From NCBI GenBank assembly GCA_016872795.1, contig VGYZ01000002.1, forward strand, positions 1-64,000: a stretch of 64,000 nucleotides of DNA, read 5' to 3'. Source of the stretch: Planctomycetota bacterium (GTDB lineage: Bacteria; Planctomycetota; UBA1135; GCA-002686595). Under the pieces are notes generated by a model, which did not search any database, had not been told where the DNA came from, and saw only the letters and a program-made list of their open reading frames with translations. Each line of letters starts with the position of its first letter. The stretch's first letter is position 1. The position numbers and the translations under genes were made by a program. Positions 1 to 64,000 of this stretch are shown in pieces.

Positions 1-233
1 CCGGTGAGACCTTCGGCGAGATCGAGTCGGTCAAGGCCGTCAGCGACCTGTACGCGCCGATCGCCGGCGAAGTGCTCGAGATCAACGCCGCCATCGAGGA
101 TCACCTCGAGATCCTCTCCAAGGACCCTTGGGGCGCGGGTTGGATCATCAAGGTCAAGCCGGACAGCAAAAAGCTCGACGGACTGATGGACGCGGCGGAA
201 TACGAGAAGTTCGTCGCCTCGAAGAAGCACTAG
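1..233 (+). CDS. gcvH: Glycine cleavage system H protein, 3' part
   Basis: The 5' end lies outside the window; 76 codons remain in the frame starting at base 3. GcvH carries a lipoyl arm that shuttles aminomethyl and reducing equivalents between the P, T and L proteins of glycine cleavage. The visible sequence holds the lipoylation motif ESVKAVSDLYAPIAG, with the modified lysine about 11 residues from the window edge, and the family C-terminus (LSKDPWGAGWIIKV). A lipoate-ligase gene follows 33 bp after the stop on the same strand, consistent with an enzyme that modifies this protein. Identification is secure; only the start is missing. Confidence 0.95.
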   Translation, partial: GETFGEIESVKAVSDLYAPIAGEVLEINAAIEDHLEILSKDPWGAGWIIKVKPDSKKLDGLMDAAEYEKFVASKKH

Positions 234-266
234 TCGCGCGCGCCTCTCGCGCGAGCCTCGACCGCC

Positions 267-995
267 GTGGAAACGTGGCGCCTCGTCACGACCTGGAACG
301 CTCAACCCGCGTTCAACCTCGGCCTCGACGAGGCGCTGCTCGAGTCCTCCGGGGCACCGGTGACGGTGCGCTTCTACTCCTGGAAGCCGGGCGCGCTCTC
401 GCTCGGCTACTTCCAGCGCCGCGCCGATGTCCCCGCGGCGGCGGACGCGCGCGCCGTGCTGCGGCGCTTCACGGGCGGCGGCGCGATCCACCACCAGCGC
501 GAGCTCACCTTCTCGATCGCCGCCGATGTGGAGCACCCGCTCTACCGCGGACCGATCGCGGAGTCCTACGCGCGCGTGCACGCCGCCGTGGCGCGCGCGC
601 TCGCGACCTTTGGCGTGACCGCCGAGCTGCGCGGCGAACGCACGCTCGCGAGTGAGCGCGAGGGCACGGGCATGTGCTTCCACAAGTCCTCGCCGCTCGA
701 CCTCGTGTGGAACGAGCGCAAGGGCGTCGGCTCGGCCCAGCGCCGCTCGAAGGGCCGCGTGCTGCACCATGGCTCGATCAAGCTCGGCACAACGCCGCTC
801 GAAGGCGACATCGCCACCCTCGAGCATGTTGCCCGCGGCCTCGAGCCCGAGAGCTTCGCGCCCGCGCTGCGCGAGGCCTTCGAGGTCCAGTTCGGCGTGC
901 GCCTCGCCGCCGATGTGCCCGACGCTCTCGAGCGCGGCCGCGCCAAGGAGCTCGCGCTGCGCTTCGCCTCGGAGGAGTTCCTGCGCCGCCGCTGA
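267..995 (+). CDS. lplA: Lipoate-protein ligase A family protein
   Basis: This 242-residue protein belongs to the biotin/lipoate A/B ligase fold. Visible motifs are RRFTGGGAIHH (about 66-76), matching the substrate-binding RRxTGGGxVxH loop, and NERKGVGSAQRR (about 149-160), whose lysine matches the conserved Lys of LplA; LHHGSI follows. The family attaches lipoate or octanoate to lysines of lipoyl domains. It is shorter than E. coli LplA (about 337 residues) and lacks the C-terminal accessory domain, like single-domain ligases and octanoyltransferases (LplJ/LipM types), so octanoyl transfer is an alternative role. The start is GTG. Its position after gcvH makes GcvH the likely substrate. Its stop directly abuts a decayed sulfatase remnant. 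Confidence 0.88.
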   Translation: METWRLVTTWNAQPAFNLGLDEALLESSGAPVTVRFYSWKPGALSLGYFQRRADVPAAADARAVLRRFTGGGAIHHQRELTFSIAADVEHPLYRGPIAESYARVHAAVARALATFGVTAELRGERTLASEREGTGMCFHKSSPLDLVWNERKGVGSAQRRSKGRVLHHGSIKLGTTPLEGDIATLEHVARGLEPESFAPALREAFEVQFGVRLAADVPDALERGRAKELALRFASEEFLRRR

Positions 996-2203
996 GGCGC
1001 TCGCGCGCGATGTGCCGCTCCTGCAGGAACGCCTGCGCGAGCACGGCTACCGCACGGGCGCGATCGTCGGCAACTGGGTGCTCGGTGACACTCGCTCGGG
1101 ACTCGCGCGCGGCTTCGACCTGTGGTGCGAGAGCCTGCCCCAGCGCGGCGGCGTGCCGCCGGACCTCGTGCCGGAGCGCACGGCGACTTCGCTCACGGAC
1201 GCGGCCCTCGTCGCGCTCGGGCTCGCCAGCCCGCCTGACGCGGAGTTCGAGCCGCGCACGGCGCTCGTTGACGGCGGGCAGCCGTGGTTCCTGAGGCTGC
1301 ATTACATGGATCCCCACGGCGCCTACCAGCCGCCCGAGCGGTTCGTCGCGCCCGCGAGCGGCGAGCTCGTGAGCCTCGAGCCAGCGGGCTCGCGCCAGCG
1401 CGTGGCGCGCCACAATGTGCCCGCGGAGGCGTGGCTCGATGCCGACACATTCGACGCCGCTCGGGTGCGCGCGCGCTACGACGGCGAAGTGCGCCATCTC
1501 GACGCGGAGCTCGGGCGGCTCCTCGACGCACTGCGCTCGAGCGGGCTGCTCGACAGCACCGTCGTCGTGCTGACCGCCGATCACGGCGAGAGCCTCGGGG
1601 AGCAGGAGTACTTCTTCGAGCACGGTGCGAATGCCGCCGAGAGCACGATCCACATGCCGTTCCTCTTGCGCGCTCCGACATTCCCCGCCGGCGAGCGTCG
1701 CACGCCGCTCTCGCTGGTCGATGTGACGCCGACGCTGCTCGACCTGCTCGCTCTGCCGCCCCTCTCGGCCGCTCCCTCGCCCGTGCGCGGCGAGTCCGTG
1801 CTCGATGCGCTGCGTCCTGGGACCCACGCGCGCTCGGCCGCTCTTCAGCGAGAAGGTCGAGCGCGCGGACCTCGACGGCGTCCTGCAGCAAAAAGCCGTG
1901 CGCCTGGGGGACTGGAAGCTCGTGCGCAGCCTCGCGACGCGCACCGCGCCCACGGGCGAGCGCGAGCTCGCGCCGCTCAAGGAGGAGCTGTTCGACCTCT
2001 CCGGCCCCGGTGGCGAGGACTGGGACCTCTCGGCGGTGAAGCCCGCCGGAGCCCCGCTGGCGGAGCTGCGCCGTGCGCTCGACGCCTTCGTCGCCGACGA
2101 TCCGGACCTCGCGCAGCTCGGCGCGCGCCTGCGCAGCGGCCGGGAGCGGCTCGAGGCCGACGACCCGCAGGCGGCGCGCGCCCTGCGGGCGCTGGGCTAC
2201 TAG
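996..2203 (+). pseudogene. Sulfatase remnant, 5'-truncated and frameshifted
   Basis: Sulfatase (alkaline phosphatase superfamily) sequence starts right after the lplA stop at the mid-protein stretch LQERLREHGYRTGAIVGN. It continues through FLRLHYMDPHGAY and the metal-site block LTADHGESLGE (about 1570-1605) to about 1830. From about 1830 the homology continues in the next frame (PLFSEKVERADLDG ... KAVRLGDWKLV) and stops at 2203. The first 90 or so residues of a normal sulfatase are absent, including the signal peptide, the first Asp pair and the C/S-x-P-x-R nucleophile, and no credible start exists. Truncation plus a one-base shift make this a pseudogene; an assembly error could explain the shift but not the missing half. 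Confidence 0.8.
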
Positions 2204-2246
2204 GGCTCGCGGTGGGGCGGCTCGAGGACGGCGGGCGTCGAGCCAG

Positions 2247-2267
2247 CGATCCCCACGGCGGGGATCG
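2247..2267. other. Small perfect inverted repeat
   Basis: An 8-bp perfect stem (CGATCCCC / GGGGATCG) encloses a 5-base loop, 44 bp after the sulfatase remnant. It has no T-run, so it is at most a weak transcription-end or RNA-stabilising hairpin. Nothing else is seen between 2204 and 2362. Confidence 0.35.
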
Positions 2268-2362
2268 AAACAGCTTGGCTCCCGCGAGGGGGAAGGCTCT
2301 CGCCCGTCCGCCTCCCCTTCAGCGCCCTCGCTACCGGGCCACCCACGCCCGAGGGCGCAAAA

Positions 2363-2436
2363 TGGTTACCCCGCATGGATTCGAACCATGAATGAGAGAA
2401 CCAGAATCTCTAGTGTTACCGTTACACCACGGGGTA
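2363..2436 (-). tRNA. tRNA-Gln (anticodon CTG)
   Basis: Read on the minus strand, this 74-base gene folds as a cloverleaf. The acceptor stem is TACCCCG/CGGGGTA, the D arm GTGTAACGGTAAC, and the anticodon stem AGAGA/TCTCT holds the loop TTCTGGT (anticodon CTG, bases 2404-2402). The T arm carries the standard GGTTCGAATCC. A 3' ACCA is encoded. The U1-A72 acceptor pair and the D-arm sequence are typical of bacterial tRNA-Gln. It lies 22 bp from a second tRNA-Gln gene and is probably co-transcribed with it. Confidence 0.93.
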
Positions 2437-2458
2437 GCGCGTAGACTCGGAGGGGGGG

Positions 2459-2529
2459 TTACCCGACCTGGATTCGAACCAGGAACGAGAGGACCAAAAC
2501 CTCTTGTGTTGCCGTTACACCATCGGGTA
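2459..2529 (-). tRNA. tRNA-Gln (anticodon TTG)
   Basis: This is the upstream member of the minus-strand tRNA pair. The acceptor stem is TACCCGA/TCGGGTA and the anticodon stem AGAGG/CCTCT holds the loop TTTTGGT (anticodon TTG, bases 2497-2495). The T loop TTCGAAT is canonical. After the discriminator A the template reads CCC, so the 3' CCA is not encoded and must be added by a nucleotidyltransferase, unlike its neighbour. Together the two genes cover both Gln codons. Confidence 0.93.
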
Positions 2530-2660
2530 GCCGAAGGGGCGAGGATTGAACCAGCCGCAAGGGCCCGCGTCAATCGTCCTGCCGCTGCGAGGGGCTGGGG
2601 AACTGCCCACGCTGAGCCCGCCAGGTCATCCGGCCGAGCCCTGCCGAGCCCGCTCCCCGG

Positions 2661-3914
2661 CTAGCGTGAGGCCAGTCGCACGAGGTTGAGCGCCATGTGG
2701 GCGGCGTAGCGCCGGATCGAGGCTCGATCGACGGACGGGAAGCGCTGCTCGAAGGCTTCGAGACGGCCCGCTTGCCACAGGCCGAACCAGACCAGCCCCA
2801 CAGGCTTCTCCGGCGTCCCGCCAGTGGGTCCGGCCACGCCCGTGATCGAGAGCGCGAAGTCCGCGCCCGAGCGCTCGGCTGCACCCTGTGCGAGCGCCAA
2901 CGCCACCTCGCGACTCACCGCGCCGTGGCGCTCGATCAGGCTGGGATCGACGCCCAAGGCGCTCACCTTGGACTCGTTCGAGTAAGCCACCCAACCGGCC
3001 TCGAAGACGCGGCTCGCCCCAGCGATGTCCGTCAGGAGTTCCGCCACGAGCCCGCCCGTGCAGGACTCGGCCACGGCGAGCGTCGCGCCACGCTCGGCGA
3101 GCTGCCTCACGACTGCCGCGCCGGGGCGCGGGTCGTCCTCGGAGTAGAGCTCCTCGGCGAAGCGCGCGCGCACCTCCGCGGCACGGGCCTCGACCTGCGC
3201 GCGCGCGCCCTCGACGCTCTCGCCCTTGCCGAGCAGGGTCACCTTCAGGATGCCGGTGTGCGCCGTGACGCCCATCAGCGGCGTGGCTCCGCGCGCCATC
3301 CAGTCGCCCGCGCGGTCCGAGAAGGCGCTCTCGGGCAACCCCAGCATGTAGAACGAGTGCCGCACGATGCCCTGTCCTTGACCGCAGGTCGAGCGCAGCC
3401 ACGGCAGGAGCTCGCGCCGCAGCATGTCCTGCATCTCGTGCGGCGGTCCGGGCAGGACGCACAGCGTGCCGCCGTCGATCCACACGCGGAAGCCCGGCGC
3501 GGTGCCCACGGCGTTCGGCATGACCTGCGCGCCGCGCGGGAACCAGGCCTGACGCTCGTTCGACTCGGGCATCGCGCGCGCTCGGCGCATGTAGCTCTCG
3601 CGCAGCGCCGCGAGCAGCGCCTCGTTGCGTTCGAGCGGCACACCGGCGGCCGCGGCGGCAGCCTCGCGCGTCACATCGTCGAGGGTCGGCCCGATGCCGC
3701 CCGTGCACACCACCAGCTGGTAGCGCGCGCACAGGTCGTAGAACGCGCTCTCCAGGTCGCCCTTGCGATCGCCGAGCACGACGAAGCGGTCGACCACGAT
3801 GCCGAGCTCCGCGAGCGCGACCGCGATCGCGCCCGAGTTGCTGTCGGGGTAGTCGCCGGCGAGCAGCTCGTCCCCCACCGCGACGCAGGCCGCACGCCTC
3901 ACCTCACCGAGCAT
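2661..3914 (-). CDS. cinA: CinA: competence/damage-inducible protein, NMN amidohydrolase
   Basis: This 417-residue protein has the full two-domain CinA architecture. The N-terminal half is a MoaB/Mog-like fold (ACVAVGDELLAGDYPDSNS, then VVCTGGIGPTLDDVT near 69-83). The C-terminal half is a PncC-type amidase (TLAVAESCTGGLVAELLTDIAGAS, near 275, with AYSNESK). The family hydrolyses nicotinamide mononucleotide to nicotinate mononucleotide in pyridine nucleotide salvage, and the N-terminal domain is linked to ADP-ribose hydrolysis. ATG start. It lies 15 bp downstream of tatC on the same strand and is probably in the same transcript. Confidence 0.93.
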   Translation of the reverse strand: MLGEVRRAACVAVGDELLAGDYPDSNSGAIAVALAELGIVVDRFVVLGDRKGDLESAFYDLCARYQLVVCTGGIGPTLDDVTREAAAAAAGVPLERNEALLAALRESYMRRARAMPESNERQAWFPRGAQVMPNAVGTAPGFRVWIDGGTLCVLPGPPHEMQDMLRRELLPWLRSTCGQGQGIVRHSFYMLGLPESAFSDRAGDWMARGATPLMGVTAHTGILKVTLLGKGESVEGARAQVEARAAEVRARFAEELYSEDDPRPGAAVVRQLAERGATLAVAESCTGGLVAELLTDIAGASRVFEAGWVAYSNESKVSALGVDPSLIERHGAVSREVALALAQGAAERSGADFALSITGVAGPTGGTPEKPVGLVWFGLWQAGRLEAFEQRFPSVDRASIRRYAAHMALNLVRLASR

Positions 3915-3929
3915 CGCGCGCTCCCACGC

Positions 3930-4829
3930 TCACGCCGCGCCCGCGCTGAAGTCGCGCGACTTGGGAATGAACCAGGTCCACAGCAGGCCCACCTCGTACA
4001 GCAGGATCATCGGGCCCGCCGCGAGGAACTGCGTGATCGGGTCCGGCGGAGTGAGGATGCCACCGACGATGAACGCCACGAGGATGAAGTAGGGCCGGAA
4101 GCGCGCGAGGCTGCGGCGCTCGACGATCCCGACCTTGACGAGCAGGTACATCACCACCGGCAGTTGGAACATCAGGCCGAGCGCGAGCGTGACGGCCTGC
4201 AGCCAGTCGAGATAGGGCGCCACCGACGCGATGTAGTCCACTTTCTCCGGCGCGAACACCGTCACCATGAACTTGAAGCCAAACGGGCACATCACATAGT
4301 AGCCGAACAGCACGCCGACCACGAAGAGCCCCACGGTGATCGGGAAGAACTTCAGGATCGCGCGGCGTTCGTTGGGGTAGAGCCCGGCGGCGACGAACTG
4401 CCACAGCTGCCACAGCAGGATCGGCATGCCGAGCACGAGCGCGGCGATGATGCAGATGCGCATCACGACCGAAAAGCCGTCGCCGACGCCAACGAGCGTC
4501 ATGCGCTGGGAGACGGTGAATTCGGCCTGCAGGCGATTGTCGGCGGGATCCTCGACCTCGAAGTACTTCGTGCGCGGCGTGTCGGGCGCCGTCGTGCGCT
4601 CTTCGAGGAGCAACGCTTCGTACTTGGCGCGCTGCTCGAGGTCGACCTCGGCCAGCACGTCGTACATCGGCCGCGCGACGATGTCGAAGATCGGGTCGTA
4701 GAAGTAGAAGGCGACGAAGAAGGCCACCACCACCGCGATCGCGCCGCGGAAGAGGCGCGTGCGGAGCTCGCGCAGGTGCTCGCCCAGCGACATGCGCGTG
4801 TGCTGGAACGGGTCATCGTCCTCGGCCAT
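3930..4829 (-). CDS. tatC: Twin-arginine translocase subunit TatC
   Basis: TatC is the signal-peptide receptor of the Tat pathway, a six-helix inner-membrane protein that exports folded proteins. The sequence has the family N-terminus (MSLGEHLRELRTRLF), TM1, the motif FSVVMRICIIAALVLGMPILLWQLWQFVAAGL, and the closing helices ending FIPKSRDF. The ATG at 4829 (MAEDDDPF) is preferred over a GTG at 4853, giving 299 residues. The first periplasmic loop, about residues 45-125, is longer than in E. coli TatC and rich in charged residues (LEQRAKYEALLLEERTT). cinA follows. No tatA/B gene is visible here. Confidence 0.93.
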   Translation of the reverse strand: MAEDDDPFQHTRMSLGEHLRELRTRLFRGAIAVVVAFFVAFYFYDPIFDIVARPMYDVLAEVDLEQRAKYEALLLEERTTAPDTPRTKYFEVEDPADNRLQAEFTVSQRMTLVGVGDGFSVVMRICIIAALVLGMPILLWQLWQFVAAGLYPNERRAILKFFPITVGLFVVGVLFGYYVMCPFGFKFMVTVFAPEKVDYIASVAPYLDWLQAVTLALGLMFQLPVVMYLLVKVGIVERRSLARFRPYFILVAFIVGGILTPPDPITQFLAAGPMILLYEVGLLWTWFIPKSRDFSAGAA

Positions 4830-4888
4830 GGACGCAGGAATGTAACGGCGCACGGCTCCGCGGCGAGCGCGCCTTTCACGAAGCCACG

Positions 4889-4933
4889 AAAAAGCCGCAC
4901 GGGCGAGCCCCCGAGAGGGGCCCGCCCGTGCGG
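4889..4933 (-). terminator. Intrinsic terminator after the coiled-coil membrane gene
   Basis: An inverted repeat pairs 4895-4905 (CCGCACGGGCG) with 4923-4933. It continues inward with GCCCC/GGGGC after one mismatch and closes on a loop at 4912-4916. On the minus strand it is followed by TTTTT (4893-4889). A roughly 16-bp GC-rich stem plus a U-run is a textbook Rho-independent terminator for the gene ending at 4974, and it insulates that gene from tatC. Confidence 0.85.
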
Positions 4934-4973
4934 AGCGTCGCTCGCCAGAGGGCAGCGAGCCGAGGAGGCGCGA

Positions 4974-6221
4974 CTAGAACTTGAAGTACGCGCGCAGGTC
5001 CTTGATCGGCACGATCTGGGTGCCCTGCGACTCGGCGTTCTTGTACACCGGCAGATCGTTCGCCGGCAGCGGCGTCTCGAGCGCCTGACCGTCGGCGTCG
5101 ACGAACAGCTCCGCGCCCACGATCAGGTAGTCCGAGTCGGGGCCGAGGGTCGGCTGCACGGTGATGCCAATGTTCGAGAGCAGCACCTTGAGCTCGGTCT
5201 CGTTGAACTGGCCCGAGAAGCGGCCGCAGAGCACCGCGGTGCGCTCGCTCTTGGGGTCGTACACCGGGTTGTAGACGATGTCGCCCTCGACGATCGGGTC
5301 GAAGCGGTCGGCGACATTCGTGAAGGTCACCTCGGCCATGGTGGGCTGCACCTGAGTGACTTCCGCCCAGCCCTTGAGCTTCTGGGAGCCGATCTTGCCC
5401 GACACGACGCGGAAGCGCGTGCCGCGGGCGAGACGCTGGTTGGAGCCGATGTCGATCCAGCCGAGCGCGAGGTCCTTGGAGACCGAGAGCACCTTGCCGT
5501 CGGCGGCCTCGGGCTCCTTCTGGAAGGCGAGCGCCTTGGTGATGGCCTTCATGCGCGTCTGGGCGGCGAGGCGCTCGTCCTCGAACTTGCGGCTGTTGGC
5601 TTCGATGGTGTTGCGGGACTCGCGCAGCTGAGCATCGAGCTCGTTGCGCTGGCTCTGCAGCGAGGCGACGCGCGACTCGAGCTCCGCCTGGCGCTGGGCC
5701 GCGGTGTTCTGCTCGTCGGCGACCTGCTTCTGCAGGTTCGAGATCTCCGAGTCCTTGCCGCGCAGGGCCTCGCGCAGGCCGCGCTCGAGCGCTTCCTTCT
5801 CGCCCTCGAGGGTGCGGATGGAATCGTTCAGAGTCGCGATCGTGCGCTGCTGGGACAGGTAGGCGTCCTTGGCCTTGGGCAGGGCGAGCTCGACCGTCTT
5901 GATGTCGTCGCCCATGTTCGGGAAGTTGGCCTTCCAGTCGCCGAAGCTGAGCTTCATCTGCTCGAGGTTCGTGTTGGCGGCCGCGGCGTCGGCGGGCGAC
6001 CAGCCGACCACTTCCGACAGGCGCACGCGCGCTTCGGCGCTGGCTTGGTCGCGCTCGGCGATCTCCGCCTTTTCCTTGGCGGTGGCCTCGGCGCGCTGGC
6101 GGAACATCTCGGCTTCGCTCGAGGTGCTCCACGCCATCACGACGCCGATGATGAAGAGCACCAGGAAAACAACCAGCCAAATGACATGGACGCGGGCAGC
6201 TCCGCGGCGGGAACGGTTCAT
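4974..6221 (-). CDS. Membrane-anchored coiled-coil protein, unknown function
   Basis: I do not recognise a family. The 415-residue protein has a basic N-terminus (MNRSRRGAARVHVIW) and one transmembrane helix (about 13-30). A long heptad-rich coiled coil follows (about 35-250), rich in Q, E, R and A, for example SLQSQRNELDAQLRESRNTI. A globular C-terminal half contains two beta-rich repeats (about 265-400). The anchored helix suggests it faces the periplasm. The ATG at 6221 is chosen because AAGGA lies 9 bases upstream; an ATG two codons earlier (6227) is too close to that site. Its own terminator follows, so it is probably monocistronic. It may be a structural or scaffolding envelope protein. 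Confidence 0.75.
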   Translation of the reverse strand: MNRSRRGAARVHVIWLVVFLVLFIIGVVMAWSTSSEAEMFRQRAEATAKEKAEIAERDQASAEARVRLSEVVGWSPADAAAANTNLEQMKLSFGDWKANFPNMGDDIKTVELALPKAKDAYLSQQRTIATLNDSIRTLEGEKEALERGLREALRGKDSEISNLQKQVADEQNTAAQRQAELESRVASLQSQRNELDAQLRESRNTIEANSRKFEDERLAAQTRMKAITKALAFQKEPEAADGKVLSVSKDLALGWIDIGSNQRLARGTRFRVVSGKIGSQKLKGWAEVTQVQPTMAEVTFTNVADRFDPIVEGDIVYNPVYDPKSERTAVLCGRFSGQFNETELKVLLSNIGITVQPTLGPDSDYLIVGAELFVDADGQALETPLPANDLPVYKNAESQGTQIVPIKDLRAYFKF

Positions 6222-6552
6222 GGACATCGATCCTTGCGGTCGTCGGGGGAGGCCTAGGGGGCTCCCGGAGGGTTCCGGAGGGGGTGGGACGATCGGACGC
6301 CGCGCGGGCGCCCGCAGGGGCTCACGGGGTCCGGCCCTGCGGGAGGTCCGGACTGGCCGTTGGGGCGTGTGGTGATACCCGAACAGCGGGTGGCGCGGCA
6401 AGGGAGAACCCGGGGTCCCTTGACCGTTCCGGCGCGCTCCCTAGGCTCCTCGCAGCCTGCAGGTCGGTTCCCGGGGGCCCTTGGAAGAGCCTTCGGGGCG
6501 AGGGCTATCCCACCGAGCGCCTGCGGTTTCCACCGTCGGGATCCCTGTTCGC
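6222..6552. other. Divergent intergenic region (331 bp)
   Basis: This region separates the minus-strand coiled-coil gene from coaE on the plus strand and should hold both promoters. It contains a 9-bp inverted repeat (CCCGCAGGG at 6311-6319 with CCCTGCGGG at 6335-6343). It also contains one plausible plus-strand promoter, annotated separately. No small gene or tRNA is evident; the open frames here lack coding character. Confidence 0.6.
6420..6447 (+). promoter_or_regulatory. Candidate sigma70-type promoter for coaE/rho
   Basis: TTGACC (6420-6425) and TAGGCT (6442-6447) are separated by 16 bases, about 105 bp before the coaE start. The -35 box matches 5 of 6 consensus bases; the -10 is a weak, GC-tolerant match. 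This rests only on sequence resemblance. Confidence 0.35.
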
Positions 6553-7188
6553 GTGAGCGCCTCGAACTCCCCCACCCCGCCGCCGCCGCTGCTCCTCGGA
6601 GTTCTCGGCGGCATCGCCTCGGGCAAGTCCGAGGTCGCGCGGCTGCTCGCCGGCGCCGAGGGCCGGGTGCTCGACGCGGACGCGCTCGCCCACGCGGAGC
6701 TGGAGGCGAGCGACACGCGCGAGTGGCTCGGTGCGCGCTTTGGGCCCGCGCTGATCGCCGGCGGGCGCGTCGACCGCGCCGCGCTCGCCGCCGCGGTGTT
6801 CGCCGACCCCGCCGCGCGAGCCGAGCTCGAGGCCCGCGTCCATCCGCGCGTCCGCGCGGCCCTGCGCGGGGGCCTCGTGGCCGCCCAAAGGGAGCGCGTG
6901 CCGCGCGTGGTGCTCGATGTGCCGCTGCTCTTGGAGAACGAGGCCGAGCACGGGCTCACCGCGCTGTGCGACGCGCTGGTCTTCGTCGATGCGGATGCTA
7001 AGGTGCGCGACGCACGAGCGGTGGCCCGGCGCGGCTGGGCCAGCGGCGAGCTCGAGCGTCGCGAGGCGCTCCAGCTGCCGCTCGCGACGAAACGCGACCG
7101 CGCGGACTTCGTGATCCGCAACGAAGGCGACCTCGACGAGCTGCGCGCAGCCGTCGGGCGCGTTCTCGTGGCACTCGCGTCCCGCTAG
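6553..7188 (+). CDS. coaE: Dephospho-CoA kinase
   Basis: This enzyme catalyses the last step of coenzyme A synthesis, phosphorylating the 3'-OH of dephospho-CoA with ATP. The protein shows the P-loop GVLGGIASGKSEVA (about 16-29), LDADALAH, the lid stretch RRGWASGELERREALQ, and the C-terminal block ADFVIRNEGDLDELRAAV typical of CoaE. The length of 211 residues from the GTG at 6553 fits the family (about 200). The open frame extends upstream to 6481, but that part has no homology character. rho starts 61 bp downstream on the same strand, and the two may be co-transcribed. Confidence 0.9.
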   Translation: MSASNSPTPPPPLLLGVLGGIASGKSEVARLLAGAEGRVLDADALAHAELEASDTREWLGARFGPALIAGGRVDRAALAAAVFADPAARAELEARVHPRVRAALRGGLVAAQRERVPRVVLDVPLLLENEAEHGLTALCDALVFVDADAKVRDARAVARRGWASGELERREALQLPLATKRDRADFVIRNEGDLDELRAAVGRVLVALASR

Positions 7189-7249
7189 CCCTGGACTCCG
7201 ACCGGGCCGCTCCCCAACCAGCGTCGAGCGCACCTCCCCCATCCCAAGC

Positions 7250-8704
7250 ATGTCCTTCAAGAAGCGTCGTCATCGTCACAAGGGCCGCCACGGCGGCGGA
7301 TTCACTCAGGCCCCGCGTCCCGCCGAGCAGGTGTGGATCGACTTCTCGCTGCTCCCGCGCGAGCTCACTCCCGAGGAGACCGAGCAGCTCGAGGGCGAGC
7401 AGCCCAAGGCCAAGCGCGACTCGAAGTCCAAGGAGAGGAAAGCGACAAGCTACTCCGAGCTGCAGGCCATGAGCCTCGCGGACCTGCACGATGTCGCCGA
7501 GGAAGAGTCGGTCGAGAACATCGCCGGTCGCCGCCGCGACGAGGTGATCTTCGAGATCGCCGCAGCACGCCTGCGCGCGGACACTCCGGTCGAGGTCGAG
7601 GGCGTGGTCGAGATCACGCGCGAGAACCACGCCTTCGTGCGTCAGGCCGACGCGGCCTACCTGCCGGCGCACGAGGACGCGCTGGTCATGCCGTCGCTCG
7701 TGCGCCAGTACGGCATCCAGAGCGGCATGTCGCTCAAGGGCCGGCTGCGTCCGCCCTTCGGCACCGAGCGCCACTTCGGCGTGGTCGCGATCGAGTCGAT
7801 CGACTTCCACCCGCCCGAGGAAGCCGCGATGCGCTCGCCCTTCAAGGAGCTCGTGCCGCTCTATCCCGAGCAGCGCATCCTGCTCGAGGGCACCGACGAG
7901 AACCCGATGGAGATGCGCATCGTCGATCTCGTCACGCCGATCGGCCGCGGCCAGCGCGGCCTGATCGTCGCGCCGCCGCGCACGGGCAAGACGATCCTCT
8001 TGCAGATGCTCGCCAAGTCGATCGTCAAGAACGCCCCCGACGCGCACCTGATCATCCTCCTGATCGACGAGCGCCCCGAGGAAGTCACCGACTTCGAGCG
8101 CATGATCCCCGAGGGCGTGCGCGAGGTAGTCAGCTCGACCTTCGACGAGCCCGCGGCGCGCCACATCCAAGTGGCCGAGATGGTCATGCGCCGCGCGCGC
8201 TCGATGGTCGAGGCGGGCGAGGATGTGGTGATCCTGCTCGATTCGATCACGCGCCTCGCGCGCGCCTGCAACATCGAGGCGCCGTCCAACGGCAAGCTGC
8301 TCTCGGGCGGCATCGAGGCCAGCGCCCTGCAGATGCCCAAGAAGTTCTTCGGCTCGGCGCGCAAGATCGAGGGCGGCGGCTCGCTGACGATCCTCGGCAC
8401 GGCGTTGATCGAGACCGGCTCGAAGATGGACGAGGTGATCTTCGAGGAGTTCAAGGGCACGGGCAACATGGAGATCGTGCTCGACCGGCGGCTGTCCGAC
8501 CGGCGCATCTTCCCGGCGATCGACATCAATCGCTCGGGCACGCGCAAGGAAGAGCTGCTGTTCACGCCCGAGGAGATCCGCCGCGTGTGGATGCTGCGCA
8601 AGGTGCTGAACGAGATGGACCCGGTCGAGGCCATGGAGATGCTGACGCAGAAAATGCGCAAGACGCGCAGCAACGCGGAGTTCTTGCTCACCATCGGCAG
8701 CTAG
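7250..8704 (+). CDS. rho: Transcription termination factor Rho
   Basis: Rho is a hexameric RNA-dependent ATPase that terminates transcription. This 484-residue protein has a basic, His/Arg-rich N-terminal extension (SFKKRRHRHKGRHGGG), a Rho N-terminal helical segment (about 68-110), and a cold-shock-like RNA-binding domain (about 112-190). The RecA-like ATPase core carries Walker A APPRTGKT (241-248), LLIDERPEEVTDF, VVILLDSITRLARACN and the Q/R-loop region SALQMPKKFFGSARKIEGGGSL. Walker A differs from the common PPKAGKT at two residues, but the catalytic GKT is intact. ATG start. The next gene begins 23 bp downstream and may be co-transcribed. Confidence 0.97.
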   Translation: MSFKKRRHRHKGRHGGGFTQAPRPAEQVWIDFSLLPRELTPEETEQLEGEQPKAKRDSKSKERKATSYSELQAMSLADLHDVAEEESVENIAGRRRDEVIFEIAAARLRADTPVEVEGVVEITRENHAFVRQADAAYLPAHEDALVMPSLVRQYGIQSGMSLKGRLRPPFGTERHFGVVAIESIDFHPPEEAAMRSPFKELVPLYPEQRILLEGTDENPMEMRIVDLVTPIGRGQRGLIVAPPRTGKTILLQMLAKSIVKNAPDAHLIILLIDERPEEVTDFERMIPEGVREVVSSTFDEPAARHIQVAEMVMRRARSMVEAGEDVVILLDSITRLARACNIEAPSNGKLLSGGIEASALQMPKKFFGSARKIEGGGSLTILGTALIETGSKMDEVIFEEFKGTGNMEIVLDRRLSDRRIFPAIDINRSGTRKEELLFTPEEIRRVWMLRKVLNEMDPVEAMEMLTQKMRKTRSNAEFLLTIGS

Positions 8705-8727
8705 CGAGCGTCGGAAGAGACCCATCC

Positions 8728-11088
8728 GTGAAGCGTGCCGTCGTCGCGTTGCTGCTCGTCTCGGCCGCGGCGCTCTTCGCCGCGTGGCTGTCTCGGCCCG
8801 TGACGGTCGACACGCCGGTGGGACCGCGCGACCTGCGCTTCCTCGGGTCCACGCCGCTCGCGCTCGAGCCGGGCGCGGACACGCTGCGGGCGAGCGAGTG
8901 CACGACCGTGCTGCGCGCGCGCTTTCTGGATCCTGCGGGCCGCCCCGTCTCGGGCGCGCGCCTCTCGTGCCCGTGGCCGCGCGCGAGCGCGACGAGCGGT
9001 GACGACGGCCGCGCCACGCTGGCCTTGGCACTGCTCGCGAGCACGGACCTGCGCACGCTGCACCTGCGCGCGAGCGCGAGCGGCTACGCCAATGTGGCCT
9101 GGGCCGTCCGCGCGCGCGATGCGGAAGTGACCGACCTCGGCGACATCCTGCTCGGGCCGGCCGGACGCGTGCGCGGGCGGGTGGTCGACGAGTCCGGTGT
9201 GGCGCTCTCTTCCGCCGAAGTGCGCGCGGCCGCTGGCTTCGGCGACGACGCACCTTCGCGGCTCCACGGACCGACGGACGCGGTCGCCAGCGTCACCGCG
9301 GATGCGAACGGCGAGTTCGAGCTCGAAGGCGTGCCCGTCGGTCCCGTGCGCGTCTGGGCCGGCTCCGTCGCGTCCTTCTGGAGCGCCTCCGACCCGTTCG
9401 ACCTCGCCGCGGGCGCCCGCGTCGAGGGCCTCGTGCTCGTCGTGCGAGCGATTCCGCCGGACAATGTGCTCGAGATCGAGGTCGTAGATCCCGACGGGGC
9501 GCCGGTGAGCGGCGCGGCGATCCTCTACCGCCGGACAGACGGACGCAGCCCCGGCTCGGGGCAAGGCGTGGCGGATGAGCGCGGTCGCTGGCGCTTGGTG
9601 GCCGAGGAGCGCGTGCCGCACGAGCTGCGCGCGAGCGACCTCGACGGCACCCTGCGGCCAGCGCGCGTCAGCGGAGCCATGCCGGGCTCGGGCGAAGTGG
9701 TGCTCGCGCTCGGTCGACCGGTTCCGCTGCGCATCGCCGTGCGCGACGAGTCGGGCCAGCCGATCGAGCGCTGGCAGCTCGAGCTGCGCGAGCTCGCGCT
9801 CGTCGGCAATGTCGCGGGCGCCGTGTTCCTGCCCCGCGAGCGCGAGCAGGGCACGCTCGATCTGGCGCTGCCACTCGAACCCTTCACGCTCGCACTCTCC
9901 GCCGAGGGCTACCGCGAGGCGCGCTTCGGACCCTTCGATCCAGTGCAGACCGGCGACGAGATCGCCGTGGTGCTCGCGGCGCTTCCGAAGCTGGGCGGCA
10001 TCGTGCACCACAATGGCGAGCCGATCGAGCGTGCCCGCGTGTCCCTGCACCGCGCGACGCCCGCCGGCGTGGAGCTGTCGATCAACGGCTTTCCCGCGCG
10101 CTGCGAGCCCACCCCCGTCGCGACGAGCACGACCGACGCGCGCGGCGAGTTCGCGCTGTCGCTGTCAGGCGCGGGCGAGTATTTCCTGCGCGCGGAGGCC
10201 GACGGCTGGAGCGCCACGGACGCTGGACCGGTCACGCTCAGCGGCGAAGCCAACGCCACAGGCCTGCATCTCGAGCTCCTGCGCGGTGGCACGCTCGAAG
10301 TCCAAGTGCGCGTCAATCCGGGCGAGTCGCTCGAGGGTCGCATCGTCGCACTCTCCCGCGGCGACGGCCTGCCCTTCACGCTGCGCACGGACTCGCAGGG
10401 ACGCGTGCGCGTCGAGCACATGACCCCGGGAGCGTGGTGGATCGGCGCCGGGGAGCGCGAGCTCACGCCTGGCAGCTTCCAGGCCGCGCGCACTCCGCGC
10501 GGCGCACCGGCCGCGATACCGACGAACACCAGCGTCGAGGACGGCGAAACGGCGCGCGTCACGGTCTCGCTCGAAGTGCGCCCGCGGACCTTCGTGCGCG
10601 GCGTGCTCGCCCTCGGAGGCCAGAGTGCGGGAGCGTGGCAGGTGCAAGTCGCGCGCGCCGACGCGCCGACGCGCATCGTTCGCCGTGCCACGCTCGATGG
10701 CGCGGGCCGCTTCGAGCTCGGCACGAGCGAGCCCGGCCTCCATGTGTTCTCGTTCCACGACCCCGCGCGCGGCGCGGAGCTCTACACGCTCGACTGCGCC
10801 GTCGAGCTCGTCGAAGGCGAGCAGCGCTGGCAACTCGACCTTCCCACGGGCCGCGTTCAGGGGCGCCTCGCGCGGCTCGCGCGGCGCGAGGACGCGCTCG
10901 AGTGGCGCGCGGAACCGCTCTCGGGCATCGCGGCCAGCGGCCTGATCGTCCCCGACGCCGAGGGGACCTTCCTCTTGCCGCGCGTGCCCGCCGGCGAAGT
11001 GCGCGTGCTGCGCGCCTTCGCCGACAACCGAGCCGACCTGCGCCGCTTCCAGCTCCCCGAGCGCGCGACCTACGACCTCGACCTGTAG
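8728..11088 (+). CDS. Large exported protein with carboxypeptidase-regulatory-like domains
   Basis: This 786-residue protein begins with a hydrophobic N-terminal segment (about 2-18, AVVALLLVSAAALFAAWL), a signal peptide or anchor. It continues as a string of beta-sandwich modules of the carboxypeptidase-regulatory type, about seven by eye. Each has the signature VxDxxGxPVSGAxV followed by T/GxFxLxGVPVGPVRV, for example at about residues 55-125, 150-215 and 235-300. Such modules are common in cell-surface and TonB-linked proteins and usually serve binding or spacing rather than catalysis. The GTG start at 8728 is preceded by GGAAGAG about 9 bases upstream. No catalytic domain is visible. It may share the rho transcript. 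Confidence 0.75.
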   Translation: MKRAVVALLLVSAAALFAAWLSRPVTVDTPVGPRDLRFLGSTPLALEPGADTLRASECTTVLRARFLDPAGRPVSGARLSCPWPRASATSGDDGRATLALALLASTDLRTLHLRASASGYANVAWAVRARDAEVTDLGDILLGPAGRVRGRVVDESGVALSSAEVRAAAGFGDDAPSRLHGPTDAVASVTADANGEFELEGVPVGPVRVWAGSVASFWSASDPFDLAAGARVEGLVLVVRAIPPDNVLEIEVVDPDGAPVSGAAILYRRTDGRSPGSGQGVADERGRWRLVAEERVPHELRASDLDGTLRPARVSGAMPGSGEVVLALGRPVPLRIAVRDESGQPIERWQLELRELALVGNVAGAVFLPREREQGTLDLALPLEPFTLALSAEGYREARFGPFDPVQTGDEIAVVLAALPKLGGIVHHNGEPIERARVSLHRATPAGVELSINGFPARCEPTPVATSTTDARGEFALSLSGAGEYFLRAEADGWSATDAGPVTLSGEANATGLHLELLRGGTLEVQVRVNPGESLEGRIVALSRGDGLPFTLRTDSQGRVRVEHMTPGAWWIGAGERELTPGSFQAARTPRGAPAAIPTNTSVEDGETARVTVSLEVRPRTFVRGVLALGGQSAGAWQVQVARADAPTRIVRRATLDGAGRFELGTSEPGLHVFSFHDPARGAELYTLDCAVELVEGEQRWQLDLPTGRVQGRLARLARREDALEWRAEPLSGIAASGLIVPDAEGTFLLPRVPAGEVRVLRAFADNRADLRRFQLPERATYDLDL

Positions 11089-11150
11089 CGAGTGTCGGCG
11101 GACTGCACCGGCGGGGATACGCGCGCTCCCGCGACATGTTCCCCACCTGC

Positions 11151-11200
11151 GCCGTTCCCGGCGCGCTCGAAGTGCATCCCGCGGCGAGCCTCGCGCCGCG
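11151..11200. other. Convergent intergenic spacer with small hairpin
   Basis: The 127-bp gap between convergent genes (11089-11215) contains CGCGGCG and CGCCGCG separated by 7 bases at about 11180-11200. A hairpin is possible, but no U-run follows, so no intrinsic terminator can be assigned. Confidence 0.3.
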
Positions 11201-11215
11201 CGAGCGCTCGAATCC

Positions 11216-11989
11216 TCAGCCCATCCAGGCGCCGTTGTTCATGTCGAGCGCTTGACCGGTCACACCGCGAGCGTCCTTCGAGATGAGCCAGCGCACGAGG
11301 CCAGCGACATCCTCGGGCTCGCTCATGCGCTTGAGCGGAACAGACTCCATCGCGACCTCCAGCGCGCGCTCGTAGCTCGCGTTCATGGCGCGCGCGAAGC
11401 CGTCGAGGCCGGTGCGCGCCATCTCGGTGTTCACCCAGCCGGGGCACACGGCGTTGACCTGCACATTGGCGGGTGCGAGCTCGGCCGCGAGCGCACGCAC
11501 GAGGCCGAGCAGCGCGGTCTTGGAAGCGCAGTAACCGGTGTAGTTGGCCACGCCGATGCGGGCGAGGATCGAAGCGATCACGACGAGGTGGCGCGGCGCC
11601 GGTCCGGGCGCGAGGTGGCGCTCCGCGGCGCGCAGGCACGAGTAAGTCCCGACGAGGTTGGTCGCCACGATGTCGTCGAAGCGATCCTTCGGCCCCGCGG
11701 AGTTGGGGCCACCGATGCCGGAGTTGGCGACCAGCACATGCACGGGACCGAAACGCGCGAGCGCGTCGGCAAAGGCGCGGTCGACGAGCTTGCGCTCGCG
11801 GATGTCGCAAGCAATCGCCTGCGCCTGCGCGCCCTGCTCCCGCGCGAGCCTTGCCGTGGCTTCGAGCCGCGCGACGCCGCGCGCGAGCAGCGTGAGTGAG
11901 GTGCCCTTGCTCGCGAGCCCGAGCGCGATGGCGCGCCCGATGCCGGTGCCGGCCCCAGTGACGACGATGTGGCGCGCTGCCTTGGCCAT
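11216..11989 (-). CDS. SDR family oxidoreductase
   Basis: This is a classical short-chain dehydrogenase/reductase of 257 residues. It shows the nucleotide-binding TGAGTGIG (11-18), DIR in place of the usual DV after the fourth strand, NSGIG instead of NAG, a catalytic Ser in VIASIL, and the Tyr-Lys pair in YTGYCASK. PGWVNTEM follows. The set resembles FabG and 3-hydroxybutyrate dehydrogenase-like members, but the substrate cannot be read from sequence. Absence of an acidic residue after strand 2 (LLARG) leans toward NADP(H). It ends convergently with the upstream plus-strand gene and lies 16 bp downstream of trxB. Confidence 0.88.
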   Translation of the reverse strand: MAKAARHIVVTGAGTGIGRAIALGLASKGTSLTLLARGVARLEATARLAREQGAQAQAIACDIRERKLVDRAFADALARFGPVHVLVANSGIGGPNSAGPKDRFDDIVATNLVGTYSCLRAAERHLAPGPAPRHLVVIASILARIGVANYTGYCASKTALLGLVRALAAELAPANVQVNAVCPGWVNTEMARTGLDGFARAMNASYERALEVAMESVPLKRMSEPEDVAGLVRWLISKDARGVTGQALDMNNGAWMG

Positions 11990-12005
11990 GCCCGACGACG
12001 CGCGC

Positions 12006-12944
12006 TCAGTGCGCGCCCTCTCGCTCGAGCCAGCGCTCGGCGTCGATCGCGGCCATGCAGCCCATGCCGGCCGCCGTCACGGCCTGCCGGTAGGTCTTGT
12101 CCGCGACATCACCGGCCGCGAACACGCCTTCCACCGAGGTGTAGGTGCCCGAGTGCACCTGGAGGTAGCCGGTCTCGTCGGCATCGAGCACGCCCTCGAA
12201 CAGCTCCGTGTTCGGCTTGTGGCCGATCGCCACGAACACACCGTCGGTCTTTTCCACCGAGAGCGCGCCCGTGCGCGTGTCCTTGACGCGCACCGAGTCG
12301 ACCTTGCCCTTCTCGTTGGCGAGGATCTCGACGATCTCCTTGTTCAGGAGCCACGCGATCTTCGGGTTCGCCTTGGCGCGGTCGAGCATGATCTTCGAGG
12401 CGCGGAACTCCTCGCGGCGGTGCACCACGGTCACCTTCGCGCACATGCGCGTCAGGTAGTTGGCCTCCTCCATCGCGGTGTCGCCGCCGCCGACGATCAG
12501 CACTTCCTTGCCCTTGAAGAAGGATCCGTCGCAGGTCGCGCAGGCTGACACGCCATGCCCCATGAGGCGCGTCTCGCTCTCGATGCCCAGCAGCTTGGCG
12601 CTCGCGCCCGTGCAGATGACGACCGCCTTGGCGCGGTACTCGTTGAAGTCGGTCCAGAGCGTGAAGGGGCGCTTGGAGAAGTCGATCTTGACCACCTGCT
12701 CGAACACGATCTCCGTGCCGAAGCGCGCCGCCTGCTCCTTGAATTCCTCCATCATCTTCGGGCCTTCGACGCCCTTGGGATAGCCGGGGTAGTTCTCGAC
12801 ATCGGTCGTGATCGTCAGCTGACCGCCCGGCTGCATGCCCTCGAAGAGCAGCGGCTTGAGGTTGGCGCGCGCGGTGTAGATGGCGGCGGTGTAGCCGGCG
12901 GGGCCGGAGCCGATGATGATGACGTCGCGAACTGCGGAACTCAT
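12006..12944 (-). CDS. trxB: Thioredoxin-disulfide reductase
   Basis: This FAD-dependent enzyme transfers electrons from NADPH to thioredoxin. The 312-residue protein has the FAD site IIGSGPAGYTAA (11-21), the redox-active SACATCDG (Cys135 and Cys138), the NADPH site VGGGDTAMEEA with HRR, and the C-terminal GVFAAGDVADKTYRQAVTAAGMGCMAA. Length and motifs match low-molecular-weight TrxR. The ATG at 12944 is chosen; the longer open frame upstream runs into the divergent gene. The inositol-phosphatase-like gene starts 52 bp away in the opposite direction. Confidence 0.96.
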   Translation of the reverse strand: MSSAVRDVIIIGSGPAGYTAAIYTARANLKPLLFEGMQPGGQLTITTDVENYPGYPKGVEGPKMMEEFKEQAARFGTEIVFEQVVKIDFSKRPFTLWTDFNEYRAKAVVICTGASAKLLGIESETRLMGHGVSACATCDGSFFKGKEVLIVGGGDTAMEEANYLTRMCAKVTVVHRREEFRASKIMLDRAKANPKIAWLLNKEIVEILANEKGKVDSVRVKDTRTGALSVEKTDGVFVAIGHKPNTELFEGVLDADETGYLQVHSGTYTSVEGVFAAGDVADKTYRQAVTAAGMGCMAAIDAERWLEREGAH

Positions 12945-12996
12945 GGGGTGTCCCGGGAGGCGCGAAGGCCCCAACGGGCCGAGTATCCTAAGCAGG

Positions 12997-14052
12997 ATGA
13001 AGGTGGATATCGAGCCGAACCACAGCGAGCGGTGCTGGATCCAGCCACTCCGCGAGCTGTGCGCGGAAATCCGCACGCACGCTCGCGCCGCCATGACGGC
13101 GGCCGTCGAGGCCGGCGACCTCGACTTGGCCGCCCGCGCGGTCCGCCAAGGCGCAGGCGACATCACCTATGCGGTCGACGCGCGCGTCGAAGCGGCGATC
13201 GAGCGCTGGACCGGCCGAGTCGCGCGCACGCAGGCGCTCTCGGTGCTCACCGAGGACACAGGCTGGCGCCACCTCGGCCCCGACGGCGCGGGCGGAGTCC
13301 GCGAGTTCGCGGGCTTCGACCACGGCGGACCGCGCATCGCGCTCGATCCGATCGATGGCACGCGCAACTTGATGTGCGACCTGCGCTCGGCGTGGACTGT
13401 CGTGTCCTTTGCGCCGCCTGGCCCTGGCGCACCGCGGCTGCGCGATGTGTCGCTCGGAATCGTCAGCGAGATTCCCGACACGCGCGGCGGCCGCTACCGA
13501 CATCTCGCGGCCGTATGCGGGGAAGCCTGCAGCTTCGAGGAGCGCGAGCTCGCTGACGACGCACTCGTGCGCGCGAGAAAGCTCACGGCCAGCGACGACG
13601 CGCGCGTCGACCACGGCTACTTCCCGATCTTCCGTTACTCGCCGGACCAGCGGCCCGCACTCGCGCGCATCGAAGCGGACTTCACCGAGCGCCTGCGCAT
13701 CCATGAAGGCGCCAACCTGCGCCACTTCTTCGACGACCAGTACATCTCGAACGCCGGACAGCTGTTCCTGCTCGCGATCGGCACCTACCGCATGATCGCG
13801 GATGTGCGCGGCTGGCTCGCGGAGCGCATGGCGCATACAACCGTGAACTCGCACCCCTACGATGTCGCCGGCGCGATCTTCTGCGCGCGCGCGGCGGGCT
13901 GCACCGTCGAAGGGCCGCTCGGCGCGGAGCTCGACTTCGAGCTCGATGTCGTGACGCCGGTCAACTTCGTGGGCTTCGCCAACTCGGCCACTGCGCGGCG
14001 CATCCGCCCGCACCTCGAGGCCGCGCTGCGCGCGACGCCGCAAGCTACTTGA
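12997..14052 (+). CDS. Inositol monophosphatase family protein
   Basis: This 351-residue member of the lithium-sensitive phosphatase superfamily carries the metal motif LDPIDGTRN (about residues 117-125), an upstream acidic pair in LTEDTGW, and the C-terminal SHPYDVAGAIFCARAAGC (family W/HxDxAxG). It is longer than IMPase (about 270) because of an insertion between the two metal motifs (RVDHGYFPIFRYSPDQRPALARIE region) that I do not recognise. Likely substrates are a sugar or inositol phosphate, or PAP; sequence alone does not decide. The ATG at 12997 follows AGCAGG directly. Its stop overlaps the end of the convergent SGNH gene by 8 bp. Confidence 0.8.
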   Translation: MKVDIEPNHSERCWIQPLRELCAEIRTHARAAMTAAVEAGDLDLAARAVRQGAGDITYAVDARVEAAIERWTGRVARTQALSVLTEDTGWRHLGPDGAGGVREFAGFDHGGPRIALDPIDGTRNLMCDLRSAWTVVSFAPPGPGAPRLRDVSLGIVSEIPDTRGGRYRHLAAVCGEACSFEERELADDALVRARKLTASDDARVDHGYFPIFRYSPDQRPALARIEADFTERLRIHEGANLRHFFDDQYISNAGQLFLLAIGTYRMIADVRGWLAERMAHTTVNSHPYDVAGAIFCARAAGCTVEGPLGAELDFELDVVTPVNFVGFANSATARRIRPHLEAALRATPQAT

Positions 14053-15169
14053 GCGTGGCGAAGTGCTCGGCGAGCGCGCGGGAGGCGAACTCGGCGCCCG
14101 CGACGCTCAGGTGGCCGGAGTCGAGGAAGCTCTCCTCGCGGTACAGCACGCTCTTGTCCTGCAGGAAGAGCTCCCCGAGCGAGCGATAGAACGCGATTTG
14201 TGCGGGGCGCAGCGGGCGACCGCGGAAGTTGGGTTGGTCCAAGAACACGAGCCGGATGCCGCGCTCGCGGCACAGCCGCGCGAGCTTCTCGGCATACAGG
14301 CGTGTGACGCGGAAGCGCGCGGGATCCGCGAAGTCGTCGGAGCCCTTCCACTCGGCCGCGAGCGCTCGCTCGTAGCTGACCGCCGCGGCCTGCTTTTCCA
14401 CACTGCGGTGGGCCTCGCTTCCCTCCGCGCTGTCGAGCTCGATGCGGAAGTAGCCGCGTTCCTCGACCTGCCGCGCGATCTCGGCGCGCATCTTGGGCTC
14501 GCCCGGCATCCAGTACGGGCTCGCCCCGCGCTCCAGCGCGAAGTTGGCGAGCGTCCGCACGCAGTCCTCCGGCCCGCGACCGAGCACATCGAGCGCGAGG
14601 TCGACATTGAGCTGCGCGACCGACCAAGCATGGAAGATGCCGCCCATGTCGAAGCCCGCGCCAGACTTCTCGAAGCGCACGAACTCGCGGCCGTCGATGA
14701 ACTCGTAGGGTCGCTCCCACGCCATGGCGAGCGCGTCGAGCGGCTTGCCAAAGCGCGTCAGCGTCTTGTGCGGATACTCGGGCACATCGGAGAGCACGCC
14801 GCACTCGACATACACGACGCTGGGTGAGGGATGGCGCTCGAGCCAACGCTCCAGCGTCAGGTACGAGATGTGCCGCGCGTTGCCGAAGGTCGAGAGGTTG
14901 ACCGAGCGCACATCGCGCCCGAGCAGCTCCTTCGCACGCTGGTCGAAGAGCGCGGGCATCACACCGCGCGCGGTCTGGGAACTCCCGACGAACACGACTT
15001 CCGCATCGCGCTCCGCGCGCACCAACTCGCGCAGCGTCGCGTGCCGCGCATCGGCGCACAGCGCGAGCTCGAAGTGCTGCGAAACTGCGAGCGCGAGCGC
15101 GCAGAACGCGAGGAACCACAGCCCTGCGAGCGAGCTCTTCGAACGCAGCGGTGACATGGGAGCTTCCAT
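14045..15169 (-). CDS. SGNH/AlgX-like O-acyltransferase partner protein
   Basis: This 374-residue protein has an N-terminal signal anchor (SSLAGLWFLAFCALALAVSQ), then an SGNH-hydrolase-like region. VVFVGSSQTARGVMP is the block I motif with a candidate nucleophilic Ser, VNLSTFGNAR follows, and near the C-terminus FLDSGHLSVAGAEFASRAL gives the Asp-x-x-His pair. Proteins of this type (AlgJ/AlgX, PatB, DltD-like) complete acyl transfer started by an MBOAT membrane partner. The upstream MBOAT gene overlaps it by one base (TGATG), so translation is coupled. Likely role: periplasmic O-acetylation of a surface polysaccharide or peptidoglycan; the acceptor is unknown. Confidence 0.8.
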   Translation of the reverse strand: MEAPMSPLRSKSSLAGLWFLAFCALALAVSQHFELALCADARHATLRELVRAERDAEVVFVGSSQTARGVMPALFDQRAKELLGRDVRSVNLSTFGNARHISYLTLERWLERHPSPSVVYVECGVLSDVPEYPHKTLTRFGKPLDALAMAWERPYEFIDGREFVRFEKSGAGFDMGGIFHAWSVAQLNVDLALDVLGRGPEDCVRTLANFALERGASPYWMPGEPKMRAEIARQVEERGYFRIELDSAEGSEAHRSVEKQAAAVSYERALAAEWKGSDDFADPARFRVTRLYAEKLARLCRERGIRLVFLDQPNFRGRPLRPAQIAFYRSLGELFLQDKSVLYREESFLDSGHLSVAGAEFASRALAEHFATLK

Positions 15170-16623
15170 CAGAACTGGAAGTAGATGAACGGAGCCTTGG
15201 CGTAGGAGAGCGCGCCGAGTGTGCCAGCGAACAGGCACAGACACAGGCCCTGCGCGACCGCGGGCAGCGCGAGCCAGCGCGCGCGAAGAACCTCATGCGG
15301 CCACGCGCGCGGCGTGAAGTGAATGAGCGCGGCGACGCACAACGCCACGAGACCCGCGGAGGACATCACCGCCGCTCCCGTGCCCGGAGAGAGCGTGCAG
15401 AGCAGGCGCAGCATCTCGAGCGAACCCGCGAGGCCGCGATTGCCTTCCGCGAGCGTGCCGTTGCGGAAGAACAGCATGCTGAAAGCGACCACGCCGAACA
15501 CGCCGGCCCGTCGTGCCACGCGCTCCCAAAGTGGAGGGGCCGCGCGCTCCTCGCGCCTCGCAGGCGTGCCGAACGCCGCACCGACGAAGGTGAACACGCC
15601 GTGCATGAGACCCCAGATCACATAGTTCCAGCCCGCTCCGTGCCACAAGCCCGTGAGCAGCATCGTGCCCATCAGGTTGCGCAAGAACTCGAGCCGGTGC
15701 GCGCCTCGACCACCGAGAGGGAGAAACACATAGTCGCGAAACCAATTGGAGAGCGACATATGCCAGCGTCGCCAGAAGTCGCTGATCGACTGCGCCAGAA
15801 ACGGGCGCTCGAAGTTCTCGCACAGCTCGAAGCCCAGACAGGCCGCGGCTCCGATGGCGACATCCGAGTAGGCCGAGAAATCGAGGTAGAACTGGAAGAG
15901 CGCTCCACTGCAGCCCAGCGCGATGCCCTGCGCGCCATGTGCCGCCGGATCGGCGAACACGGGGTCGACGAGATGCTTGCCGATCACATCGGCGAGCAGC
16001 ACCTTCTTCGCAAGTCCCGTGACGATACGGTACAGCCCGCGAGCGACGCGGCCTTCGTCGTGACGGGCGGGAGTGTCGAGCTGCGGGAGGAAGTCTGTCG
16101 CGCGCACGATCGGACCTGCGACGAGCTGCGGGAAGAAGCTCACGAACAGGAAGAAGTCGAGCGGCGTGCGCGCCGGCGCGAGCTGCCGTCGGTAGATGTC
16201 GAATGTGTAGGACAGCGTCTGGAAGGTGTAGAAGCTGATGCCAGCGGGCAACACGATGTCCCACGGCACGAATGTCGACGCACGCTCGAAACCAGCGGCG
16301 GCCAGTCCGCGCGCGATGTTCTCGGCGAAGAAGTTGAAGTACTTGAAGTAGCCGAGCAGTCCGAGGTTGCCGATCAGGGAAGTCGCCAGCCATGCGCGTC
16401 GCACGCGTGGACTGTCGCTGCGGTGGATCGCGCCGCCACAGATCCAGTCGAGCGAGGCCGAGACCAGAATCAGGCCCAGAAACTTGACGTTCCAGCCCGC
16501 GTAGAAGACGCAGCTCGCCAGCACGAGCCAGACGATGCTCGCGCGGCGTTGGCGCGCGAGTGCCCAGTACCCGAAGTACACGAGCAGAAAGAAGCACACG
16601 AACTCGGTCGAGTTGAACGCCAT
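15169..16623 (-). CDS. MBOAT family membrane O-acyltransferase (AlgI-like)
   Basis: This 484-residue polytopic membrane protein has the MBOAT hallmarks: GYFKYFNFFAEN, LPAGISFYTFQTLSYTFDIYRR, FPQLVAGPIVR, DFSAYSDVAIGAAACLGF, FWRRWHMSLSNWFRDYVFLPLGG, and the catalytic-His block TGLWHGAGWNYVIWGLMHG. AlgI-type enzymes pass an acetyl group across the membrane for O-acetylation of extracellular glycans. ATG start at 16623. It is 25 bp downstream of the molybdopterin-fold gene and overlaps the SGNH gene by one base. With that partner it forms a two-gene O-acylation unit. Confidence 0.93.
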   Translation of the reverse strand: MAFNSTEFVCFFLLVYFGYWALARQRRASIVWLVLASCVFYAGWNVKFLGLILVSASLDWICGGAIHRSDSPRVRRAWLATSLIGNLGLLGYFKYFNFFAENIARGLAAAGFERASTFVPWDIVLPAGISFYTFQTLSYTFDIYRRQLAPARTPLDFFLFVSFFPQLVAGPIVRATDFLPQLDTPARHDEGRVARGLYRIVTGLAKKVLLADVIGKHLVDPVFADPAAHGAQGIALGCSGALFQFYLDFSAYSDVAIGAAACLGFELCENFERPFLAQSISDFWRRWHMSLSNWFRDYVFLPLGGRGAHRLEFLRNLMGTMLLTGLWHGAGWNYVIWGLMHGVFTFVGAAFGTPARREERAAPPLWERVARRAGVFGVVAFSMLFFRNGTLAEGNRGLAGSLEMLRLLCTLSPGTGAAVMSSAGLVALCVAALIHFTPRAWPHEVLRARWLALPAVAQGLCLCLFAGTLGALSYAKAPFIYFQF

Positions 16624-16648
16624 GGTTCCCCGCGCGTGGAGGACCGTA

Positions 16649-17209
16649 TCACGACAGGCGCTCCTCCTTCCACGGATCGCCGCGCGGATGGAACCCGCGA
16701 CGCTCCCAGAAACCGGGCCGTTCCTCGGCGTGCAGCTCGAGCGAGCGCAGCCACTTGACCGACTTCCAGCCGTAGCGTGCGGGCACGACGAGGCGCAAGG
16801 GACCGCCGTGCTCCAGCGCCAAGGTCTCACCCGCGAGCGCCGTGGCGAGCAGGACATCGGGCTCGAGGGCGTCCGCGAGCGCGAGCCAACTGTCGTAGCG
16901 CAGGCCGTCCGAGGCTCGCACGAAGCGCGCGCTCTCCCTCAGCGCCGCCCCCGCGAGGATGTCGCACAACCGTGCGCCGCGCCAGCGCAGCTTGCGCACG
17001 CTCCAGCCCGCGGCCGCGTGAAAATCCGCCTCGATCTCGACGGTCGAGAGCGCGCGCAGGTCCGGCAGGGTGAACACGCGCGGCCGCTCGAGTTCTCCAG
17101 ACAGCGTCAACGACCAGCCGGAACCATCGAACGGCGGCGGATCCCCCACTTGCCGGACCGGCAAGCGAACGACTTCGCGCTGGCCCGGGGGCAGCGGCGA
17201 CGCGCTCAT
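16649..17209 (-). CDS. Sulfite-oxidase-fold protein lacking the Mo-ligand Cys
   Basis: This 186-residue protein is a single oxidoreductase molybdopterin-binding domain related to YuiH-type sulfite-oxidase-like enzymes. Matching blocks are GELERPRVFTLPDLRAL, DFHAAAGWSV (62-71), KLRWRGARLCDIL, EHGGPLRLVVPARYGWKSVKWLRSLE and GFWERRGFHPRGDPWKEER. In the family the DFH is normally followed by Cys (DFHCVTxWS), which ligates molybdenum; here residue 65 is Ala. The fold and cofactor-binding arginines look intact, so it may bind the pterin without normal redox chemistry, or have another role. No signal peptide or Tat motif is seen. It starts by a 4-bp ATGA overlap with the histidine kinase. Confidence 0.82.
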   Translation of the reverse strand: MSASPLPPGQREVVRLPVRQVGDPPPFDGSGWSLTLSGELERPRVFTLPDLRALSTVEIEADFHAAAGWSVRKLRWRGARLCDILAGAALRESARFVRASDGLRYDSWLALADALEPDVLLATALAGETLALEHGGPLRLVVPARYGWKSVKWLRSLELHAEERPGFWERRGFHPRGDPWKEERLS

Positions 17210-18798
17210 GGCACCTTCGGGGAAGGGGCCACAGGCAGGACGACGCGCACGCGCGTGCCCTTGCCCACCGCGCTCTCCACGAACAGTGCGCCCTTGTGCT
17301 TGCGCACGATGCCGATCACCGCCGACAGGCCCAAGCCGCTGCCGGTGAACTTCGTGCTGAAGAACGGATCGAAGATGCGCGCGAGCACCTTGGGCTCGAT
17401 GCCGCAGCCCGTGTCAGCGATCTCGAGCACGAGATAATCGCCGCCCGGCATGCTCGGTGCGAAGGCCGCCTGCGCGAACGCGGAGGCATCGAAGCGTTCC
17501 ACGCGCGTCGCCACTTGAACGACGCCACCTTCCGGCCCGAACGACTCGAGCGCGTTGCGCACGAGATTCTGCGCGACCTGCACCACAGCCGACGGATCGG
17601 CGAGCAGCGCGGGGAGCTCGGATGCGAGCTGGCGCTCGAGTTTGACGCGCGCGTCCGGCGTGGGGCCGAGGTTCGCGAGGGCCTCGCGGACCGTATCGGA
17701 GAGGTGAATGCGCCGCACCGCCGAGATGTTCGAGCCTGCGTAGCTGAGCATCTGCTGGCACAGCATCGCCGCGCGCGAAGACGCCTGCAGGATGCGTTCC
17801 ATCTGACGCGCGAGAGCGCTGCCGTCCGCAGCGGACATGGCCGCGAGTTCAGCACTGCCAATGATGCTCGTCAGCAAGTTGTTGAAGTCGTGTGCGATAC
17901 CTCCGGCGAGCACACCGAGACTCTCGAGGCGCTGCACTTCCTGCGAGCGGCGCTCGAGCGAATGTCGTTCCTCGTCCGCGCGCACGCGCGGCGTGACATC
18001 CTCGATACCGTGCAACAACCCGATGCGCGTGTTCGAATCGTCGATGATCGGCCGCACCGCGCAGCGCAGCGTGCGCCCGTCCGTGAGACGGAACTCCCGC
18101 TCGATCGTTGCCCCGTGGCCCAGCCGGCGGCAGGTCTGCTCAAACTCGTTCCAGAGTTCGACATTCACCACGAGACCCGCGAGGTGTTGGTACAGCTCGC
18201 TAGCGGCCAAACGTCCCTGCCGCAGCGGCATCTCGATCGCGCCGAGCGCGAGCACCTCCAGTAGCGGCGCATTGAAGCGCAAGACGCGTCCGAAGCCGTG
18301 TTCGCTCACGAACAAGCCCGCGGGCAGGCTGTCGATCGTCGCGTGCAACAGAGCCTCCCGTCGGCGCAGCTCCGTCAGCGCATCGCGCTCGCGCGTGATG
18401 TCGCGAAACGTGGCGAGCACGGCGCGCGGCTTGCCCTCGGCCCGCGGCAGCAGGCGCGAGCTCACATTGATCCACACCAAGTCCCCCGACGGCCGATAGA
18501 CCCCCATCAACACACCCGCCTGCGCTGTGCCGCTGCGGAGTGTCACCATCGTTGGATGCTCCTCGCCGGGAAGCGGCGTGCCGTTGGCGCGCACACAGCG
18601 CCAGCGCGGATCGAGCGAAGTGCGTTTGCTGAGCTGCTCGCCGGTGAGTCCAAGGATGCGCTCTGCAGACGGGTTCCAGAACACGATCGCGCCGCTCTCT
18701 TCTTGCACCACGAGCCCCTCGCTCATCGCGTCGAGGGTCGTGCGCAGAACCTCGACCGTGGCCAGCGGCTGCGGGCCGTCCACATCCATCGCGCTCAT
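17206..18798 (-). CDS. PAS-domain sensor histidine kinase (soluble)
   Basis: This 530-residue kinase has no transmembrane helix. Two PAS-like domains come first (about 20-138 with GAIVFWNPSAERILGLTGEQL; about 147-272). The HisKA segment contains LAGGIAHDFNNLLTSIIG with phospho-acceptor His303, followed by an HATPase_c domain (NLVRNALES, IADTGCGI, FDPFFSTK, GSGLGLS). The HDFNN H-box is typical of the NtrB-like/hybrid kinase class. There is no receiver domain here and no response-regulator gene nearby, so its partner is elsewhere. The stop overlaps the start of the molybdopterin-fold gene (ATGA). It probably senses a cytoplasmic ligand or redox state. Confidence 0.9.
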   Translation of the reverse strand: MSAMDVDGPQPLATVEVLRTTLDAMSEGLVVQEESGAIVFWNPSAERILGLTGEQLSKRTSLDPRWRCVRANGTPLPGEEHPTMVTLRSGTAQAGVLMGVYRPSGDLVWINVSSRLLPRAEGKPRAVLATFRDITRERDALTELRRREALLHATIDSLPAGLFVSEHGFGRVLRFNAPLLEVLALGAIEMPLRQGRLAASELYQHLAGLVVNVELWNEFEQTCRRLGHGATIEREFRLTDGRTLRCAVRPIIDDSNTRIGLLHGIEDVTPRVRADEERHSLERRSQEVQRLESLGVLAGGIAHDFNNLLTSIIGSAELAAMSAADGSALARQMERILQASSRAAMLCQQMLSYAGSNISAVRRIHLSDTVREALANLGPTPDARVKLERQLASELPALLADPSAVVQVAQNLVRNALESFGPEGGVVQVATRVERFDASAFAQAAFAPSMPGGDYLVLEIADTGCGIEPKVLARIFDPFFSTKFTGSGLGLSAVIGIVRKHKGALFVESAVGKGTRVRVVLPVAPSPKVP

Positions 18799-18855
18799 CG
18801 GAAGAATGCTAGCACCGCGGGCGCGCGCTCACCTTCATGAGAGCGGACTCGCGCC

Positions 18856-20538
18856 TCAGGGCACATCGCGCGGCGCATCGAAACGCTTCAGGACGAGGCC
18901 TCCGAGAAACACCAGCGAGCCGATCTCGAAGCACAGAATGGCGACGCCGACGACCAGACCCAGACCGATCGACACGACATCAGGCAACTCCAGCGCGTAG
19001 TGCAGCAGCAGGTAAGGAAGCCCAGCGAGGCCCGCGCAAACTGCGAGCACCGTCGAGCGCAACAGCATGAGCACCATGGCGCGTCCCGCATTCTGCAGCG
19101 CGCCATCGTGCGCCGCGCCCGTTCGGATTGGCGAAAACAGGAATGTCGCATTGTCGATCGCGGTCCACGCCAGCACCGCGAAGGGCACCGAACCGACCAC
19201 CACGAGCAGGCGCGGATCCCAGCTTCCGTGGTACAGCGCGAGCGCGAGCACGCCGAGCGCGATCATGCCCGACACAAGCACCGTCTCCGGCACGAGCGTG
19301 GCGAGGAACAGCTTCCAAGGTGCGACGGGCCAACTGCGCAGGAGCCCGACTAGCTCGAGGTCCTCACGAAAGTCGAAGCGCAGTCCCAGACACAGGTAGA
19401 ATGTGCCGAAGCCGGCGACGATCAAGGAGCCGCGCAGCGCCGCATCGGCGTCCGGTTCACTGGCGACGATCGAGAACCCCACCACCCCGCACACGATCAG
19501 GCCGCCGAGCAGGAAACTCGCGCGCGACTTGCGCACGATCGTCACCGCCTTGCGCCAGGCGATCGCTCCGAATGGCCCGCGTCCCGCGAGCCACGGTGTG
19601 CGCCAAGTGCGCGTCCCAGCGCTCGCCGAGCCAGAGTTCGCAGCCAGCCCGCGGCGCGCGCGAGCGAGTCTGCGCGCGACATCCGCGGATGTTTCGAGGG
19701 AGAGCTCGCGAAAGTCGATGCCGATGCGCGGCACCGCGAGCCAAAGTGTGGCGAAGATCGCCACGCAGCCGAGGAAAGGCGGCCAGAACGAGGCGGCATC
19801 GAGGGCCGTCATGCACGCCACCCACGGCGTGAACGGCAAGCCGAGCGCGACCACGAACGGATGCTCCGCGAGGAACGAGAACAGCTCGTCGTGGCTCTCG
19901 AACTCCGCGTGAGCATCGCTCTCGAAGAACCCGCCCTGTAGGACCACGACCACCAGCGTCACCACGAGCGCGAAGGAAATCCAGCGCCACGGGAGCTTCG
20001 CGAGCGTGCCAGACAGTCGGTTCTCCGCATCGCCGAGCACCAGCGACAGCCCTTGACCGAACAGCGGCAATGTGAGCAGCGCCGAAACGAGTCCGGCGAA
20101 GGCGTAGAGAGGCTCCGGTGCGCGGCGCGAGAAAATCCAGCCGAAGAACAGTCCCCCAAAGAGCGAACGCACGAGCGCGGAACGCAGTCGGTAGCGGATC
20201 AGTGCGGCGCGCGGAATCGGAGCGGAGAACAAGCTCTCGATCTCGGATGCCTGCAGGTACAGGCCGCGCATCGAGAAGGCGCTCGACACCGTGAGTGTCG
20301 CCATCGTGAGCAGGCCGCCGCGCGCGAACAGCGCGAGCCGCTCGACCTGCAGCACCTCCGGCCCTTGACCCGTGCCCAGCAGTACGTTGAGCAGACACAG
20401 TGTGATGACGGCCGCACCGAGCAGCGCGAGCGTCGCCCCCTTCGGCGTGCGCAGCCTCCGCCATTGTCGGCGCCAGAAACCGGCGCGCTTGCGCCGCTCG
20501 AACAGCGCCAGCGCCAGCTCGCCCTCGCGAGATCTCAC
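18856..20538 (-). CDS. ABC exporter permease (ABC-2-like)
   Basis: This 560-residue polytopic protein has roughly a dozen hydrophobic segments arranged as two similar halves. Examples are LALLGAAVITLCLLNVLLG, ISFALVVTLVVVVLQGG, SFLLGGLIVCGVVGFSIV and VVSIGLGLVVGVAILCFEIGSLVFLGG. The cytoplasmic stretches are Arg-rich. It starts at a GTG forming a 4-bp GTGA overlap with the ATPase gene, so the two are translationally coupled and form one transporter. The cargo is unknown; nothing in the permease points to xylose despite the neighbouring xylose genes. Confidence 0.8.
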   Translation of the reverse strand: MRSREGELALALFERRKRAGFWRRQWRRLRTPKGATLALLGAAVITLCLLNVLLGTGQGPEVLQVERLALFARGGLLTMATLTVSSAFSMRGLYLQASEIESLFSAPIPRAALIRYRLRSALVRSLFGGLFFGWIFSRRAPEPLYAFAGLVSALLTLPLFGQGLSLVLGDAENRLSGTLAKLPWRWISFALVVTLVVVVLQGGFFESDAHAEFESHDELFSFLAEHPFVVALGLPFTPWVACMTALDAASFWPPFLGCVAIFATLWLAVPRIGIDFRELSLETSADVARRLARARRGLAANSGSASAGTRTWRTPWLAGRGPFGAIAWRKAVTIVRKSRASFLLGGLIVCGVVGFSIVASEPDADAALRGSLIVAGFGTFYLCLGLRFDFREDLELVGLLRSWPVAPWKLFLATLVPETVLVSGMIALGVLALALYHGSWDPRLLVVVGSVPFAVLAWTAIDNATFLFSPIRTGAAHDGALQNAGRAMVLMLLRSTVLAVCAGLAGLPYLLLHYALELPDVVSIGLGLVVGVAILCFEIGSLVFLGGLVLKRFDAPRDVP

Positions 20539-21308
20539 CGCGGAGCGCCTCGGCCGTCGACGCGCGCGACGCCCTCGCCCGTCGCGGCGAAGAAGATCTC
20601 CTCCAGCGAGCCGCGCGCCTGCTCGGGAAAACGCACGCGAGCCTCGTCCAGCGTGCCTTCGAACACCTTGCGGCCGCGGTCGAGGATCAAAAGCCGCGTG
20701 GCAAGCTCCTCGATCAGCGCGAGCAGGTGCGACGAGAGGATCACCGTCGTCCCCTCGCGCGCGAGTTCCTCGATCTCGTGCTTGGCTGAACGAATGCCGC
20801 GCGGATCGAGCCCCGAGAGCGGCTCGTCCATCAGGACCAGCGCGGGCCGCGCGATCCAGGCGCAGCAGAACGCGAGCTTCTGACGCATGCCGCGCGAGAG
20901 CTCGCCGCCGAACGCATCGCGCTTCTCGCCGAGCTCGAAGCGCGCGAGCAGCTCGTCCGCGCGCGAGCGCCAGTCGCGCTGGCCGTAGAGCGCCGCCGTG
21001 AACTCGAGGTGCTCGAGCACCGTGAGCGCGTCGAAAGGCTGCGGGTCGTCGGGAATCCAGCGCATGGCGCGCTTGGCGCGCTCCTCGTCCCGCGCGAGAT
21101 CGAAGCCGGCGACCGCGATGCGCCCTTCCTTCACGGGCAGCACGCCCGCGATGGTGCGCAGCGTCGTGGTCTTGCCGGCGCCGTTGGGGCCGACGAGCCC
21201 GAGGATCTCGCCGGGGTGCAGCTGGAACGAGAGGGAGTCGACGGCGCGGTGGGTCTCGTAGGAGCGAGAGAACCCCTCGACCGAAAGCACGACCGGCCGC
21301 GTGTCCAT
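20535..21308 (-). CDS. ABC transporter ATP-binding protein
   Basis: This 257-residue nucleotide-binding subunit has Walker A VGPNGAGKTT (39-48), the signature GGELSRGMRQKLAF, Walker B ALVLMDEP with LSGLDPRG, and the H-loop ILSSHLLALIEE. The signature reads LSRGM rather than LSGGQ, as in ABC-2/CcmA-type exporters. The start is placed at the ATG (21308); a GTG at 21344 would overlap the xylB stop as GTGA and cannot be excluded. It is coupled to the downstream permease. Confidence 0.92.
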   Translation of the reverse strand: MDTRPVVLSVEGFSRSYETHRAVDSLSFQLHPGEILGLVGPNGAGKTTTLRTIAGVLPVKEGRIAVAGFDLARDEERAKRAMRWIPDDPQPFDALTVLEHLEFTAALYGQRDWRSRADELLARFELGEKRDAFGGELSRGMRQKLAFCCAWIARPALVLMDEPLSGLDPRGIRSAKHEIEELAREGTTVILSSHLLALIEELATRLLILDRGRKVFEGTLDEARVRFPEQARGSLEEIFFAATGEGVARVDGRGAPR

Positions 21309-21340
21309 GCTGCGAAGTATGGCCACCCGCGACCCCAGTT

Positions 21341-22792
21341 TCACGCCTGTGCAACGCGCGCGAGGCGCTCGCGGGCCGCGCGCAGCGCGAGCACTCGCCT
21401 TGCATCGGGGCGCTCCGGCGCCGCGGACTCTGTCGCCCAACCATTCGCCACGGCGTCGATCGCGATGGCCTCTCCAGCGCTGCGCCGACGCGTCCATGCG
21501 GCCTGCAGCGCGGCGCCGAGCGCGGCCGTCTCGGGCTCCGAGAGCGGCACCACCGTCGCCTCCAGCGCATCGGCGAGGATCGAGCGCCACAGCGCATTGC
21601 GTGCGCCGCCGCCCACGGCGCGCACCGTCTCGATCGCCAGCCCGAGCCCGCGCATGCGCTCGACGCCCAGCGCGAGGTTGAGCGCGACTCCTTCGAGCGC
21701 CGCGCGGAACACCACGCCGGGCCGCAAGAGCCCCTGACGCAGGCCTAGGAGCGAACCGCTCGCGCGCGGCAGGTTCGGCACGCGCTCGCCGACGAGGTAA
21801 GGCACGAACAGGAGCCCGCCGCAGCCCGGCTCGACGCGCTCGGCTTCGCGCGTCAGGGCGTCGAGGTCCAGTCCGAACGCGGCCCGCACTTCCTCGAGCA
21901 CGCCGGTCGCGTTCATCACACACAGGAGCGGCAGCCAGCCGCCCGTCGAGTCGCAGAACGGCGCGATCAGCCCCTCCGGGTCGAGCAGCGCACGCGACGA
22001 GTGCGCGAACACGGTCGCCGAGGTCCCGAGGCTCAGCACCGCCACGCCCTCGCGCGTCGCGCCTGCGCCGATCGCGCTCATCATGTTGTCGCCGCCGCCC
22101 GTGCTCACCGGCACGCCGATGCACTCGCGCGGCAATCCGAGCCAAGCCGCGCCCTGCAGCGTCAGCGTGCCGGCGATCGACCCGCTCTCGACGAGCGGCG
22201 GCAGCATGCCCGCCAGGCGCGGATCGACGGCGCGCAGCGTGCGCGCACAGAAGGCCCGCGTCTGGGCGTCGAACCAGCCCGTGCCCGACGCATCGCCGGG
22301 CTCCATCGTCGCGAGTGCGGTGAGCTTCCAGTTGACCCAGTCGTGCGGCAGGAGCACGAGGTCGACCCGGCGCCACAGCTCGGGCTCGTGCCGCCGCATC
22401 CAGGCCAGCTTGGGTGCCGTGAAGCCCGCCGGAATCGCGCGGCCGACGCGCGCGGAGAGTTCCTCGGCTTCCTCGGCCGCGGATGTGTCGCACCACAGCT
22501 TCGCGGGGCGAACCACGGCACCGTCCGCGTCGAGCACCACCGCGCCGTGCTGCTGCCCCGACACGCCGATGCCCGCGAGCCGCTTCAGGTCCGCTTGCTG
22601 GAGAATGCGCGTCGTGACTTCGCGCAGCGCGGCGGCCCATGTGTCGGGATGCTGCTCGGCGTGGCCCGCGGGCAGGCCCTCGATCAGGCCGTAGGAGGCC
22701 GACGCGCGCGCGACGACCGCGCGCTGCACATCGTCGATGAGCAGCGCCTTCGTACCCTGCGTGCCGACATCGAAGCCCAGATAGAGCGCCAT
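21341..22792 (-). CDS. xylB: Xylulokinase
   Basis: This FGGY-family kinase of 483 residues phosphorylates D-xylulose to xylulose 5-phosphate, feeding the pentose phosphate pathway. Visible motifs are YLGFDVGTQGTKALLID (phosphate-1), GVSGQQHGAVVLD (the MQHG-like substrate motif with QQHG), LPHDWVNWKLT, STGGGDNMMSAIGAG, LSLGTSATVFA and VRAVGGGARNALWRSILADAL. The length is normal for the family. It is 9 bp downstream of xylA on the same strand, forming a xylose-use operon without a linked regulator or dedicated uptake system. Confidence 0.94.
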   Translation of the reverse strand: MALYLGFDVGTQGTKALLIDDVQRAVVARASASYGLIEGLPAGHAEQHPDTWAAALREVTTRILQQADLKRLAGIGVSGQQHGAVVLDADGAVVRPAKLWCDTSAAEEAEELSARVGRAIPAGFTAPKLAWMRRHEPELWRRVDLVLLPHDWVNWKLTALATMEPGDASGTGWFDAQTRAFCARTLRAVDPRLAGMLPPLVESGSIAGTLTLQGAAWLGLPRECIGVPVSTGGGDNMMSAIGAGATREGVAVLSLGTSATVFAHSSRALLDPEGLIAPFCDSTGGWLPLLCVMNATGVLEEVRAAFGLDLDALTREAERVEPGCGGLLFVPYLVGERVPNLPRASGSLLGLRQGLLRPGVVFRAALEGVALNLALGVERMRGLGLAIETVRAVGGGARNALWRSILADALEATVVPLSEPETAALGAALQAAWTRRRSAGEAIAIDAVANGWATESAAPERPDARRVLALRAARERLARVAQA

Positions 22793-22801
22793 GGAGCTCG
22801 C

Positions 22802-23974
22802 TCAGCGCACCCCGAGCAGGTGTTCCATCATTCTCTGGTCGAGCTGCTCGTAGCGCAGTCCGCGCTTGGCCACGGCGCTCGGATCGATCGCAAGCGCGCG
22901 TAGGCTGCTGGCCTTCTCGCGCGTGTACCCCGCGAGCAGAGGATCGACCGCCGCGTCCTTCACATCCGCGATGATCTCGCGCACGAGCGGATCCGCGTCG
23001 AAGGCCTGAGCACGCGCCTTCAGGATCTTGTAGGTGCGCATGCAGCCACGCGCGAAGTCCCACACGCCCGCCTCGTCCTCGGAGCGGTAGGCGTGCGCGT
23101 CGAAGTGCAGCGGGCCGCGGTAGGGCTCCGTGCCCATCGTCCCTTCGAGCAGGCGCACGAGCAGGAACGCCTGTCGCACATCCTCGGAGCCAAAACGGAA
23201 GTCCTGGTCGTAGCGCCCGATGCGCTGCGCGTTGAGGTCGATGTGGAAGAGCTTGCCCGCCTCCATCGCCTGCGCGACGCCGTGCGTGAACGACAGCCCC
23301 GCCATGGTCTCGTGCGCCACCTCGGGATTCACCCCGACCATCTCGGGGTGCGCCAGCGTCGAGATGAAGTGCAGCATGTGGCCCGTGGTCGGGAAATAGA
23401 TGTCGCCGCGCGGCTCGTTGGGCTTCGCCTCGAGCGCGAAGCGCAGGTCGTAGCGCCTCTCGCGCACGTACTCGCACAGGAAGTCCAGCGCGTCGCGCGT
23501 ACGCGCGACCGCCGTGCGCGGATCGCGACAGGCATCGGCCTCGGTGCCCTCGCGCCCGCCCCAGAACACATAGGTGCGCGCGCCGAGCTCGACGCCGAGA
23601 TCGATCGCGTCCATCGACTTGCGCAGCGCGAAGGCGCGCACCTTGGGGTCGTTCGCGCTGAACGCTCCGTCCTTGAAGATCGGATGCGAGAACAGGTTGG
23701 TGGTCGCCATCGGCACGCACAGGCCGTGCTCGGCGAGCGCCGACTTGAACTCGCGCACGATGCGGTCGCGCTCCGACGCCGGGGCTCCGAACGGCACGAG
23801 GTCGTTGTCGTGCAGGTTCACACCCCAAGCGCCGCACTCGGCGAGCTTTCGGACCGTGTAGGTCGGCGAGAGCGGCGCGCGCACCGCCTCGCCGAAGGGG
23901 TCGCGGCCCGTATTGCCGACGGTCCACAGGCCGAAGCTGAAGCGATCGGCCAGAGTCGGGTCGAAGGTATCCAT
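22802..23974 (-). CDS. xylA: Xylose isomerase (class I, short actinobacterial type)
   Basis: Converts D-xylose to D-xylulose (and glucose to fructose) using two divalent metals. The 390-residue length matches the short class I enzymes of Streptomyces. Catalytic residues are visible: His55 and Asp58 in [19 protein letters not shown] (metal Glu and catalytic Lys), [26 protein letters not shown] (metal Asp pair) and HFDAHAYR. The ATG at 23974 is supported by AGGAAAG a few bases upstream; the open frame continues 276 bp further without homology. First gene of the xylA-xylB run, divergent from the phosphodiesterase gene. Confidence 0.96.
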
Positions 23975-24056
23975 CGGAGCTTTCCTATGCGAGGTGGCGT
24001 GCGTGACGGGCGGGGCCCGAGCCGCCATGATGATGCCGTCCCCGCGGGCGACTTGC

Positions 24057-24797
24057 ATGAGCACTAGCCGATATCCGTCCTGGCGCGAGCGCCTCGTCGC
24101 CCACCGTGGCCTCGCCGCGCGCTTTCCGGAGAACACCATGGCCTCCGTGCGGGGCGCGCTGGCAGCGGGCGCGTCGCGCGTCGAGATCGATGTGCAGCTG
24201 TGTGCCGACTCCGTGCCGATCCTGATGCACGACGGCGACCTGCGGCGCATGTGCGGCGACCCGCGCGCCGTGGCCGATGTGCCGGCTCTTGAGCTGGCGC
24301 AGCTGCGAGCCGCGGAGGCAGGTCGCTTCGGGGCGCGCTTCGCGAGCGAGCGCGTCGCGACTCTTGCAGAGTTCGCACACGAAATCGCCGGCGCCGGCGC
24401 GCACGGCTATGTCGAGCTGAAGAGCGAATCGATCGCGCGCTTCGGCGCCGCGGCCGTACTCGCGGCCATCGAGGCTCCGCTGCGTCCCCTCGAGGGACGC
24501 TGCACCTTGATCTCGTTCGACCTCGACATCCTCGCGCTCGCCCGCACGCGTCTCCCCCATCCCGTCGGCCCCGTGCTCAGCAGAGGATCCGAGCTCTGCG
24601 CGCCGCACATCGCCGCGCTCGCGCCCAGCGTGCTTTTTTGCGACGACCGCAAGCTCCCTGCGGGCCCGCTCGATGCCCCCGCACCGCTGTGCGTGTACGA
24701 AGTCTCGAGCGGCGCACGCGCCCGCGAGCTCGCCGCCCGCGGCGTCGCCCTCTTCGAGACCTTCGACGTCGAGCGCCTCGCGCGCGAGCTCGCCTAG
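24057..24797 (+). CDS. Glycerophosphodiester phosphodiesterase family protein
   Basis: This 246-residue GDPD-fold hydrolase releases glycerol 3-phosphate from glycerophosphodiesters. Family residues are visible near the N-terminus: [13 protein letters not shown] (catalytic His and Glu), [20 protein letters not shown] (metal Glu/Asp and second His), and later YVELKSES. No signal peptide is seen, so a cytoplasmic enzyme acting in phospholipid turnover is likely. The ATG at 24057 is chosen; an in-frame upstream ATG run is less likely. The stop overlaps the end of the convergent fusion gene by a few bases. Confidence 0.88.
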
Positions 24798-26413
24798 AAG
24801 GGCAGCGGGGTGCCTTCGCGTCGCGTGAGGTCGGTGAAGAGCGCCTGCAGGCGGCGCGTCGTCGCCCCGACGGTGCCGTCGCCGATGCGGCGGCGGTCGA
24901 TGGCGCGCACGGGGGCGAGCTCGCCCATGGTGCCGGTCGTGAAGACCTCGTCGGCGGCGTAGAACTCGGTCAGCGAGAGACGACGCTCTCGGCACGGAAT
25001 GGCATTCGCGGCGCACAGCCCGAGCACGACGCCGCGCGTGATGCCCGGCAGACAGTGATCCGCGAACGGCGTCTGCACCTCGCCGTGGCGCACCAGGAAC
25101 AAGTTGGTCGCGTTGGTCTCGCTGACATAGCCCTCGATGTCGAGCATCACGGCATCGTCGACGCCGGCGTTGTCCGCCTCGATCTTGGCGAGGATGTTGT
25201 TGATCAGGTTGTTGTGGTGGATCTTCGAGTCCACGCACATCGGAGGATTGCGGCGCCACGAGGATGTCACGAGCTCGAGCATGCGCGTGCCGAACACGGG
25301 TGCCTTCCACTCGGCGAGCACGATCAGGCACGGCCCGAACACGTTGTTGCGCGGCGTCATGCCGCTCGTGAGCTTCTCGCCGCGCGTCAGCGTCAGCCGC
25401 ACATGGGCCTGATCGCGCATGGAGTTTCGCTCGAGCGTCTCGAACAGCGCGCGGCGAATCGCGTCGCGCGACGGACACGACTCGAAGGCCAGCGCCTTGG
25501 CGGAGCTCTCGAGGCGCTCCAAGTGCGCGTCGAGCGCGAACACGCGCCCGTCGTACACGCGCAGACCCTCCCAGCACGCGTCGCCGCCCTGCACGGAGCT
25601 GTCGAACACGCTGACCTTGGCTTCGGCGCGTGGCACGAGCTTGCCGCCGACATGCACCCAGATGTGCTCGTTGCGCGGATCGCTCAGCCGCGTGCGCGCA
25701 CGCAGCGCGCTCGCCGCGAGCTCCTCGTAGTGCGGCTGGCACTCCGCGTACAGCGCCTCGAGCCGCGCCGGAAACGGCGCACTCTTCGGCTCGTGGCGCT
25801 CGAAGCCCGTCGAGCGGTGGACGCTGTGATACCAATGCGGTGCCCACACGCCGTCCTCGGGCCGCGGTCCGCTCTTCCACGAGAGCATGGCCTCGTCGAA
25901 CGGGATCCCGAGGCGCGCGCAGAGCTGCGCGAGCACCCCGCGCGGATCGACGAGCAGTTCACGTGCATCGAGCACCACCACGGGCTGGTTGCGCGCGCGC
26001 AGCTCGCGATAGAGCTGCGTCTGCACCGCGTAGGCGGCATCGCGCAACGTGGGCTCGGGGACTTGATTCACGAGGCTCGGCAGCATGTCGCGCGGGTCGC
26101 GCGTCAGGATCACATTGGCGCAGTCGCGCAGGAACCCGCGGTCGAGGTCCACGAGGTGGTGCGCCATCTGCTTCACGAACTGCACCGGCCGGTCGCAGGG
26201 CGCGAACAGCTGCTCGCGCACCACGCGCCTCCCGTCGTTCTCCTGCGCCTGCAACACCGCGTCGCGTCCGGGATGCACGGCCCCCGAGACTCGCAGGTAG
26301 TGCGCGTAGAGCGGTTCGTCGACCACGCGCGTATCGGCGCGCTGCGCGAACGCGTACATCAGCGCCGTCGAGACATTGCGCGGGCCGGACCACAGGTGAA
26401 TGCGGAGCGTCAT
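24794..26413 (-). CDS. Fusion: sulfotransferase-like domain + class IV aminotransferase
   Basis: This 539-residue protein has two domains. Residues 1-245 resemble a P-loop sulfotransferase: IHLWSGPRNVSTALMYAFAQR is the PAPS 5'-phosphate loop, and NVILTRDPRDMLPSLVNQ the 3'-phosphate motif. Residues 246-539 are a fold-type IV PLP aminotransferase of the branched-chain/D-amino-acid type: NEHIWVHVGGKLVPRAEAKVSVFD, GDACWEGLRVYDG, the candidate PLP lysine in VDSKIHHNNL, DIEGYVSETNATNLF and FTTGTMGEL. Plant branched-chain aminotransferase-like proteins have, as I recall, a comparable layout. The N-terminal domain may be a true sulfotransferase or a repurposed P-loop; the amino-acid substrate is not decidable. 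Confidence 0.85.
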   Translation of the reverse strand: MTLRIHLWSGPRNVSTALMYAFAQRADTRVVDEPLYAHYLRVSGAVHPGRDAVLQAQENDGRRVVREQLFAPCDRPVQFVKQMAHHLVDLDRGFLRDCANVILTRDPRDMLPSLVNQVPEPTLRDAAYAVQTQLYRELRARNQPVVVLDARELLVDPRGVLAQLCARLGIPFDEAMLSWKSGPRPEDGVWAPHWYHSVHRSTGFERHEPKSAPFPARLEALYAECQPHYEELAASALRARTRLSDPRNEHIWVHVGGKLVPRAEAKVSVFDSSVQGGDACWEGLRVYDGRVFALDAHLERLESSAKALAFESCPSRDAIRRALFETLERNSMRDQAHVRLTLTRGEKLTSGMTPRNNVFGPCLIVLAEWKAPVFGTRMLELVTSSWRRNPPMCVDSKIHHNNLINNILAKIEADNAGVDDAVMLDIEGYVSETNATNLFLVRHGEVQTPFADHCLPGITRGVVLGLCAANAIPCRERRLSLTEFYAADEVFTTGTMGELAPVRAIDRRRIGDGTVGATTRRLQALFTDLTRREGTPLPF

Positions 26414-26462
26414 GGGCGTCGATTATGGAGCCGCGCGGGCGAATCTGGAATCATGGGGGGCC

Positions 26463-26978
26463 ATGCAACCCTCCTCCGCGGCGATCCCCTTCGCACTCGT
26501 GCTGCTGCGCCTCGGGCTCGGCGCGCTGCTGCTACACGAATCCAGCCAGCTATGGGCGCAGGGCATCGGGCCTTGGATCGTCGAAGAAACCGCCGAGCGC
26601 ATCGTCGGCGCTCCGGAGTGGTACGCGACCTTCGCCAACAAGCTCGTCTATCGCTTCCCCGAGCTGTTCGCACGGCTGATCGCGGGCGGCACGCTGCTCG
26701 GCGGCGTGGCGCTGTTCATCGGTGCGGCCGTGCGGCCGGCCTGTGTCGGCGTCGTGTTTCTGATGGCGAATGCGCTCATGGTAGGCCCGCGCGCCGAGCG
26801 CGAGTACATCGCACTCGTCGGCCTCGCCGCCGTCACTTGCTTGCTCGGCAACGCCGGTGTGCGCATGGGCGCCGACGCGTGGCTGCCGAGCTGGCTGAGC
26901 TGGACCTCCGCGGGCGGCGGACGTGGCAAGGGCTCCAAGAACGCGGGGCACAAGCCCGGCGCGCCGCAAGACGCATGA
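26463..26978 (+). CDS. DoxX-like small membrane protein
   Basis: This 171-residue protein has four predicted transmembrane helices: IPFALVLLRLGLGALLLH, LIAGGTLLGGVALFIGAAV, ACVGVVFLMANALMVG and YIALVGLAAVTCLLGNAGV. The first helix with its R-x-GLG motif and the overall layout resemble the DoxX/SURF4-like family, implicated in quinone-linked or redox membrane functions. The C-terminal tail is basic and Gly/Lys-rich. The ATG at 26463 sits just after a G-rich stretch. The assignment is by topology and weak motif only. Neighbours give no pathway. Confidence 0.65.
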   Translation: MQPSSAAIPFALVLLRLGLGALLLHESSQLWAQGIGPWIVEETAERIVGAPEWYATFANKLVYRFPELFARLIAGGTLLGGVALFIGAAVRPACVGVVFLMANALMVGPRAEREYIALVGLAAVTCLLGNAGVRMGADAWLPSWLSWTSAGGGRGKGSKNAGHKPGAPQDA

Positions 26979-27051
26979 GCGTCGCGACCGCCTGCTCGAT
27001 GCCCTGCGCGCCTTCCGTGATGCGCGCGTCGGCCCGCGGAGCGCGCGGCGA

Positions 27052-27333
27052 CTATTCGGACGGCCGGAGCGCGAGGTCGCCTTGAATCACGAGCTGGCAG
27101 CCGAGACGGGCGTCCTTCAGGTCGGTGCACATGGTCACCGTGTCGCGCTCGTCCGCGCTCATCGGGGCGCAGCTCTCGAGGCCCTGCTCGACCACGACGC
27201 AGCAGGTGCCGCAACTCCCCACCGTGCACCCGAAGGGCTGGGGCAGGTTTTCGGTCTGGCACAGGTCCATGTAGCGGGTCCCCGTGGGGACTTCGAAGCT
27301 GGCGCCGGTCGGGAGGAAAGTGAGCTTGGGCAT
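27052..27333 (-). CDS. [2Fe-2S] plant-type ferredoxin
   Basis: This 93-residue electron carrier has the cysteine pattern FGCTVGSCGTCCVVV followed by a distant Cys in LGCQLVIQG, the C-x4-C-x2-C ... C ligand set of plant-type ferredoxins, with an adjacent extra Cys. The ATG at 27333 gives MPKLTFLPTG; an ATG two codons earlier (27339) is equally possible. It stands alone, convergent with the DoxX-like gene and divergent from the histidine phosphatase gene, so its partner reductase or oxygenase is not indicated. Confidence 0.88.
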   Translation of the reverse strand: MPKLTFLPTGASFEVPTGTRYMDLCQTENLPQPFGCTVGSCGTCCVVVEQGLESCAPMSADERDTVTMCTDLKDARLGCQLVIQGDLALRPSE

Positions 27334-27446
27334 GGCCATCGCGCGGAGGGGGATGAAACCTCGCGTGCGCGAGAGAGTAGGGCGGGCGCGGGAGGCTCGC
27401 AAGAGCGAGCGCGAAGCGCCGCGGCCCTGCGAGTAGGCTGCACGCC

Positions 27447-28127
27447 ATGACCCAAGGCCCGCCCGCGCTCGAGCGTCCACGCCGCCCCCACCGTGGCTCG
27501 GGCACCGGCGCGCAGGTGTGGATCTTCCGCCACGGAGAAGTGGCAGAGCAGTTTCTGGGTCTGGCCTACGGCGGCATGGATGTACCGCTTTCGGAGTCGG
27601 GCCAGCGCGAGAGCCTCGCGCTCGCGGCGCGCTTTGCCGCCGTCCCGTTCCGCGCCGTGGTCGCCTCGACGCTCGTGCGCGCGCGCGCGCTCGGCCTTGC
27701 GCTGGCGCAGGCGAGCGGCGCTCCGCTCGAGACCGCGCCGGGTCTGGTCGAGATCTTCCGCGGCCGCTTCCAAGGGCGGCCGATGAAGGAGCTGCTCGCG
27801 CAGCACGAGGCCGAGCTCGCGGCGATCTACGACGACCCGTGGAACTACCGGGCGCACGGCGGCGAGACGGACGCGGATGTGCTCGCGCGCGCGTGGCCGG
27901 TGCTCGAGAGCGCGCTGGCGCGCCACGGCGGACCGCTGGCGATCGCCTGCCACTACAATGTGGTGCGCAACCTCGTGGCGCACGCGCTCGGGCTCGAGCC
28001 CCACGCGAGCTTCCGCTTGCGCGTGGATCTCACGGCCGGAGTGCTGCTCGAGGACGCGCCCGGCGGCTGGCGACTGCTGCGCGCCAATGTGCGCTCGCCC
28101 GGACGCGCGCGCGCCGCTACAAGATGA
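27447..28127 (+). CDS. Histidine phosphatase superfamily protein
   Basis: This 226-residue protein contains the phospho-His motif WIFRHGEV (RHG) near residue 28 and the family pattern SESGQRESLALAARF with VVASTLVRARALG. A partner Glu lies in GLVEIFRGRFQGRP and the second catalytic His in LAIACHYNVVRNLVAHAL. Related proteins act on phosphoglycerates, cobalamin precursors (CobC) or small phosphate esters. The substrate cannot be read, and CHYNVVR in place of the usual SHG is slightly atypical. The last codons overlap the next gene (ATGA), so a role linked to that membrane glycosyltransferase-like protein is plausible. Confidence 0.8.
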   Translation: MTQGPPALERPRRPHRGSGTGAQVWIFRHGEVAEQFLGLAYGGMDVPLSESGQRESLALAARFAAVPFRAVVASTLVRARALGLALAQASGAPLETAPGLVEIFRGRFQGRPMKELLAQHEAELAAIYDDPWNYRAHGGETDADVLARAWPVLESALARHGGPLAIACHYNVVRNLVAHALGLEPHASFRLRVDLTAGVLLEDAPGGWRLLRANVRSPGRARAATR

Positions 28128-29710
28128 GCATGGCCGCCGCGCGCTCCGCTCACGCCGAAGTGCCCCGCTCGCGCCTCGACACGGCGCTGCTGGCGGTCCT
28201 CGTCGCAGCGCTGGTGCTGCTCGCGCTGAAGTGCGCTTGGGCCTGCGACGACGCCTACATCACGTTCCGCGTCGTCGACAACCTGGTCGAAGGCCACGGC
28301 CCGCGCTGGAACGTGGCCGAGCGCGTGCAGGCCTACACGAATCCGCTGTGGATGGCGCTCGTGAGCCTGCCCTACGCGCTGACGCGCGAGCCCTACTACA
28401 CGTCGATCGCACTGTCGCTCGCGCTCACCGCCGCCACGGGGCTCTTGCTCGCGCTGCGCGCCGCGCGCGACGTCGCGGGCGCCGCGCTCGCGCTGTGCGT
28501 GCTCGCTGGCTCGAAGGCCTTCGTCGACTTCTCGACCTCGGGCCTCGAGAACCCGCTGCTGCACTTCGCGCTGCTCGGCGCCCTCACTACGGCTTTCTCA
28601 AAGGAGCCCGATCGGCGCCGCTCGCTCAAGCTCGCGCTGTGGAGCTCGGCCGTGGCGCTCACGCGCCTCGACGCGCTCGCGCTGCTCGCGCCCGTGCTCG
28701 CGGCGCACGCTTGGCAGGAGCGCTCGCGCCGCGCGCTCGCGGGGCTCGCGCTCGGCTTCCTGCCACTCGTCGCGTGGGAATTGTTCTCGCTCCTTTACTA
28801 CGGCGCCTTGATCCCCAACTCGGCCATCTCCAAGCTCTCGAGCGGCATCCCCGCGTCCGAGCTCGCCACGCAGGGGCTCGCCTACCTCGCCGATTCGCTC
28901 GCACTCGATCCGCTGACCTTGTGCGCCATCGCCGCGGCGGTGGCCGTCGCAGTCTGGAAGCGCGAGCTCGCACAGCTCGCCGTCGCGCTCGGGATCCTGC
29001 TGCACCTCGCCTACATCGCGCGCGTCGGCGGGGACTTCATGAGTGGCCGCTTCCTCACCGCGCCCCTGCTCGCCGCAGCGTGGATTCTCGCCACCGCCCG
29101 GCTCGATGTGCGCGTCGCCGGCTCGCTCGCGCTCGCCGCGCTCGCGCTCGTCTCGCTCTCGCCGCGCTCGCCGCTGCGCGCCAATGTCGACTACGCGCAG
29201 GGGCGCCGCAGTGCCGAGTTCATCGCACCCACCGGCATCGCCGACGAGCGCGGCTACTGGCACTCCGTCGCGGGGCTGTTCGGCTCGAATCGCGCGCTCG
29301 AAGGCAAGCTGCACATCACCAAGGGCCACCCGCTGGCGAAGTCGCTGCGCGAGAACGGGCCGCAGGTCTCGCTCGCGGAAGGCATCGGCTACCTCGGCTA
29401 CTGGAGCGGTCCGGGGATCTTCCTCGTCGATCCCATGGGACTCTCCGACGCGCTGCTCGCGCGTCTGCCGATCTATGTCGACGGCGCGTTCGTCGAGCCC
29501 CAGAAGAACGCCGCCAACGCGTCGCGCGGCTGGCGCGTGGGTCACTACTACCGTCAACTCCCAGCGGGGTATCTGGAGTCGCTCTCCGACCCCTCTCGCG
29601 GGCTCGACGATCCAGCGCTGCAGACCCTGCGCGAGGAACTCGACCTCGTGACGCGCGCGCCGCTCTTCGCTCCGGGCCGGATCGCGGCCATCGCGCGCTC
29701 GGCCTTCTGA
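28124..29710 (+). CDS. GT-C-type polytopic membrane glycosyltransferase-like protein
   Basis: This 528-residue multi-spanning protein starts with a basic N-terminus and TM1. The acidic motif CDDAYITFRVVDN (Asp42-Asp43) in the first external loop follows, then VQAYTNPLWM. A DD/DE pair after TM1 is the catalytic signature of GT-C polyprenyl-phosphosugar transferases, and this block resembles mycobacterial AftB-like proteins. About ten helices follow and a soluble C-terminal region (from about 355). It is translationally coupled (ATGA) to the phosphatase gene and ends 7 bp before the convergent sulfatase-like gene. A surface-glycan transferase is likely; donor and acceptor are unknown. Confidence 0.7.
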   Translation: MSMAAARSAHAEVPRSRLDTALLAVLVAALVLLALKCAWACDDAYITFRVVDNLVEGHGPRWNVAERVQAYTNPLWMALVSLPYALTREPYYTSIALSLALTAATGLLLALRAARDVAGAALALCVLAGSKAFVDFSTSGLENPLLHFALLGALTTAFSKEPDRRRSLKLALWSSAVALTRLDALALLAPVLAAHAWQERSRRALAGLALGFLPLVAWELFSLLYYGALIPNSAISKLSSGIPASELATQGLAYLADSLALDPLTLCAIAAAVAVAVWKRELAQLAVALGILLHLAYIARVGGDFMSGRFLTAPLLAAAWILATARLDVRVAGSLALAALALVSLSPRSPLRANVDYAQGRRSAEFIAPTGIADERGYWHSVAGLFGSNRALEGKLHITKGHPLAKSLRENGPQVSLAEGIGYLGYWSGPGIFLVDPMGLSDALLARLPIYVDGAFVEPQKNAANASRGWRVGHYYRQLPAGYLESLSDPSRGLDDPALQTLREELDLVTRAPLFAPGRIAAIARSAF

Positions 29711-29717
29711 GCACGCC

Positions 29718-31166
29718 TCACTCGCGCGCGCGATCCCAGTCGTTGGGATGAAGACGCCGGCGCAGCGCCTCGACCTCGGCGTCCCAGCTCGCGAAGCCCT
29801 CGCGCGCGAGCGCGGCCACGGCCTCATCGAAGGCGACCGGCGCAAAGCGCGCGTGAACGCCCGCCGAGGCGCGGCGCGAGAGGACGATCCGCGGCGAGGG
29901 GGCCGCGGGCGCGGGGCCGCCGTACCACGAGCGCACCAGGAGCTCGGTCGCTGCGGTCCACGGCTCGCTCTCTTCGAACGCGAAGTCGTCGCCGCAGGCC
30001 AGCCAGCCCTCGAACAGGGCGCAGCTGGCGAACGCGAGGCGGCGCGCTCGCGCGGTGGCGTCGGAGAGCACCGAAGCGAGCGACACGCCCTGCATGTCGG
30101 GCGGCACGCTCGCGCCGCACAGGGACAGCACCGTCGGCGCCACATCGACGAGGCTCGCGACGGACGAGCGGGTGGCGCCCGGATCGAAGCGTCGCCCCGC
30201 GGCGGGACGGATCACGAGCGGGACGGAGAGATCCACGGGGTCGAGCGTGCCGCTGTCCCCGATCAGCCCTGACTCGCCGAAGGAGATGCCGCGCGTGCCG
30301 CACACGACCACGGTCGTGTCGCCCAGTAGCCCGCGCCGCCGCAGGGAGTCGATGCACACGCCGATCGCGGCGTCGATGCGCGCGAGCGCGCCGTCGTAGC
30401 TCGCCTCGTGCTCGCCGAGCGTGCGAGCGCCGCCCGCAGCTCGCGAGCGCGGCAGCGCGTGGAACACATGCTCGCCGTCCCCCACCGGCGGCACGGCTTC
30501 CAGACTCGGCCGGGGCACGAAGCGCTGATCCCCCGGCGCGGTTGGATCCCAGCCCAAGCCCTCGAGGCCGCCGAAGTGCAGGAACGCGAACCAGCGCTCG
30601 TCCTGCGCTCGACCCAAGATCCAGCTCGAGAAGCGCTCCGCGAGCTCCTCCGGCGAAGGACGGCGCAGCGTGGCATCGTCGTTGCGCTGCACGCCCTGAA
30701 ACTCCTCGAAGCCGCGCGCGAGGCCGAGTGCCGGACCGAGCTGCGGGTGGTCGACGAACGCGGCCGTCGCATGGCCGATGGCAAGCAGCTCCTGCGCGAG
30801 GTGCGGCGCCTCGCGCGGCAGGTTCCAGTACGAGAGCGTCGCGCCCTGCACATCCGGGGGCAGAACGCGCTGCGCGATGCGCGCGTCGCAGCCCGAGAGC
30901 AGTGCGGCGTTCGACGGCAGGATCGCGCTCGCCGAGCTCCACGCGTTCGAGAAGCGCACGCCCTCGCCCGCGAGCGCATCGATCACCGGCGTCGTCGCAC
31001 GGTCGTAGCCATAGCATGTGACATGGTCCGCGCGCAGGCTGTCGATGGCGACCAGCAGCACTCCGCCTCGGCCGAACTCGCCCGCGGGCTGCGGTGCACA
31101 GGCGAACAGCGCCGCGAACGGCGCGGCGAGGAGCGGAACGGCGGCGAGGCGCATACGCTCCAGCAT
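29718..31166 (-). CDS. Sulfatase-superfamily lipoprotein, catalytic residues lost
   Basis: This 482-residue protein has a signal peptide with a lipobox-like end (AALFAC, Cys23), then an alkaline-phosphatase-superfamily fold: VLLVAIDSLRADHVTCYGYDRATTPVIDALAGEG. Asp42 and Asp47 fit the first metal ligands. The nucleophile block reads SASAILPSNAALLSG, with Ile82 where Cys, Ser or Thr stands. The usual ADHGE block reads CGTRGISFGESG (Thr291-Arg292), losing the Asp and His ligands, and the mid-protein HYMDPH-type block reads FLHFGGLEG. It is therefore probably a binding pseudoenzyme. An alternative start is the ATG at 31154. It lies 20 bp downstream of the sirtuin gene. Confidence 0.8.
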   Translation of the reverse strand: MLERMRLAAVPLLAAPFAALFACAPQPAGEFGRGGVLLVAIDSLRADHVTCYGYDRATTPVIDALAGEGVRFSNAWSSASAILPSNAALLSGCDARIAQRVLPPDVQGATLSYWNLPREAPHLAQELLAIGHATAAFVDHPQLGPALGLARGFEEFQGVQRNDDATLRRPSPEELAERFSSWILGRAQDERWFAFLHFGGLEGLGWDPTAPGDQRFVPRPSLEAVPPVGDGEHVFHALPRSRAAGGARTLGEHEASYDGALARIDAAIGVCIDSLRRRGLLGDTTVVVCGTRGISFGESGLIGDSGTLDPVDLSVPLVIRPAAGRRFDPGATRSSVASLVDVAPTVLSLCGASVPPDMQGVSLASVLSDATARARRLAFASCALFEGWLACGDDFAFEESEPWTAATELLVRSWYGGPAPAAPSPRIVLSRRASAGVHARFAPVAFDEAVAALAREGFASWDAEVEALRRRLHPNDWDRARE

Positions 31167-31186
31167 CCGGCAAGCGACCGCGCGGC

Positions 31187-31894
31187 TCAAGGGAGCAGCG
31201 CCGCGAGCTCCCGGCACAGGGCCGGGACGGCCTCGCACGCGCGCCCCGGTCGAAACGCGTCGACATGCCGCAGGTTGGCGGGCTCGTCGAGGCTCTGGAC
31301 GATGGTGTGAGCACCCTCGGAGCGCGCGATCTCGATCAACCCGGCGGCCGGATACACGAGCCCGCTCGTGCCGATCGCGACGAAGTGCGTGCACTTCTCT
31401 GCCCACTGCGCGAGCTCCTCCGAGCGCGGCACGAGCTCGCCGAACCAGACGATGTCGGGGCGCAGGCGCTCCGCGCCGCAGGCCGCGCAGGGAACGAACA
31501 TCTCCGGGTCCAGTCGCTCGAGGTCCCTCACTCGCGTTCCGCAGCGCTCGCAGCGCAGCCACTCGAGCTCGCCGTGCATGTGCACCGCCTGGGAGCCCGC
31601 TCGCTCGTGCAGATTGTCGACATTCTGGGTGACGAGCCGGAACTCGACCCCATGCTGCGCGCACGCACGCTCGAGTTCCGCCAGCGCTCGGTGGGCCGCG
31701 TTGGGCTCGACGCCGCCGAGCGCTGCGCGCCGCAGCTGGTAGAAGCGCCACACCAGCCGCGGATTGCGGCGCCAGCCGTGCGGGCTCGCGACCTCCTCGA
31801 TCGCGTGTCCCTCCCACAGTCCATCGACGCCGCGGAATGTCGCGAGCCCGGAGTCCGCCGAGACCCCGGCGCCCGTGAGTACGAGAATTCGCAT
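31187..31894 (-). CDS. cobB: Sir2 NAD-dependent deacylase, class III (CobB/SIRT5-like)
   Basis: This 235-residue sirtuin removes acyl groups from lysines using NAD+. It has LVLTGAGVSADSGLATFRG (NAD loop), VTQNVDNLHERAGS, catalytic His in HMHGELE, two zinc Cys pairs (CERC and CAAC), and the GTSGLVYPAAGL pocket. The YxxR signature of class III members is present in FYQLRR (Tyr52, Arg55), predicting preference for succinyl or malonyl lysine. Residues are as expected, with no truncation. It sits between batE-like and sulfatase-like genes on the same strand, 9 bp after the former, and is probably co-transcribed. Confidence 0.93.
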   Translation of the reverse strand: MRILVLTGAGVSADSGLATFRGVDGLWEGHAIEEVASPHGWRRNPRLVWRFYQLRRAALGGVEPNAAHRALAELERACAQHGVEFRLVTQNVDNLHERAGSQAVHMHGELEWLRCERCGTRVRDLERLDPEMFVPCAACGAERLRPDIVWFGELVPRSEELAQWAEKCTHFVAIGTSGLVYPAAGLIEIARSEGAHTIVQSLDEPANLRHVDAFRPGRACEAVPALCRELAALLP

Positions 31895-31903
31895 CGGGCA
31901 GCG

Positions 31904-32686
31904 TCAGCGCCAAGGTGCGCGCAAGGCGATCGCGCCGGTGTCCGCGATCCAGCCCGTCGCGCCCTCCGCGGTGCGAACGCGCCACCAGCCCGGCAAGGCA
32001 TCCGTGCGCTCGACCTCGCTCGCGGGCGAGAGTCGCGCGACGAGGGCGGCCTCCGTGCGCGGTTCGGAGAGCAAGGGCGCGCCCTCCGGCTGCACGACGA
32101 ACAGCGTGTCTCGCTGCGCATGCCGCAGTTGCCATGTCCACGGCACGGCCGCGAGCGCGAGCAGGGCGAGCAGCACGAGGGCGCACGCCCGCGGCAGGGC
32201 CCCGCCACGCAGCGCCTCCCAACCGAGCACGAGCGCGAGCGACAGCAGCAGCGCGAGCAGCGCGCGCTCGCACTCCGGCAGGGTCCACGACGACGCGAAG
32301 CGCCGGGCCGTCGCGGTGAGATCGCCGCGGTCCGCGGGCTCGAGACCCGCTTCGCGCCGCACGAACTCGAGGTTGTGCCACAATGTCTCGTCGCGCGGTG
32401 CGAGGCGCAGCGCGGCCGTGTAGCGCGCAGCGGCCTCGAGCGGGCGGCGCAGCCGAAACGCCGCGTTGCCGAGGTTCCGCTGCGCCGCCACCGGACCGAT
32501 CGTCGCGGATGCACGCTCGTCGAGCTCGAGCCGCCAGAGCTCGTGCGCGAGCTCGTACGAACCGGCGCGGTAGGCCTCGAGCGCGCGCTCCGCGTTCGAG
32601 CCCGGCGCCACCTGAGACGAGGCGGGCAGGCACCACGCGAGCACGAGCCACAAGGCCGCCCACAAGCGCAGCACGATCGCGCTCAC
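31904..32686 (-). CDS. batE: BatE-like TPR protein with C-terminal SH3 domain
   Basis: This 260-residue protein has an N-terminal signal anchor (IVLRLWAALWLVLAWCL), then TPR-like helices (about 35-105, with GNAAFRLRRPLEAAARYTAALRLAP). Two hydrophobic segments follow (about 140-185), then a bacterial SH3-like domain (about 200-255, LPGWWRVRTAEGATGWI). BatE is the last member of the Bacteroides aerotolerance cassette. It begins at a GTG in a 4-bp GTGA overlap with batD, so the two are translationally coupled. The SH3 domain hints at contact with peptidoglycan or a partner protein. Molecular function of the family is still poorly defined. Confidence 0.82.
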   Translation of the reverse strand: MSAIVLRLWAALWLVLAWCLPASSQVAPGSNAERALEAYRAGSYELAHELWRLELDERASATIGPVAAQRNLGNAAFRLRRPLEAAARYTAALRLAPRDETLWHNLEFVRREAGLEPADRGDLTATARRFASSWTLPECERALLALLLSLALVLGWEALRGGALPRACALVLLALLALAAVPWTWQLRHAQRDTLFVVQPEGAPLLSEPRTEAALVARLSPASEVERTDALPGWWRVRTAEGATGWIADTGAIALRAPWR

Positions 32687-34416
32687 AGACCACCCCCGAT
32701 CGCCACATCCGCGGCCGCGAGAATGCGCTGGCGCGGCAGCGGCGTCCCGCTTCCGCCCCAAACCTCGCGCTCGAGCTCGGCGACGATGTTGTCGAGCTCC
32801 GCGCCCGCGCCGCCGACTCGCACGCCGACCCACGCTTCTGCCCTGCGATTCGTGCGCGCCGCGACGAAGCGGTGCACGAGCTCGAGCTGCGCGCGCGCGA
32901 CATCGGCGCGCAGGAGGCTCGCGGCGAGCTCCTTGCGGGCGCGGCGGCGCGCCCGCGCGGCGGGAGCGGCCGGGTCTCCGTTGCGACGCACGGCGATGCG
33001 CAGCGCGAGCCACGCAGCCGCTACCAGCGCGGCCAGACCCGCGATCAGATCCGCTCCGAGCGGCTCGTCAGGCGCCGGGGCGCCCGGGCCCGCCTCGACA
33101 TCGAGAATGTCCGAGCGGAAGCGCTCCCGGTCGTCGACGGACATTCCGCTCGCGCCCTCGAGGGCGCGCACGCGCACGGAGAGCGGCTCGGTCGACACGC
33201 TGCCGTAGCGACCGCTCACAGGGTCGAAGACCGACAGCGGCAACGCGGGGATCTCCGTCACGGCGCTCGAGATCGGCGAGAGGTCGTAAGTCACGACGCG
33301 CCGATCGAGCGAGCGCTCCTCGCTCTTGCCGTACACGCGGAAGTCGCGGAAGGTGTCGAGTCGCGCCGGGTCGGGTGCGGTGAAGAACTCGAGGTTGCCA
33401 GCGCCAGTCCACTCCACCTTGAACTTGATCGAGTCGCCCGCGTCGACATCGCGCGGCGTCGCGTCCGCGCGCGCCACGATCTGGCCGATGGCGCCTGAGA
33501 ACTCGAGCGGCCGACCCTGCTCCGGCAGCCCAATCACATCGAGCGCCACTTCCGCCGCACGCACGAAGTATGTCTCGCCCTTCTCGCGGCGCGTGCGGAA
33601 GAAGTCCTGGCTCTGCACGGTGCGGCCGAACTCGAAGTGCGATGTCGGCAGCTCGATGCGCCCCTCGCGCGTCGGAGTGAACGAGCGCACCAGACGCAGC
33701 TGCAGGAACTCGCGGCCCCGGTAGCTGCGGTTGGGGAGCTGCTCAACTTCCACCATTTCGCGGTCGTTGACGACGACCTGCACACGCGCGCGCGCCGGGT
33801 CCGGCGGCGGGGTGGCGTTCTCGAGCAATCCGGGGAGGCTTGCCCACCACGCGAGCGAGAGGTTCGCGTAGTCCGTCGTGCCGGTGATCGCGAGGTCGAA
33901 GCCGAACAGCACCTCGATCGTGAACGGCTGGCCCACGACCACCTTGGGCGTGCTCGTGCGTACCTCGAGATAACCGAGCTCTTCGCCCTTCAGGTCGCGC
34001 ACCACATTGAGCGAGAGCTCATTGGTGCGCCGAGCGACGCCGTCGACGAGCATGTCGAAGCCGGGAATCGCGTACTGGCCCGTCTGCTGCGGCCGCAGCG
34101 GGATCGTCCATGTGCGCGTGACGCTCTCCTGACGGCGCGCACCGAGGAACACGATCGAGCGCTGCTCGGCGGGCGGCTGCACCGGCCCGATGCCGAGGCC
34201 CTTCACGGAGGGCAGCGTCCCGAGCTCGCTCGAACGCGCATTCTCCACCGTCACCACCAGCGCCACGCGGTCGCCGAGGCGCACGACGCCGCTCGTCAGG
34301 TAGGCGCGCAGGCTCGCACCCCCGCTCGCTCCCTGCGCCGCCGCACCCGGCGACAGCGCGAGCAGCGCACACAGTGCGAAGAGCGCGCCCAGCGCGCCAC
34401 GAAGGATCGCGTTCAT
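32683..34416 (-). CDS. batD: BatD family protein (oxygen tolerance)
   Basis: This 577-residue exported protein has a cleavable signal (GALFALCALLALSPGAAAQ) and repeated beta-sandwich units starting LRAYLTSGVVRLGDRVALVVTVENA and VVVGQPFTIEVLFGF, as in BatD. A transmembrane helix near residue 465 (LIAGLAALVAAAWLALRIAV) and a basic cytoplasmic tail follow. BatD proteins accompany MoxR ATPases and VWA proteins and are thought to be part of a membrane complex. ATG at 34416; the gap to batC is 1 bp. Confidence 0.85.
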   Translation of the reverse strand: MNAILRGALGALFALCALLALSPGAAAQGASGGASLRAYLTSGVVRLGDRVALVVTVENARSSELGTLPSVKGLGIGPVQPPAEQRSIVFLGARRQESVTRTWTIPLRPQQTGQYAIPGFDMLVDGVARRTNELSLNVVRDLKGEELGYLEVRTSTPKVVVGQPFTIEVLFGFDLAITGTTDYANLSLAWWASLPGLLENATPPPDPARARVQVVVNDREMVEVEQLPNRSYRGREFLQLRLVRSFTPTREGRIELPTSHFEFGRTVQSQDFFRTRREKGETYFVRAAEVALDVIGLPEQGRPLEFSGAIGQIVARADATPRDVDAGDSIKFKVEWTGAGNLEFFTAPDPARLDTFRDFRVYGKSEERSLDRRVVTYDLSPISSAVTEIPALPLSVFDPVSGRYGSVSTEPLSVRVRALEGASGMSVDDRERFRSDILDVEAGPGAPAPDEPLGADLIAGLAALVAAAWLALRIAVRRNGDPAAPAARARRRARKELAASLLRADVARAQLELVHRFVAARTNRRAEAWVGVRVGGAGAELDNIVAELEREVWGGSGTPLPRQRILAAADVAIGGGL

Positions 34417-34417
34417 C

Positions 34418-35416
34418 TCACCAGTCCCTCTTCACCGGCTGCCGACGCCGCTCGCGGAGCAACGCCTCGACCGCCTTGGCCTTCTCGTCGATCTGCTGGA
34501 GCTGCTGCAGCAGCCGCTGCATCTCCTCGGGCGAGAGCGGCCGCTCTGCCTGCGCGGGCTGCGGCTGGGCGTCCTTCGAAGACTCGTCCTGCGCGTCCTC
34601 CTTGTCCGGCTGCGGCTGCTCCTGCTGCGCGGGATCCTGCTTGTCTTGCGCGTCGTCCTGCTGCGGCTCCTGGGACGGATCCTGCTGCTCGTTCTCGCCC
34701 TTTTGCTGGCCCTGCTTGTCCTGCTGATCGCGCTGCTCTTGATCCTGCTCTTGTTGCTCCTGCTCCTCGCGCTGGCGCTCGATCGAGTCGAGCTCCCGCA
34801 GGCGGCGGACGCACAGCTCGAGATTCGCGCGCACATCGTCGGCAAGCCGCTCGCAGCGCAGCGCGGTCGCAAGCTCCCGGCGCGCGAACAGGTACGCCTC
34901 GCGAGCAATCTCGAGCGGGTCGGGAGCTCCGCTGCCCGACGCGGACTGCGCGTGGGTCGCAGGATCGGGCTCGAGCGGCGGCAGTCCGAGCTGCTCGCGA
35001 ATCTCCGGTACTTGTGCGCGCAGCCCCTCGGCTCCCTGCAGCAAGAAAGTCGCGGCGTTGTAGGCCGCGGCGCGTCCGAGCTCGCCCGAGCCTGCGAGCC
35101 CCGTCGCCCGGTGCAAGTGTTCGACCGCCTCCGGAATCTCGCGCGCACGCCCCCGCGCGAGCCCGATCGCATACAGCGCCTCGGCTCGTTCGAGCTCCGG
35201 CTGCGCATCGAAGTCGGGCTGGGCGAGCAGCGCCGCGCAGAGCTCCCGCGCCGCGTCGTGTTCGCCGCGCTTGGAGAGTTGAGCGAGCTCGAGACGCCCG
35301 GCCCGCAGCGTGCCGGCGTACGCGAGCACTGGAGCCGGCTGCGCCGCCGGGACAGCCGGTTGGGCACTCGGAGCAGGAGGCGCGGCCTGCGCGAGCAGCA
35401 AGAGCCACGGGATCAT
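34418..35416 (-). CDS. batC: BatC-like TPR protein with Gln/Asp-rich tail
   Basis: This 332-residue protein has an N-terminal hydrophobic signal (IPWLLLLAQAAPPAPS) and TPR-like helices (about 40-200). A strongly low-complexity, Gln/Asp/Glu-rich segment (about 208-290) contains runs such as QEQQEQDQEQRDQQDKQ, and a short C-terminal helical region ends in basic residues. TPR plus a Q-rich tail is what BatC members show. The start overlaps the batB stop by one base (TGATG); a GTG one codon upstream is also possible. It is predicted to lie on the periplasmic face with BatA/BatB. Confidence 0.8.
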   Translation of the reverse strand: MIPWLLLLAQAAPPAPSAQPAVPAAQPAPVLAYAGTLRAGRLELAQLSKRGEHDAARELCAALLAQPDFDAQPELERAEALYAIGLARGRAREIPEAVEHLHRATGLAGSGELGRAAAYNAATFLLQGAEGLRAQVPEIREQLGLPPLEPDPATHAQSASGSGAPDPLEIAREAYLFARRELATALRCERLADDVRANLELCVRRLRELDSIERQREEQEQQEQDQEQRDQQDKQGQQKGENEQQDPSQEPQQDDAQDKQDPAQQEQPQPDKEDAQDESSKDAQPQPAQAERPLSPEEMQRLLQQLQQIDEKAKAVEALLRERRRQPVKRDW

Positions 35417-36459
35417 CACGCGCGACCTCCACCGCGGGGCTTGCGCCGCTCGCGCAGCGTGCCCTCGATCACCATGCACGCGAGCGCGAGCGCTCCGAAC
35501 CACTGGTAGCGATCGTGCGGCACAGACTCGAGGGCACCCTCGAGCTCGCGCCCTTCGAGGCGATTGATGCGCTGCTCGTAGAGTTCCTCGAGCGGAACCG
35601 CGGACTGGCCAGCGGAGATGTACTCGCCACCGGCCGCGCGCGCGATCTCGCGCAAGCTCCCGTCACGCAGGCTCGAGACGACCTCGCGCCCATCTTCGTC
35701 GACGACGAAGCTCTCGCGGCCGTTGGCATCCACCTGCGGGATCTTCCCGCCCGACTCCGTGCCCATGCCGACCACATACACGCGGATCCCGCGTTCCGCG
35801 GCGAGCTTGGCCGCGTCCAGCCCCTTGTCCTCGAGGTCTTCGCCGTCGGTGAGCAGCACGATCGCCTCGTGCGAGCCGCTGCGGCCATCGAACAACGCGA
35901 GCGCATGGTTCATTGCAGCGCCGAGGTCCGTGCCGCCCTTGGTGTTCTCGCTCGGGTCGACGCGCTCGAGCAACGCGCGCAGGGTCGTGCGATCATGCGT
36001 CAGCGGCGAGACATCGCGCGACTCGCCCGCGAACGCGACCAGCGCGATCCGGTCCCCGTGCATGCGCTCGACGAGCCCGGCCACCTCGCGCTTGGCGCGC
36101 GTCAGACGGTCGGGCCGCAGATCGCGCACGAGCATGCTGCGCGAGGTGTCGATGCACACGACCAGATCGAGCCCGCGCCGCGCGACCGACTTCTCGGTGT
36201 AGCCGCGCACGGGGCCCGCGACAGCGAGCGCGAGGAACAGCGCCGCGAGCGCAGCGAATCCCACGCGCGCCGCCGCGATCGACTTCGAGAAGCTCGGCAA
36301 GAAGCGCTGCTTGTGCCGCGCCGCGACCAGCGCCTCGCGCTCGAGGCGTCGGCGGTGCAGGGCGCGCGCGCCGAGCAGCGCCAGCGCCAGCGCCGCGCCG
36401 AGCCACGCGAGCTGGCCCGGCCGCAGCAGGTCGACTCCGAGGAACGCGAGCGCCCCCAT
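35416..36459 (-). CDS. batB: BatB: VWA-domain membrane protein
   Basis: This 347-residue protein has two N-terminal transmembrane helices (about 13-33 and 58-78) and then a von Willebrand A domain. The MIDAS motif is VVCIDTSRSMLVRDL, with the downstream Thr/Asp ligands in TKGGTDLGAAM and LLTDGEDLEDKG. A C-terminal transmembrane helix follows (WFGALALACMVIEGTL). VWA proteins beside MoxR ATPases bind metal and protein partners. It overlaps batA by one base (TGATG), and the batC start overlaps its own stop in the same way. Confidence 0.92.
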   Translation of the reverse strand: MGALAFLGVDLLRPGQLAWLGAALALALLGARALHRRRLEREALVAARHKQRFLPSFSKSIAAARVGFAALAALFLALAVAGPVRGYTEKSVARRGLDLVVCIDTSRSMLVRDLRPDRLTRAKREVAGLVERMHGDRIALVAFAGESRDVSPLTHDRTTLRALLERVDPSENTKGGTDLGAAMNHALALFDGRSGSHEAIVLLTDGEDLEDKGLDAAKLAAERGIRVYVVGMGTESGGKIPQVDANGRESFVVDEDGREVVSSLRDGSLREIARAAGGEYISAGQSAVPLEELYEQRINRLEGRELEGALESVPHDRYQWFGALALACMVIEGTLRERRKPRGGGRA

Positions 36460-37538
36460 CACGGCAACCTCCGTGCCCAGGTCGCCACGCTCGTCCACGC
36501 GGCGAGATACGCGCACAGGCCGGCGAGCAGGAACTCGAAGTACAGGTCGAAGGTCTCGGTGTAGCGCTCTTCGCGTCGCTCGGTCCGCTCGAGCCGCTCG
36601 ATCTCGGCATAAGTGCGCTCGAGCGAGTCGCGATCCTTGGCGCGGAAGAAGCGTCCGCCCGTGAGCTCCGCGATCTGCTCGAGCTCCGTCGCGTCGAGCT
36701 CGCGCTCGGTGCGGTACACGCGGCCGAACACATCCTCCTGGAACGCGTAGCGGCCCGCGAGCACGGTGTAGACCTTGACGCCCTTCTCGCGCGCGAGCTC
36801 CGCCGCCTTGAGCGGCAGGATGTCCGGCACATTGTTCTCGCCGTCGGTGAGCAGCACGACGACCTTCGACTGTGCGTCCGTCTCCGCGAGGATCGAGACC
36901 GCCTTGGCGAGGCCGCGTCCGATCGCCGTGCCGTCCTCCATCTCGTTGCGCACGTAGTGCACGGTCTCGAGGAAGCCCTCGAACGCACCGTAGTCGAGCG
37001 TGAACGGACACAGGAGCATCGGATACTGCGCAAATGTGAGCAGGGCGCAGCTGTCCGAGGCGCCGACGCGGTCCGTCATGCGGCGCTCCGCGAACGCTCC
37101 CACGACCTGCTTGGCGACATCGAGGCGCGTCTTGCCTGGTTCGAGGTCGTCGTACTTCATCGAGCCCGAGCGGTCGACGACGAGCGCGATGTCGATGCCC
37201 TCCGAGATCGTCTGGCGCACCGAGTTGCCGCGCACGGGGCGCGCGAGAGCGATGCACACGAGCACGACCGCGGCGGCCTGCAGCACGAGCGGGACCCAGC
37301 CGAGCCGCTGGCTCCAGGTCTGCGGCGGCGGCGCCGACGGCAGCAGGGGCACGCGCCCCGGCTCGAGTCCGCGCCGCGAGCGTCCCCACGCGAGCAACAA
37401 GAGCGCCGGCGGCACGAGCACGAGAAACCACGGATCGGCGAGGTAGAGCTCGCCCCACAGGTGGTAGCGCGCCTCGGCGGCACTCTTCACGCCTTCCGCC
37501 GCCAAAGCGGCCTGTGCGATCCACGCGAGCATCGTCAC
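36459..37538 (-). CDS. batA: BatA: VWA-domain membrane protein
   Basis: This 359-residue protein has N-terminal helices (WFLVLVPPALLLLAWG and WVPLVLQAAAVVLVCIAL) followed by a VWA domain with intact MIDAS: LVVDRSGSMKYDDL, EDGTAIGRGLAKA and LLTDGENNVPD. A final helix lies near the C-terminus (YFEFLLAGLCAYLAAW). The GTG at 37538 is preferred because GAGGAG lies 6 bases upstream and it makes a 4-bp GTGA overlap with the preceding gene; the ATG at 37532 is the alternative. Paired with BatB, it forms the core of the aerotolerance/MoxR-type membrane complex. Confidence 0.92.
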   Translation of the reverse strand: MTMLAWIAQAALAAEGVKSAAEARYHLWGELYLADPWFLVLVPPALLLLAWGRSRRGLEPGRVPLLPSAPPPQTWSQRLGWVPLVLQAAAVVLVCIALARPVRGNSVRQTISEGIDIALVVDRSGSMKYDDLEPGKTRLDVAKQVVGAFAERRMTDRVGASDSCALLTFAQYPMLLCPFTLDYGAFEGFLETVHYVRNEMEDGTAIGRGLAKAVSILAETDAQSKVVVLLTDGENNVPDILPLKAAELAREKGVKVYTVLAGRYAFQEDVFGRVYRTERELDATELEQIAELTGGRFFRAKDRDSLERTYAEIERLERTERREERYTETFDLYFEFLLAGLCAYLAAWTSVATWARRLP

Positions 37539-38419
37539 GCCGCGCTCCTCGCCGCCCCGGTCGCACCCTCGAGCACCCGCGCGGCACGCGCGAGATCCTC
37601 GCGCACGGCCCACTCCGTCGGACGCGCGGCGGCGTACTTCGCACCGCGGCAGGCAAGCAGCAGCTCGGCGAGCGCGCTGGCAGCTTCCGGCGCGAGCGAG
37701 TCGCGCACTCCCGCCAGCCACTCCTCATCGGTCCACGCGTCGCGTCGTGCGCCGCTGCGAGCATCGAGCTCGCCGCGCACGAGCCGCGACAGTTCGTAGT
37801 ACAGCTCGTGCACGATCGCCGGGTCGTCGAGCTTGCGCGTCCCGAGCTCGGCGAGCCGCGCAGCAGCGGAGGGCGGCGGCTCCGCGGGTTTGCGACGAGC
37901 GCGCAACAGCCAACCACAGGCCGCACCGGCGAGCGCGGTCACCACAAGGCCTGCCGCAAGCCAGGTCCAGCTCGTCGCAGCCTCCTCCGGTCCGGCCGGC
38001 CGGAAGTCGCGCGGCTCGCGCGGCGCGTCCTCGCCGTCGAACAACGCGGGCTGAAAGCGCAGCGCGCGCGCCTGGTGCTCGACGCGGGCCTTGACGCCAC
38101 TCGCCAGCTCGACTTCCAGCTCAACCTGCGGCAATTCGCGCTCGCCGGCCTCGAGCGAGGCGAGCTCGATCTTCCAGCGCGTCTCGCCGGCGCTCGAGCG
38201 CGCATCGAGCCGCGCGGGTGCGAGCTCCAGCCAAGAGTAGTCACCGTCCGCCCAGTCGGGTGCGAGGCGCGCGCGCGCGCCGCTCTCGTGCTCGACGATC
38301 AGCTCCGCCGCAACGCCCTCGCCCACGCCGGCCGTCGCGGCGCTCGTTTCCCAGCGCACTCGCGCGACGGGCGCGGCGCCATCCTGCGCCAACAGCGCCA
38401 GCACGAGCGCGGCGATCAC
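37535..38419 (-). CDS. Membrane protein of the MoxR/Bat cassette (DUF4381-like)
   Basis: This 294-residue protein has a short signal-like start (VIAALVLALLAQDG) and a beta-rich N-terminal half reminiscent of BatD repeats (VGEGVAAELIVEHES). One transmembrane helix follows (about 178-198, WLAAGLVVTALAGAACGWLL), then a cytoplasmic helical tail with KLDDPAIVHELYYELSRLVRGEL. The position between DUF58 and batA, plus the tail, matches proteins usually annotated as DUF4381 or BatD-like. It begins with a GTGA overlap with the DUF58 gene and its stop overlaps the batA start. Confidence 0.7.
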   Translation of the reverse strand: MIAALVLALLAQDGAAPVARVRWETSAATAGVGEGVAAELIVEHESGARARLAPDWADGDYSWLELAPARLDARSSAGETRWKIELASLEAGERELPQVELEVELASGVKARVEHQARALRFQPALFDGEDAPREPRDFRPAGPEEAATSWTWLAAGLVVTALAGAACGWLLRARRKPAEPPPSAAARLAELGTRKLDDPAIVHELYYELSRLVRGELDARSGARRDAWTDEEWLAGVRDSLAPEAASALAELLLACRGAKYAAARPTEWAVREDLARAARVLEGATGAARSAA

Positions 38420-39351
38420 GCAGGCCTCGCTTGCCGACGACGGCGCAGCAGGAAGTAGCGCGCGAGCGGATCGGCGATCGCAGCACTGAGGTTTCCGTCG
38501 GTGGTGAGCTCGAGCAGGTCGACGCCGCAGCGCGTGAGCTCGCTCGCGAGAGCGGCCGTACGCAGCTCGTACTCGCGCTTCCACGCGCCGCGCACCTCGC
38601 CCGAGCGCGTGTCGACCTCGACCAAGCGACCGCCCTCGGTCTCGCGCAGCCAGATGCGACCGGCGGCCGGGATTTCCCGCTCAAATGGATCGACTACGCG
38701 CGCGGCGATCACATCGTGACGCCGCGCGAGCCGCCCGAGCTTCTCCGAGGCCCGCGCGTCGAAACCCTCGAAGTCGCTCACCACCACCAGCATCGCGCGG
38801 CGCCGGAGCAGCCGCTCCTGACGCTCGAGCGCCGTCGCGAAGTCGGTGCCGCCCTCGGTCGTGGCCGCCGCGATCACCTCGCGGATCACGCGCGCGACCG
38901 CTCCCGCGCCCTTGCGCGGCGGCAAGTGCAAGCCGGGCTGCGCGCCGAACAGCGTCAGGCTCACGCGATCCTGCGCGCGCTGGGCGACGAACGACAACAG
39001 AGCGCACAGTGCCGCCGCGACCTCGCGCTTCGTCCAGCTGCGCGAGCCGAAGTCCATCGACAGGCTGGTGTCGACGAGAAACCCGAGCGTGAGCTCGCGC
39101 TCCTCGACATAGTTCTTCACGAACGGCTCGCCGGCTTTCGCCGTGCGCAGCCAGTCGATTCCGCGCACGTCGTCGCCGGGCTGGTACGGCCGCACCTCCT
39201 CGAACTCCACGCCCGAGCCGCGGAATGTGCTGCGGTACGCGCCCGACAGCACATCGTTCACCATGCGGTGCGTGCGGACCTGAATCTGGCTCACCCGCGC
39301 CAAGAGCTCGGGCGCGAGCAGGTCCGCCGACGTGGCACGCTCTTTGACCAC
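38416..39351 (-). CDS. DUF58 domain protein (VWA-like, MoxR-linked)
   Basis: This 311-residue soluble protein contains the DUF58 hallmark YRSTFRGSGVEFEEVRPYQPGDDVRGIDW (about 39-67) and a degenerate VWA fold with VDTSLSMDFG and EGGTDFATAL. DUF58 proteins are universal partners of MoxR ATPases and may be substrates or adaptors. The start is a GTG with AGGAG 9 bases upstream, which decides the start. It lies 12 bp after moxR and is coupled to the next gene by GTGA. Confidence 0.92.
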   Translation of the reverse strand: MVKERATSADLLAPELLARVSQIQVRTHRMVNDVLSGAYRSTFRGSGVEFEEVRPYQPGDDVRGIDWLRTAKAGEPFVKNYVEERELTLGFLVDTSLSMDFGSRSWTKREVAAALCALLSFVAQRAQDRVSLTLFGAQPGLHLPPRKGAGAVARVIREVIAAATTEGGTDFATALERQERLLRRRAMLVVVSDFEGFDARASEKLGRLARRHDVIAARVVDPFEREIPAAGRIWLRETEGGRLVEVDTRSGEVRGAWKREYELRTAALASELTRCGVDLLELTTDGNLSAAIADPLARYFLLRRRRQARPA

Positions 39352-39363
39352 CGTCTCGCGCTC

Positions 39364-40353
39364 CTAGGGCACCGCGACCGTCTCGAGCACGCGCGCGACG
39401 AGCTTGTCGCTCGTGAGACCCTCGGCCTCGGCCTCGTAGGTCGGCACGACGCGATGGCGCAGCACATCGGGCGCCACGCGCTTGATGTCCGCGGGCGTCA
39501 CGAAGTCGCGGCCGTCGAGGAACGCGTTCGCGCGGCTGGTGAGCGCAAGCCAGATCGTCGCGCGCGGGCTCGCCCCATAGCGGATGCGGCCGGCGAGCTC
39601 CTTCAGTCCGACCGCGGCCGGATCGCGGGTAGCGTGCACCAGCGAGACGATGTACTCGCGCAGGCGCGGATCGAGCTTGACCGTGTCGATGGCCGCGCGC
39701 GCCGCGACGATCTGCGCGAGCGTCGCCACCGCGCGCACCTTGGGCGCGATCTCGGTCTTCGCCATGCGCTCGAGCACGCGCAGTTCCTCCTCCTTCGAGG
39801 GATAGCGCACGACGAGCTTGAGCGCGAAGCGGTCGAGCTGCGCCTCGGGGAGCGGGTAGGTGCCTTCCTGCTCGAGCGGGTTCTGCGTCGCGAGCACGAG
39901 GAACGGGGCGGGCAGCGCGAAGCTCTCGCCACCGATCGAGACCTGATGCTCCTGCATCGACTCGAGCAGCGCGGACTGGACCTTCGCGGGCGCGCGATTG
40001 ACCTCGTCGGCGAGCACGAAGTTCGCGAACAGCGGGCCCTTGCGCACCGAGAATGTGCTCTCGCGCGCGTTGTAGATCTCCGTGCCGACGAGGTCGGACG
40101 GCAGCAGGTCGGGCGTGAACTGGATGCGCCGGAAGCTGCCGTGCACGGCGCCCGCGAGGCTCGAGACCGCGAGCGATTTGGCGAGGCCCGGCACGCCCTC
40201 GAGCAGCACATGGCCGCCGGTCAGCAGGCCGACGAGGAGCCCGTGGACGAGCTCGTCCTGACCGATGATGACTTCGTGCAGGGCGCGCGTGAGTTCGCCG
40301 AGAAAGGCGCCTTCGCGGGCGTTGGCGGCGTTGGCGTAGGACTGGGATTCCAT
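39364..40353 (-). CDS. moxR: MoxR family AAA+ ATPase
   Basis: This 329-residue AAA+ ATPase of the MoxR/RavA class is thought to act as a chaperone maturing partner complexes. Walker A is GVPGLAKS (53-60), Walker B FVLADEVNRAPAKVQSALLE, sensor 1 LATQNPLEQEGTYPLPEAQLDRF, and sensor 2 lies in RYGASPRATIWL. The length is typical. It heads the DUF58-BatA-E run. The cytochrome b562-like gene lies 116 bp upstream on the same strand, so a promoter for moxR may lie in that gap. Confidence 0.95.
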   Translation of the reverse strand: MESQSYANAANAREGAFLGELTRALHEVIIGQDELVHGLLVGLLTGGHVLLEGVPGLAKSLAVSSLAGAVHGSFRRIQFTPDLLPSDLVGTEIYNARESTFSVRKGPLFANFVLADEVNRAPAKVQSALLESMQEHQVSIGGESFALPAPFLVLATQNPLEQEGTYPLPEAQLDRFALKLVVRYPSKEEELRVLERMAKTEIAPKVRAVATLAQIVAARAAIDTVKLDPRLREYIVSLVHATRDPAAVGLKELAGRIRYGASPRATIWLALTSRANAFLDGRDFVTPADIKRVAPDVLRHRVVPTYEAEAEGLTSDKLVARVLETVAVP

Positions 40354-40469
40354 GCTGGAGGGTGCGCGGTGCGCCGCGTTCTCGCGGGGGCGATACGGAC
40401 GGGTCGGGGAGCGGGGCTACGGACGAGGACGCGGCCCTGTTGGCGCCGCGAGCTCGCCCGAGAACGGAA

Positions 40470-40931
40470 CTACTGCTCTTCCTCGGTGAAGCGCGCGTGA
40501 GAGGGATCCTCGAGTCCGCGCAGATCCTCGAAGGCCGCGAGCGCCTCCTCCTGCTTGCCGCCGAGCACGGCCTTCTCGACCACGAGGGCAGACTCGAGCA
40601 TGCGAATCATCTCGCCTCGATAGTCCGCGACGAACCTCGGCCGCTCGGCCTCGCTCAGCTTGGCCGCCATGCGCGGCGTCTCTGACTTGGCCGCGACGAT
40701 GTCGGCCTCGAGCTTGGCGAGGCTCGCGAGCGAGTCGGCCTGCTTCGAGGGATCGCGCAGCGAGCGGCGCAGGGCGCGGATCGCGTCCTCCATGGCGTGC
40801 ATGCGCTCCTCGAGCGGCCCGCGCTGCTCGCCGCCCTTGCCCTCGTCGGCGACGAGCGGCGCGCGCACTTTTGAGGGGGCGAGGAACGCGAGCGAGCCCG
40901 CGGCGAGGAGGAGGGGCAGGAAGAGCTTCAT
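40470..40931 (-). CDS. Exported four-helix protein, cytochrome b562-like
   Basis: This 153-residue protein has a signal peptide (KLFLPLLLAAGSLAFLAP) followed by a helical region resembling cytochrome b562. LEERMHAMEDAIRALRRSL matches the first helix, where a Met (Met44) could be the axial heme ligand. MIRMLESALVVEKAVLGGKQEEALAAFEDLRGL matches the last two helices, ending with DPSHARF, where His145 would be the second ligand. If this holds, it is a periplasmic b-type heme protein; otherwise it is a heme-free four-helix bundle. It lies 13 bp after the MscS gene. Confidence 0.6.
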   Translation of the reverse strand: MKLFLPLLLAAGSLAFLAPSKVRAPLVADEGKGGEQRGPLEERMHAMEDAIRALRRSLRDPSKQADSLASLAKLEADIVAAKSETPRMAAKLSEAERPRFVADYRGEMIRMLESALVVEKAVLGGKQEEALAAFEDLRGLEDPSHARFTEEEQ

Positions 40932-40944
40932 GGGGCTGCACAGG

Positions 40945-42747
40945 TTAGCGCGGAATCGCGTCGGGGTCGCCCTCGACGAACTGCACCGGCGCAGGCTTGC
41001 CCGACAGGCCGCCCACGCTCTCGCGCGCCAGCTCCTTCGCGCTCGCACGCCCCTGATCGAGGGCCGCGCGGCGACCGGAGGGCACATCCTTGTGCGCGAG
41101 ATCCTCCGGCCGACCGACCCACACGGTCGTGGTCGGGAACGCGAAGCTCACGCCGAGCCGCTGCGCGAGCTGGAGGATGTCGAGGAACAGGCGATGGCGC
41201 TCGCGTGCGAAGGTCGGGAACTCGGTGCTCTCGATGAAGCAGATCACCTCGATGTCGAGCGAGCTTGCGCCGAAGTTCGAGAACCACACATGGTAGCTGT
41301 CCTTCGCCGTATAGGGATGCGCGCGCATGAGCTCGCGCACGCCCTCGCAGAAGGCCTCGATCTTCTGCGCGGGCGTGTCGTAGGTCACGCCAAGGCTGAA
41401 CTTGACGCGCCGTTCGCGGCGCGCGCCGAGGCAGTCGACATGGCTCGAGATGAAGCGCGAGTTGGGCACCGTGACGAGGCTGTCTTCCGGGGTGCGGATG
41501 CGCGTGGAGCGGAAGCCGACTTCCTCGACGGTGCCCTCGATCTCGCTCAGCTTCACGAGGTCGCCGATCTTGAACGGCCCGTCGAGCAGCACGGTGAAGG
41601 TGCCGAACAGGTTCTCGACCGAGTCCTTGGCCGCGAAGCCGATGGCGAGCGAACCGATCGAGAGACCGGCGAGGATGTGCCAGAGATCGCCCGTGATGTT
41701 CGACACGAACACCACCGCACCGACGATCAACACGAGGATCTTGAGCGTGCGCCGCAGCAGCGGCACGAGCATGTCGTCGAGCTTGTTCTCGCTGCGCTCG
41801 GCCTTGACCTGCAGTGGCCAGCAGGCGATGTCGGCGAGGTGGTAGGCAGTCCACACCGTCATCACGGTCGTGAACATCTGCACGCCCATGCGCACCGGCG
41901 TGTAGATGCTGACCGGCAGATCGAGCAGCTGCACGCCCGCGAGCCACAGCCAAGCGAGCAGCAGCCATCCAAAGGGACGCTCGAACCGCGCGAGCATCTC
42001 CGAGGGCAGGGACTCGTCCTCGAAGCGCGACAGCTTGCGAATCAACGGCCGCACCGAGACCGTGAGAATGCGCTCGAAGAAGAACGCCACGAGGAACAGG
42101 ATCAAGAAGCCGATCCACTGCCACGGCTCGAGCAGGAAGCCGCCGACCTTCAGCTTCGCAGGCACCAGACTGCGCACGAGTTCCTCGGTCGAGAGCGGCT
42201 TGTCTCCGATCGACTCGATGCGGGGCAGGTCCGCGGCGTGGCGATACCACTGGTCGATGCGCGCGGAGGTCGTCGTGTCGATCAGCCAGCCGTGGTCGTC
42301 CGTCTCGACAAAGCCGATGGTGAGCACGAACTCGGGGTCGACCTCGCTCGCGACGATCCACGCCCGCCGGTTGTCGTCGACCACGACGAGCTCGCGCTCG
42401 ACGCGCTCCGGATCGATCAGCGTGACATGGTCGAAGATGCGACCGAGCAGGCGCGCGAACTCGCGCGCGCGCTCGCCGCCGGTGAGCCCCTCGCGCGCCT
42501 CGAACGCCTGCGCGGCGCGATCGAGGAACTTCGCCTGACGCGTGCGTTCATAGTCGTAGATCGAGAGCAGCGCATCCAGCGTCTCGCGCGGAGAGCTGAA
42601 GCGCTCGACCTGCGTGCTCACGGGCGCGCTGCCATTTGCTTGCGGTCGCGCGAAGGCGAGCGTGGGGAGCGCGAGGACCGCGGCGAGCGCGAGCAACAGG
42701 CTAGGGACGATCCGGGAGAGTCGTGGGCGCAAGGTCAGGTTCGACAT
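40945..42747 (-). CDS. Mechanosensitive ion channel, MscS family
   Basis: This 600-residue protein has a signal peptide (IVPSLLLALAAVLALPTLAFA), a large periplasmic N-terminal region (about 35-205), then several transmembrane helices. The MscS core carries LAGLSIGSLAIGFAAKDSVENLFGTF (pore helix TM3), DGPFKIGDLVKL, GTVEEVGFRSTRIRTPEDSLVTVPNS and a C-terminal alpha/beta cage. It gates on membrane tension to release osmolytes. The start lies inside the 3' end of the lytic transglycosylase gene (47-bp overlap), which implies co-transcription. Confidence 0.92.
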   Translation of the reverse strand: MSNLTLRPRLSRIVPSLLLALAAVLALPTLAFARPQANGSAPVSTQVERFSSPRETLDALLSIYDYERTRQAKFLDRAAQAFEAREGLTGGERAREFARLLGRIFDHVTLIDPERVERELVVVDDNRRAWIVASEVDPEFVLTIGFVETDDHGWLIDTTTSARIDQWYRHAADLPRIESIGDKPLSTEELVRSLVPAKLKVGGFLLEPWQWIGFLILFLVAFFFERILTVSVRPLIRKLSRFEDESLPSEMLARFERPFGWLLLAWLWLAGVQLLDLPVSIYTPVRMGVQMFTTVMTVWTAYHLADIACWPLQVKAERSENKLDDMLVPLLRRTLKILVLIVGAVVFVSNITGDLWHILAGLSIGSLAIGFAAKDSVENLFGTFTVLLDGPFKIGDLVKLSEIEGTVEEVGFRSTRIRTPEDSLVTVPNSRFISSHVDCLGARRERRVKFSLGVTYDTPAQKIEAFCEGVRELMRAHPYTAKDSYHVWFSNFGASSLDIEVICFIESTEFPTFARERHRLFLDILQLAQRLGVSFAFPTTTVWVGRPEDLAHKDVPSGRRAALDQGRASAKELARESVGGLSGKPAPVQFVEGDPDAIPR

Positions 42748-43456
42748 CGGAGTGCGCGTCTGGAACAGGAACGGGAGCGGATTGGGCCTCGGGTACGAGC
42801 GACTCGGGCGGGACTTCGCTCGCGAGCACGCGCGCGGTGCCATCCGCGGGCGAGGCCGGCGAGATGTGGCCGCGCGCGGCGAACTCGTCGCGGTAGGCGA
42901 GCACGCGGCGCGCGTAGTCGAGCACGGCGCTCTCCCCCACGCTCTCCGAGCGCCACGCAGGATAGGATCCGTGCCTGCGAATCCAACCGTCGAGCCGCCC
43001 CGGTCCCGCGTTGTAGGCGACCAGCGCGGCCTCGAAGTCGCCGTCGTAGCGACGAGCGAGCCAGCGCAGGTAGTGGGCCGAGAGCCGCGCGTTGAGCGCG
43101 GGATCGGCGAGCAGGTCCTCGCGCTCGGGCTCTCTCAGCCCGAGCAGCGCCGCGCGCTCGCGGGCCGTCGGCAGCATCAACTGGAACATGCCCAGCGCGC
43201 CCGCCTCGGACACCGCCTCGGGCCGTCCGCTGGACTCCGCCAGCGCCACGCCGGCGAGCAGGTTGGGATCGAGGCCAAACTCCGCCGCCGCGGCGCGGAT
43301 CAGCTCCCCATAGCCTTCGACGCGCCGATAGCCGACCGAGGCCATCACGGGCCGCGCCACGCGCTCGACCGAGAACCACCCCACGAACGCGAGCACGCCC
43401 AGCCAGAACACGCGGTGAATCCAGCGCCCGCGATCGTTGCGCCGACGGCGGCCCAT
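42701..43456 (-). CDS. Membrane-anchored lytic transglycosylase (SLT domain)
   Basis: This 251-residue protein has a basic N-terminus, one transmembrane helix (VFWLGVLAFVGWFSV), then an SLT domain (about 55-175). The catalytic Glu is in GVALAESSGRPEAVSEAGALGMFQLM, and the family ending LVAYNAGPGRLDGW is present. It cleaves glycan strands of peptidoglycan to 1,6-anhydro products. The C-terminal tail is Pro/Ala-rich. The ATG at 43456 lies 2 bp after the HEAT-protein stop; its last 47 bp overlap the MscS start. Confidence 0.92.
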   Translation of the reverse strand: MGRRRRNDRGRWIHRVFWLGVLAFVGWFSVERVARPVMASVGYRRVEGYGELIRAAAAEFGLDPNLLAGVALAESSGRPEAVSEAGALGMFQLMLPTARERAALLGLREPEREDLLADPALNARLSAHYLRWLARRYDGDFEAALVAYNAGPGRLDGWIRRHGSYPAWRSESVGESAVLDYARRVLAYRDEFAARGHISPASPADGTARVLASEVPPESLVPEAQSAPVPVPDAHSDVEPDLAPTTLPDRP

Positions 43457-43458
43457 GC

Positions 43459-46400
43459 TCAGCCCTTCGCGCGCGCCGCGAGCTGCTCGCGCAAGGTCGA
43501 GAGCCACAGGTCGCGCTGGCGCCCGCGCGAGGGCAGCGCGCCGACGTCGCGCCCGACGAGCCGCGCGAACTCGCGCCGTGCGCGCTCGCACAACCAGTTC
43601 TCGTCGCGGCGCGCGCACTGTTCGAGGAACGCGAGCCCCTCGCCCGTCCCCGCGCGAATCGCGGACGACTCGCACGGCGCGAGGCCGATCCGCCCAGCAG
43701 CGGCGGCGAGCCAAGCCTGAGGATCGTCGTGAGCCACGTCTTCCCACCACGCCCACCAAGCGGCCGAAGCGTTGGACTTGGAGCGCAGGTCGAGGCACGA
43801 GAGCACCGCGAGTTCCTCGGCCACGCGCGCGTCGCCCGGCTCCTCGGCGAGCAGCGTCAGCAGCGGCGACATCGCCTGGGGAACGAGCTGCTCGGAGAGC
43901 AGCAACGCAGCCTCCCGACGGGCCTTCGACGACGGCGCGCGCGCCATGCGCAGCAGCTCGTCCCAAGCCTTGCTGCCCTGCGCGAGCAACCCGCGCCGCG
44001 CGGGCGCATAGGTCACATCCTTCGGACCTTTCGCGAGCAGCGAGACGAGCAGCGGAACGCTGCCGGGATCCCGCAGCGCGGTCATGCCCTCGGCGGCGGC
44101 GATGCGCACGGCCGGATCGCTGTCCGAGAGCGACGCGAGCAGCGTGCCGAGCGCCGCGTCACCGCCCAGATGCCCGAGCGAGCGCAGGGCCGCGACGCGC
44201 ACATCGACATTGGCATGTCGCGTGCGCGCGAGCACTTCGCCGGTCGCAGCGACGACGCGCGCTTCGCCGAGTGAAAGCAACGCGGCCGCGACCACGCGCA
44301 GCTCGGAATCGTCGAGCAGAGAGCGCAGGGCCGTGAGTTCGCGCTCCCCGCCCGTGCGCACCAAGGCCGTCGCGGCGACCGCGCGCACGAACGGACGCTC
44401 GTCGCGGGCGCGGGCGAGCGTGAACTCGACGCCAGCGCGCGAAAACACGCCGGCGAGCTCTTCCGGCGCGTTCGACTCGAGGCCCGCGATCCAGACATCG
44501 ACGAGCTCGCTCGCCGCGTCGCTGGGCAGCTCACTCGCGCTGCCCTGCGCCGCCGCCATCGCGAGCTCGAGCAGCGTGCGCGCACGCGCGCCGAAGAAGC
44601 GTTCGTCGCGCAAGAGCGCGATGAGCGCGCCGAGATCGTCCGCGGTGGCGCAAGCCGACTGCGACTGGATGCGCGCGAGCTCCGTCACGGCGCTGTCGCG
44701 CTCCGCAGGCGGGAGCTTCGATGCGCGCAGCATCACGCGACGCCACAACGCCGCAGCGCGCGCCGCGGGCTCGTTCGCGCCCTCCCACCACGGCGCCTCG
44801 GCTTCCCACAACGCCACGCGCCCGAGCGCGACTCCGGGCTCGGGGAACAACTGCCAGCGATTGCGCTCTTCGAGCGCGCGCACCTCGTCCACTGCGCGGC
44901 CGAACCATGCTTCGGAGGCGGCGCCCGCGAAGCGGAACGACTTCGCGCGCTCGTGGCACTCCACCGTCAGCGTGCGACCGGGCTCGAACGAGCTCCCGCG
45001 CCCGCCGGGCAAGCGCTCGCCACCGAAGATGCCGCCTTGTGCAAGCACATCCCACAGTGCGCGCGCTTGGGACGGCGCGAGCACGAGTGTGCGCTCGTCG
45101 AGTTGCCCGCGCGCGTCGAGTTCGCGCGCGCGCTGCGCACCGACGAGCCGAAGCACGCTGGTGCGGCCCACGACGAGCTCGTCCTCGAGCCGCACTTCGA
45201 GGGCCCCGGCGTCCTCGGCGCGCACGGCCATCGCCGCGCGCGCGGCCCGAAAGCCGCTCGCGTGTGCGCTCCACCACTGCACCCAGCGCGGGCCATCGGC
45301 GCCGAAGTTCTGTCCGGTGATCAGGTGCAGGCGACGCACCGCCGTCGGCACGATGGAGCTGAAGTCGGGCGAGAAGTCCTCGGCCGAGATCGCGCGCACG
45401 AGCCGGTGCGGAACACCGAGATCGAGCCATGTCGTGTCGAGACCTTCGGGGCTGCGAAAGCCGATGCCGGCGAGCGCGGCGGCGCTCGCCGCCGCGACGA
45501 GCGAGTCGCGCGAGCCGAGTCCTTCGACGAGCCGCGGCACATGCGTGGCGCCGAGCACGGGCTCGAGCCGCAGGTCTTCGCGCTCGCACAGCGCGAGCAA
45601 CGCGTAGGCTCCGCGACGCAACAGTCCGCGCTCCGCGAACGCACGCACGACGAGCTCGGCGTCGAGCCCGTCCGCAGCGCGCGGTGCGAGCGCATCGACC
45701 GCGCGGCGCGCGACGGCGCCATTGGCATCTCCGAGGCGCTCGAGCAGCAGGGTCGTCGCGAGCGGATCGCGCGAGCTCTCGAGCAGCGAGGTTGCGCGCA
45801 GCCGAGTGTCGGCGTCCTTGTGACCGAGCGGCGTCGCGAGCGCGCTCGCGGGCAGCGCCTCCCCGAGCGCGGCGAGCCGACGCTGCGCGGCAACTCGCAC
45901 CGGCGTCTGCCGATGCCCGAGCAGGCGCGAGAGAGTCTCGACATTGGCCCGCGCAGGGGCGAGCTCGCAGAGCGCTTCGACCGCAGCGGAAGCGGCGGCC
46001 GTCGGCAGGCGCTCGTCGAGGCGCGCGAGCGCGCGCTCCGCGTCGAGAGGCTCGCCACTCGCGAGCAGCGCGCGCAGTCCGACGAGAAACGTCGGCGCGT
46101 GGTCGCTACCGAGCGCGCCGAGCGCCGCCGCGCGACCGACCTCGCCCATGCGCACGAGGCTCGTGGTCGCTTGCTCGAGCATCGGACTGCCGACATCGCG
46201 CAGCTTGGCGACCTCCGCGAGCACATAGCTCGCCGCGTTGGCCTCGCCCGCGACCGGCACGGCGGGCGCCAATGTCGCGGGCTCGACGGGCGCGACCGCC
46301 GGAGGCGTGCGCGGCGCAAGCACGGGACGGGCGTCGGGGAGCTCGAGTTCGCGCTCGGCACGCTCGGCGTTGAACCCGCGCGGCGTGTCCGGCAGCACGC

Positions 46401-46563
46401 GCGGATCCTGCTTCTGCTTGCTCTCCCGCTCGGGAGTCCCGCCTTGCTGCGGATTCGCGCCCCCCGCCGGCGACGGCGGCAGCACGACCTGCCCGCGGCC
46501 GAGCGGCGCAAGCGTGCCGAAGAACAGCGCGAGTGCGAGCAAAGGAATGCGGGCGGCGTGCAT
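43459..46563 (-). CDS. Secreted HEAT-repeat protein
   Basis: This 1,034-residue exported protein has a signal peptide (IPLLALALFFGTLAPLGRGQ) and a Pro/Ala-rich linker (to about 105). HEAT-like helical repeats run from about 105 to 410 and again from about 650 to 960, for example RHANVDVRVAALRSLGHLGGDAALGTLLASL. The central stretch (about 430-620) is not obviously repeat-like and contains WVQWWSAHASGF. HEAT arrays serve protein-protein contact. It heads the run with the transglycosylase, 2 bp upstream. Related secreted HEAT proteins are frequent in Planctomycetota; this one has no assigned function. Confidence 0.78.
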   Translation of the reverse strand: MHAARIPLLALALFFGTLAPLGRGQVVLPPSPAGGANPQQGGTPERESKQKQDPRVLPDTPRGFNAERAERELELPDARPVLAPRTPPAVAPVEPATLAPAVPVAGEANAASYVLAEVAKLRDVGSPMLEQATTSLVRMGEVGRAAALGALGSDHAPTFLVGLRALLASGEPLDAERALARLDERLPTAAASAAVEALCELAPARANVETLSRLLGHRQTPVRVAAQRRLAALGEALPASALATPLGHKDADTRLRATSLLESSRDPLATTLLLERLGDANGAVARRAVDALAPRAADGLDAELVVRAFAERGLLRRGAYALLALCEREDLRLEPVLGATHVPRLVEGLGSRDSLVAAASAAALAGIGFRSPEGLDTTWLDLGVPHRLVRAISAEDFSPDFSSIVPTAVRRLHLITGQNFGADGPRWVQWWSAHASGFRAARAAMAVRAEDAGALEVRLEDELVVGRTSVLRLVGAQRARELDARGQLDERTLVLAPSQARALWDVLAQGGIFGGERLPGGRGSSFEPGRTLTVECHERAKSFRFAGAASEAWFGRAVDEVRALEERNRWQLFPEPGVALGRVALWEAEAPWWEGANEPAARAAALWRRVMLRASKLPPAERDSAVTELARIQSQSACATADDLGALIALLRDERFFGARARTLLELAMAAAQGSASELPSDAASELVDVWIAGLESNAPEELAGVFSRAGVEFTLARARDERPFVRAVAATALVRTGGERELTALRSLLDDSELRVVAAALLSLGEARVVAATGEVLARTRHANVDVRVAALRSLGHLGGDAALGTLLASLSDSDPAVRIAAAEGMTALRDPGSVPLLVSLLAKGPKDVTYAPARRGLLAQGSKAWDELLRMARAPSSKARREAALLLSEQLVPQAMSPLLTLLAEEPGDARVAEELAVLSCLDLRSKSNASAAWWAWWEDVAHDDPQAWLAAAAGRIGLAPCESSAIRAGTGEGLAFLEQCARRDENWLCERARREFARLVGRDVGALPSRGRQRDLWLSTLREQLAARAKG

Positions 46564-46703
46564 GGTCGTTCGCGGTGGCGCGCGGGCGCAGGAGCTATCC
46601 GCGGGGCGCGAGAAGATACGCGATTCGAGTCGGTGGTGCGCGGAATCGGACCCACGGACGCGTTCCCCGCATCGAAATGCGCCCAGACGGCGCGCGCGCA
46701 GCA

Positions 46704-48797
46704 CTAGGAAAGCCGCCGGCGGTGGGCGTAGGTGTCCAGCAGCTCGGGCGCGCGCTCGCACAGCTTCGCCGCGAGCTCGCACAGCTCGAGGTCGACCTCG
46801 TCGCTCGCGAGGCCTTCGCGGTTCGCGCCCGCCTGTCGCAGGCCGAGCAGATCCCCCATTCCGCGCTGGGCGAGATCGGCCTCGGCGATCTCGAAGCCGT
46901 CGTCCGTGCGTTCGAGCAGCTCGAGGCGCGCGCCTGCGGAGCGCTTGCCCATCAAGTAGCACGAGCTTGGGCTCACTCCGCGTCCGACGCGCCCGCGCAG
47001 CTGGTGCAGCTGGGCGAGACCGAGGCGCTCGGCCGACTCGATCACGATCGCCGTGGCCTGAGGCACGTCGACTCCGACTTCGATGACCGTCGTCGCGACG
47101 AGCACGCGCACATCACCGCTGAGAAAGCGCGCCAGTCGCTCCTCGCGCTCCTCCGCCTCGAGCTTGCCGTGCACCAGCTCGACCCCGTGGCGCGCCCAGC
47201 GTCCCTGCGCGATGCGCGCATGGCGTTCCGTCGCGCCAACATCGTCCTCCTGGCCCGACTCGATGCGCGGCACGACCCAGAACACGCGCTCGCCGCGCTC
47301 GAGCCGCGGTTCGAGCTCGCGCACGAGTTCGCGCGGCGAGTGCACGCGCCGCGTGCGCACCGGCGAACGCCCGGGCGGCTTCTCGCGCAGCGTCGACACA
47401 TCGAGGTCGCCGTACACGGTGAGCGCCAGCGAGCGCGGAATGGGCGTCGCGGTCATCAGCAGGCCGTGAACATCGCGTCCCTTGTCGAACAGCCGCTCGC
47501 GCTGAGCGACGCCGAAGCGGTGTTGCTCGTCGATCACCGCGAGTCCGAGCCGCGCGAAGCGCACGGACTCGCCCAAGAGCGCGTGCGTGCCGAACAGCAC
47601 ATCGAGCGCGCCTCCGGCGAGGGCCGCGAGCAGCGCACGCCGCTCGCGCGTCGAGAGCGATCCACACAGCACGGCCGTGCGCAGTCCAGCGCGCGCGAAC
47701 AACGGGGCCAGTCCGCGCAGATGCTGTTCCGCCAGCAGCTCGGTCGGAGCGAGGAACGCGGCCTGCGCGCCGGCGCGCGCCGCGAGCAGGCACGCGAACG
47801 CGCCGAGCGCCGTCTTGCCGGAACCGACATCGCCCTGCAGCAGCCGGCGCATCGGATGGCCACGCTCGAGATCGTCCCGCAGCGTGCGCGCGATCGCGAG
47901 CTGCCCGCGCGTGAACGCAAACGGAAACACGGCCCGGATCTCGGCTTCGACCTGATCGTCGACACGCACGACGAGCGCCGACTTTCGCGCACGCTCGCGT
48001 CGTCGCGCTTCGAGGCCCGCACGCAAGGCGATCAGCGGCTCGAGCGCCATCCGCGCGCGCGCGCGCGCATGCCGCGCTTCGTCGCTCGGCGCATGCAACT
48101 CCCGCACGGCCTCGGGCAGCGCCAGCAAGCCATGTTCCTCCAGCAACAGCGCGGGCAAGGGCTCGCGCAAATGCGACCCAAACTGCTCGAGCGCCTGTCG
48201 GCACAGCGCGCGCAGCATCTCCTGCGAGAGGCCCTCGGTCCCCGGATAGACGGGCGTGAGCGTGCCGGGCTCGGGCAGGGGCGAGGTGGCGCTGCCGAGT
48301 CGGCGCACCACGAGCGCGGCACCCTTGGCCCACGCCGCTCTCCCCTCGGCCTCGACCTCGTCGCCGGGGCGAAAGCGCTCGCGCAGCCACGGCTGGTTGA
48401 AGAACAGCAGCTCGAGCGCCTCGGCACCGTCCGCGATCGCGACGCGCAAGAGCGAGCGCGCTCCGAAGCGCGAGAAACGCTGGCGCACGACGGTCCCGCG
48501 CACGCGGCACGAGAGCGCGGGCGCGACCCCCTCGCAGTCCTCCAGCTCGCTCTCCCCCGCGTCCTGTGCGCACTTGCTCGCGAGCGCACGCGCCTGCGCG
48601 AGCGGGCACGGGGCGCCGGCGCGTTCAAGTCGGCGCGGCAGGACGCACAAGAGCTCGAGGACATTGTTCACTCCCAGCGCCGCGAGTCGGGCCGCGCGCG
48701 AGGGCCCCACGCCCGCGAGCTCCGTCAGCGCCACGCTGTGCAGCGCGAGCTCGACGGCTGCGGGGGCGAGCGGGGCGCGCACGCGTGCGCTCGACAC
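46704..48797 (-). CDS. recG: ATP-dependent DNA helicase RecG
   Basis: RecG reverses stalled replication forks and branch-migrates Holliday junctions. The 697-residue protein has the N-terminal wedge/OB domain (to about 270) and the superfamily 2 helicase core: GDVGSGKTALGAFA, LAPTELLAEQHLRGL, AVIDEQHRFGVAQRE, LLMTATPIPRSLALT, VLVATTVIEVGVDVP and QLRGRVGRG. The GTG at 48797 is chosen because GGAGG lies 6 bases before it, inside the end of the upstream lipoprotein gene. It follows that gene by 2 bp, at the end of an unrelated operon. Confidence 0.95.
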   Translation of the reverse strand: MSSARVRAPLAPAAVELALHSVALTELAGVGPSRAARLAALGVNNVLELLCVLPRRLERAGAPCPLAQARALASKCAQDAGESELEDCEGVAPALSCRVRGTVVRQRFSRFGARSLLRVAIADGAEALELLFFNQPWLRERFRPGDEVEAEGRAAWAKGAALVVRRLGSATSPLPEPGTLTPVYPGTEGLSQEMLRALCRQALEQFGSHLREPLPALLLEEHGLLALPEAVRELHAPSDEARHARARARMALEPLIALRAGLEARRRERARKSALVVRVDDQVEAEIRAVFPFAFTRGQLAIARTLRDDLERGHPMRRLLQGDVGSGKTALGAFACLLAARAGAQAAFLAPTELLAEQHLRGLAPLFARAGLRTAVLCGSLSTRERRALLAALAGGALDVLFGTHALLGESVRFARLGLAVIDEQHRFGVAQRERLFDKGRDVHGLLMTATPIPRSLALTVYGDLDVSTLREKPPGRSPVRTRRVHSPRELVRELEPRLERGERVFWVVPRIESGQEDDVGATERHARIAQGRWARHGVELVHGKLEAEEREERLARFLSGDVRVLVATTVIEVGVDVPQATAIVIESAERLGLAQLHQLRGRVGRGVSPSSCYLMGKRSAGARLELLERTDDGFEIAEADLAQRGMGDLLGLRQAGANREGLASDEVDLELCELAAKLCERAPELLDTYAHRRRLS

Positions 48798-48799
48798 GC

Positions 48800-51106
48800 T
48801 CAACCTCCTCCGTACATCTCGGCGAGCGCCTCGGCCGCCGGCCGATTTTGCAGCGTGAAGCTGCGATCGACGCCGTTGCCGTGCTCGGGATCGGTGGTCC
48901 AGCACCACACATACACGCCCGCGGGAGGCTGCGGCTCGCGTCGCACGGTCGCCAGCGCTGCGGCGAAGGCACGCGCGACGCGTGCGCTTTCCTGAACATC
49001 GTAGGAGCCGAGCCCCGCCGCGGGATCGAGCGTGGCGAGCGATGTCGGCGGCAGGCCGAACTCCGCCACGATCCACGGCCTGTGCGCCGTCGCCGCGAAG
49101 CCACGCAGCTCGCGCAGGAAGGCGCGGTAGCGCTCGGCACACGCTGCATCGTCGGGGAGCTCCTTGGAGTCCGTCGCGACGCGCAGCGAGCAATAGAGAT
49201 CGACGGCCACATAGTCGAGCTCGTCCCAGAACTCGAGCTGCTGCGCCTCCCCGAGATCCCGAGCCGCGTAGGTCAGCGCTCCCGTCCACGCGCGCCGCAC
49301 GCGGGCGATGAACTCGCGCCAGCGTGCGGTGTTGTGCAGCAAGTAGGCCGGTGGAATCCAGCCCGCGGCGAGATCGTCGCGCACGCTGTCGGTCGCCTCA
49401 CCGAGTCCGTTGCCCAGACACAGCAGGTCCGCGTCGCACAGCTCCGCGAGCAGCGCATGGTGGATCGCAAGCGCTTCGAACTGCTCGAAGAAACGCCCCC
49501 AGTGCGCTTCGTCGAACATCATCGAGGCGCTCGCCAGGCCGCCCGTCGGAGCGTCGAGCAGGGAGGGCGTGATCATCACGCGCATTCCGAGCTGCCGTGC
49601 GCGTCGGGCGAGCACGAGCAGCTCGTGGTCGTGCACGGTCGAGTCGAAGGGCGTGCTGCGCGAGCCTGCGGGCCACCATGTGATGCGCGGACGAGCGCAG
49701 ACATGCGGATCGAGCGCCAAGGCATCGACGCCGCGCCCCTTCAGGTCGGCGAGCGCCGCGAATGCGCCGCGGCTCGACAGCGTGCGGAAGCTGCGGCCAT
49801 CCCTGTCGCGCGGCGCGGTCAGATGCACGCCTTTCGCGAAACCTGCCGCGAGCGCGCGAGCGCGCCGATCGCGCACGAGCTCGCGCGGCAGAGGATTCGC
49901 CGCCCAGCGCGCGCGCAGCGCGGCCCAGGGCAACTCCACCGCCGCGCTGCCCTCCGTCCACATCGCGCGCACGAGGTCCGCGCGCTGCATGTCGAAGAGC
50001 TCGGCCACGAGCGCGGCGCGCAGCGCGAGCACGAGGTGCGGTGAAGCGAGCGGGTCCACAGCGTGCAGCGCATCTTCGAACCCAGCGGCGAGACCGCGGG
50101 CGCGCAGGTGCTCGCGCCAGTCCGCCAGCCGTACGACGCCGCACCAGGTTTCGGCACACGCCGCACCGACGGCGTCGGCCATCCAGTCCTCGCGCGGCTC
50201 GCCGAGGCTCGCGAGCGCCAGCGCGCGCGCAAAACCGGCGCCGCGATCGTCGAGCACATCGGGGGCGACGACCCCGTGGAGGTCGAGCTCGCTCCCGCAT
50301 GTTGCGGAAAGCGCCTTGGCACCGGTCGCGACGGAGAAACTCTCGCCGTCCGGCCACAGGTGCACGCGCACTCGTTCGCGCGGCTCGCCGAAGTGCGCCA
50401 CCGCGATGCGCTGCACATTCGCGAGCCGCTCGACCCAGCGCTGCTCCGCGCTCGCATCGACCGCTCCGTGAACCACCAGCTCGCACCCCGGACCCGCGCG
50501 CACGACTTCCGGCCATGTCCCGAGTTCCTCGAGCGCCGCCCCCGCGCTCGAAGCGAGCAATCCGCCGTGATCGCTCCACAGTCCTTCGCTCTCGATGCGG
50601 CCGCCGCGCCAAGTGCGGAAGCCGGGCTTCCAGCTCGGCAGCAGCTCGCTCGCGAGGCCCGCGGCAACCTGCGCATCACTGGCGATGTACGCGCACACCG
50701 GCCAGTCGGCGCGGCGCGGATCCTCGACCACGAGCAGGATGCCCTCGCGCGAGCCGTGGTAGCGGCGACCCTGAAACCAAACGGCGTTGGTGCCCGGCTC
50801 GAACACCACGCCGTGCAGTTGCGCGATGGCGCCGATCCCGGGCGTCGTCGCGTCCGCGAACAGGATGCGCGCCGCACCGCCGTCGAGTTCCGTGCCGCGC
50901 TCGAGCTCCACCTCGAAACGCCCTGCACCCCGGACCGTCTCCGCCAGCCGCTCGAGCCTCCGGGCGTCGACCGACTCCGGCACGATCACCTCCAACCGCC
51001 GCGCACCCTCGACGGAGCGCGCCAGACGGTAGGAGCCGAGCTCGTCCGCATCGCCGCATGCGGCGAGCGCGAGCAGCGCACCAGCGAGGAACGAGCGGAC
51101 CTTCAC
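48800..51106 (-). CDS. Lipoprotein with GH113-like TIM-barrel domain
   Basis: This 768-residue protein has a lipoprotein signal (LAGALLALAAC, Cys17). The N-terminal half (about 20-430) is not recognised. The C-terminal half is GH113-like: GVHLTAPRDRDGRSFRTL, ARQLGMRVMITPSLL, ALTYAARDLGEAQQLEFWDELDYVAVDLY and WIVAEFGLPP (candidate nucleophile Glu near 680). Where GH113 enzymes have the acid/base Glu (GTEL-type), this protein has LCLGNGLGEAT (about 565) with Gly. It may therefore be non-catalytic or use another residue. GTG start. It sits between a small transporter and recG. Confidence 0.65.
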   Translation of the reverse strand: MKVRSFLAGALLALAACGDADELGSYRLARSVEGARRLEVIVPESVDARRLERLAETVRGAGRFEVELERGTELDGGAARILFADATTPGIGAIAQLHGVVFEPGTNAVWFQGRRYHGSREGILLVVEDPRRADWPVCAYIASDAQVAAGLASELLPSWKPGFRTWRGGRIESEGLWSDHGGLLASSAGAALEELGTWPEVVRAGPGCELVVHGAVDASAEQRWVERLANVQRIAVAHFGEPRERVRVHLWPDGESFSVATGAKALSATCGSELDLHGVVAPDVLDDRGAGFARALALASLGEPREDWMADAVGAACAETWCGVVRLADWREHLRARGLAAGFEDALHAVDPLASPHLVLALRAALVAELFDMQRADLVRAMWTEGSAAVELPWAALRARWAANPLPRELVRDRRARALAAGFAKGVHLTAPRDRDGRSFRTLSSRGAFAALADLKGRGVDALALDPHVCARPRITWWPAGSRSTPFDSTVHDHELLVLARRARQLGMRVMITPSLLDAPTGGLASASMMFDEAHWGRFFEQFEALAIHHALLAELCDADLLCLGNGLGEATDSVRDDLAAGWIPPAYLLHNTARWREFIARVRRAWTGALTYAARDLGEAQQLEFWDELDYVAVDLYCSLRVATDSKELPDDAACAERYRAFLRELRGFAATAHRPWIVAEFGLPPTSLATLDPAAGLGSYDVQESARVARAFAAALATVRREPQPPAGVYVWCWTTDPEHGNGVDRSFTLQNRPAAEALAEMYGGG

Positions 51107-51146
51107 GCTGCGCGCGAGTGTAGCTCCCGCACCTCTCCGCGTCCGC

Positions 51147-51590
51147 TCAGCGCGCGCGCGGCGAGGCCACCGCCAGCCACACGCCGAGCGCCACGAGCAC
51201 GAGACCGACGACGCGCTCCGTGGTGAGCGGCAGGCGCGCGCCGGTCGCACCCAGCCGGTCGAGCAGCAGGGCGACCACCACCTGCGCCCCCACGGCGAGC
51301 GCGGTCGTGACGCCCGCGCCGAGCCGGGGGTAGGCCACGGCCGCGCACGAAATGATCACGAGCCCAAACAAGCCGCCGGTGAACAGAAACCACGGCGCCG
51401 GGGTGCGCTCGGGCATCTGCCCCGCCGTGCGCGCCACGAGGTACCACAGGCTCGATCCGGCGAAGACCGTGCCGGAATTGATCATCAGAGTGAGCGGGAG
51501 GCCGAGGCGCAGCGAGAGCTGGCCGTTGACCGTGCTCTGCAGGCACACGGCGGCGCCGAGGGCGAGGGCCAGCAAGATCAGGAAGGGCAT
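51147..51590 (-). CDS. DMT-superfamily small transporter (DUF606/YdcZ-like)
   Basis: This 147-residue protein has five hydrophobic segments (PFLILLALALGAAVCLQ, INSGTVFAGSSLWYLVA, FLFTGGLFGLVIISCAAVAYPRLG, ALAVGAQVVVALLLD, VVGLVLVALGVWLAV) with the family block GVTTALAVGAQV. Such half-size transporters work as dimers; the substrate is unknown. Its start overlaps the end of the FAD-subunit gene by 13 bp, so it belongs to the xanthine-dehydrogenase operon and might carry a related metabolite. Confidence 0.82.
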   Translation of the reverse strand: MPFLILLALALGAAVCLQSTVNGQLSLRLGLPLTLMINSGTVFAGSSLWYLVARTAGQMPERTPAPWFLFTGGLFGLVIISCAAVAYPRLGAGVTTALAVGAQVVVALLLDRLGATGARLPLTTERVVGLVLVALGVWLAVASPRAR

Positions 51591-52447
51591 GCGGAAGCTC
51601 CGGTGAGCTCGCCGAGCAGCGTGGCGAGCACGCGGGCGAAGGCCTGACGGCGGTACGAAGCACTCGAGCGCACGTCGTCGATCGGTGCGATGTCGTCGTG
51701 AGCGCTGCGTCGCGCGGCTGCGCGCAGTGCGGCGAGCTCGAGCGGAGCGCCGAGCAGCGCGCCCTCGAGAGCCGAGAGCCGCAGCGTGCGCGGTCCGACC
51801 GAACCGGCCGCGGCCCGCAGCGACGCGATGCGCTGTCCCTCGACGGACAGGGCGAGCGCGACCACGAGCTTCGAAATGGACTGCGCCCGGCGCGTGCCGA
51901 CCTTGCGCAGGCCGCAGCGCTCGCCCGCGGGCCGCGTGGGCACGAGGACGGACTCCACCAGTTCGTCGGGCCGTCGCAATGTCCGGCGATACCCCGCGAG
52001 GAACTCCTCGCAGTCGAGCTCGCGCGAGCCCTGCAGCGACACGAGCCGCACGCGCGCCCCGAGCGCCACGAGCGCCGGATTGAGATCCGCGGCCGGCGAC
52101 GCCGTGCCGAGGTTGCCGCCGAGCGTCGCGCGCGCCTGAATTTGCTCCGCGCCGACTTCCGCGCAGGCCTGCGCGACGAGCGCAGCGCCGTGCGCCACCC
52201 GGGGATCGCGGCGCAGCTCCGCGCACGTGGCAAGGGCGCCGATGCGCAGGCCCGCCGCCTCCGCGCGCACGCCGCGCAGTTCATCGAGCTTCCACACGTC
52301 GACGACGCGCTCGGGCCGCGCGCGCCCTGTGCGAAGCTCGACCATCAAGTCCGTGCCGCCGGCGAGCACCTGCGTCGGAGCCCCGGGCCGCGCGAGCGCG
52401 AGGAGCGCCCCGCGCAGGTCGCGCGCGACCGTGACCTCGCAGCTCAC
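51578..52447 (-). CDS. Xanthine dehydrogenase family, FAD-binding subunit
   Basis: This 289-residue medium subunit relays electrons from the iron-sulfur centres to NAD+ via FAD. Motifs are VLAGGTDLMVELRTG and QIQARATLGGNLGTASPAADLNPALVALGA, with TRRAQSISKLVVAL near the C-terminal part, all as in CoxM/XdhB-type proteins. It starts at a GTG with a 4-bp GTGA overlap with the iron-sulfur subunit gene. Order of the operon is Mo, Fe-S, FAD, transporter. Confidence 0.92.
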   Translation of the reverse strand: MSCEVTVARDLRGALLALARPGAPTQVLAGGTDLMVELRTGRARPERVVDVWKLDELRGVRAEAAGLRIGALATCAELRRDPRVAHGAALVAQACAEVGAEQIQARATLGGNLGTASPAADLNPALVALGARVRLVSLQGSRELDCEEFLAGYRRTLRRPDELVESVLVPTRPAGERCGLRKVGTRRAQSISKLVVALALSVEGQRIASLRAAAGSVGPRTLRLSALEGALLGAPLELAALRAAARRSAHDDIAPIDDVRSSASYRRQAFARVLATLLGELTGASACPS

Positions 52448-52905
52448 GCGCGCTCCTTCGCCGCCGCGAGCGCCGCACGCAGGATCGCCCCGTAGCCAGT
52501 GCAACGACACAGGTTGCCCGCGAGCGCCGTCCGCGCATCGTCGAGCGTCGGCACGCGACCCTCCGCGGAGCAGCGCTCCGTGAAGGCGCGCGTCATCACG
52601 ATCATGCCCGGCGTGCAGATGCCGCACTGCGCCGCGCCCTCCTCCAGAAACGCGCGCTGCTCAGGCTCGAAACCCGAGCCTTCGATCGTCGTGACGCGCG
52701 CGCCGTCGACTTGGCACACCGGTACGAGACAGGAGTTCACCGCGACGCCGTCGACGAGCACCGTGCACGCGCCACACTCGCCCTCGCCGCAGCCTTCCTT
52801 GGTGCCCGTGAGTCCCAGCTCGACGCGCACGACATCGAGCAAGCGCCGCAGCGGCTCGACCTCGAGCTCGCGTTCGATCCCGTTCATGCGCACGACGATC
52901 TTCAC
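52444..52905 (-). CDS. Xanthine dehydrogenase family, (2Fe-2S) subunit
   Basis: This 153-residue small subunit carries both [2Fe-2S] clusters. The first uses GCGEGECGACTVLVDG with a later Cys in VNSCLVP; the second uses QCGICTPGMI and GNLCRCTGYGAI. All eight cysteines are present and the length is standard. GTG start in a GTGA overlap with the molybdenum subunit gene; its stop overlaps the FAD subunit gene. It channels electrons from the Mo centre to FAD. Confidence 0.95.
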   Translation of the reverse strand: MKIVVRMNGIERELEVEPLRRLLDVVRVELGLTGTKEGCGEGECGACTVLVDGVAVNSCLVPVCQVDGARVTTIEGSGFEPEQRAFLEEGAAQCGICTPGMIVMTRAFTERCSAEGRVPTLDDARTALAGNLCRCTGYGAILRAALAAAKERA

Positions 52906-55094
52906 AGCCGCTCCTCCGGATGCAGGGCGAGCCACGCTTCGCACAGCTTTTCGCTCGTCGCCGGCACGCTGCACATGTGCAGCCCGAGCGCGTCTTCGAT
53001 CGCCGACAGCACCGCGGGCGCGCCGCCATCCATCGGCATCTCCCCCACGCCCTTGGCGCCGAAGGGCCCGCGCGAGAACGGCACGGGCACGAGCTCGGTG
53101 CGGAACTCCGGCGCGTCGAGCGCGGTGGGAATGATGCAGGTCGCCATGCGGTCCTGCAAGCAGCGGCCGTCGCGCGAAGTCACGACCTCGAGGTGCGCGA
53201 AGCCCACGGCCTGCAGCGAGCCGCCCTCGAACTGGCCGGTCACCATCTGGGGCTGGATCGGGGTGCCGCAGTCGACCGCGCTCGTCAAGCGCGTGACACG
53301 CACCTCGAAGGTGTCGAGGTCGACCTCGACCTCGGCCACATCGGCCGCCCAGCCGTAGGCCGGGTACGCATCGCCCGTGTAGGTCTCCTCGTTCCACTCG
53401 AGCGTCGGCGGCGGCTCGTAGCGCAGCTCCACGCGCCCGTCGCCGCCCTGCGCGAGAAAGGCCCGCGCGCGCGTGCGGAACTCGCCCGCGCCGATGCGTT
53501 CCCGCAACTCGCGACAGGCGCGCGCGAGCACGCCTCCGACCACCATGCAGGTGCGCGATGCGACGGTCGGCCCGGAGTTCGGCACCGCGTGCGTGTCGGG
53601 CTGCGCGATCGCCACATCGTCCTGCTCGCAGCCGAGCGCCTCGGCTGCGATCGCTTGGAACAGCGTCTCCGTTCCCTGGCCGAACTCCGTGGAAGCCGCG
53701 CGCACCAGCGCGCGCCCGTCAGCCTCGAGCTCGAGCGCGACCTTGCCCTGCAGCAGGGTCTCGCCAGCGCCGGTGAAGCCCGCGCCGTGGAAGAAGAACG
53801 AGAGCCCGACACCGCGCCGCACGCGCCCGGCTCGCGGGGCGCGCCACGCGTGGCGGTCGAAGCCCGTGAGCGCTGCGATGCGCTCCATCACTGCCTGTGA
53901 GCCGACGCTCTCGCGCAAGAGCTGGCCAGTCGCCGTCGTGTCGCCCTCGCGCAGCAGGTTGCGCCGCCGCAGCTCGAACGGGTGGAGCCTGAGCTCGTGC
54001 GCGATGCGGTCCATGTGCCGCTCGATCGCGAAGCAGGTCTGCGGCGCGCCGAAGCCGCGGAACGCGCCGTACGGCACATGGTTCGTCGCGACCGCGCGTC
54101 CCTCGATGCGAATGTGGCCGCAGCGGTAGGGCCCGGCGGCGTGGATGCAGCCGCGTGAGAGCACCACGGGCGAGAGCGTCGTGTAGGCGCCGCCGTCGAG
54201 CAGCACATCGATCTCCATCGCAAGCAGGCGACCGTCGCGATCCACCGCCGTGCGATGACGCACGCGCGAGGGATGACGCTTGTGCGTCGCAACGAGGTCC
54301 TCGTGCCGGTCATAGAGCATGCTGACCGGACGGCCCGCGCGCAGCGCTAGCAGCGCCGCATGGCAGGCGAGCACCGAGGGATAGTCCTCCTTGCCGCCGA
54401 AGCCACCGCCGGTCGCCTCCTGCACGACTCGCACGCGCTCTGGCGGCAGTGCAAGCGCCCGGCCCAGCGCCTTCTGCACGTAGTACGGGCACTGCATCGA
54501 GCCGCGAACGACGAGCGTGCCTTGCGCGTCGGGCGGGTACGCGACCATGCCCTGCGGCTCGATGTACATCTGCTCCTGCGAGGCCGTCTCGTACTCGCCC
54601 TCGATCACGAGCTCGGCCCGCGCGAGCGCGGCCGGAGCGTCACCCTTGCGGATCTCGATACGCTTGAACACGCGCTGCGACTCGCGCGCGTCGAGCAGCG
54701 GCGTGCGCGGCGCGATGCGCGGCCGGATCGCGGCCAGCGCCGCGCACAGCGTGGCCTCGTCGGGCGCCGCCACGAGCAGCAGCGCCTCGCCCATGTGCTC
54801 GACCTCGCGCGCCGCGAGCAGCGGCATGTCCTCCGCGAGCATCGCGACCACATTGGCGCCCGGCACATCCGCTGGACCGGCGAGCGTGCAGCGCGTGAAG
54901 TCGAAGTCCGGATCGAAGTCGAAGCCCTCGAGCGTGCCGCGCGCGACCGGCGAGCGCACAGTCCCGCCGAGCCACGCACCGGGGACCGCGACATCCGCCA
55001 CATAGCGCGCGTGGCCGGACACCTTCGCCGGCCCGTCGGGGCGAGCCAGCCGGGCCCCGACAAAACGTCTCTCCATGGCTTCAACATCCCCCAC
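52902..55094 (-). CDS. Xanthine dehydrogenase family, Mo-binding subunit
   Basis: This 730-residue large subunit oxidises a purine or other N-heterocycle at a molybdopterin centre. It shows RPDGPAKVSGHARYVADV, VQEATGGGFGGKEDYP, PYGAFRGFGAPQ, EFGQGTETLFQAIAAEALG and the catalytic Glu in GAKGVGEMPMDGGAPAV. The GAFRGFG block without the AYRCSFR loop separates it from carbon-monoxide dehydrogenase and points to xanthine, nicotinate or similar substrates. The GTG at 55094 has AAGGGG 7 bases upstream; the ATG at 55076 is the alternative. It heads a tightly overlapping operon. Confidence 0.93.
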   Translation of the reverse strand: MGDVEAMERRFVGARLARPDGPAKVSGHARYVADVAVPGAWLGGTVRSPVARGTLEGFDFDPDFDFTRCTLAGPADVPGANVVAMLAEDMPLLAAREVEHMGEALLLVAAPDEATLCAALAAIRPRIAPRTPLLDARESQRVFKRIEIRKGDAPAALARAELVIEGEYETASQEQMYIEPQGMVAYPPDAQGTLVVRGSMQCPYYVQKALGRALALPPERVRVVQEATGGGFGGKEDYPSVLACHAALLALRAGRPVSMLYDRHEDLVATHKRHPSRVRHRTAVDRDGRLLAMEIDVLLDGGAYTTLSPVVLSRGCIHAAGPYRCGHIRIEGRAVATNHVPYGAFRGFGAPQTCFAIERHMDRIAHELRLHPFELRRRNLLREGDTTATGQLLRESVGSQAVMERIAALTGFDRHAWRAPRAGRVRRGVGLSFFFHGAGFTGAGETLLQGKVALELEADGRALVRAASTEFGQGTETLFQAIAAEALGCEQDDVAIAQPDTHAVPNSGPTVASRTCMVVGGVLARACRELRERIGAGEFRTRARAFLAQGGDGRVELRYEPPPTLEWNEETYTGDAYPAYGWAADVAEVEVDLDTFEVRVTRLTSAVDCGTPIQPQMVTGQFEGGSLQAVGFAHLEVVTSRDGRCLQDRMATCIIPTALDAPEFRTELVPVPFSRGPFGAKGVGEMPMDGGAPAVLSAIEDALGLHMCSVPATSEKLCEAWLALHPEERL

Positions 55095-55166
55095 CGTCGC
55101 ACCCCTTGCAAGGTTCCGTCGCGGCGCCGCTCCACGCGCGCTATCGTTCCGTGCGGAGACTCACCC

Positions 55167-55508
55167 ATGACCCGCTGCGCCGTCCTGCTGCTGCTGTGCC
55201 TCCCCGGCGCGCTCGCCGCCTGCCGCACGAGCGCTCTCTCCACCAAGAACATCGTCATCAGCACCACCACCCTCGACCAGATCGAGAAGGGCTGTGGCCG
55301 CCGCTTCGTGCTCGCCCTGCTCGGCGAGCCGATGCAGAAGATCGAGCTCGGCAGCGAGCGCGAACTGTGGACATGGGGCTACCGCGAGACGGAGAGCGCG
55401 AGCGGCTCCAGCGTCCTGATCATCGACAACCGGCCGCGCACGGAGACCTCCCACGCCGCCTACGTCGAGTTCGACGACGGCAAGGTCGTGCGCGCCTGGC
55501 GCGACTGA
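55167..55508 (+). CDS. Small lipoprotein with BamE-like fold
   Basis: This 113-residue lipoprotein has the signal MTRCAVLLLLCLPGALAAC (lipobox LAAC, Cys19). The mature part reads TTTLDQIEKGCGRRFVLALLGEPMQKIELGSERELWTWGYRE and ends VEFDDGKVVRAW. The helix-helix-beta order with LLGEP and the G-x-W-x-Y strand matches the SmpA/OmlA (BamE) type seen in outer-membrane assembly lipoproteins. Whether it truly works with a BAM complex is unknown. It is divergent from the xanthine dehydrogenase operon and precedes the phospholipase C-like gene by 68 bp. Confidence 0.72.
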   Translation: MTRCAVLLLLCLPGALAACRTSALSTKNIVISTTTLDQIEKGCGRRFVLALLGEPMQKIELGSERELWTWGYRETESASGSSVLIIDNRPRTETSHAAYVEFDDGKVVRAWRD

Positions 55509-55576
55509 GCGGAGCTGAGCCGCCCCAATTTCGGGCGCGAAATCCACACCGCCCCGGCCTAGGACAACTTCCGGTG

Positions 55577-56449
55577 ATGGCCTTCGCCCTGCTGCTTCTC
55601 GTTGCCTTGCTCCCGCTCGCCCTCGCCTGGGGCCCCGGGAACCACCTCGAGTTCGAGCACCGCGTCTTCCGCCAGCGCGAGCGCCTGCGACCCGGCGTGC
55701 GCCGCTTGGTCACCGAGCAGCGCGAGGCTTGGGCCTACGGCCACATCGCCGCCGACATCATCAACTTGAAGGCGGCCGGCGGACCCTACAGCCACTGCCA
55801 TCGCTGGGGCATCGTCGCGGAGATGCGCGCGCTGGCCTCGAGCGACTTCGAGCGCGCCTTCATCTGCGGCTACCTCGCGCACCTCGCCGCCGACACGATC
55901 GCGCACAACCACTTCGTGCCCTACCACCTCGCGCGCTTCGCCCGCACGCAGGGGCTCGGCCACCTCTATTGGGAGATGAGCGCCGACCGTTTCGTGCCCG
56001 ACGAGCGCTGGGAGGTGGTCACGCGCCTCAAACGCATCGACGGCCTCGCGCAGCTCGACGAGATCGTGAACGCCACCGTGCCGCGCAAGGCGCTCTCGAT
56101 GGGCACCAACAAGCTGATCTTCAACCACCTGCTGCTCGTGTCCGAGCGCAGCGCGTGGCGCACGGGCGTGGAGCGCATCCACCCGCGCGGAGCCGTCGAG
56201 CTCAAGCGCGGCTTCCTCGACCGTTTCCGCGAGGCTGCGGTCGAGCGCATCTTCCTCGCGCTCTCCGACGACGGCGTCGAGCGCATCGCGCACGTCGACG
56301 CCAACGGCAAGCTCGCCCAGAAGGAAGCGCTCGCGCTGCGCACCTCGCTCCTGCACAAGGTGCTGCCGCGCAGCATGAGCACCGATGCGTCGGCCGCGCT
56401 CGCCGCCCGCTTCCTGATCGGCATGCAGTCGCCGCCGCCGCGCGCCTAG
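55577..56449 (+). CDS. Zinc-dependent phospholipase C-like exported protein
   Basis: This 290-residue protein begins with a signal peptide (FALLLLVALLPLALAWG), which leaves Trp at the mature N-terminus as in zinc-dependent phospholipase C. The metal-ligand pattern follows: WGPGNHLEFE, GHIAADI, SHCHRWG and GYLAHLAADTIAHNHFVPYHLAR, with repeated His and Asp spacing of the PLC/S1-P1 nuclease fold. It is probably exported and cleaves phospholipid or another phosphodiester. ATG at 55577; a GTG one codon earlier is also possible. Confidence 0.75.
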   Translation: MAFALLLLVALLPLALAWGPGNHLEFEHRVFRQRERLRPGVRRLVTEQREAWAYGHIAADIINLKAAGGPYSHCHRWGIVAEMRALASSDFERAFICGYLAHLAADTIAHNHFVPYHLARFARTQGLGHLYWEMSADRFVPDERWEVVTRLKRIDGLAQLDEIVNATVPRKALSMGTNKLIFNHLLLVSERSAWRTGVERIHPRGAVELKRGFLDRFREAAVERIFLALSDDGVERIAHVDANGKLAQKEALALRTSLLHKVLPRSMSTDASAALAARFLIGMQSPPPRA

Positions 56450-56477
56450 GTCGCGCGCAAGCTCGCGCGCGGCGCGC

Positions 56478-58427
56478 TCAGGGACCGACGCGCATCCAGC
56501 GCACGACGAAGTCGTTCTTGTCGCCGTCGCCGTTGAGGTCGACGCGCGCCGCCGACTCCTCCGCGAGGAACGCCGCGGCCACATTGGCGGAGTCGGCCAC
56601 GACCACCGGCCCAGGCACATCGGACGAAGGCGACAGGTAGTAGCTGTCCCCGAGCGTCGAGACCGTGGTGCGGAACAGCACGCGATCGAGCTTGTCGCCG
56701 TCCCCATTCCAGTCGAAGTTGTCGGCGGCTTCGTCGACGCGGTAGTAGGCGATGTTGTTCGAGATCACTAGGCCCACATTGTCGGCGTCGGCGGCGACAG
56801 CGGGACCTGGGAAGTCGAAGTCGTTCGCGTTGGATGGGTCGAAGCGCGCAAAGACGGGCACGCTGTCCTGCGTGTCGGTGTCGCGGCCGTTGATCGGCGC
56901 GCCGAACACGCTCTCCTGAAAGCCGACTCCGACGCGCACGCGATCCTCGAGCTCGCCCATCCAGCTCGAGCCGCCGCACTGGAATCCCGGCGCGGGCGAG
57001 TGGTCGGAGATCCACTGCGCGGAGTTGCCGTCCGCGGGATCGAGCCACGCCACGAGGTGCTCGATGTTGTTGGTCGTGTTCGAGACCTCGCCGTCCCACG
57101 AGCGGCCGTCAGCGGCCTCGTCGATCACCACGATCCAGCGACCGTCGAAGTCCGTGGCGCCGTGCGTGCCGCCGGGCACATCCTCGAGCGCCACCAGCCC
57201 GATCGCGGCCGTGAACACGCCCGAGGAACCAAGCTGCGTCTCGACCTTGACCCAGCGCAGGATGTCGTCGTTCGTGTCCCCGTCGTTGTTCAGGCCCACC
57301 GTCGCGCAGTTGCCGTCGTCCGACTCCGGCACGATCGAGGCCACGAAGGCGGCCGTGCCATTCGAGGCGACCAGCACGCGCTCCTCGCCCGCGAGCGCCG
57401 TGTTCACCGGCTGCGTCGTGCCCGCGAGGAACGAGCTCAGCCACACATAGTGCAGCACCTCGTCGGTCGCATCGGTGTCGTTCGAGGTGCAGTGCGCGGG
57501 GCGCCAGTTCGCGAACGCGCCGGCGTAGTTGTTGAGCGATGCTGCACCCTGCGAAGCCTCGTCGACCAAGAACGCCACCACGGTCTCGCCGCCGATCCCG
57601 GGCGCCGCACGCAGCGGCGAGTCGTGGTCGGCCATCGCCTTGCCGGTCGACTTGATCTTGGGCGTGCCGAGCGCGGCGTTGGCGAGCGCGAGCACATGGT
57701 CGTCGAGCGTGTCCGCGTCCGCGTTGAGGTCGCGCCCCTCGTCGCTCTCGTCGAGCCCGACGAACAGCACATTGCCATCGCTGCCGAGGAGTTCCGGTGC
57801 GGCGAGCGTCGTGGCCGGATCATCGTGCAGGACGCGCACGGGCAGGTTCGGGGCTCCACCAGTGAGCGTGATCACCGAGATGCCCGTCTCTCCCGCAGCG
57901 AGCGGCGTGCTGCCCGGTGCGGCGCAGTAGAACAGCTTCTCGTTGTCGGTCGCGACCATCGCCGGGCCGTGCGCGGTGCGCCGCAGCTCCGCGACGAAGC
58001 TGACTCCGCCCGGCGACGGCGAGCCACTCGCCACTCTCATCAGCACCAGATCGAGTGCATCGCTGTCGGCGTTGTGGTCTGTGGCGTCCTCCACCTCGTC
58101 GACGACGAGGTACAGGCTGTTGCCGGCGAGCGCGATCTCGCGCGTCGCGATGTCGAGCCGCACCTCGCTGCCGTTGACCATGTCCGCGACCACGGCGATG
58201 CGATCGAGCTTGTCGCCGTCGCCGTTCATGTCAGTCCCGCCCGCGCCCGTGGTGAGCTCGTCCGCGAAGAACGCCAACACTCGCTCGCGCACGAGGATCG
58301 GAGTCGTGGCCCCGGAGGCGACCCGCGCGGAGCGCGGCTGGAAGAGCAGCGACGAGTCGGCCTGCTCGATGCAGGCGGCGAGGGCGAACGGCAGGACGAG
58401 GACAAGCGTGCGAGCGATGTGCTTCAT
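56478..58427 (-). CDS. Lipoprotein with repeated calcium-type NGDGD motifs
   Basis: This 649-residue exported lipoprotein (signal ending LPFALAAC, Cys19) has no recognised catalytic domain. It contains at least six short acidic motifs of EF-hand/dockerin-like type (D/NxDxDxxD): MNGDGDKLD, HNADSDALD, LNADADTLDD, NNDGDTNDD, WNGDGDKLD and LNGDGDKND. Each sits before a hydrophobic strand such as DRIAVVAD. The spacing suggests a beta-propeller-like or repeat protein folding on Ca2+. Likely extracellular or periplasmic. A GC-rich inverted repeat lies just upstream of its start. Confidence 0.72.
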   Translation of the reverse strand: MKHIARTLVLVLPFALAACIEQADSSLLFQPRSARVASGATTPILVRERVLAFFADELTTGAGGTDMNGDGDKLDRIAVVADMVNGSEVRLDIATREIALAGNSLYLVVDEVEDATDHNADSDALDLVLMRVASGSPSPGGVSFVAELRRTAHGPAMVATDNEKLFYCAAPGSTPLAAGETGISVITLTGGAPNLPVRVLHDDPATTLAAPELLGSDGNVLFVGLDESDEGRDLNADADTLDDHVLALANAALGTPKIKSTGKAMADHDSPLRAAPGIGGETVVAFLVDEASQGAASLNNYAGAFANWRPAHCTSNDTDATDEVLHYVWLSSFLAGTTQPVNTALAGEERVLVASNGTAAFVASIVPESDDGNCATVGLNNDGDTNDDILRWVKVETQLGSSGVFTAAIGLVALEDVPGGTHGATDFDGRWIVVIDEAADGRSWDGEVSNTTNNIEHLVAWLDPADGNSAQWISDHSPAPGFQCGGSSWMGELEDRVRVGVGFQESVFGAPINGRDTDTQDSVPVFARFDPSNANDFDFPGPAVAADADNVGLVISNNIAYYRVDEAADNFDWNGDGDKLDRVLFRTTVSTLGDSYYLSPSSDVPGPVVVADSANVAAAFLAEESAARVDLNGDGDKNDFVVRWMRVGP

Positions 58428-58445
58428 GCGTGTGAGATGCGCCGA

Positions 58446-58476
58446 GGGACGGCGGGGACTCTAGCCCCGCCGTCCC
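58446..58476 (-). terminator. GC-rich inverted repeat, possible terminator
   Basis: A perfect 12-bp stem (GGGACGGCGGGG at 58446-58457 with its complement at 58465-58476) encloses a 7-base loop. It lies between the end of the minus-strand remnant at 58528 and the start of the calcium-motif lipoprotein gene at 58427. No U-run follows, so Rho-independent termination is uncertain; it may instead be a regulatory or stabilising hairpin in the lipoprotein leader. Confidence 0.45.
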
Positions 58477-58527
58477 GTTCGTGCTACCGCCCGCGGCGCG
58501 ATCCGCCCGGGCCCGCGTTGCCCTAGC

Positions 58528-58770
58528 CTATTCGCAGACCGTGAAGCGCAGCGCGTTGGAGAGCCCCGTGGTGCTCGCACTCGCCGGATCGCGCAGCCAC
58601 CACTGCGCGTACACGGTGCCGCCCGGGCCGAGCCCGACCGAGTTCATGCAGGCCGTGGGGAACACGAAGGAGTAGCTGCCCGTGCAGGAGTTGCCCAGTG
58701 CGTTGCCGATGGAGTTGACGGCCACCGTGCGCACGGTCGGGTTGCCGTCGCACTTGTAGCCGCACATGCA
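58528..58770 (-). pseudogene. C-terminal remnant of a secreted protein
   Basis: The minus-strand frame reads CDGNPTVRTVAVNSIGNALG, then VGLGPGGTVYAQWWLRDPAS and the ending GLSNALRFTVCE before a stop at 58528. I recognise this from memory as a C-terminal module common in Planctomycetota surface proteins. No signal peptide or start fits. Upstream, coding-like sequence (APDFVRWVGPPRAVQKLHPALE) continues in a different frame at about 58800-58900. A decayed, frameshifted gene is the best reading; a short intact gene is unlikely. Confidence 0.55.
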
Positions 58771-59078
58771 CGCCGAGCAGCGCGCCGTCCGCAGCGTCCG
58801 CGAGCTGTCGTTCGAGCGCGGGGTGCAGCTTCTGCACGGCGCGGGGCGGGCCGACCCAGCGCACGAAGTCGGGCGCCGCGACGCACGCGAGCGAGAACCG
58901 GGTCCTCTCGACATGGACGCGGTGTACCGCGGAGCGCTCGCGGGCCGCCGCCAACTGCCGCTGACGCCCGGGCCAGGGCGAGCCAGGGCGGCCTGCGTGT
59001 CCCCGCCACCTCGGGCACTTGGCGCATTTCGGCGCTCCCCTGTGGACCGGGCGCGCCCGGCGCTAGACAGTTAGGTGC
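58771..59078. other. Gene-free stretch before the beta-CASP gene
   Basis: About 308 bp without a supported intact gene. On the minus strand, 58790-58900 has coding-like sequence in a frame different from the remnant at 58528-58770 and probably belongs to the same decayed gene. The rest is the leader of the beta-CASP gene. No RNA gene or clear promoter is seen; TAGACA at about 59063 is the best -10 candidate. Confidence 0.5.
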
Positions 59079-60578
59079 ATGGAACTCGAGTTTCACGGCG
59101 CGACGGACGGGACGACTGGCAGCTGCCATGTGCTGCGCGCGGGCGGGCGGCAAGTGCTGCTCGAGTGCGGGCTGTTCCAAGGCCACCGCGAGGACACCTA
59201 CCGCCGCAACTCGCAGTTCCGCTTCGACCCGCGCGCGATCGACGCGGTGATCCTCTCGCACGCGCACATCGACCACTCGGGGCGCCTGCCGATGCTCGTG
59301 CGCGGCGGCTTCAAGGGACCGATCCACTCGACCGGCGCGACGGTCGATCTCGCCGAGCCCATGCTGCTGGACAGCGCCAACATCCAGCTGAAGGACGCCG
59401 AGTTCCTCAACAAGCGCCGCGTGATGGACAAGGTGCGCGCGCGCAACGAGCACCGCGAGGAACGCCGGGGGGTGCGCCACAGACTGTCGCACTTTTACAC
59501 CCACGACGACGCGCCCGCGCTCGCGATGTCGAACCCGCCCAAGCGCGAGGTGCTGCCGCTGTACCTCGAGGAAGATGTGCGCGACACCCTGCCGCGCTTC
59601 GTCCCCCACCACTGGGGCGACTGGTTCCAAGTCGGGCCGAACCTGCGCGTGCGGCTGCACGACGCCGGCCACATCCTCGGAGCGTCGTGGGTCGAACTGG
59701 AGGCCAAGGAGCGCGGCAAGACCGTGCGTGTCGTGTTCTCAGGCGACTACGGGCGGCCGCAGCCGATCCTGCGCGATCCCGTGCCGCTCGCGAGCGCCGA
59801 CATCGTGATCTGCGAGAGCACCTACGGCGACCGCTGCCACCCGCCCGTCGACGACACGGAGGCGCAACTCTCGCTCGCCGTCGAGCGGCTGCACAAGCGC
59901 CGACGCGGCAAGCTCCTGATCCCAGCCTTCGCCGTGGGGCGCACCCAGCACATCCTCTACGCGCTCTCGCGCATCTTCGAGCGCAAGAAGATCGCGGACA
60001 TCCCGGTGTATGTCGACAGCCCGCTCGCCAAGCGCGCGACCGAGATCGTCTACAAGCACCGCGAATGCTTCGACGACGAGGCGCTCGCGCGGCTGCGCAA
60101 GGCCGAGTCGGGCGAGCATCGCCTGAAAGTGCACTTCACGCAGACCGTCGACGACAGCAAGGCGCTCAACCAGGCCAAGGGTCCGATGGTGATCGTGTCG
60201 GCCTCGGGCATGATGGAGTCGGGCCGCATCCTGCACCACCTCGCGTGGTCGATCGGCAGTCCCGACACCGAAGTCGCCGTCGTCGGCTACCAAGCGCAGG
60301 GCACGCTCGGCCGCCGCCTCGTCGAGGGCGCGCGCGAGGTCAACCTCCTCGGAATGCTGCGCGCCGTGCGCGCCCGCATCACCGTGATGAACGGCTTCTC
60401 GGCGCATGCCGACCGCGACGGGCTGCTGCAGACGCTCGCGCCGATCGCGCCGCAGTGCAAGACGCTCTTCTTGGTGCACGGCGAGAACGACCAGCGCCTG
60501 CCGCTCGCGCGCACGCTCGCTCAGCGCGGCTTCGCGCGCGTCGAGTGCCCGCGCAACGCCGCGGTCTGGAAGCTGTGA
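59079..60578 (+). CDS. Metallo-beta-lactamase/beta-CASP nuclease (CPSF73-like)
   Basis: This 499-residue protein has an MBL core with the metal motif LSHAHIDHSG (HAHIDH at 61-66), and LHDAGHILGASWVEL and VFSGDYGR as further ligands. A beta-CASP insertion follows (ICESTYGDR, GKLLIPAFAVGRTQHIL, PVYVDSPLAKRAT, VIVSASGMMESGRILHHL), and the final MNGFSAHADRDGLL with LVHGE completes the set. It matches bacterial CPSF73-like RNases. It acts on RNA, most likely as an endo- or exonuclease. Its stop overlaps a JAMM-protease gene by 4 bp (GTGA). Confidence 0.9.
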   Translation: MELEFHGATDGTTGSCHVLRAGGRQVLLECGLFQGHREDTYRRNSQFRFDPRAIDAVILSHAHIDHSGRLPMLVRGGFKGPIHSTGATVDLAEPMLLDSANIQLKDAEFLNKRRVMDKVRARNEHREERRGVRHRLSHFYTHDDAPALAMSNPPKREVLPLYLEEDVRDTLPRFVPHHWGDWFQVGPNLRVRLHDAGHILGASWVELEAKERGKTVRVVFSGDYGRPQPILRDPVPLASADIVICESTYGDRCHPPVDDTEAQLSLAVERLHKRRRGKLLIPAFAVGRTQHILYALSRIFERKKIADIPVYVDSPLAKRATEIVYKHRECFDDEALARLRKAESGEHRLKVHFTQTVDDSKALNQAKGPMVIVSASGMMESGRILHHLAWSIGSPDTEVAVVGYQAQGTLGRRLVEGAREVNLLGMLRAVRARITVMNGFSAHADRDGLLQTLAPIAPQCKTLFLVHGENDQRLPLARTLAQRGFARVECPRNAAVWKL

Positions 60579-60964
60579 CGCCGACGCGCGCGCACCTGCC
60601 GCCGGAGTTGCGCCTCGAGCTGCTCCAGTGCGCGCGCCGCGCCGCGCCGCGCGAGGCCTGCGGCTTGCTGGTCGGACGCCGCCTTCCGGGCGCGGTGGCG
60701 ATCGAGAAGGTCGATGTGCTCGAGAACGCCGCGCGGGACGAATCCGCCTTCGAGATCGAGCCGCTCCATGTGATCGCGGCGGAGCGCGAGGCGTGCGCGC
60801 GCGGACAGGAAGTGCTCGGTGCGTGGCACTCGCATGTCGACGCGCCAGCCGTGCCATCCGAGCGCGACCTCACGCGCGAGGGCTACGCGCTCGCGCTGAT
60901 CGTCTCGTTGCGCGAGGGCGACCTGCGCGTCTGGCACGGCCGCGAGGAACTCGTGCTCGCCTGA
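60575..60964 (+). CDS. JAMM/MPN+ metalloprotease (Mov34 family)
   Basis: This 129-residue single-domain protein has the complete JAMM zinc site: the Glu in REACGLLVG, and HSHVDAPAVPSERD, which fits H-x-H-x7-S-x2-D exactly. Bacterial single-domain JAMM enzymes cleave ubiquitin-like or ThiS/MoaD-type sulfur carriers, or cysteine conjugates. The GTG start lies in a GTGA overlap with the beta-CASP gene, so both products are made together. No ubiquitin-like or E1-like gene is seen in the window. Confidence 0.88.
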   Translation: MTPTRAHLPPELRLELLQCARRAAPREACGLLVGRRLPGAVAIEKVDVLENAARDESAFEIEPLHVIAAEREACARGQEVLGAWHSHVDAPAVPSERDLTREGYALALIVSLREGDLRVWHGREELVLA

Positions 60965-61489
60965 TCAGCCCAGCGGCGGCCCGTCCCAGCGGCACATGGC
61001 GCGAGCGACATTGCCGCGCGCGTTGAACTCGAGCAACTCGCACAGGTCGCGCACGATGGTGAGCCCGCGTCCGGAGCGTCGGCCCGGCAGTAGAGCACGA
61101 GGCGCGCGCGGGTCGAAGCCGCTGCCGCTGTCCTCGACTTCGATCGCGAGCTGGAGCTCGCCCTGCGTCTCGCGCGCGGACAACTCGATGCGCACGCGAC
61201 CGGAGCGGTTCTCGCGCAGCAACCGCTCGCGCAGCATGTAGTAGTCGCTGAACCCGCCCGCGCGCTCCTTGAGCGCCGAGTCGAGTCCGAGCACGCCGTG
61301 CTCGAGCGCGTTGTGCCACAGCTCCGCGACGATCAGCGCGACCGAGTCGATTGACTCGCGCGGCCAGCCGGCGCGGGCGAGAGCCTGCTCGCAGGTCGCG
61401 ACGGGATCGGCGGCGTTGAGCTCGCAGCCGGCGAGCTCGAGCGCGAAGCTCCAGCGCGTCGCGGCGGAGTTCGTGGTGAGCGGTCCCAT
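60965..61489 (-). CDS. RsbW/SpoIIAB-like ATP-binding anti-sigma factor
   Basis: This 174-residue HATPase_c-type protein has the N box AELWHNALEHG, G1 VEDSGSGFDP and G2 RSGRGLTIV. This is the arrangement of anti-sigma-factor serine kinases, which phosphorylate STAS antagonists and sequester a sigma factor or other partner. The ATG is at 61489. It is 9 bp downstream of a STAS gene, so the pair forms a partner-switching module. The controlled sigma factor and the PP2C phosphatase are not present here. Confidence 0.85.
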   Translation of the reverse strand: MGPLTTNSAATRWSFALELAGCELNAADPVATCEQALARAGWPRESIDSVALIVAELWHNALEHGVLGLDSALKERAGGFSDYYMLRERLLRENRSGRVRIELSARETQGELQLAIEVEDSGSGFDPRAPRALLPGRRSGRGLTIVRDLCELLEFNARGNVARAMCRWDGPPLG

Positions 61490-61498
61490 GGCGCGGCG

Positions 61499-61801
61499 TC
61501 AGGCCACGGTGAACCAGTGGTCGAAGTCGCTCGCCGCGAGCGTGCGCGCCACCAGCGGGCGCGGACGCTCGAGAGTCACGCGTGCGCCCTTGGAGGCGGC
61601 GAAGTCCCGCAGCAGGAGCAGCATTCCGAGCGCCGAGCTGTCGATGTACTCGGCGTCCCGCAGGTCGACCAGAAACGCGGAGGGCTCGCGTTCGCACTCC
61701 TCGTAGGAGCGCAGGAAGGCCTCGCGGGAACGGAAGTCGAAGCGTCCGGCGATGTGCAGCGTGAGCGTTCCGTCGTCGGAGAAAGTGGAGAAGATCGGCA
61801 T
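61499..61801 (-). CDS. STAS-domain anti-anti-sigma factor (RsbV/SpoIIAA-like)
   Basis: This 100-residue STAS protein reads SDDGTLTLHIAGRFDFRSREAF, AFLVDLRDAEYIDSSALGMLLLLRDF and the final VARTLAASDF. DSSALGMLL is the site where the partner kinase phosphorylates the first or second Ser. The ATG at 61801 is chosen for family length; an ATG at 61837 gives 12 more residues. It is the upstream gene of the switch pair. The stop to next start distance is 9 bp. Confidence 0.87.
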   Translation of the reverse strand: MPIFSTFSDDGTLTLHIAGRFDFRSREAFLRSYEECEREPSAFLVDLRDAEYIDSSALGMLLLLRDFAASKGARVTLERPRPLVARTLAASDFDHWFTVA

Positions 61802-61904
61802 GGGGGCTGCCGCGAAATTTCGACCGATCGTGGACATTTCTTGGGCCGAGCGCGCCCGATGTCCCGACTTTGGGCTGCGGCTCACTGCCGACCCGCGCTC
61901 CGCG

Positions 61905-62291
61905 ATGTCCGAAGGTGCTCGCCCCAAACCCAGCCACGAGGGGCGCAACAGGTCCGGATCGGGACGGGTTCCAGCCCCCGAGCGCGCGGTGATCTTGGGC
62001 GGCACCGCCTACGGCACCGTGCGCCCTGCCGCGCGCGCCTCGCGCAGCGCGGATTACCCCCGCGAGGTGACGCGCGATCTCGAGCACATCGAGCTGCTCG
62101 CCGCCCGCTTCGACTCCTTCGCCGAGGGCCTGCGCGCGACCCGCGGACTGGCCGAGGAGTTCGGCGACATCGACGCGGCCGACCTGCTCGCCGCCATGCT
62201 GCGCCAGCACGAGAAGCACGGCTGGTTCTTGCGCGCGACGCTCGGCGTCCAGCTGGACCGGCCCGGCGCTCGCCGGGCGCGCGGGCGGTGA
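61905..62291 (+). pseudogene. Dps-like protein fragment, N-terminal half missing
   Basis: The frame gives 128 residues from the ATG at 61905. From GGTAYGTVRPAARAS onward it matches the C-terminal two helices of Dps (DNA-protection ferritin): HIELLAARFDSFAEGLRATRGLAEEFGDIDAADLLAAM and EKHGWFLRATLGV. The N-terminal helices that carry the ferroxidase His, Asp and Glu are absent, replaced by a short Arg/Ser-rich stretch (RPKPSHEGRNRSGSG). It is probably a 5'-truncated remnant, though a small expressed helical protein is possible. It starts about 100 bp from the divergent STAS gene. Confidence 0.6.
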
Positions 62292-62324
62292 CGCCCGCGC
62301 GCTCGGTCGGTTAGCTTGGGCCGC

Positions 62325-63335
62325 GTGAAGCTTCGCTCGCGTTCCGTGCTCGCGCCGTCCGGCGCCGTCGCGCTGGTCGCGCTGCTCGCCTCCGCGGGCA
62401 GCGTGTGGCAGGCGCGCACGCCTTGGCCGCTCCAGCCGCCGGCTCCGGTGCCCGACGGTCGGAAGCCCAAGCTCGAACGCGCGAGCGAGCTCGCGTGCGC
62501 GCAGTGCCACGCCGCGCAGGTGGCGGAATGGGCCGGCACGACCCACGCGCTGGCGTGGGAGAACGAGCCGTACCAAGAGGAGCTTCAAGGCCGCAAGAAG
62601 GCCGAGAGCTGCCACGGCTGCCACGCGCCGGTGGCGCTGCACGGCGCGCTCGACGCGCTGCTCGCGGGCAAGCCCGAGGCGCGCGCGGACGCGCGCCACT
62701 TCGGCGTGTCGTGCGAGAGCTGCCATCTCGCGACCGATGGCGCGCTGCTCGGCCCCACCGGTGCCGCCACCGAAAAGCACGCGACTCGCAAGGGCGCGAG
62801 CTTCGACGCCGAGGGCTCGAACGCGCTGTGCGCGAGCTGCCATCGCACCACGGTCGGGCCCGTGATCGGTCTCGCGCGCGACTTCGAGCAGTCCGCGGGC
62901 GCGGCGTCGGGCGCGACCTGCGTCGGCTGCCACATGGCGCCGCGCGCGGAGGTGGCCGTCGAAGGCGGCACGCGCATCGTGCGCAGCCACGCCTTGCAGA
63001 CGCCGCGCGACCCGGCCTTCCTCGCGCTCGGCTTCGAGCTCACCCTCGCGCACGAGGCATCGGGGCCGGCGCTGCGCGTCCGCAACCTCGCCGGCCACCG
63101 CGTGCCCGGCCTGATCGGGCGCGAGATCGAGTTCGTCGCGACGGCGAGCGATGCGGCGCTCACGGAGCTCGGGCGCGAGACGCTCACGCTCACCACCGAG
63201 AGTTATCTGAGGGTGGACGAGACACTCGAGCTCGCGCTGCCAGCGCGCACCGCGCGCGTACGCGTGCTCGGCCGCCACCACGACCCGCGCGTGGACAAGC
63301 CCGTCACATTCCTCGAGCGCGAGTTGGGTCCCTGA
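62325..63335 (+). CDS. Exported pentaheme cytochrome c
   Basis: This 336-residue protein has an N-terminal signal/anchor (SGAVALVALLASAGSVW) and five CxxCH heme sites: CAQCH (Cys58), CHGCH (96), CESCH (130), CASCH (169) and CVGCH (199). They are separated by about 30-40 residues. The C-terminal 120 residues form a beta-rich domain without Cys. It resembles cytochrome c554-like multiheme electron carriers in spacing. The GTG at 62325 follows TTGGGCCGC; a TTG at 62316 is possible. It probably mediates periplasmic electron transfer. Confidence 0.88.
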   Translation: MKLRSRSVLAPSGAVALVALLASAGSVWQARTPWPLQPPAPVPDGRKPKLERASELACAQCHAAQVAEWAGTTHALAWENEPYQEELQGRKKAESCHGCHAPVALHGALDALLAGKPEARADARHFGVSCESCHLATDGALLGPTGAATEKHATRKGASFDAEGSNALCASCHRTTVGPVIGLARDFEQSAGAASGATCVGCHMAPRAEVAVEGGTRIVRSHALQTPRDPAFLALGFELTLAHEASGPALRVRNLAGHRVPGLIGREIEFVATASDAALTELGRETLTLTTESYLRVDETLELALPARTARVRVLGRHHDPRVDKPVTFLERELGP

Positions 63336-63375
63336 GCGAGGCGGCGCCAAACGCGCTACGCTCTTCTCCCCCATC

Positions 63376-64000
63376 GTGCCGCGTCTGCTCCGCCCCCTGT
63401 TGCTCGCCCTCGCGTTCGCGCTCGCTGCGCCCGCGCGCGCGCAGTCGGATTCCGAGGACGCGGTCGGCCGTGCGCAGGCTTGGCTCGCGCGCGCGAGCCG
63501 GACGACGATCGCGCTCTCCGACGAGGATGTGCGCGCCCTCGAGCGCTGGCTCGACGACCTGCGGCTCGTGCAGGTGATCCAGCCGGAGCGTCGCACGGTC
63601 GTGTTCGCGGTGCTGCTCGACCTCGCCGCGCTCGACCCCGGTGAGGTCGTTCCTCCGACCCTGCAGACGCCGCAGCTGCGCATGCGCGTGGGACGCGCGG
63701 CGTTCGCGGCCCTCGGTCCCGCGCTCGACCTGTCGAGGGATGGTGCCACCCAGCGCTGGCTGGCGCGCGAAGTGCTCGGAAGCGAAGCGGAAACCAGCCG
63801 CGCGCGGCGCATCGAGGCGCTCGAGTGCCTCGAGGGTCGGCGCGAGGGCGAGACGCTCTCCGCCCTGCTGCACTGTGCGCGGGCTCCCGACGCGCAGGTG
63901 CGCGAGCTGGCGATGCGCTCGCTCGTCGGCTGGCCCGACGACGGCGTGCACTTCTTCATGCTCGCCCAGTTCGAGACCAACGAACGGCGCCCGGGCTGGG
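63376..64000 (+). CDS. Secreted helical-repeat protein, 3' truncated by window
   Basis: From the GTG at 63376 the frame stays open to the window edge (208 codons). It begins with a signal peptide (PRLLRPLLLALAFALAAPARAQS). The mature part is helix-rich and Ala/Leu/Arg-rich. One segment (RREGETLSALLHCARAPDAQVRELAMRSLVGW) resembles a HEAT repeat, so it may be a secreted HEAT-type protein like that at 43459. No catalytic motif is seen in the visible part. Confidence 0.6.
   Translation, partial: MPRLLRPLLLALAFALAAPARAQSDSEDAVGRAQAWLARASRTTIALSDEDVRALERWLDDLRLVQVIQPERRTVVFAVLLDLAALDPGEVVPPTLQTPQLRMRVGRAAFAALGPALDLSRDGATQRWLAREVLGSEAETSRARRIEALECLEGRREGETLSALLHCARAPDAQVRELAMRSLVGWPDDGVHFFMLAQFETNERRPGW

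Follow-up and report, generated by a model that had tools for sequence, protein, structure and literature searches.

A clade of short SUOX-fold proteins in Planctomycetota with alanine in place of the molybdenum-ligand cysteine, and its possible role as a cytoplasmic pterin-binding regulator

The stretch of Planctomycetota DNA considered here (the window; 64,000 nucleotides of contig VGYZ01000002.1, assembly GCA_016872795.1) carries a run of six genes, all on the reverse strand from 21308 down to 14045, that encode in this order an ABC transporter ATPase, an exporter permease, a histidine kinase, a small protein of the SUOX fold, an MBOAT O-acyltransferase and the partner of the latter, separated by short gaps or joined by 4-nt overlaps (Table 1). 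The translation of the SUOX-fold gene begins with MSASPLPPGQREVVRL and holds ...EADFHAAAGWSVRK..., and its family block reads DFHAAAGWS. PF00174 (Oxidored_molyb) is the only Pfam domain of the protein (E = 4.7e-34; score 117.8 bits, cut-off 24), which at 186 residues is presumably too short to hold the second domain that sulfite oxidases have. A profile search of the same genome (3.78 Mb in 162 contigs, 91% complete) returned no second PF00174 match. A tie to a riboswitch was considered and set aside, as Rfam at gathering thresholds matched nothing in the window and four further loci (L133, L135, L138, L139) except two tRNAs; two tandem tRNA genes lie in the window at 2366-2436 and 2459-2529 on the reverse strand.

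Table 1. Genes and codons of the SUOX gene cluster in the window
Feature	Coordinates	Strand	Basis
SUOX-fold protein without the Mo-ligand Cys (PF00174; 186 aa; signal peptide not visible)	16649..17209	-	ORF, Pfam, AlphaFold, structure matches
Codon 65, GCG, Ala replacing the Mo-ligand Cys	17015..17017	-	codon reading and homologue alignment
Codon 173, TTC, Phe replacing the active-site Tyr	16691..16693	-	profile alignment
Soluble PAS-PAS-HisKA-HATPase histidine kinase; its last 4 nt (17206-17209) are shared with the SUOX start	17206..18798	-	Pfam, hydropathy
ABC_export permease, PF16962	18856..20538	-	Pfam, locus comparison
ABC transporter ATPase, same gene cluster	20535..21308	-	locus comparison
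MBOAT O-acyltransferase	15169..16623	-	Pfam, locus comparison
MBOAT partner, no Pfam match, SGNH/AlgJ-like by eye	14045..15157	-	locus comparison

The sequence-only reading had singled out this protein for an alanine, Ala65, at the place of the cysteine that ligates molybdenum, and the observation is fully borne out. The codon GCG differs from TGC and TGT at all three bases, so that a single-base error cannot have made it, and alanine stands at the same position in 11 related genomes, or 12 with the window (counted by genome, with contigs of one assembly taken once). Cysteine was not found at the aligned position in the close relatives, where proteins with 89% (L032), 83% (L033) and 71-72% (L034 and L035) identity to that of the window all carry alanine, as do more distant ones at 47-52% (L036-L038 and L065); homologues outside this group have DFHCVT or a similar block. 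Nor did sequence comparison across the 12 Ala proteins reveal a cysteine elsewhere that might fill the molybdenum site, and at that level a substitute is ruled out, since no cysteine position is common to the clade and five of the 12 have no cysteine at all. Seven pairs of clade members give dN/dS ratios of 0.13-0.32 (NG86), and the one Cys-type pair compared gives 0.24; the Ala protein is under purifying selection. Twelve genomes, a three-base codon difference and these ratios together rule out a sequencing error or a pseudogene.

Among 127 distinct homologues that were aligned, site 65 is alanine in 12 and cysteine in 115. The Ala proteins belong together: all 12 fall in one clade (branch support 100/98; recovered in 100% of 200 bootstrap trees of the 127-row tree), which spans three genera of one family, namely g1, to which the window belongs, g11 and g13. 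Across the order, homologues occur at 69 places in 56 of 154 genomes, and the residue at site 65 is readable at 61 of these (12 Ala and 49 Cys), the remaining eight being C-terminal contig fragments or lacking an alignment at column 65; outside the order, the site is covered for the homologue rows aligned, which are fewer than all profile matches. The direct relatives of the clade are Cys-type short proteins of about 185-200 residues, annotated as 'sulfite oxidase-like oxidoreductase', with the same length and fold and 33-49% identity; this is presumably the family that goes by the name YuiH in B. subtilis. Five genomes (G268, G293, G415, G416 and G417) hold an Ala copy together with a separate Cys-type paralogue. 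That paralogue (L142-L147) has an N-terminal extension of about 50 residues and, where contigs allow its surroundings to be seen, a squalene-cyclase-like toroid match on one side (L143) and a HEAT-repeat match on the other (L142). No publication on the Ala clade was found in the literature searched, a search that left most subscription journals outside.

That the other motifs of the fold are conserved, as had been claimed at the outset, is largely but not wholly correct. Twenty-two sites are at least 98% identical in the 115 Cys-type rows, and 18 of them are unchanged in every Ala protein, among them H64, G135, P137, R139, K149, K152 and W153; G166, W168, E169 and G172 are likewise kept in all 12. 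R139, K149 and K152 are presumably the residues that bind the molybdopterin phosphate. Lost in all 12 are C65, V66 (replaced by Ala or Gly) and Y173, with W148 lost in three. The claim thus overlooked a second residue: in the profile alignment Y173 corresponds to the active-site tyrosine of chicken sulfite oxidase (Tyr322) and of SorA (Tyr236), and its position holds Phe in six Ala proteins, including that of the window, Arg in four, Ala in one and Met in one, against Tyr in 114 of the 115 Cys-type rows, all of which have Cys65 and Val66. Mutants of this tyrosine are available in the PDB (3hc2, Y322F; 2c9x, Y236F), and Tyr236 is described as important for the molybdenum site in the title of a reference listed in PMC9370002. 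In the loop at 98-109, D101-G102-Y105-D106 is already present in Cys-type sisters (L119 and L120 among them) and partly in L008 and L121, so the changes unique to the Ala proteins are those around the molybdenum. Loss of the cysteine and tyrosine with retention of the rest of the pocket suggests binding without the old chemistry.

The AlphaFold model of the window protein (mean pLDDT 94.8, pTM 0.91) has its best fold matches in MsrP, SorA, SoxC, SorT and the plant and chicken sulfite oxidases, with Z of 15.0-21.7 to chains of the SO family. The window protein shares with MsrP (YedY), SorA, SoxC and the plant and chicken enzymes the fold and part of the pocket residues, but not the cysteine ligand or the active-site tyrosine, and its scores against the NCBIfam equivalogs lie far under the curated cut-offs (MsrP 63.5 against 207, SorA 46.5 against 600, SoxC 57.2 against 420). 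Of the features of the Moco-dependent SUOX family (PF00174) as a whole, it keeps the fold and the other conserved pocket residues (R139, K149, K152 and others). The next group of fold matches is PruR (Foldseek E of 3e-7 to 3e-6; Z of 13.5-15.3 over 122-129 residues), whose chains cover approximately residues 29-160 of the window protein (27-162 for 7kp2, 32-160 for 7kom). The N-terminal 28 and C-terminal 26 residues (1-28 and 161-186), absent from PruR, align to the Moco enzymes. No secretion signal is visible at the start of the protein, and its most hydrophobic 19-residue window (hydropathy 1.29) begins only at residue 109. A SUOX-like fold was also matched in entry 9a64, a YLAL-SDHA integrative model, at Z 13.0.

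Gene order bears on what such a protein might act upon. The partners first named for it were the histidine kinase and the acyltransferase pair, and comparison of the 12 Ala loci upholds them only in part: the kinase is present in eight (every Ala locus of g1 and g13) and the MBOAT gene with its partner in six, the pair being found in only part of the kinase-bearing group, but neither occurs in g11, where the SUOX gene comes immediately after that of the permease. The Ala clade as a whole is thus not tied to these neighbours, and only the exporter permease is kept in the same gene cluster in all 12. Five Cys-type sisters (L008, L009, L121, L123 and L129) likewise stand directly after a homologous permease. 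Such constancy would suit a protein that holds no cofactor and serves the ABC exporter as a scaffold or accessory subunit, with the kinase an operon neighbour that makes no physical contact, as would the genus member G396, an incomplete genome that has neither the permease nor the Ala gene. However, the exporter is found in 57 of 81 genomes of the family and most of the 30 loci examined have no SUOX gene in the flank covered, so the SUOX protein is not needed for export, and strictly conserved pocket residues are unexpected in a pure scaffold; this account is possible, but on balance somewhat unlikely. In g11 (L136-L139) the genes on the flanks of the exporter-SUOX pair include some whose products have prepilin-like N-termini, as judged by eye, and one for a protein of approximately 1085-1090 residues (truncated where the contig ends in L136); the L138 copy of this protein shows seven carboxypeptidase-regulatory-like domain stretches.

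Where the kinase is present, the two genes are closely coupled: in six of the eight loci the kinase stop and a SUOX start share 4 nt, and in the remaining two a start follows the stop after 8-10 nt. The kinase is soluble (maximal hydropathy window 1.32, no hydrophobic segment), has PAS, HisKA and HATPase domains only, and possesses the His box in all eight aligned sequences. One kinase (G450; L134:9071-10216) is without the first PAS domain and is still encoded directly before the SUOX gene. The simplest order of events is an exporter beside a Cys-type SUOX gene, then the loss of the cysteine and tyrosine, and then the arrival of the kinase. Consequently, the kinase is ruled out as the cause of the cysteine loss, given that the tree and the locus comparison make the alanine older than the kinase link and that g11 has the alanine without any kinase.

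Loss of Moco synthesis is likewise excluded as the cause, as the genome of the window has one match each to MoaE, MoaA and MoeA. Among the other Ala genomes, G394 and G397 are without a MoeA match and G417 without a MoaE match, all three being incomplete assemblies. Each of the 13 genomes searched also encodes members of two further molybdoenzyme families; Moco is therefore available, although proteins besides the Ala protein may use it. Within the window, at 53955-54677 on the reverse strand and about 37 kb from the SUOX gene, there is a xanthine-dehydrogenase-type MoCoBD_1 domain, and in G395, G397 and G293 this domain shares a contig with the SUOX gene at a distance of about 37-48 kb. Separately, in each of six genomes (G268, G394, G340, G359, G415 and G416) the coding sequence of one PF00384 enzyme contains one in-frame TGA codon, as seen in selenocysteine formate dehydrogenases.

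In some molybdoenzyme families the protein supplies no ligand to molybdenum, and the Ala protein might still be an enzyme, with Mo-molybdopterin held by its pterin side alone, an oxo or hydroxo ligand in place of the cysteine, and a different reaction. The 18 unchanged sites and the synthesis of Moco in the same genome are consistent with this, as is the survival of the cofactor after cysteine loss in a sulfite oxidase variant, C207S, which still shows pyranopterin Raman bands according to PMC9370002. Against it, the cysteine and the active-site tyrosine have both gone, the tyrosine position has drifted across four different residues, and the conserved neighbours of the Ala loci include no recognisable redox partner (a cytochrome, for example). 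Continued catalysis is therefore unlikely.

A Cys-less SUOX fold can serve as a pterin sensor, as PMC13259868 sets out for PruR, a pterin-binding SUOX-fold protein of the periplasm in Agrobacterium and other Proteobacteria that is without the molybdenum-ligand cysteine and pairs with DcpA or, in DTB systems, with a histidine kinase; it carries Trp where the cysteine would be, is secreted by way of an N-terminal signal and has a truncated pocket. PruR and the window protein both have the SUOX fold, have lost the cysteine, and are encoded by a gene coupled to that of a signalling protein. Nevertheless, the window protein cannot be called a PruR, from which it differs in four features: alanine rather than Trp at the cysteine position, no visible signal peptide as opposed to secretion into the periplasm, a full-length pocket instead of a truncated pterin site, and a soluble kinase without a periplasmic domain where PruR is partnered by a DcpA-type periplasmic domain. 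This comparison rests on the PruR structures (PDB 7KOS, 7KOU, 7KP2, 7RKB and 7KOM) and their published description; the 127-row tree, which contains no PruR row, sets the Ala clade among the Cys-type enzymes, and its origin would thus be independent of PruR. One might still suppose a cytoplasmic counterpart of PruR that senses a small reduced pterin (e.g., tetrahydromonapterin) and not Moco, with the histidine kinase in the place of DcpA. The logic of PruR and its DTB kinase variants (PMC13259868), the kinase gene coupled in eight of 12 loci, and the presence of PruR among the fold matches would accord with such a sensor, but the Trp, the secretion signal and the truncated pocket of PruR are all missing, which makes it very unlikely.

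The precedent of PruR, together with cofactor retention without the cysteine in the C207S variant and a listed crystal structure of chicken sulfite oxidase C185A (PDB 3hbq), favours a cytoplasmic regulatory protein that binds Moco or a pterin. The best explanation, at a probability of about 0.4, is that a retired SUOX enzyme now binds such a molecule as a cytoplasmic regulatory ligand and, in the genus of the window, probably feeds the soluble PAS kinase. Its ancestor would have been a short Moco-dependent SUOX-fold enzyme encoded behind the ABC exporter; molybdenum chemistry would have been lost with C65A, the change of V66 to Ala or Gly and the replacement of Y173, the rest of the pocket being kept; and the protein would then most likely bind molybdopterin, Moco or a related pterin in the cytoplasm. 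In g1 and g13 its state would be reported to the kinase, which is encoded by an overlapping or adjoining gene and is probably the output there; in g11, which has no kinase, it would act on something else or on the exporter, the possible output in that genus. Against this, the PAS domains of the kinase could themselves sense something else, and since residues 1-28 and 161-186 are kept here and absent in PruR, the ligand preference of the latter need not carry over. The initial reading (a sensor, a scaffold or altered chemistry) stands in part: the retained fold, the specific loss of the cysteine, the clade and the purifying selection are borne out and a sensor has its precedent in PruR, but the tie of the clade to the particular partners named is not supported. 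A bolder form of the pterin-binding account, in which the protein is a sensor of Moco itself that takes up cytoplasmic Moco or molybdopterin and signals its occupancy to both the soluble kinase and the ABC exporter, having arisen independently of PruR by another residue route (Ala and not Trp, with the pocket not truncated), appears improbable.

In the Ala clade the SUOX fold seems to have been retired a second time, separately from PruR and outside the Proteobacteria, and by the features compared the clade may represent a further kind of retired SUOX-fold pterin binder distinct from PruR. With the full pocket kept, no visible secretion signal and Cys-type sisters that occupy the corresponding place in the operon, the change from a molybdoenzyme to a binding protein can be followed and tested one residue at a time, and if the Ala protein binds Moco it becomes a candidate protein sensor of Moco. 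Among 842 plasmid records that matched a search for PruR, five regions were examined, in which no PruR-DcpA pair was found; the match was an annotated molybdopterin protein beside a cytochrome b gene in three of them and fell in an unannotated stretch in two.
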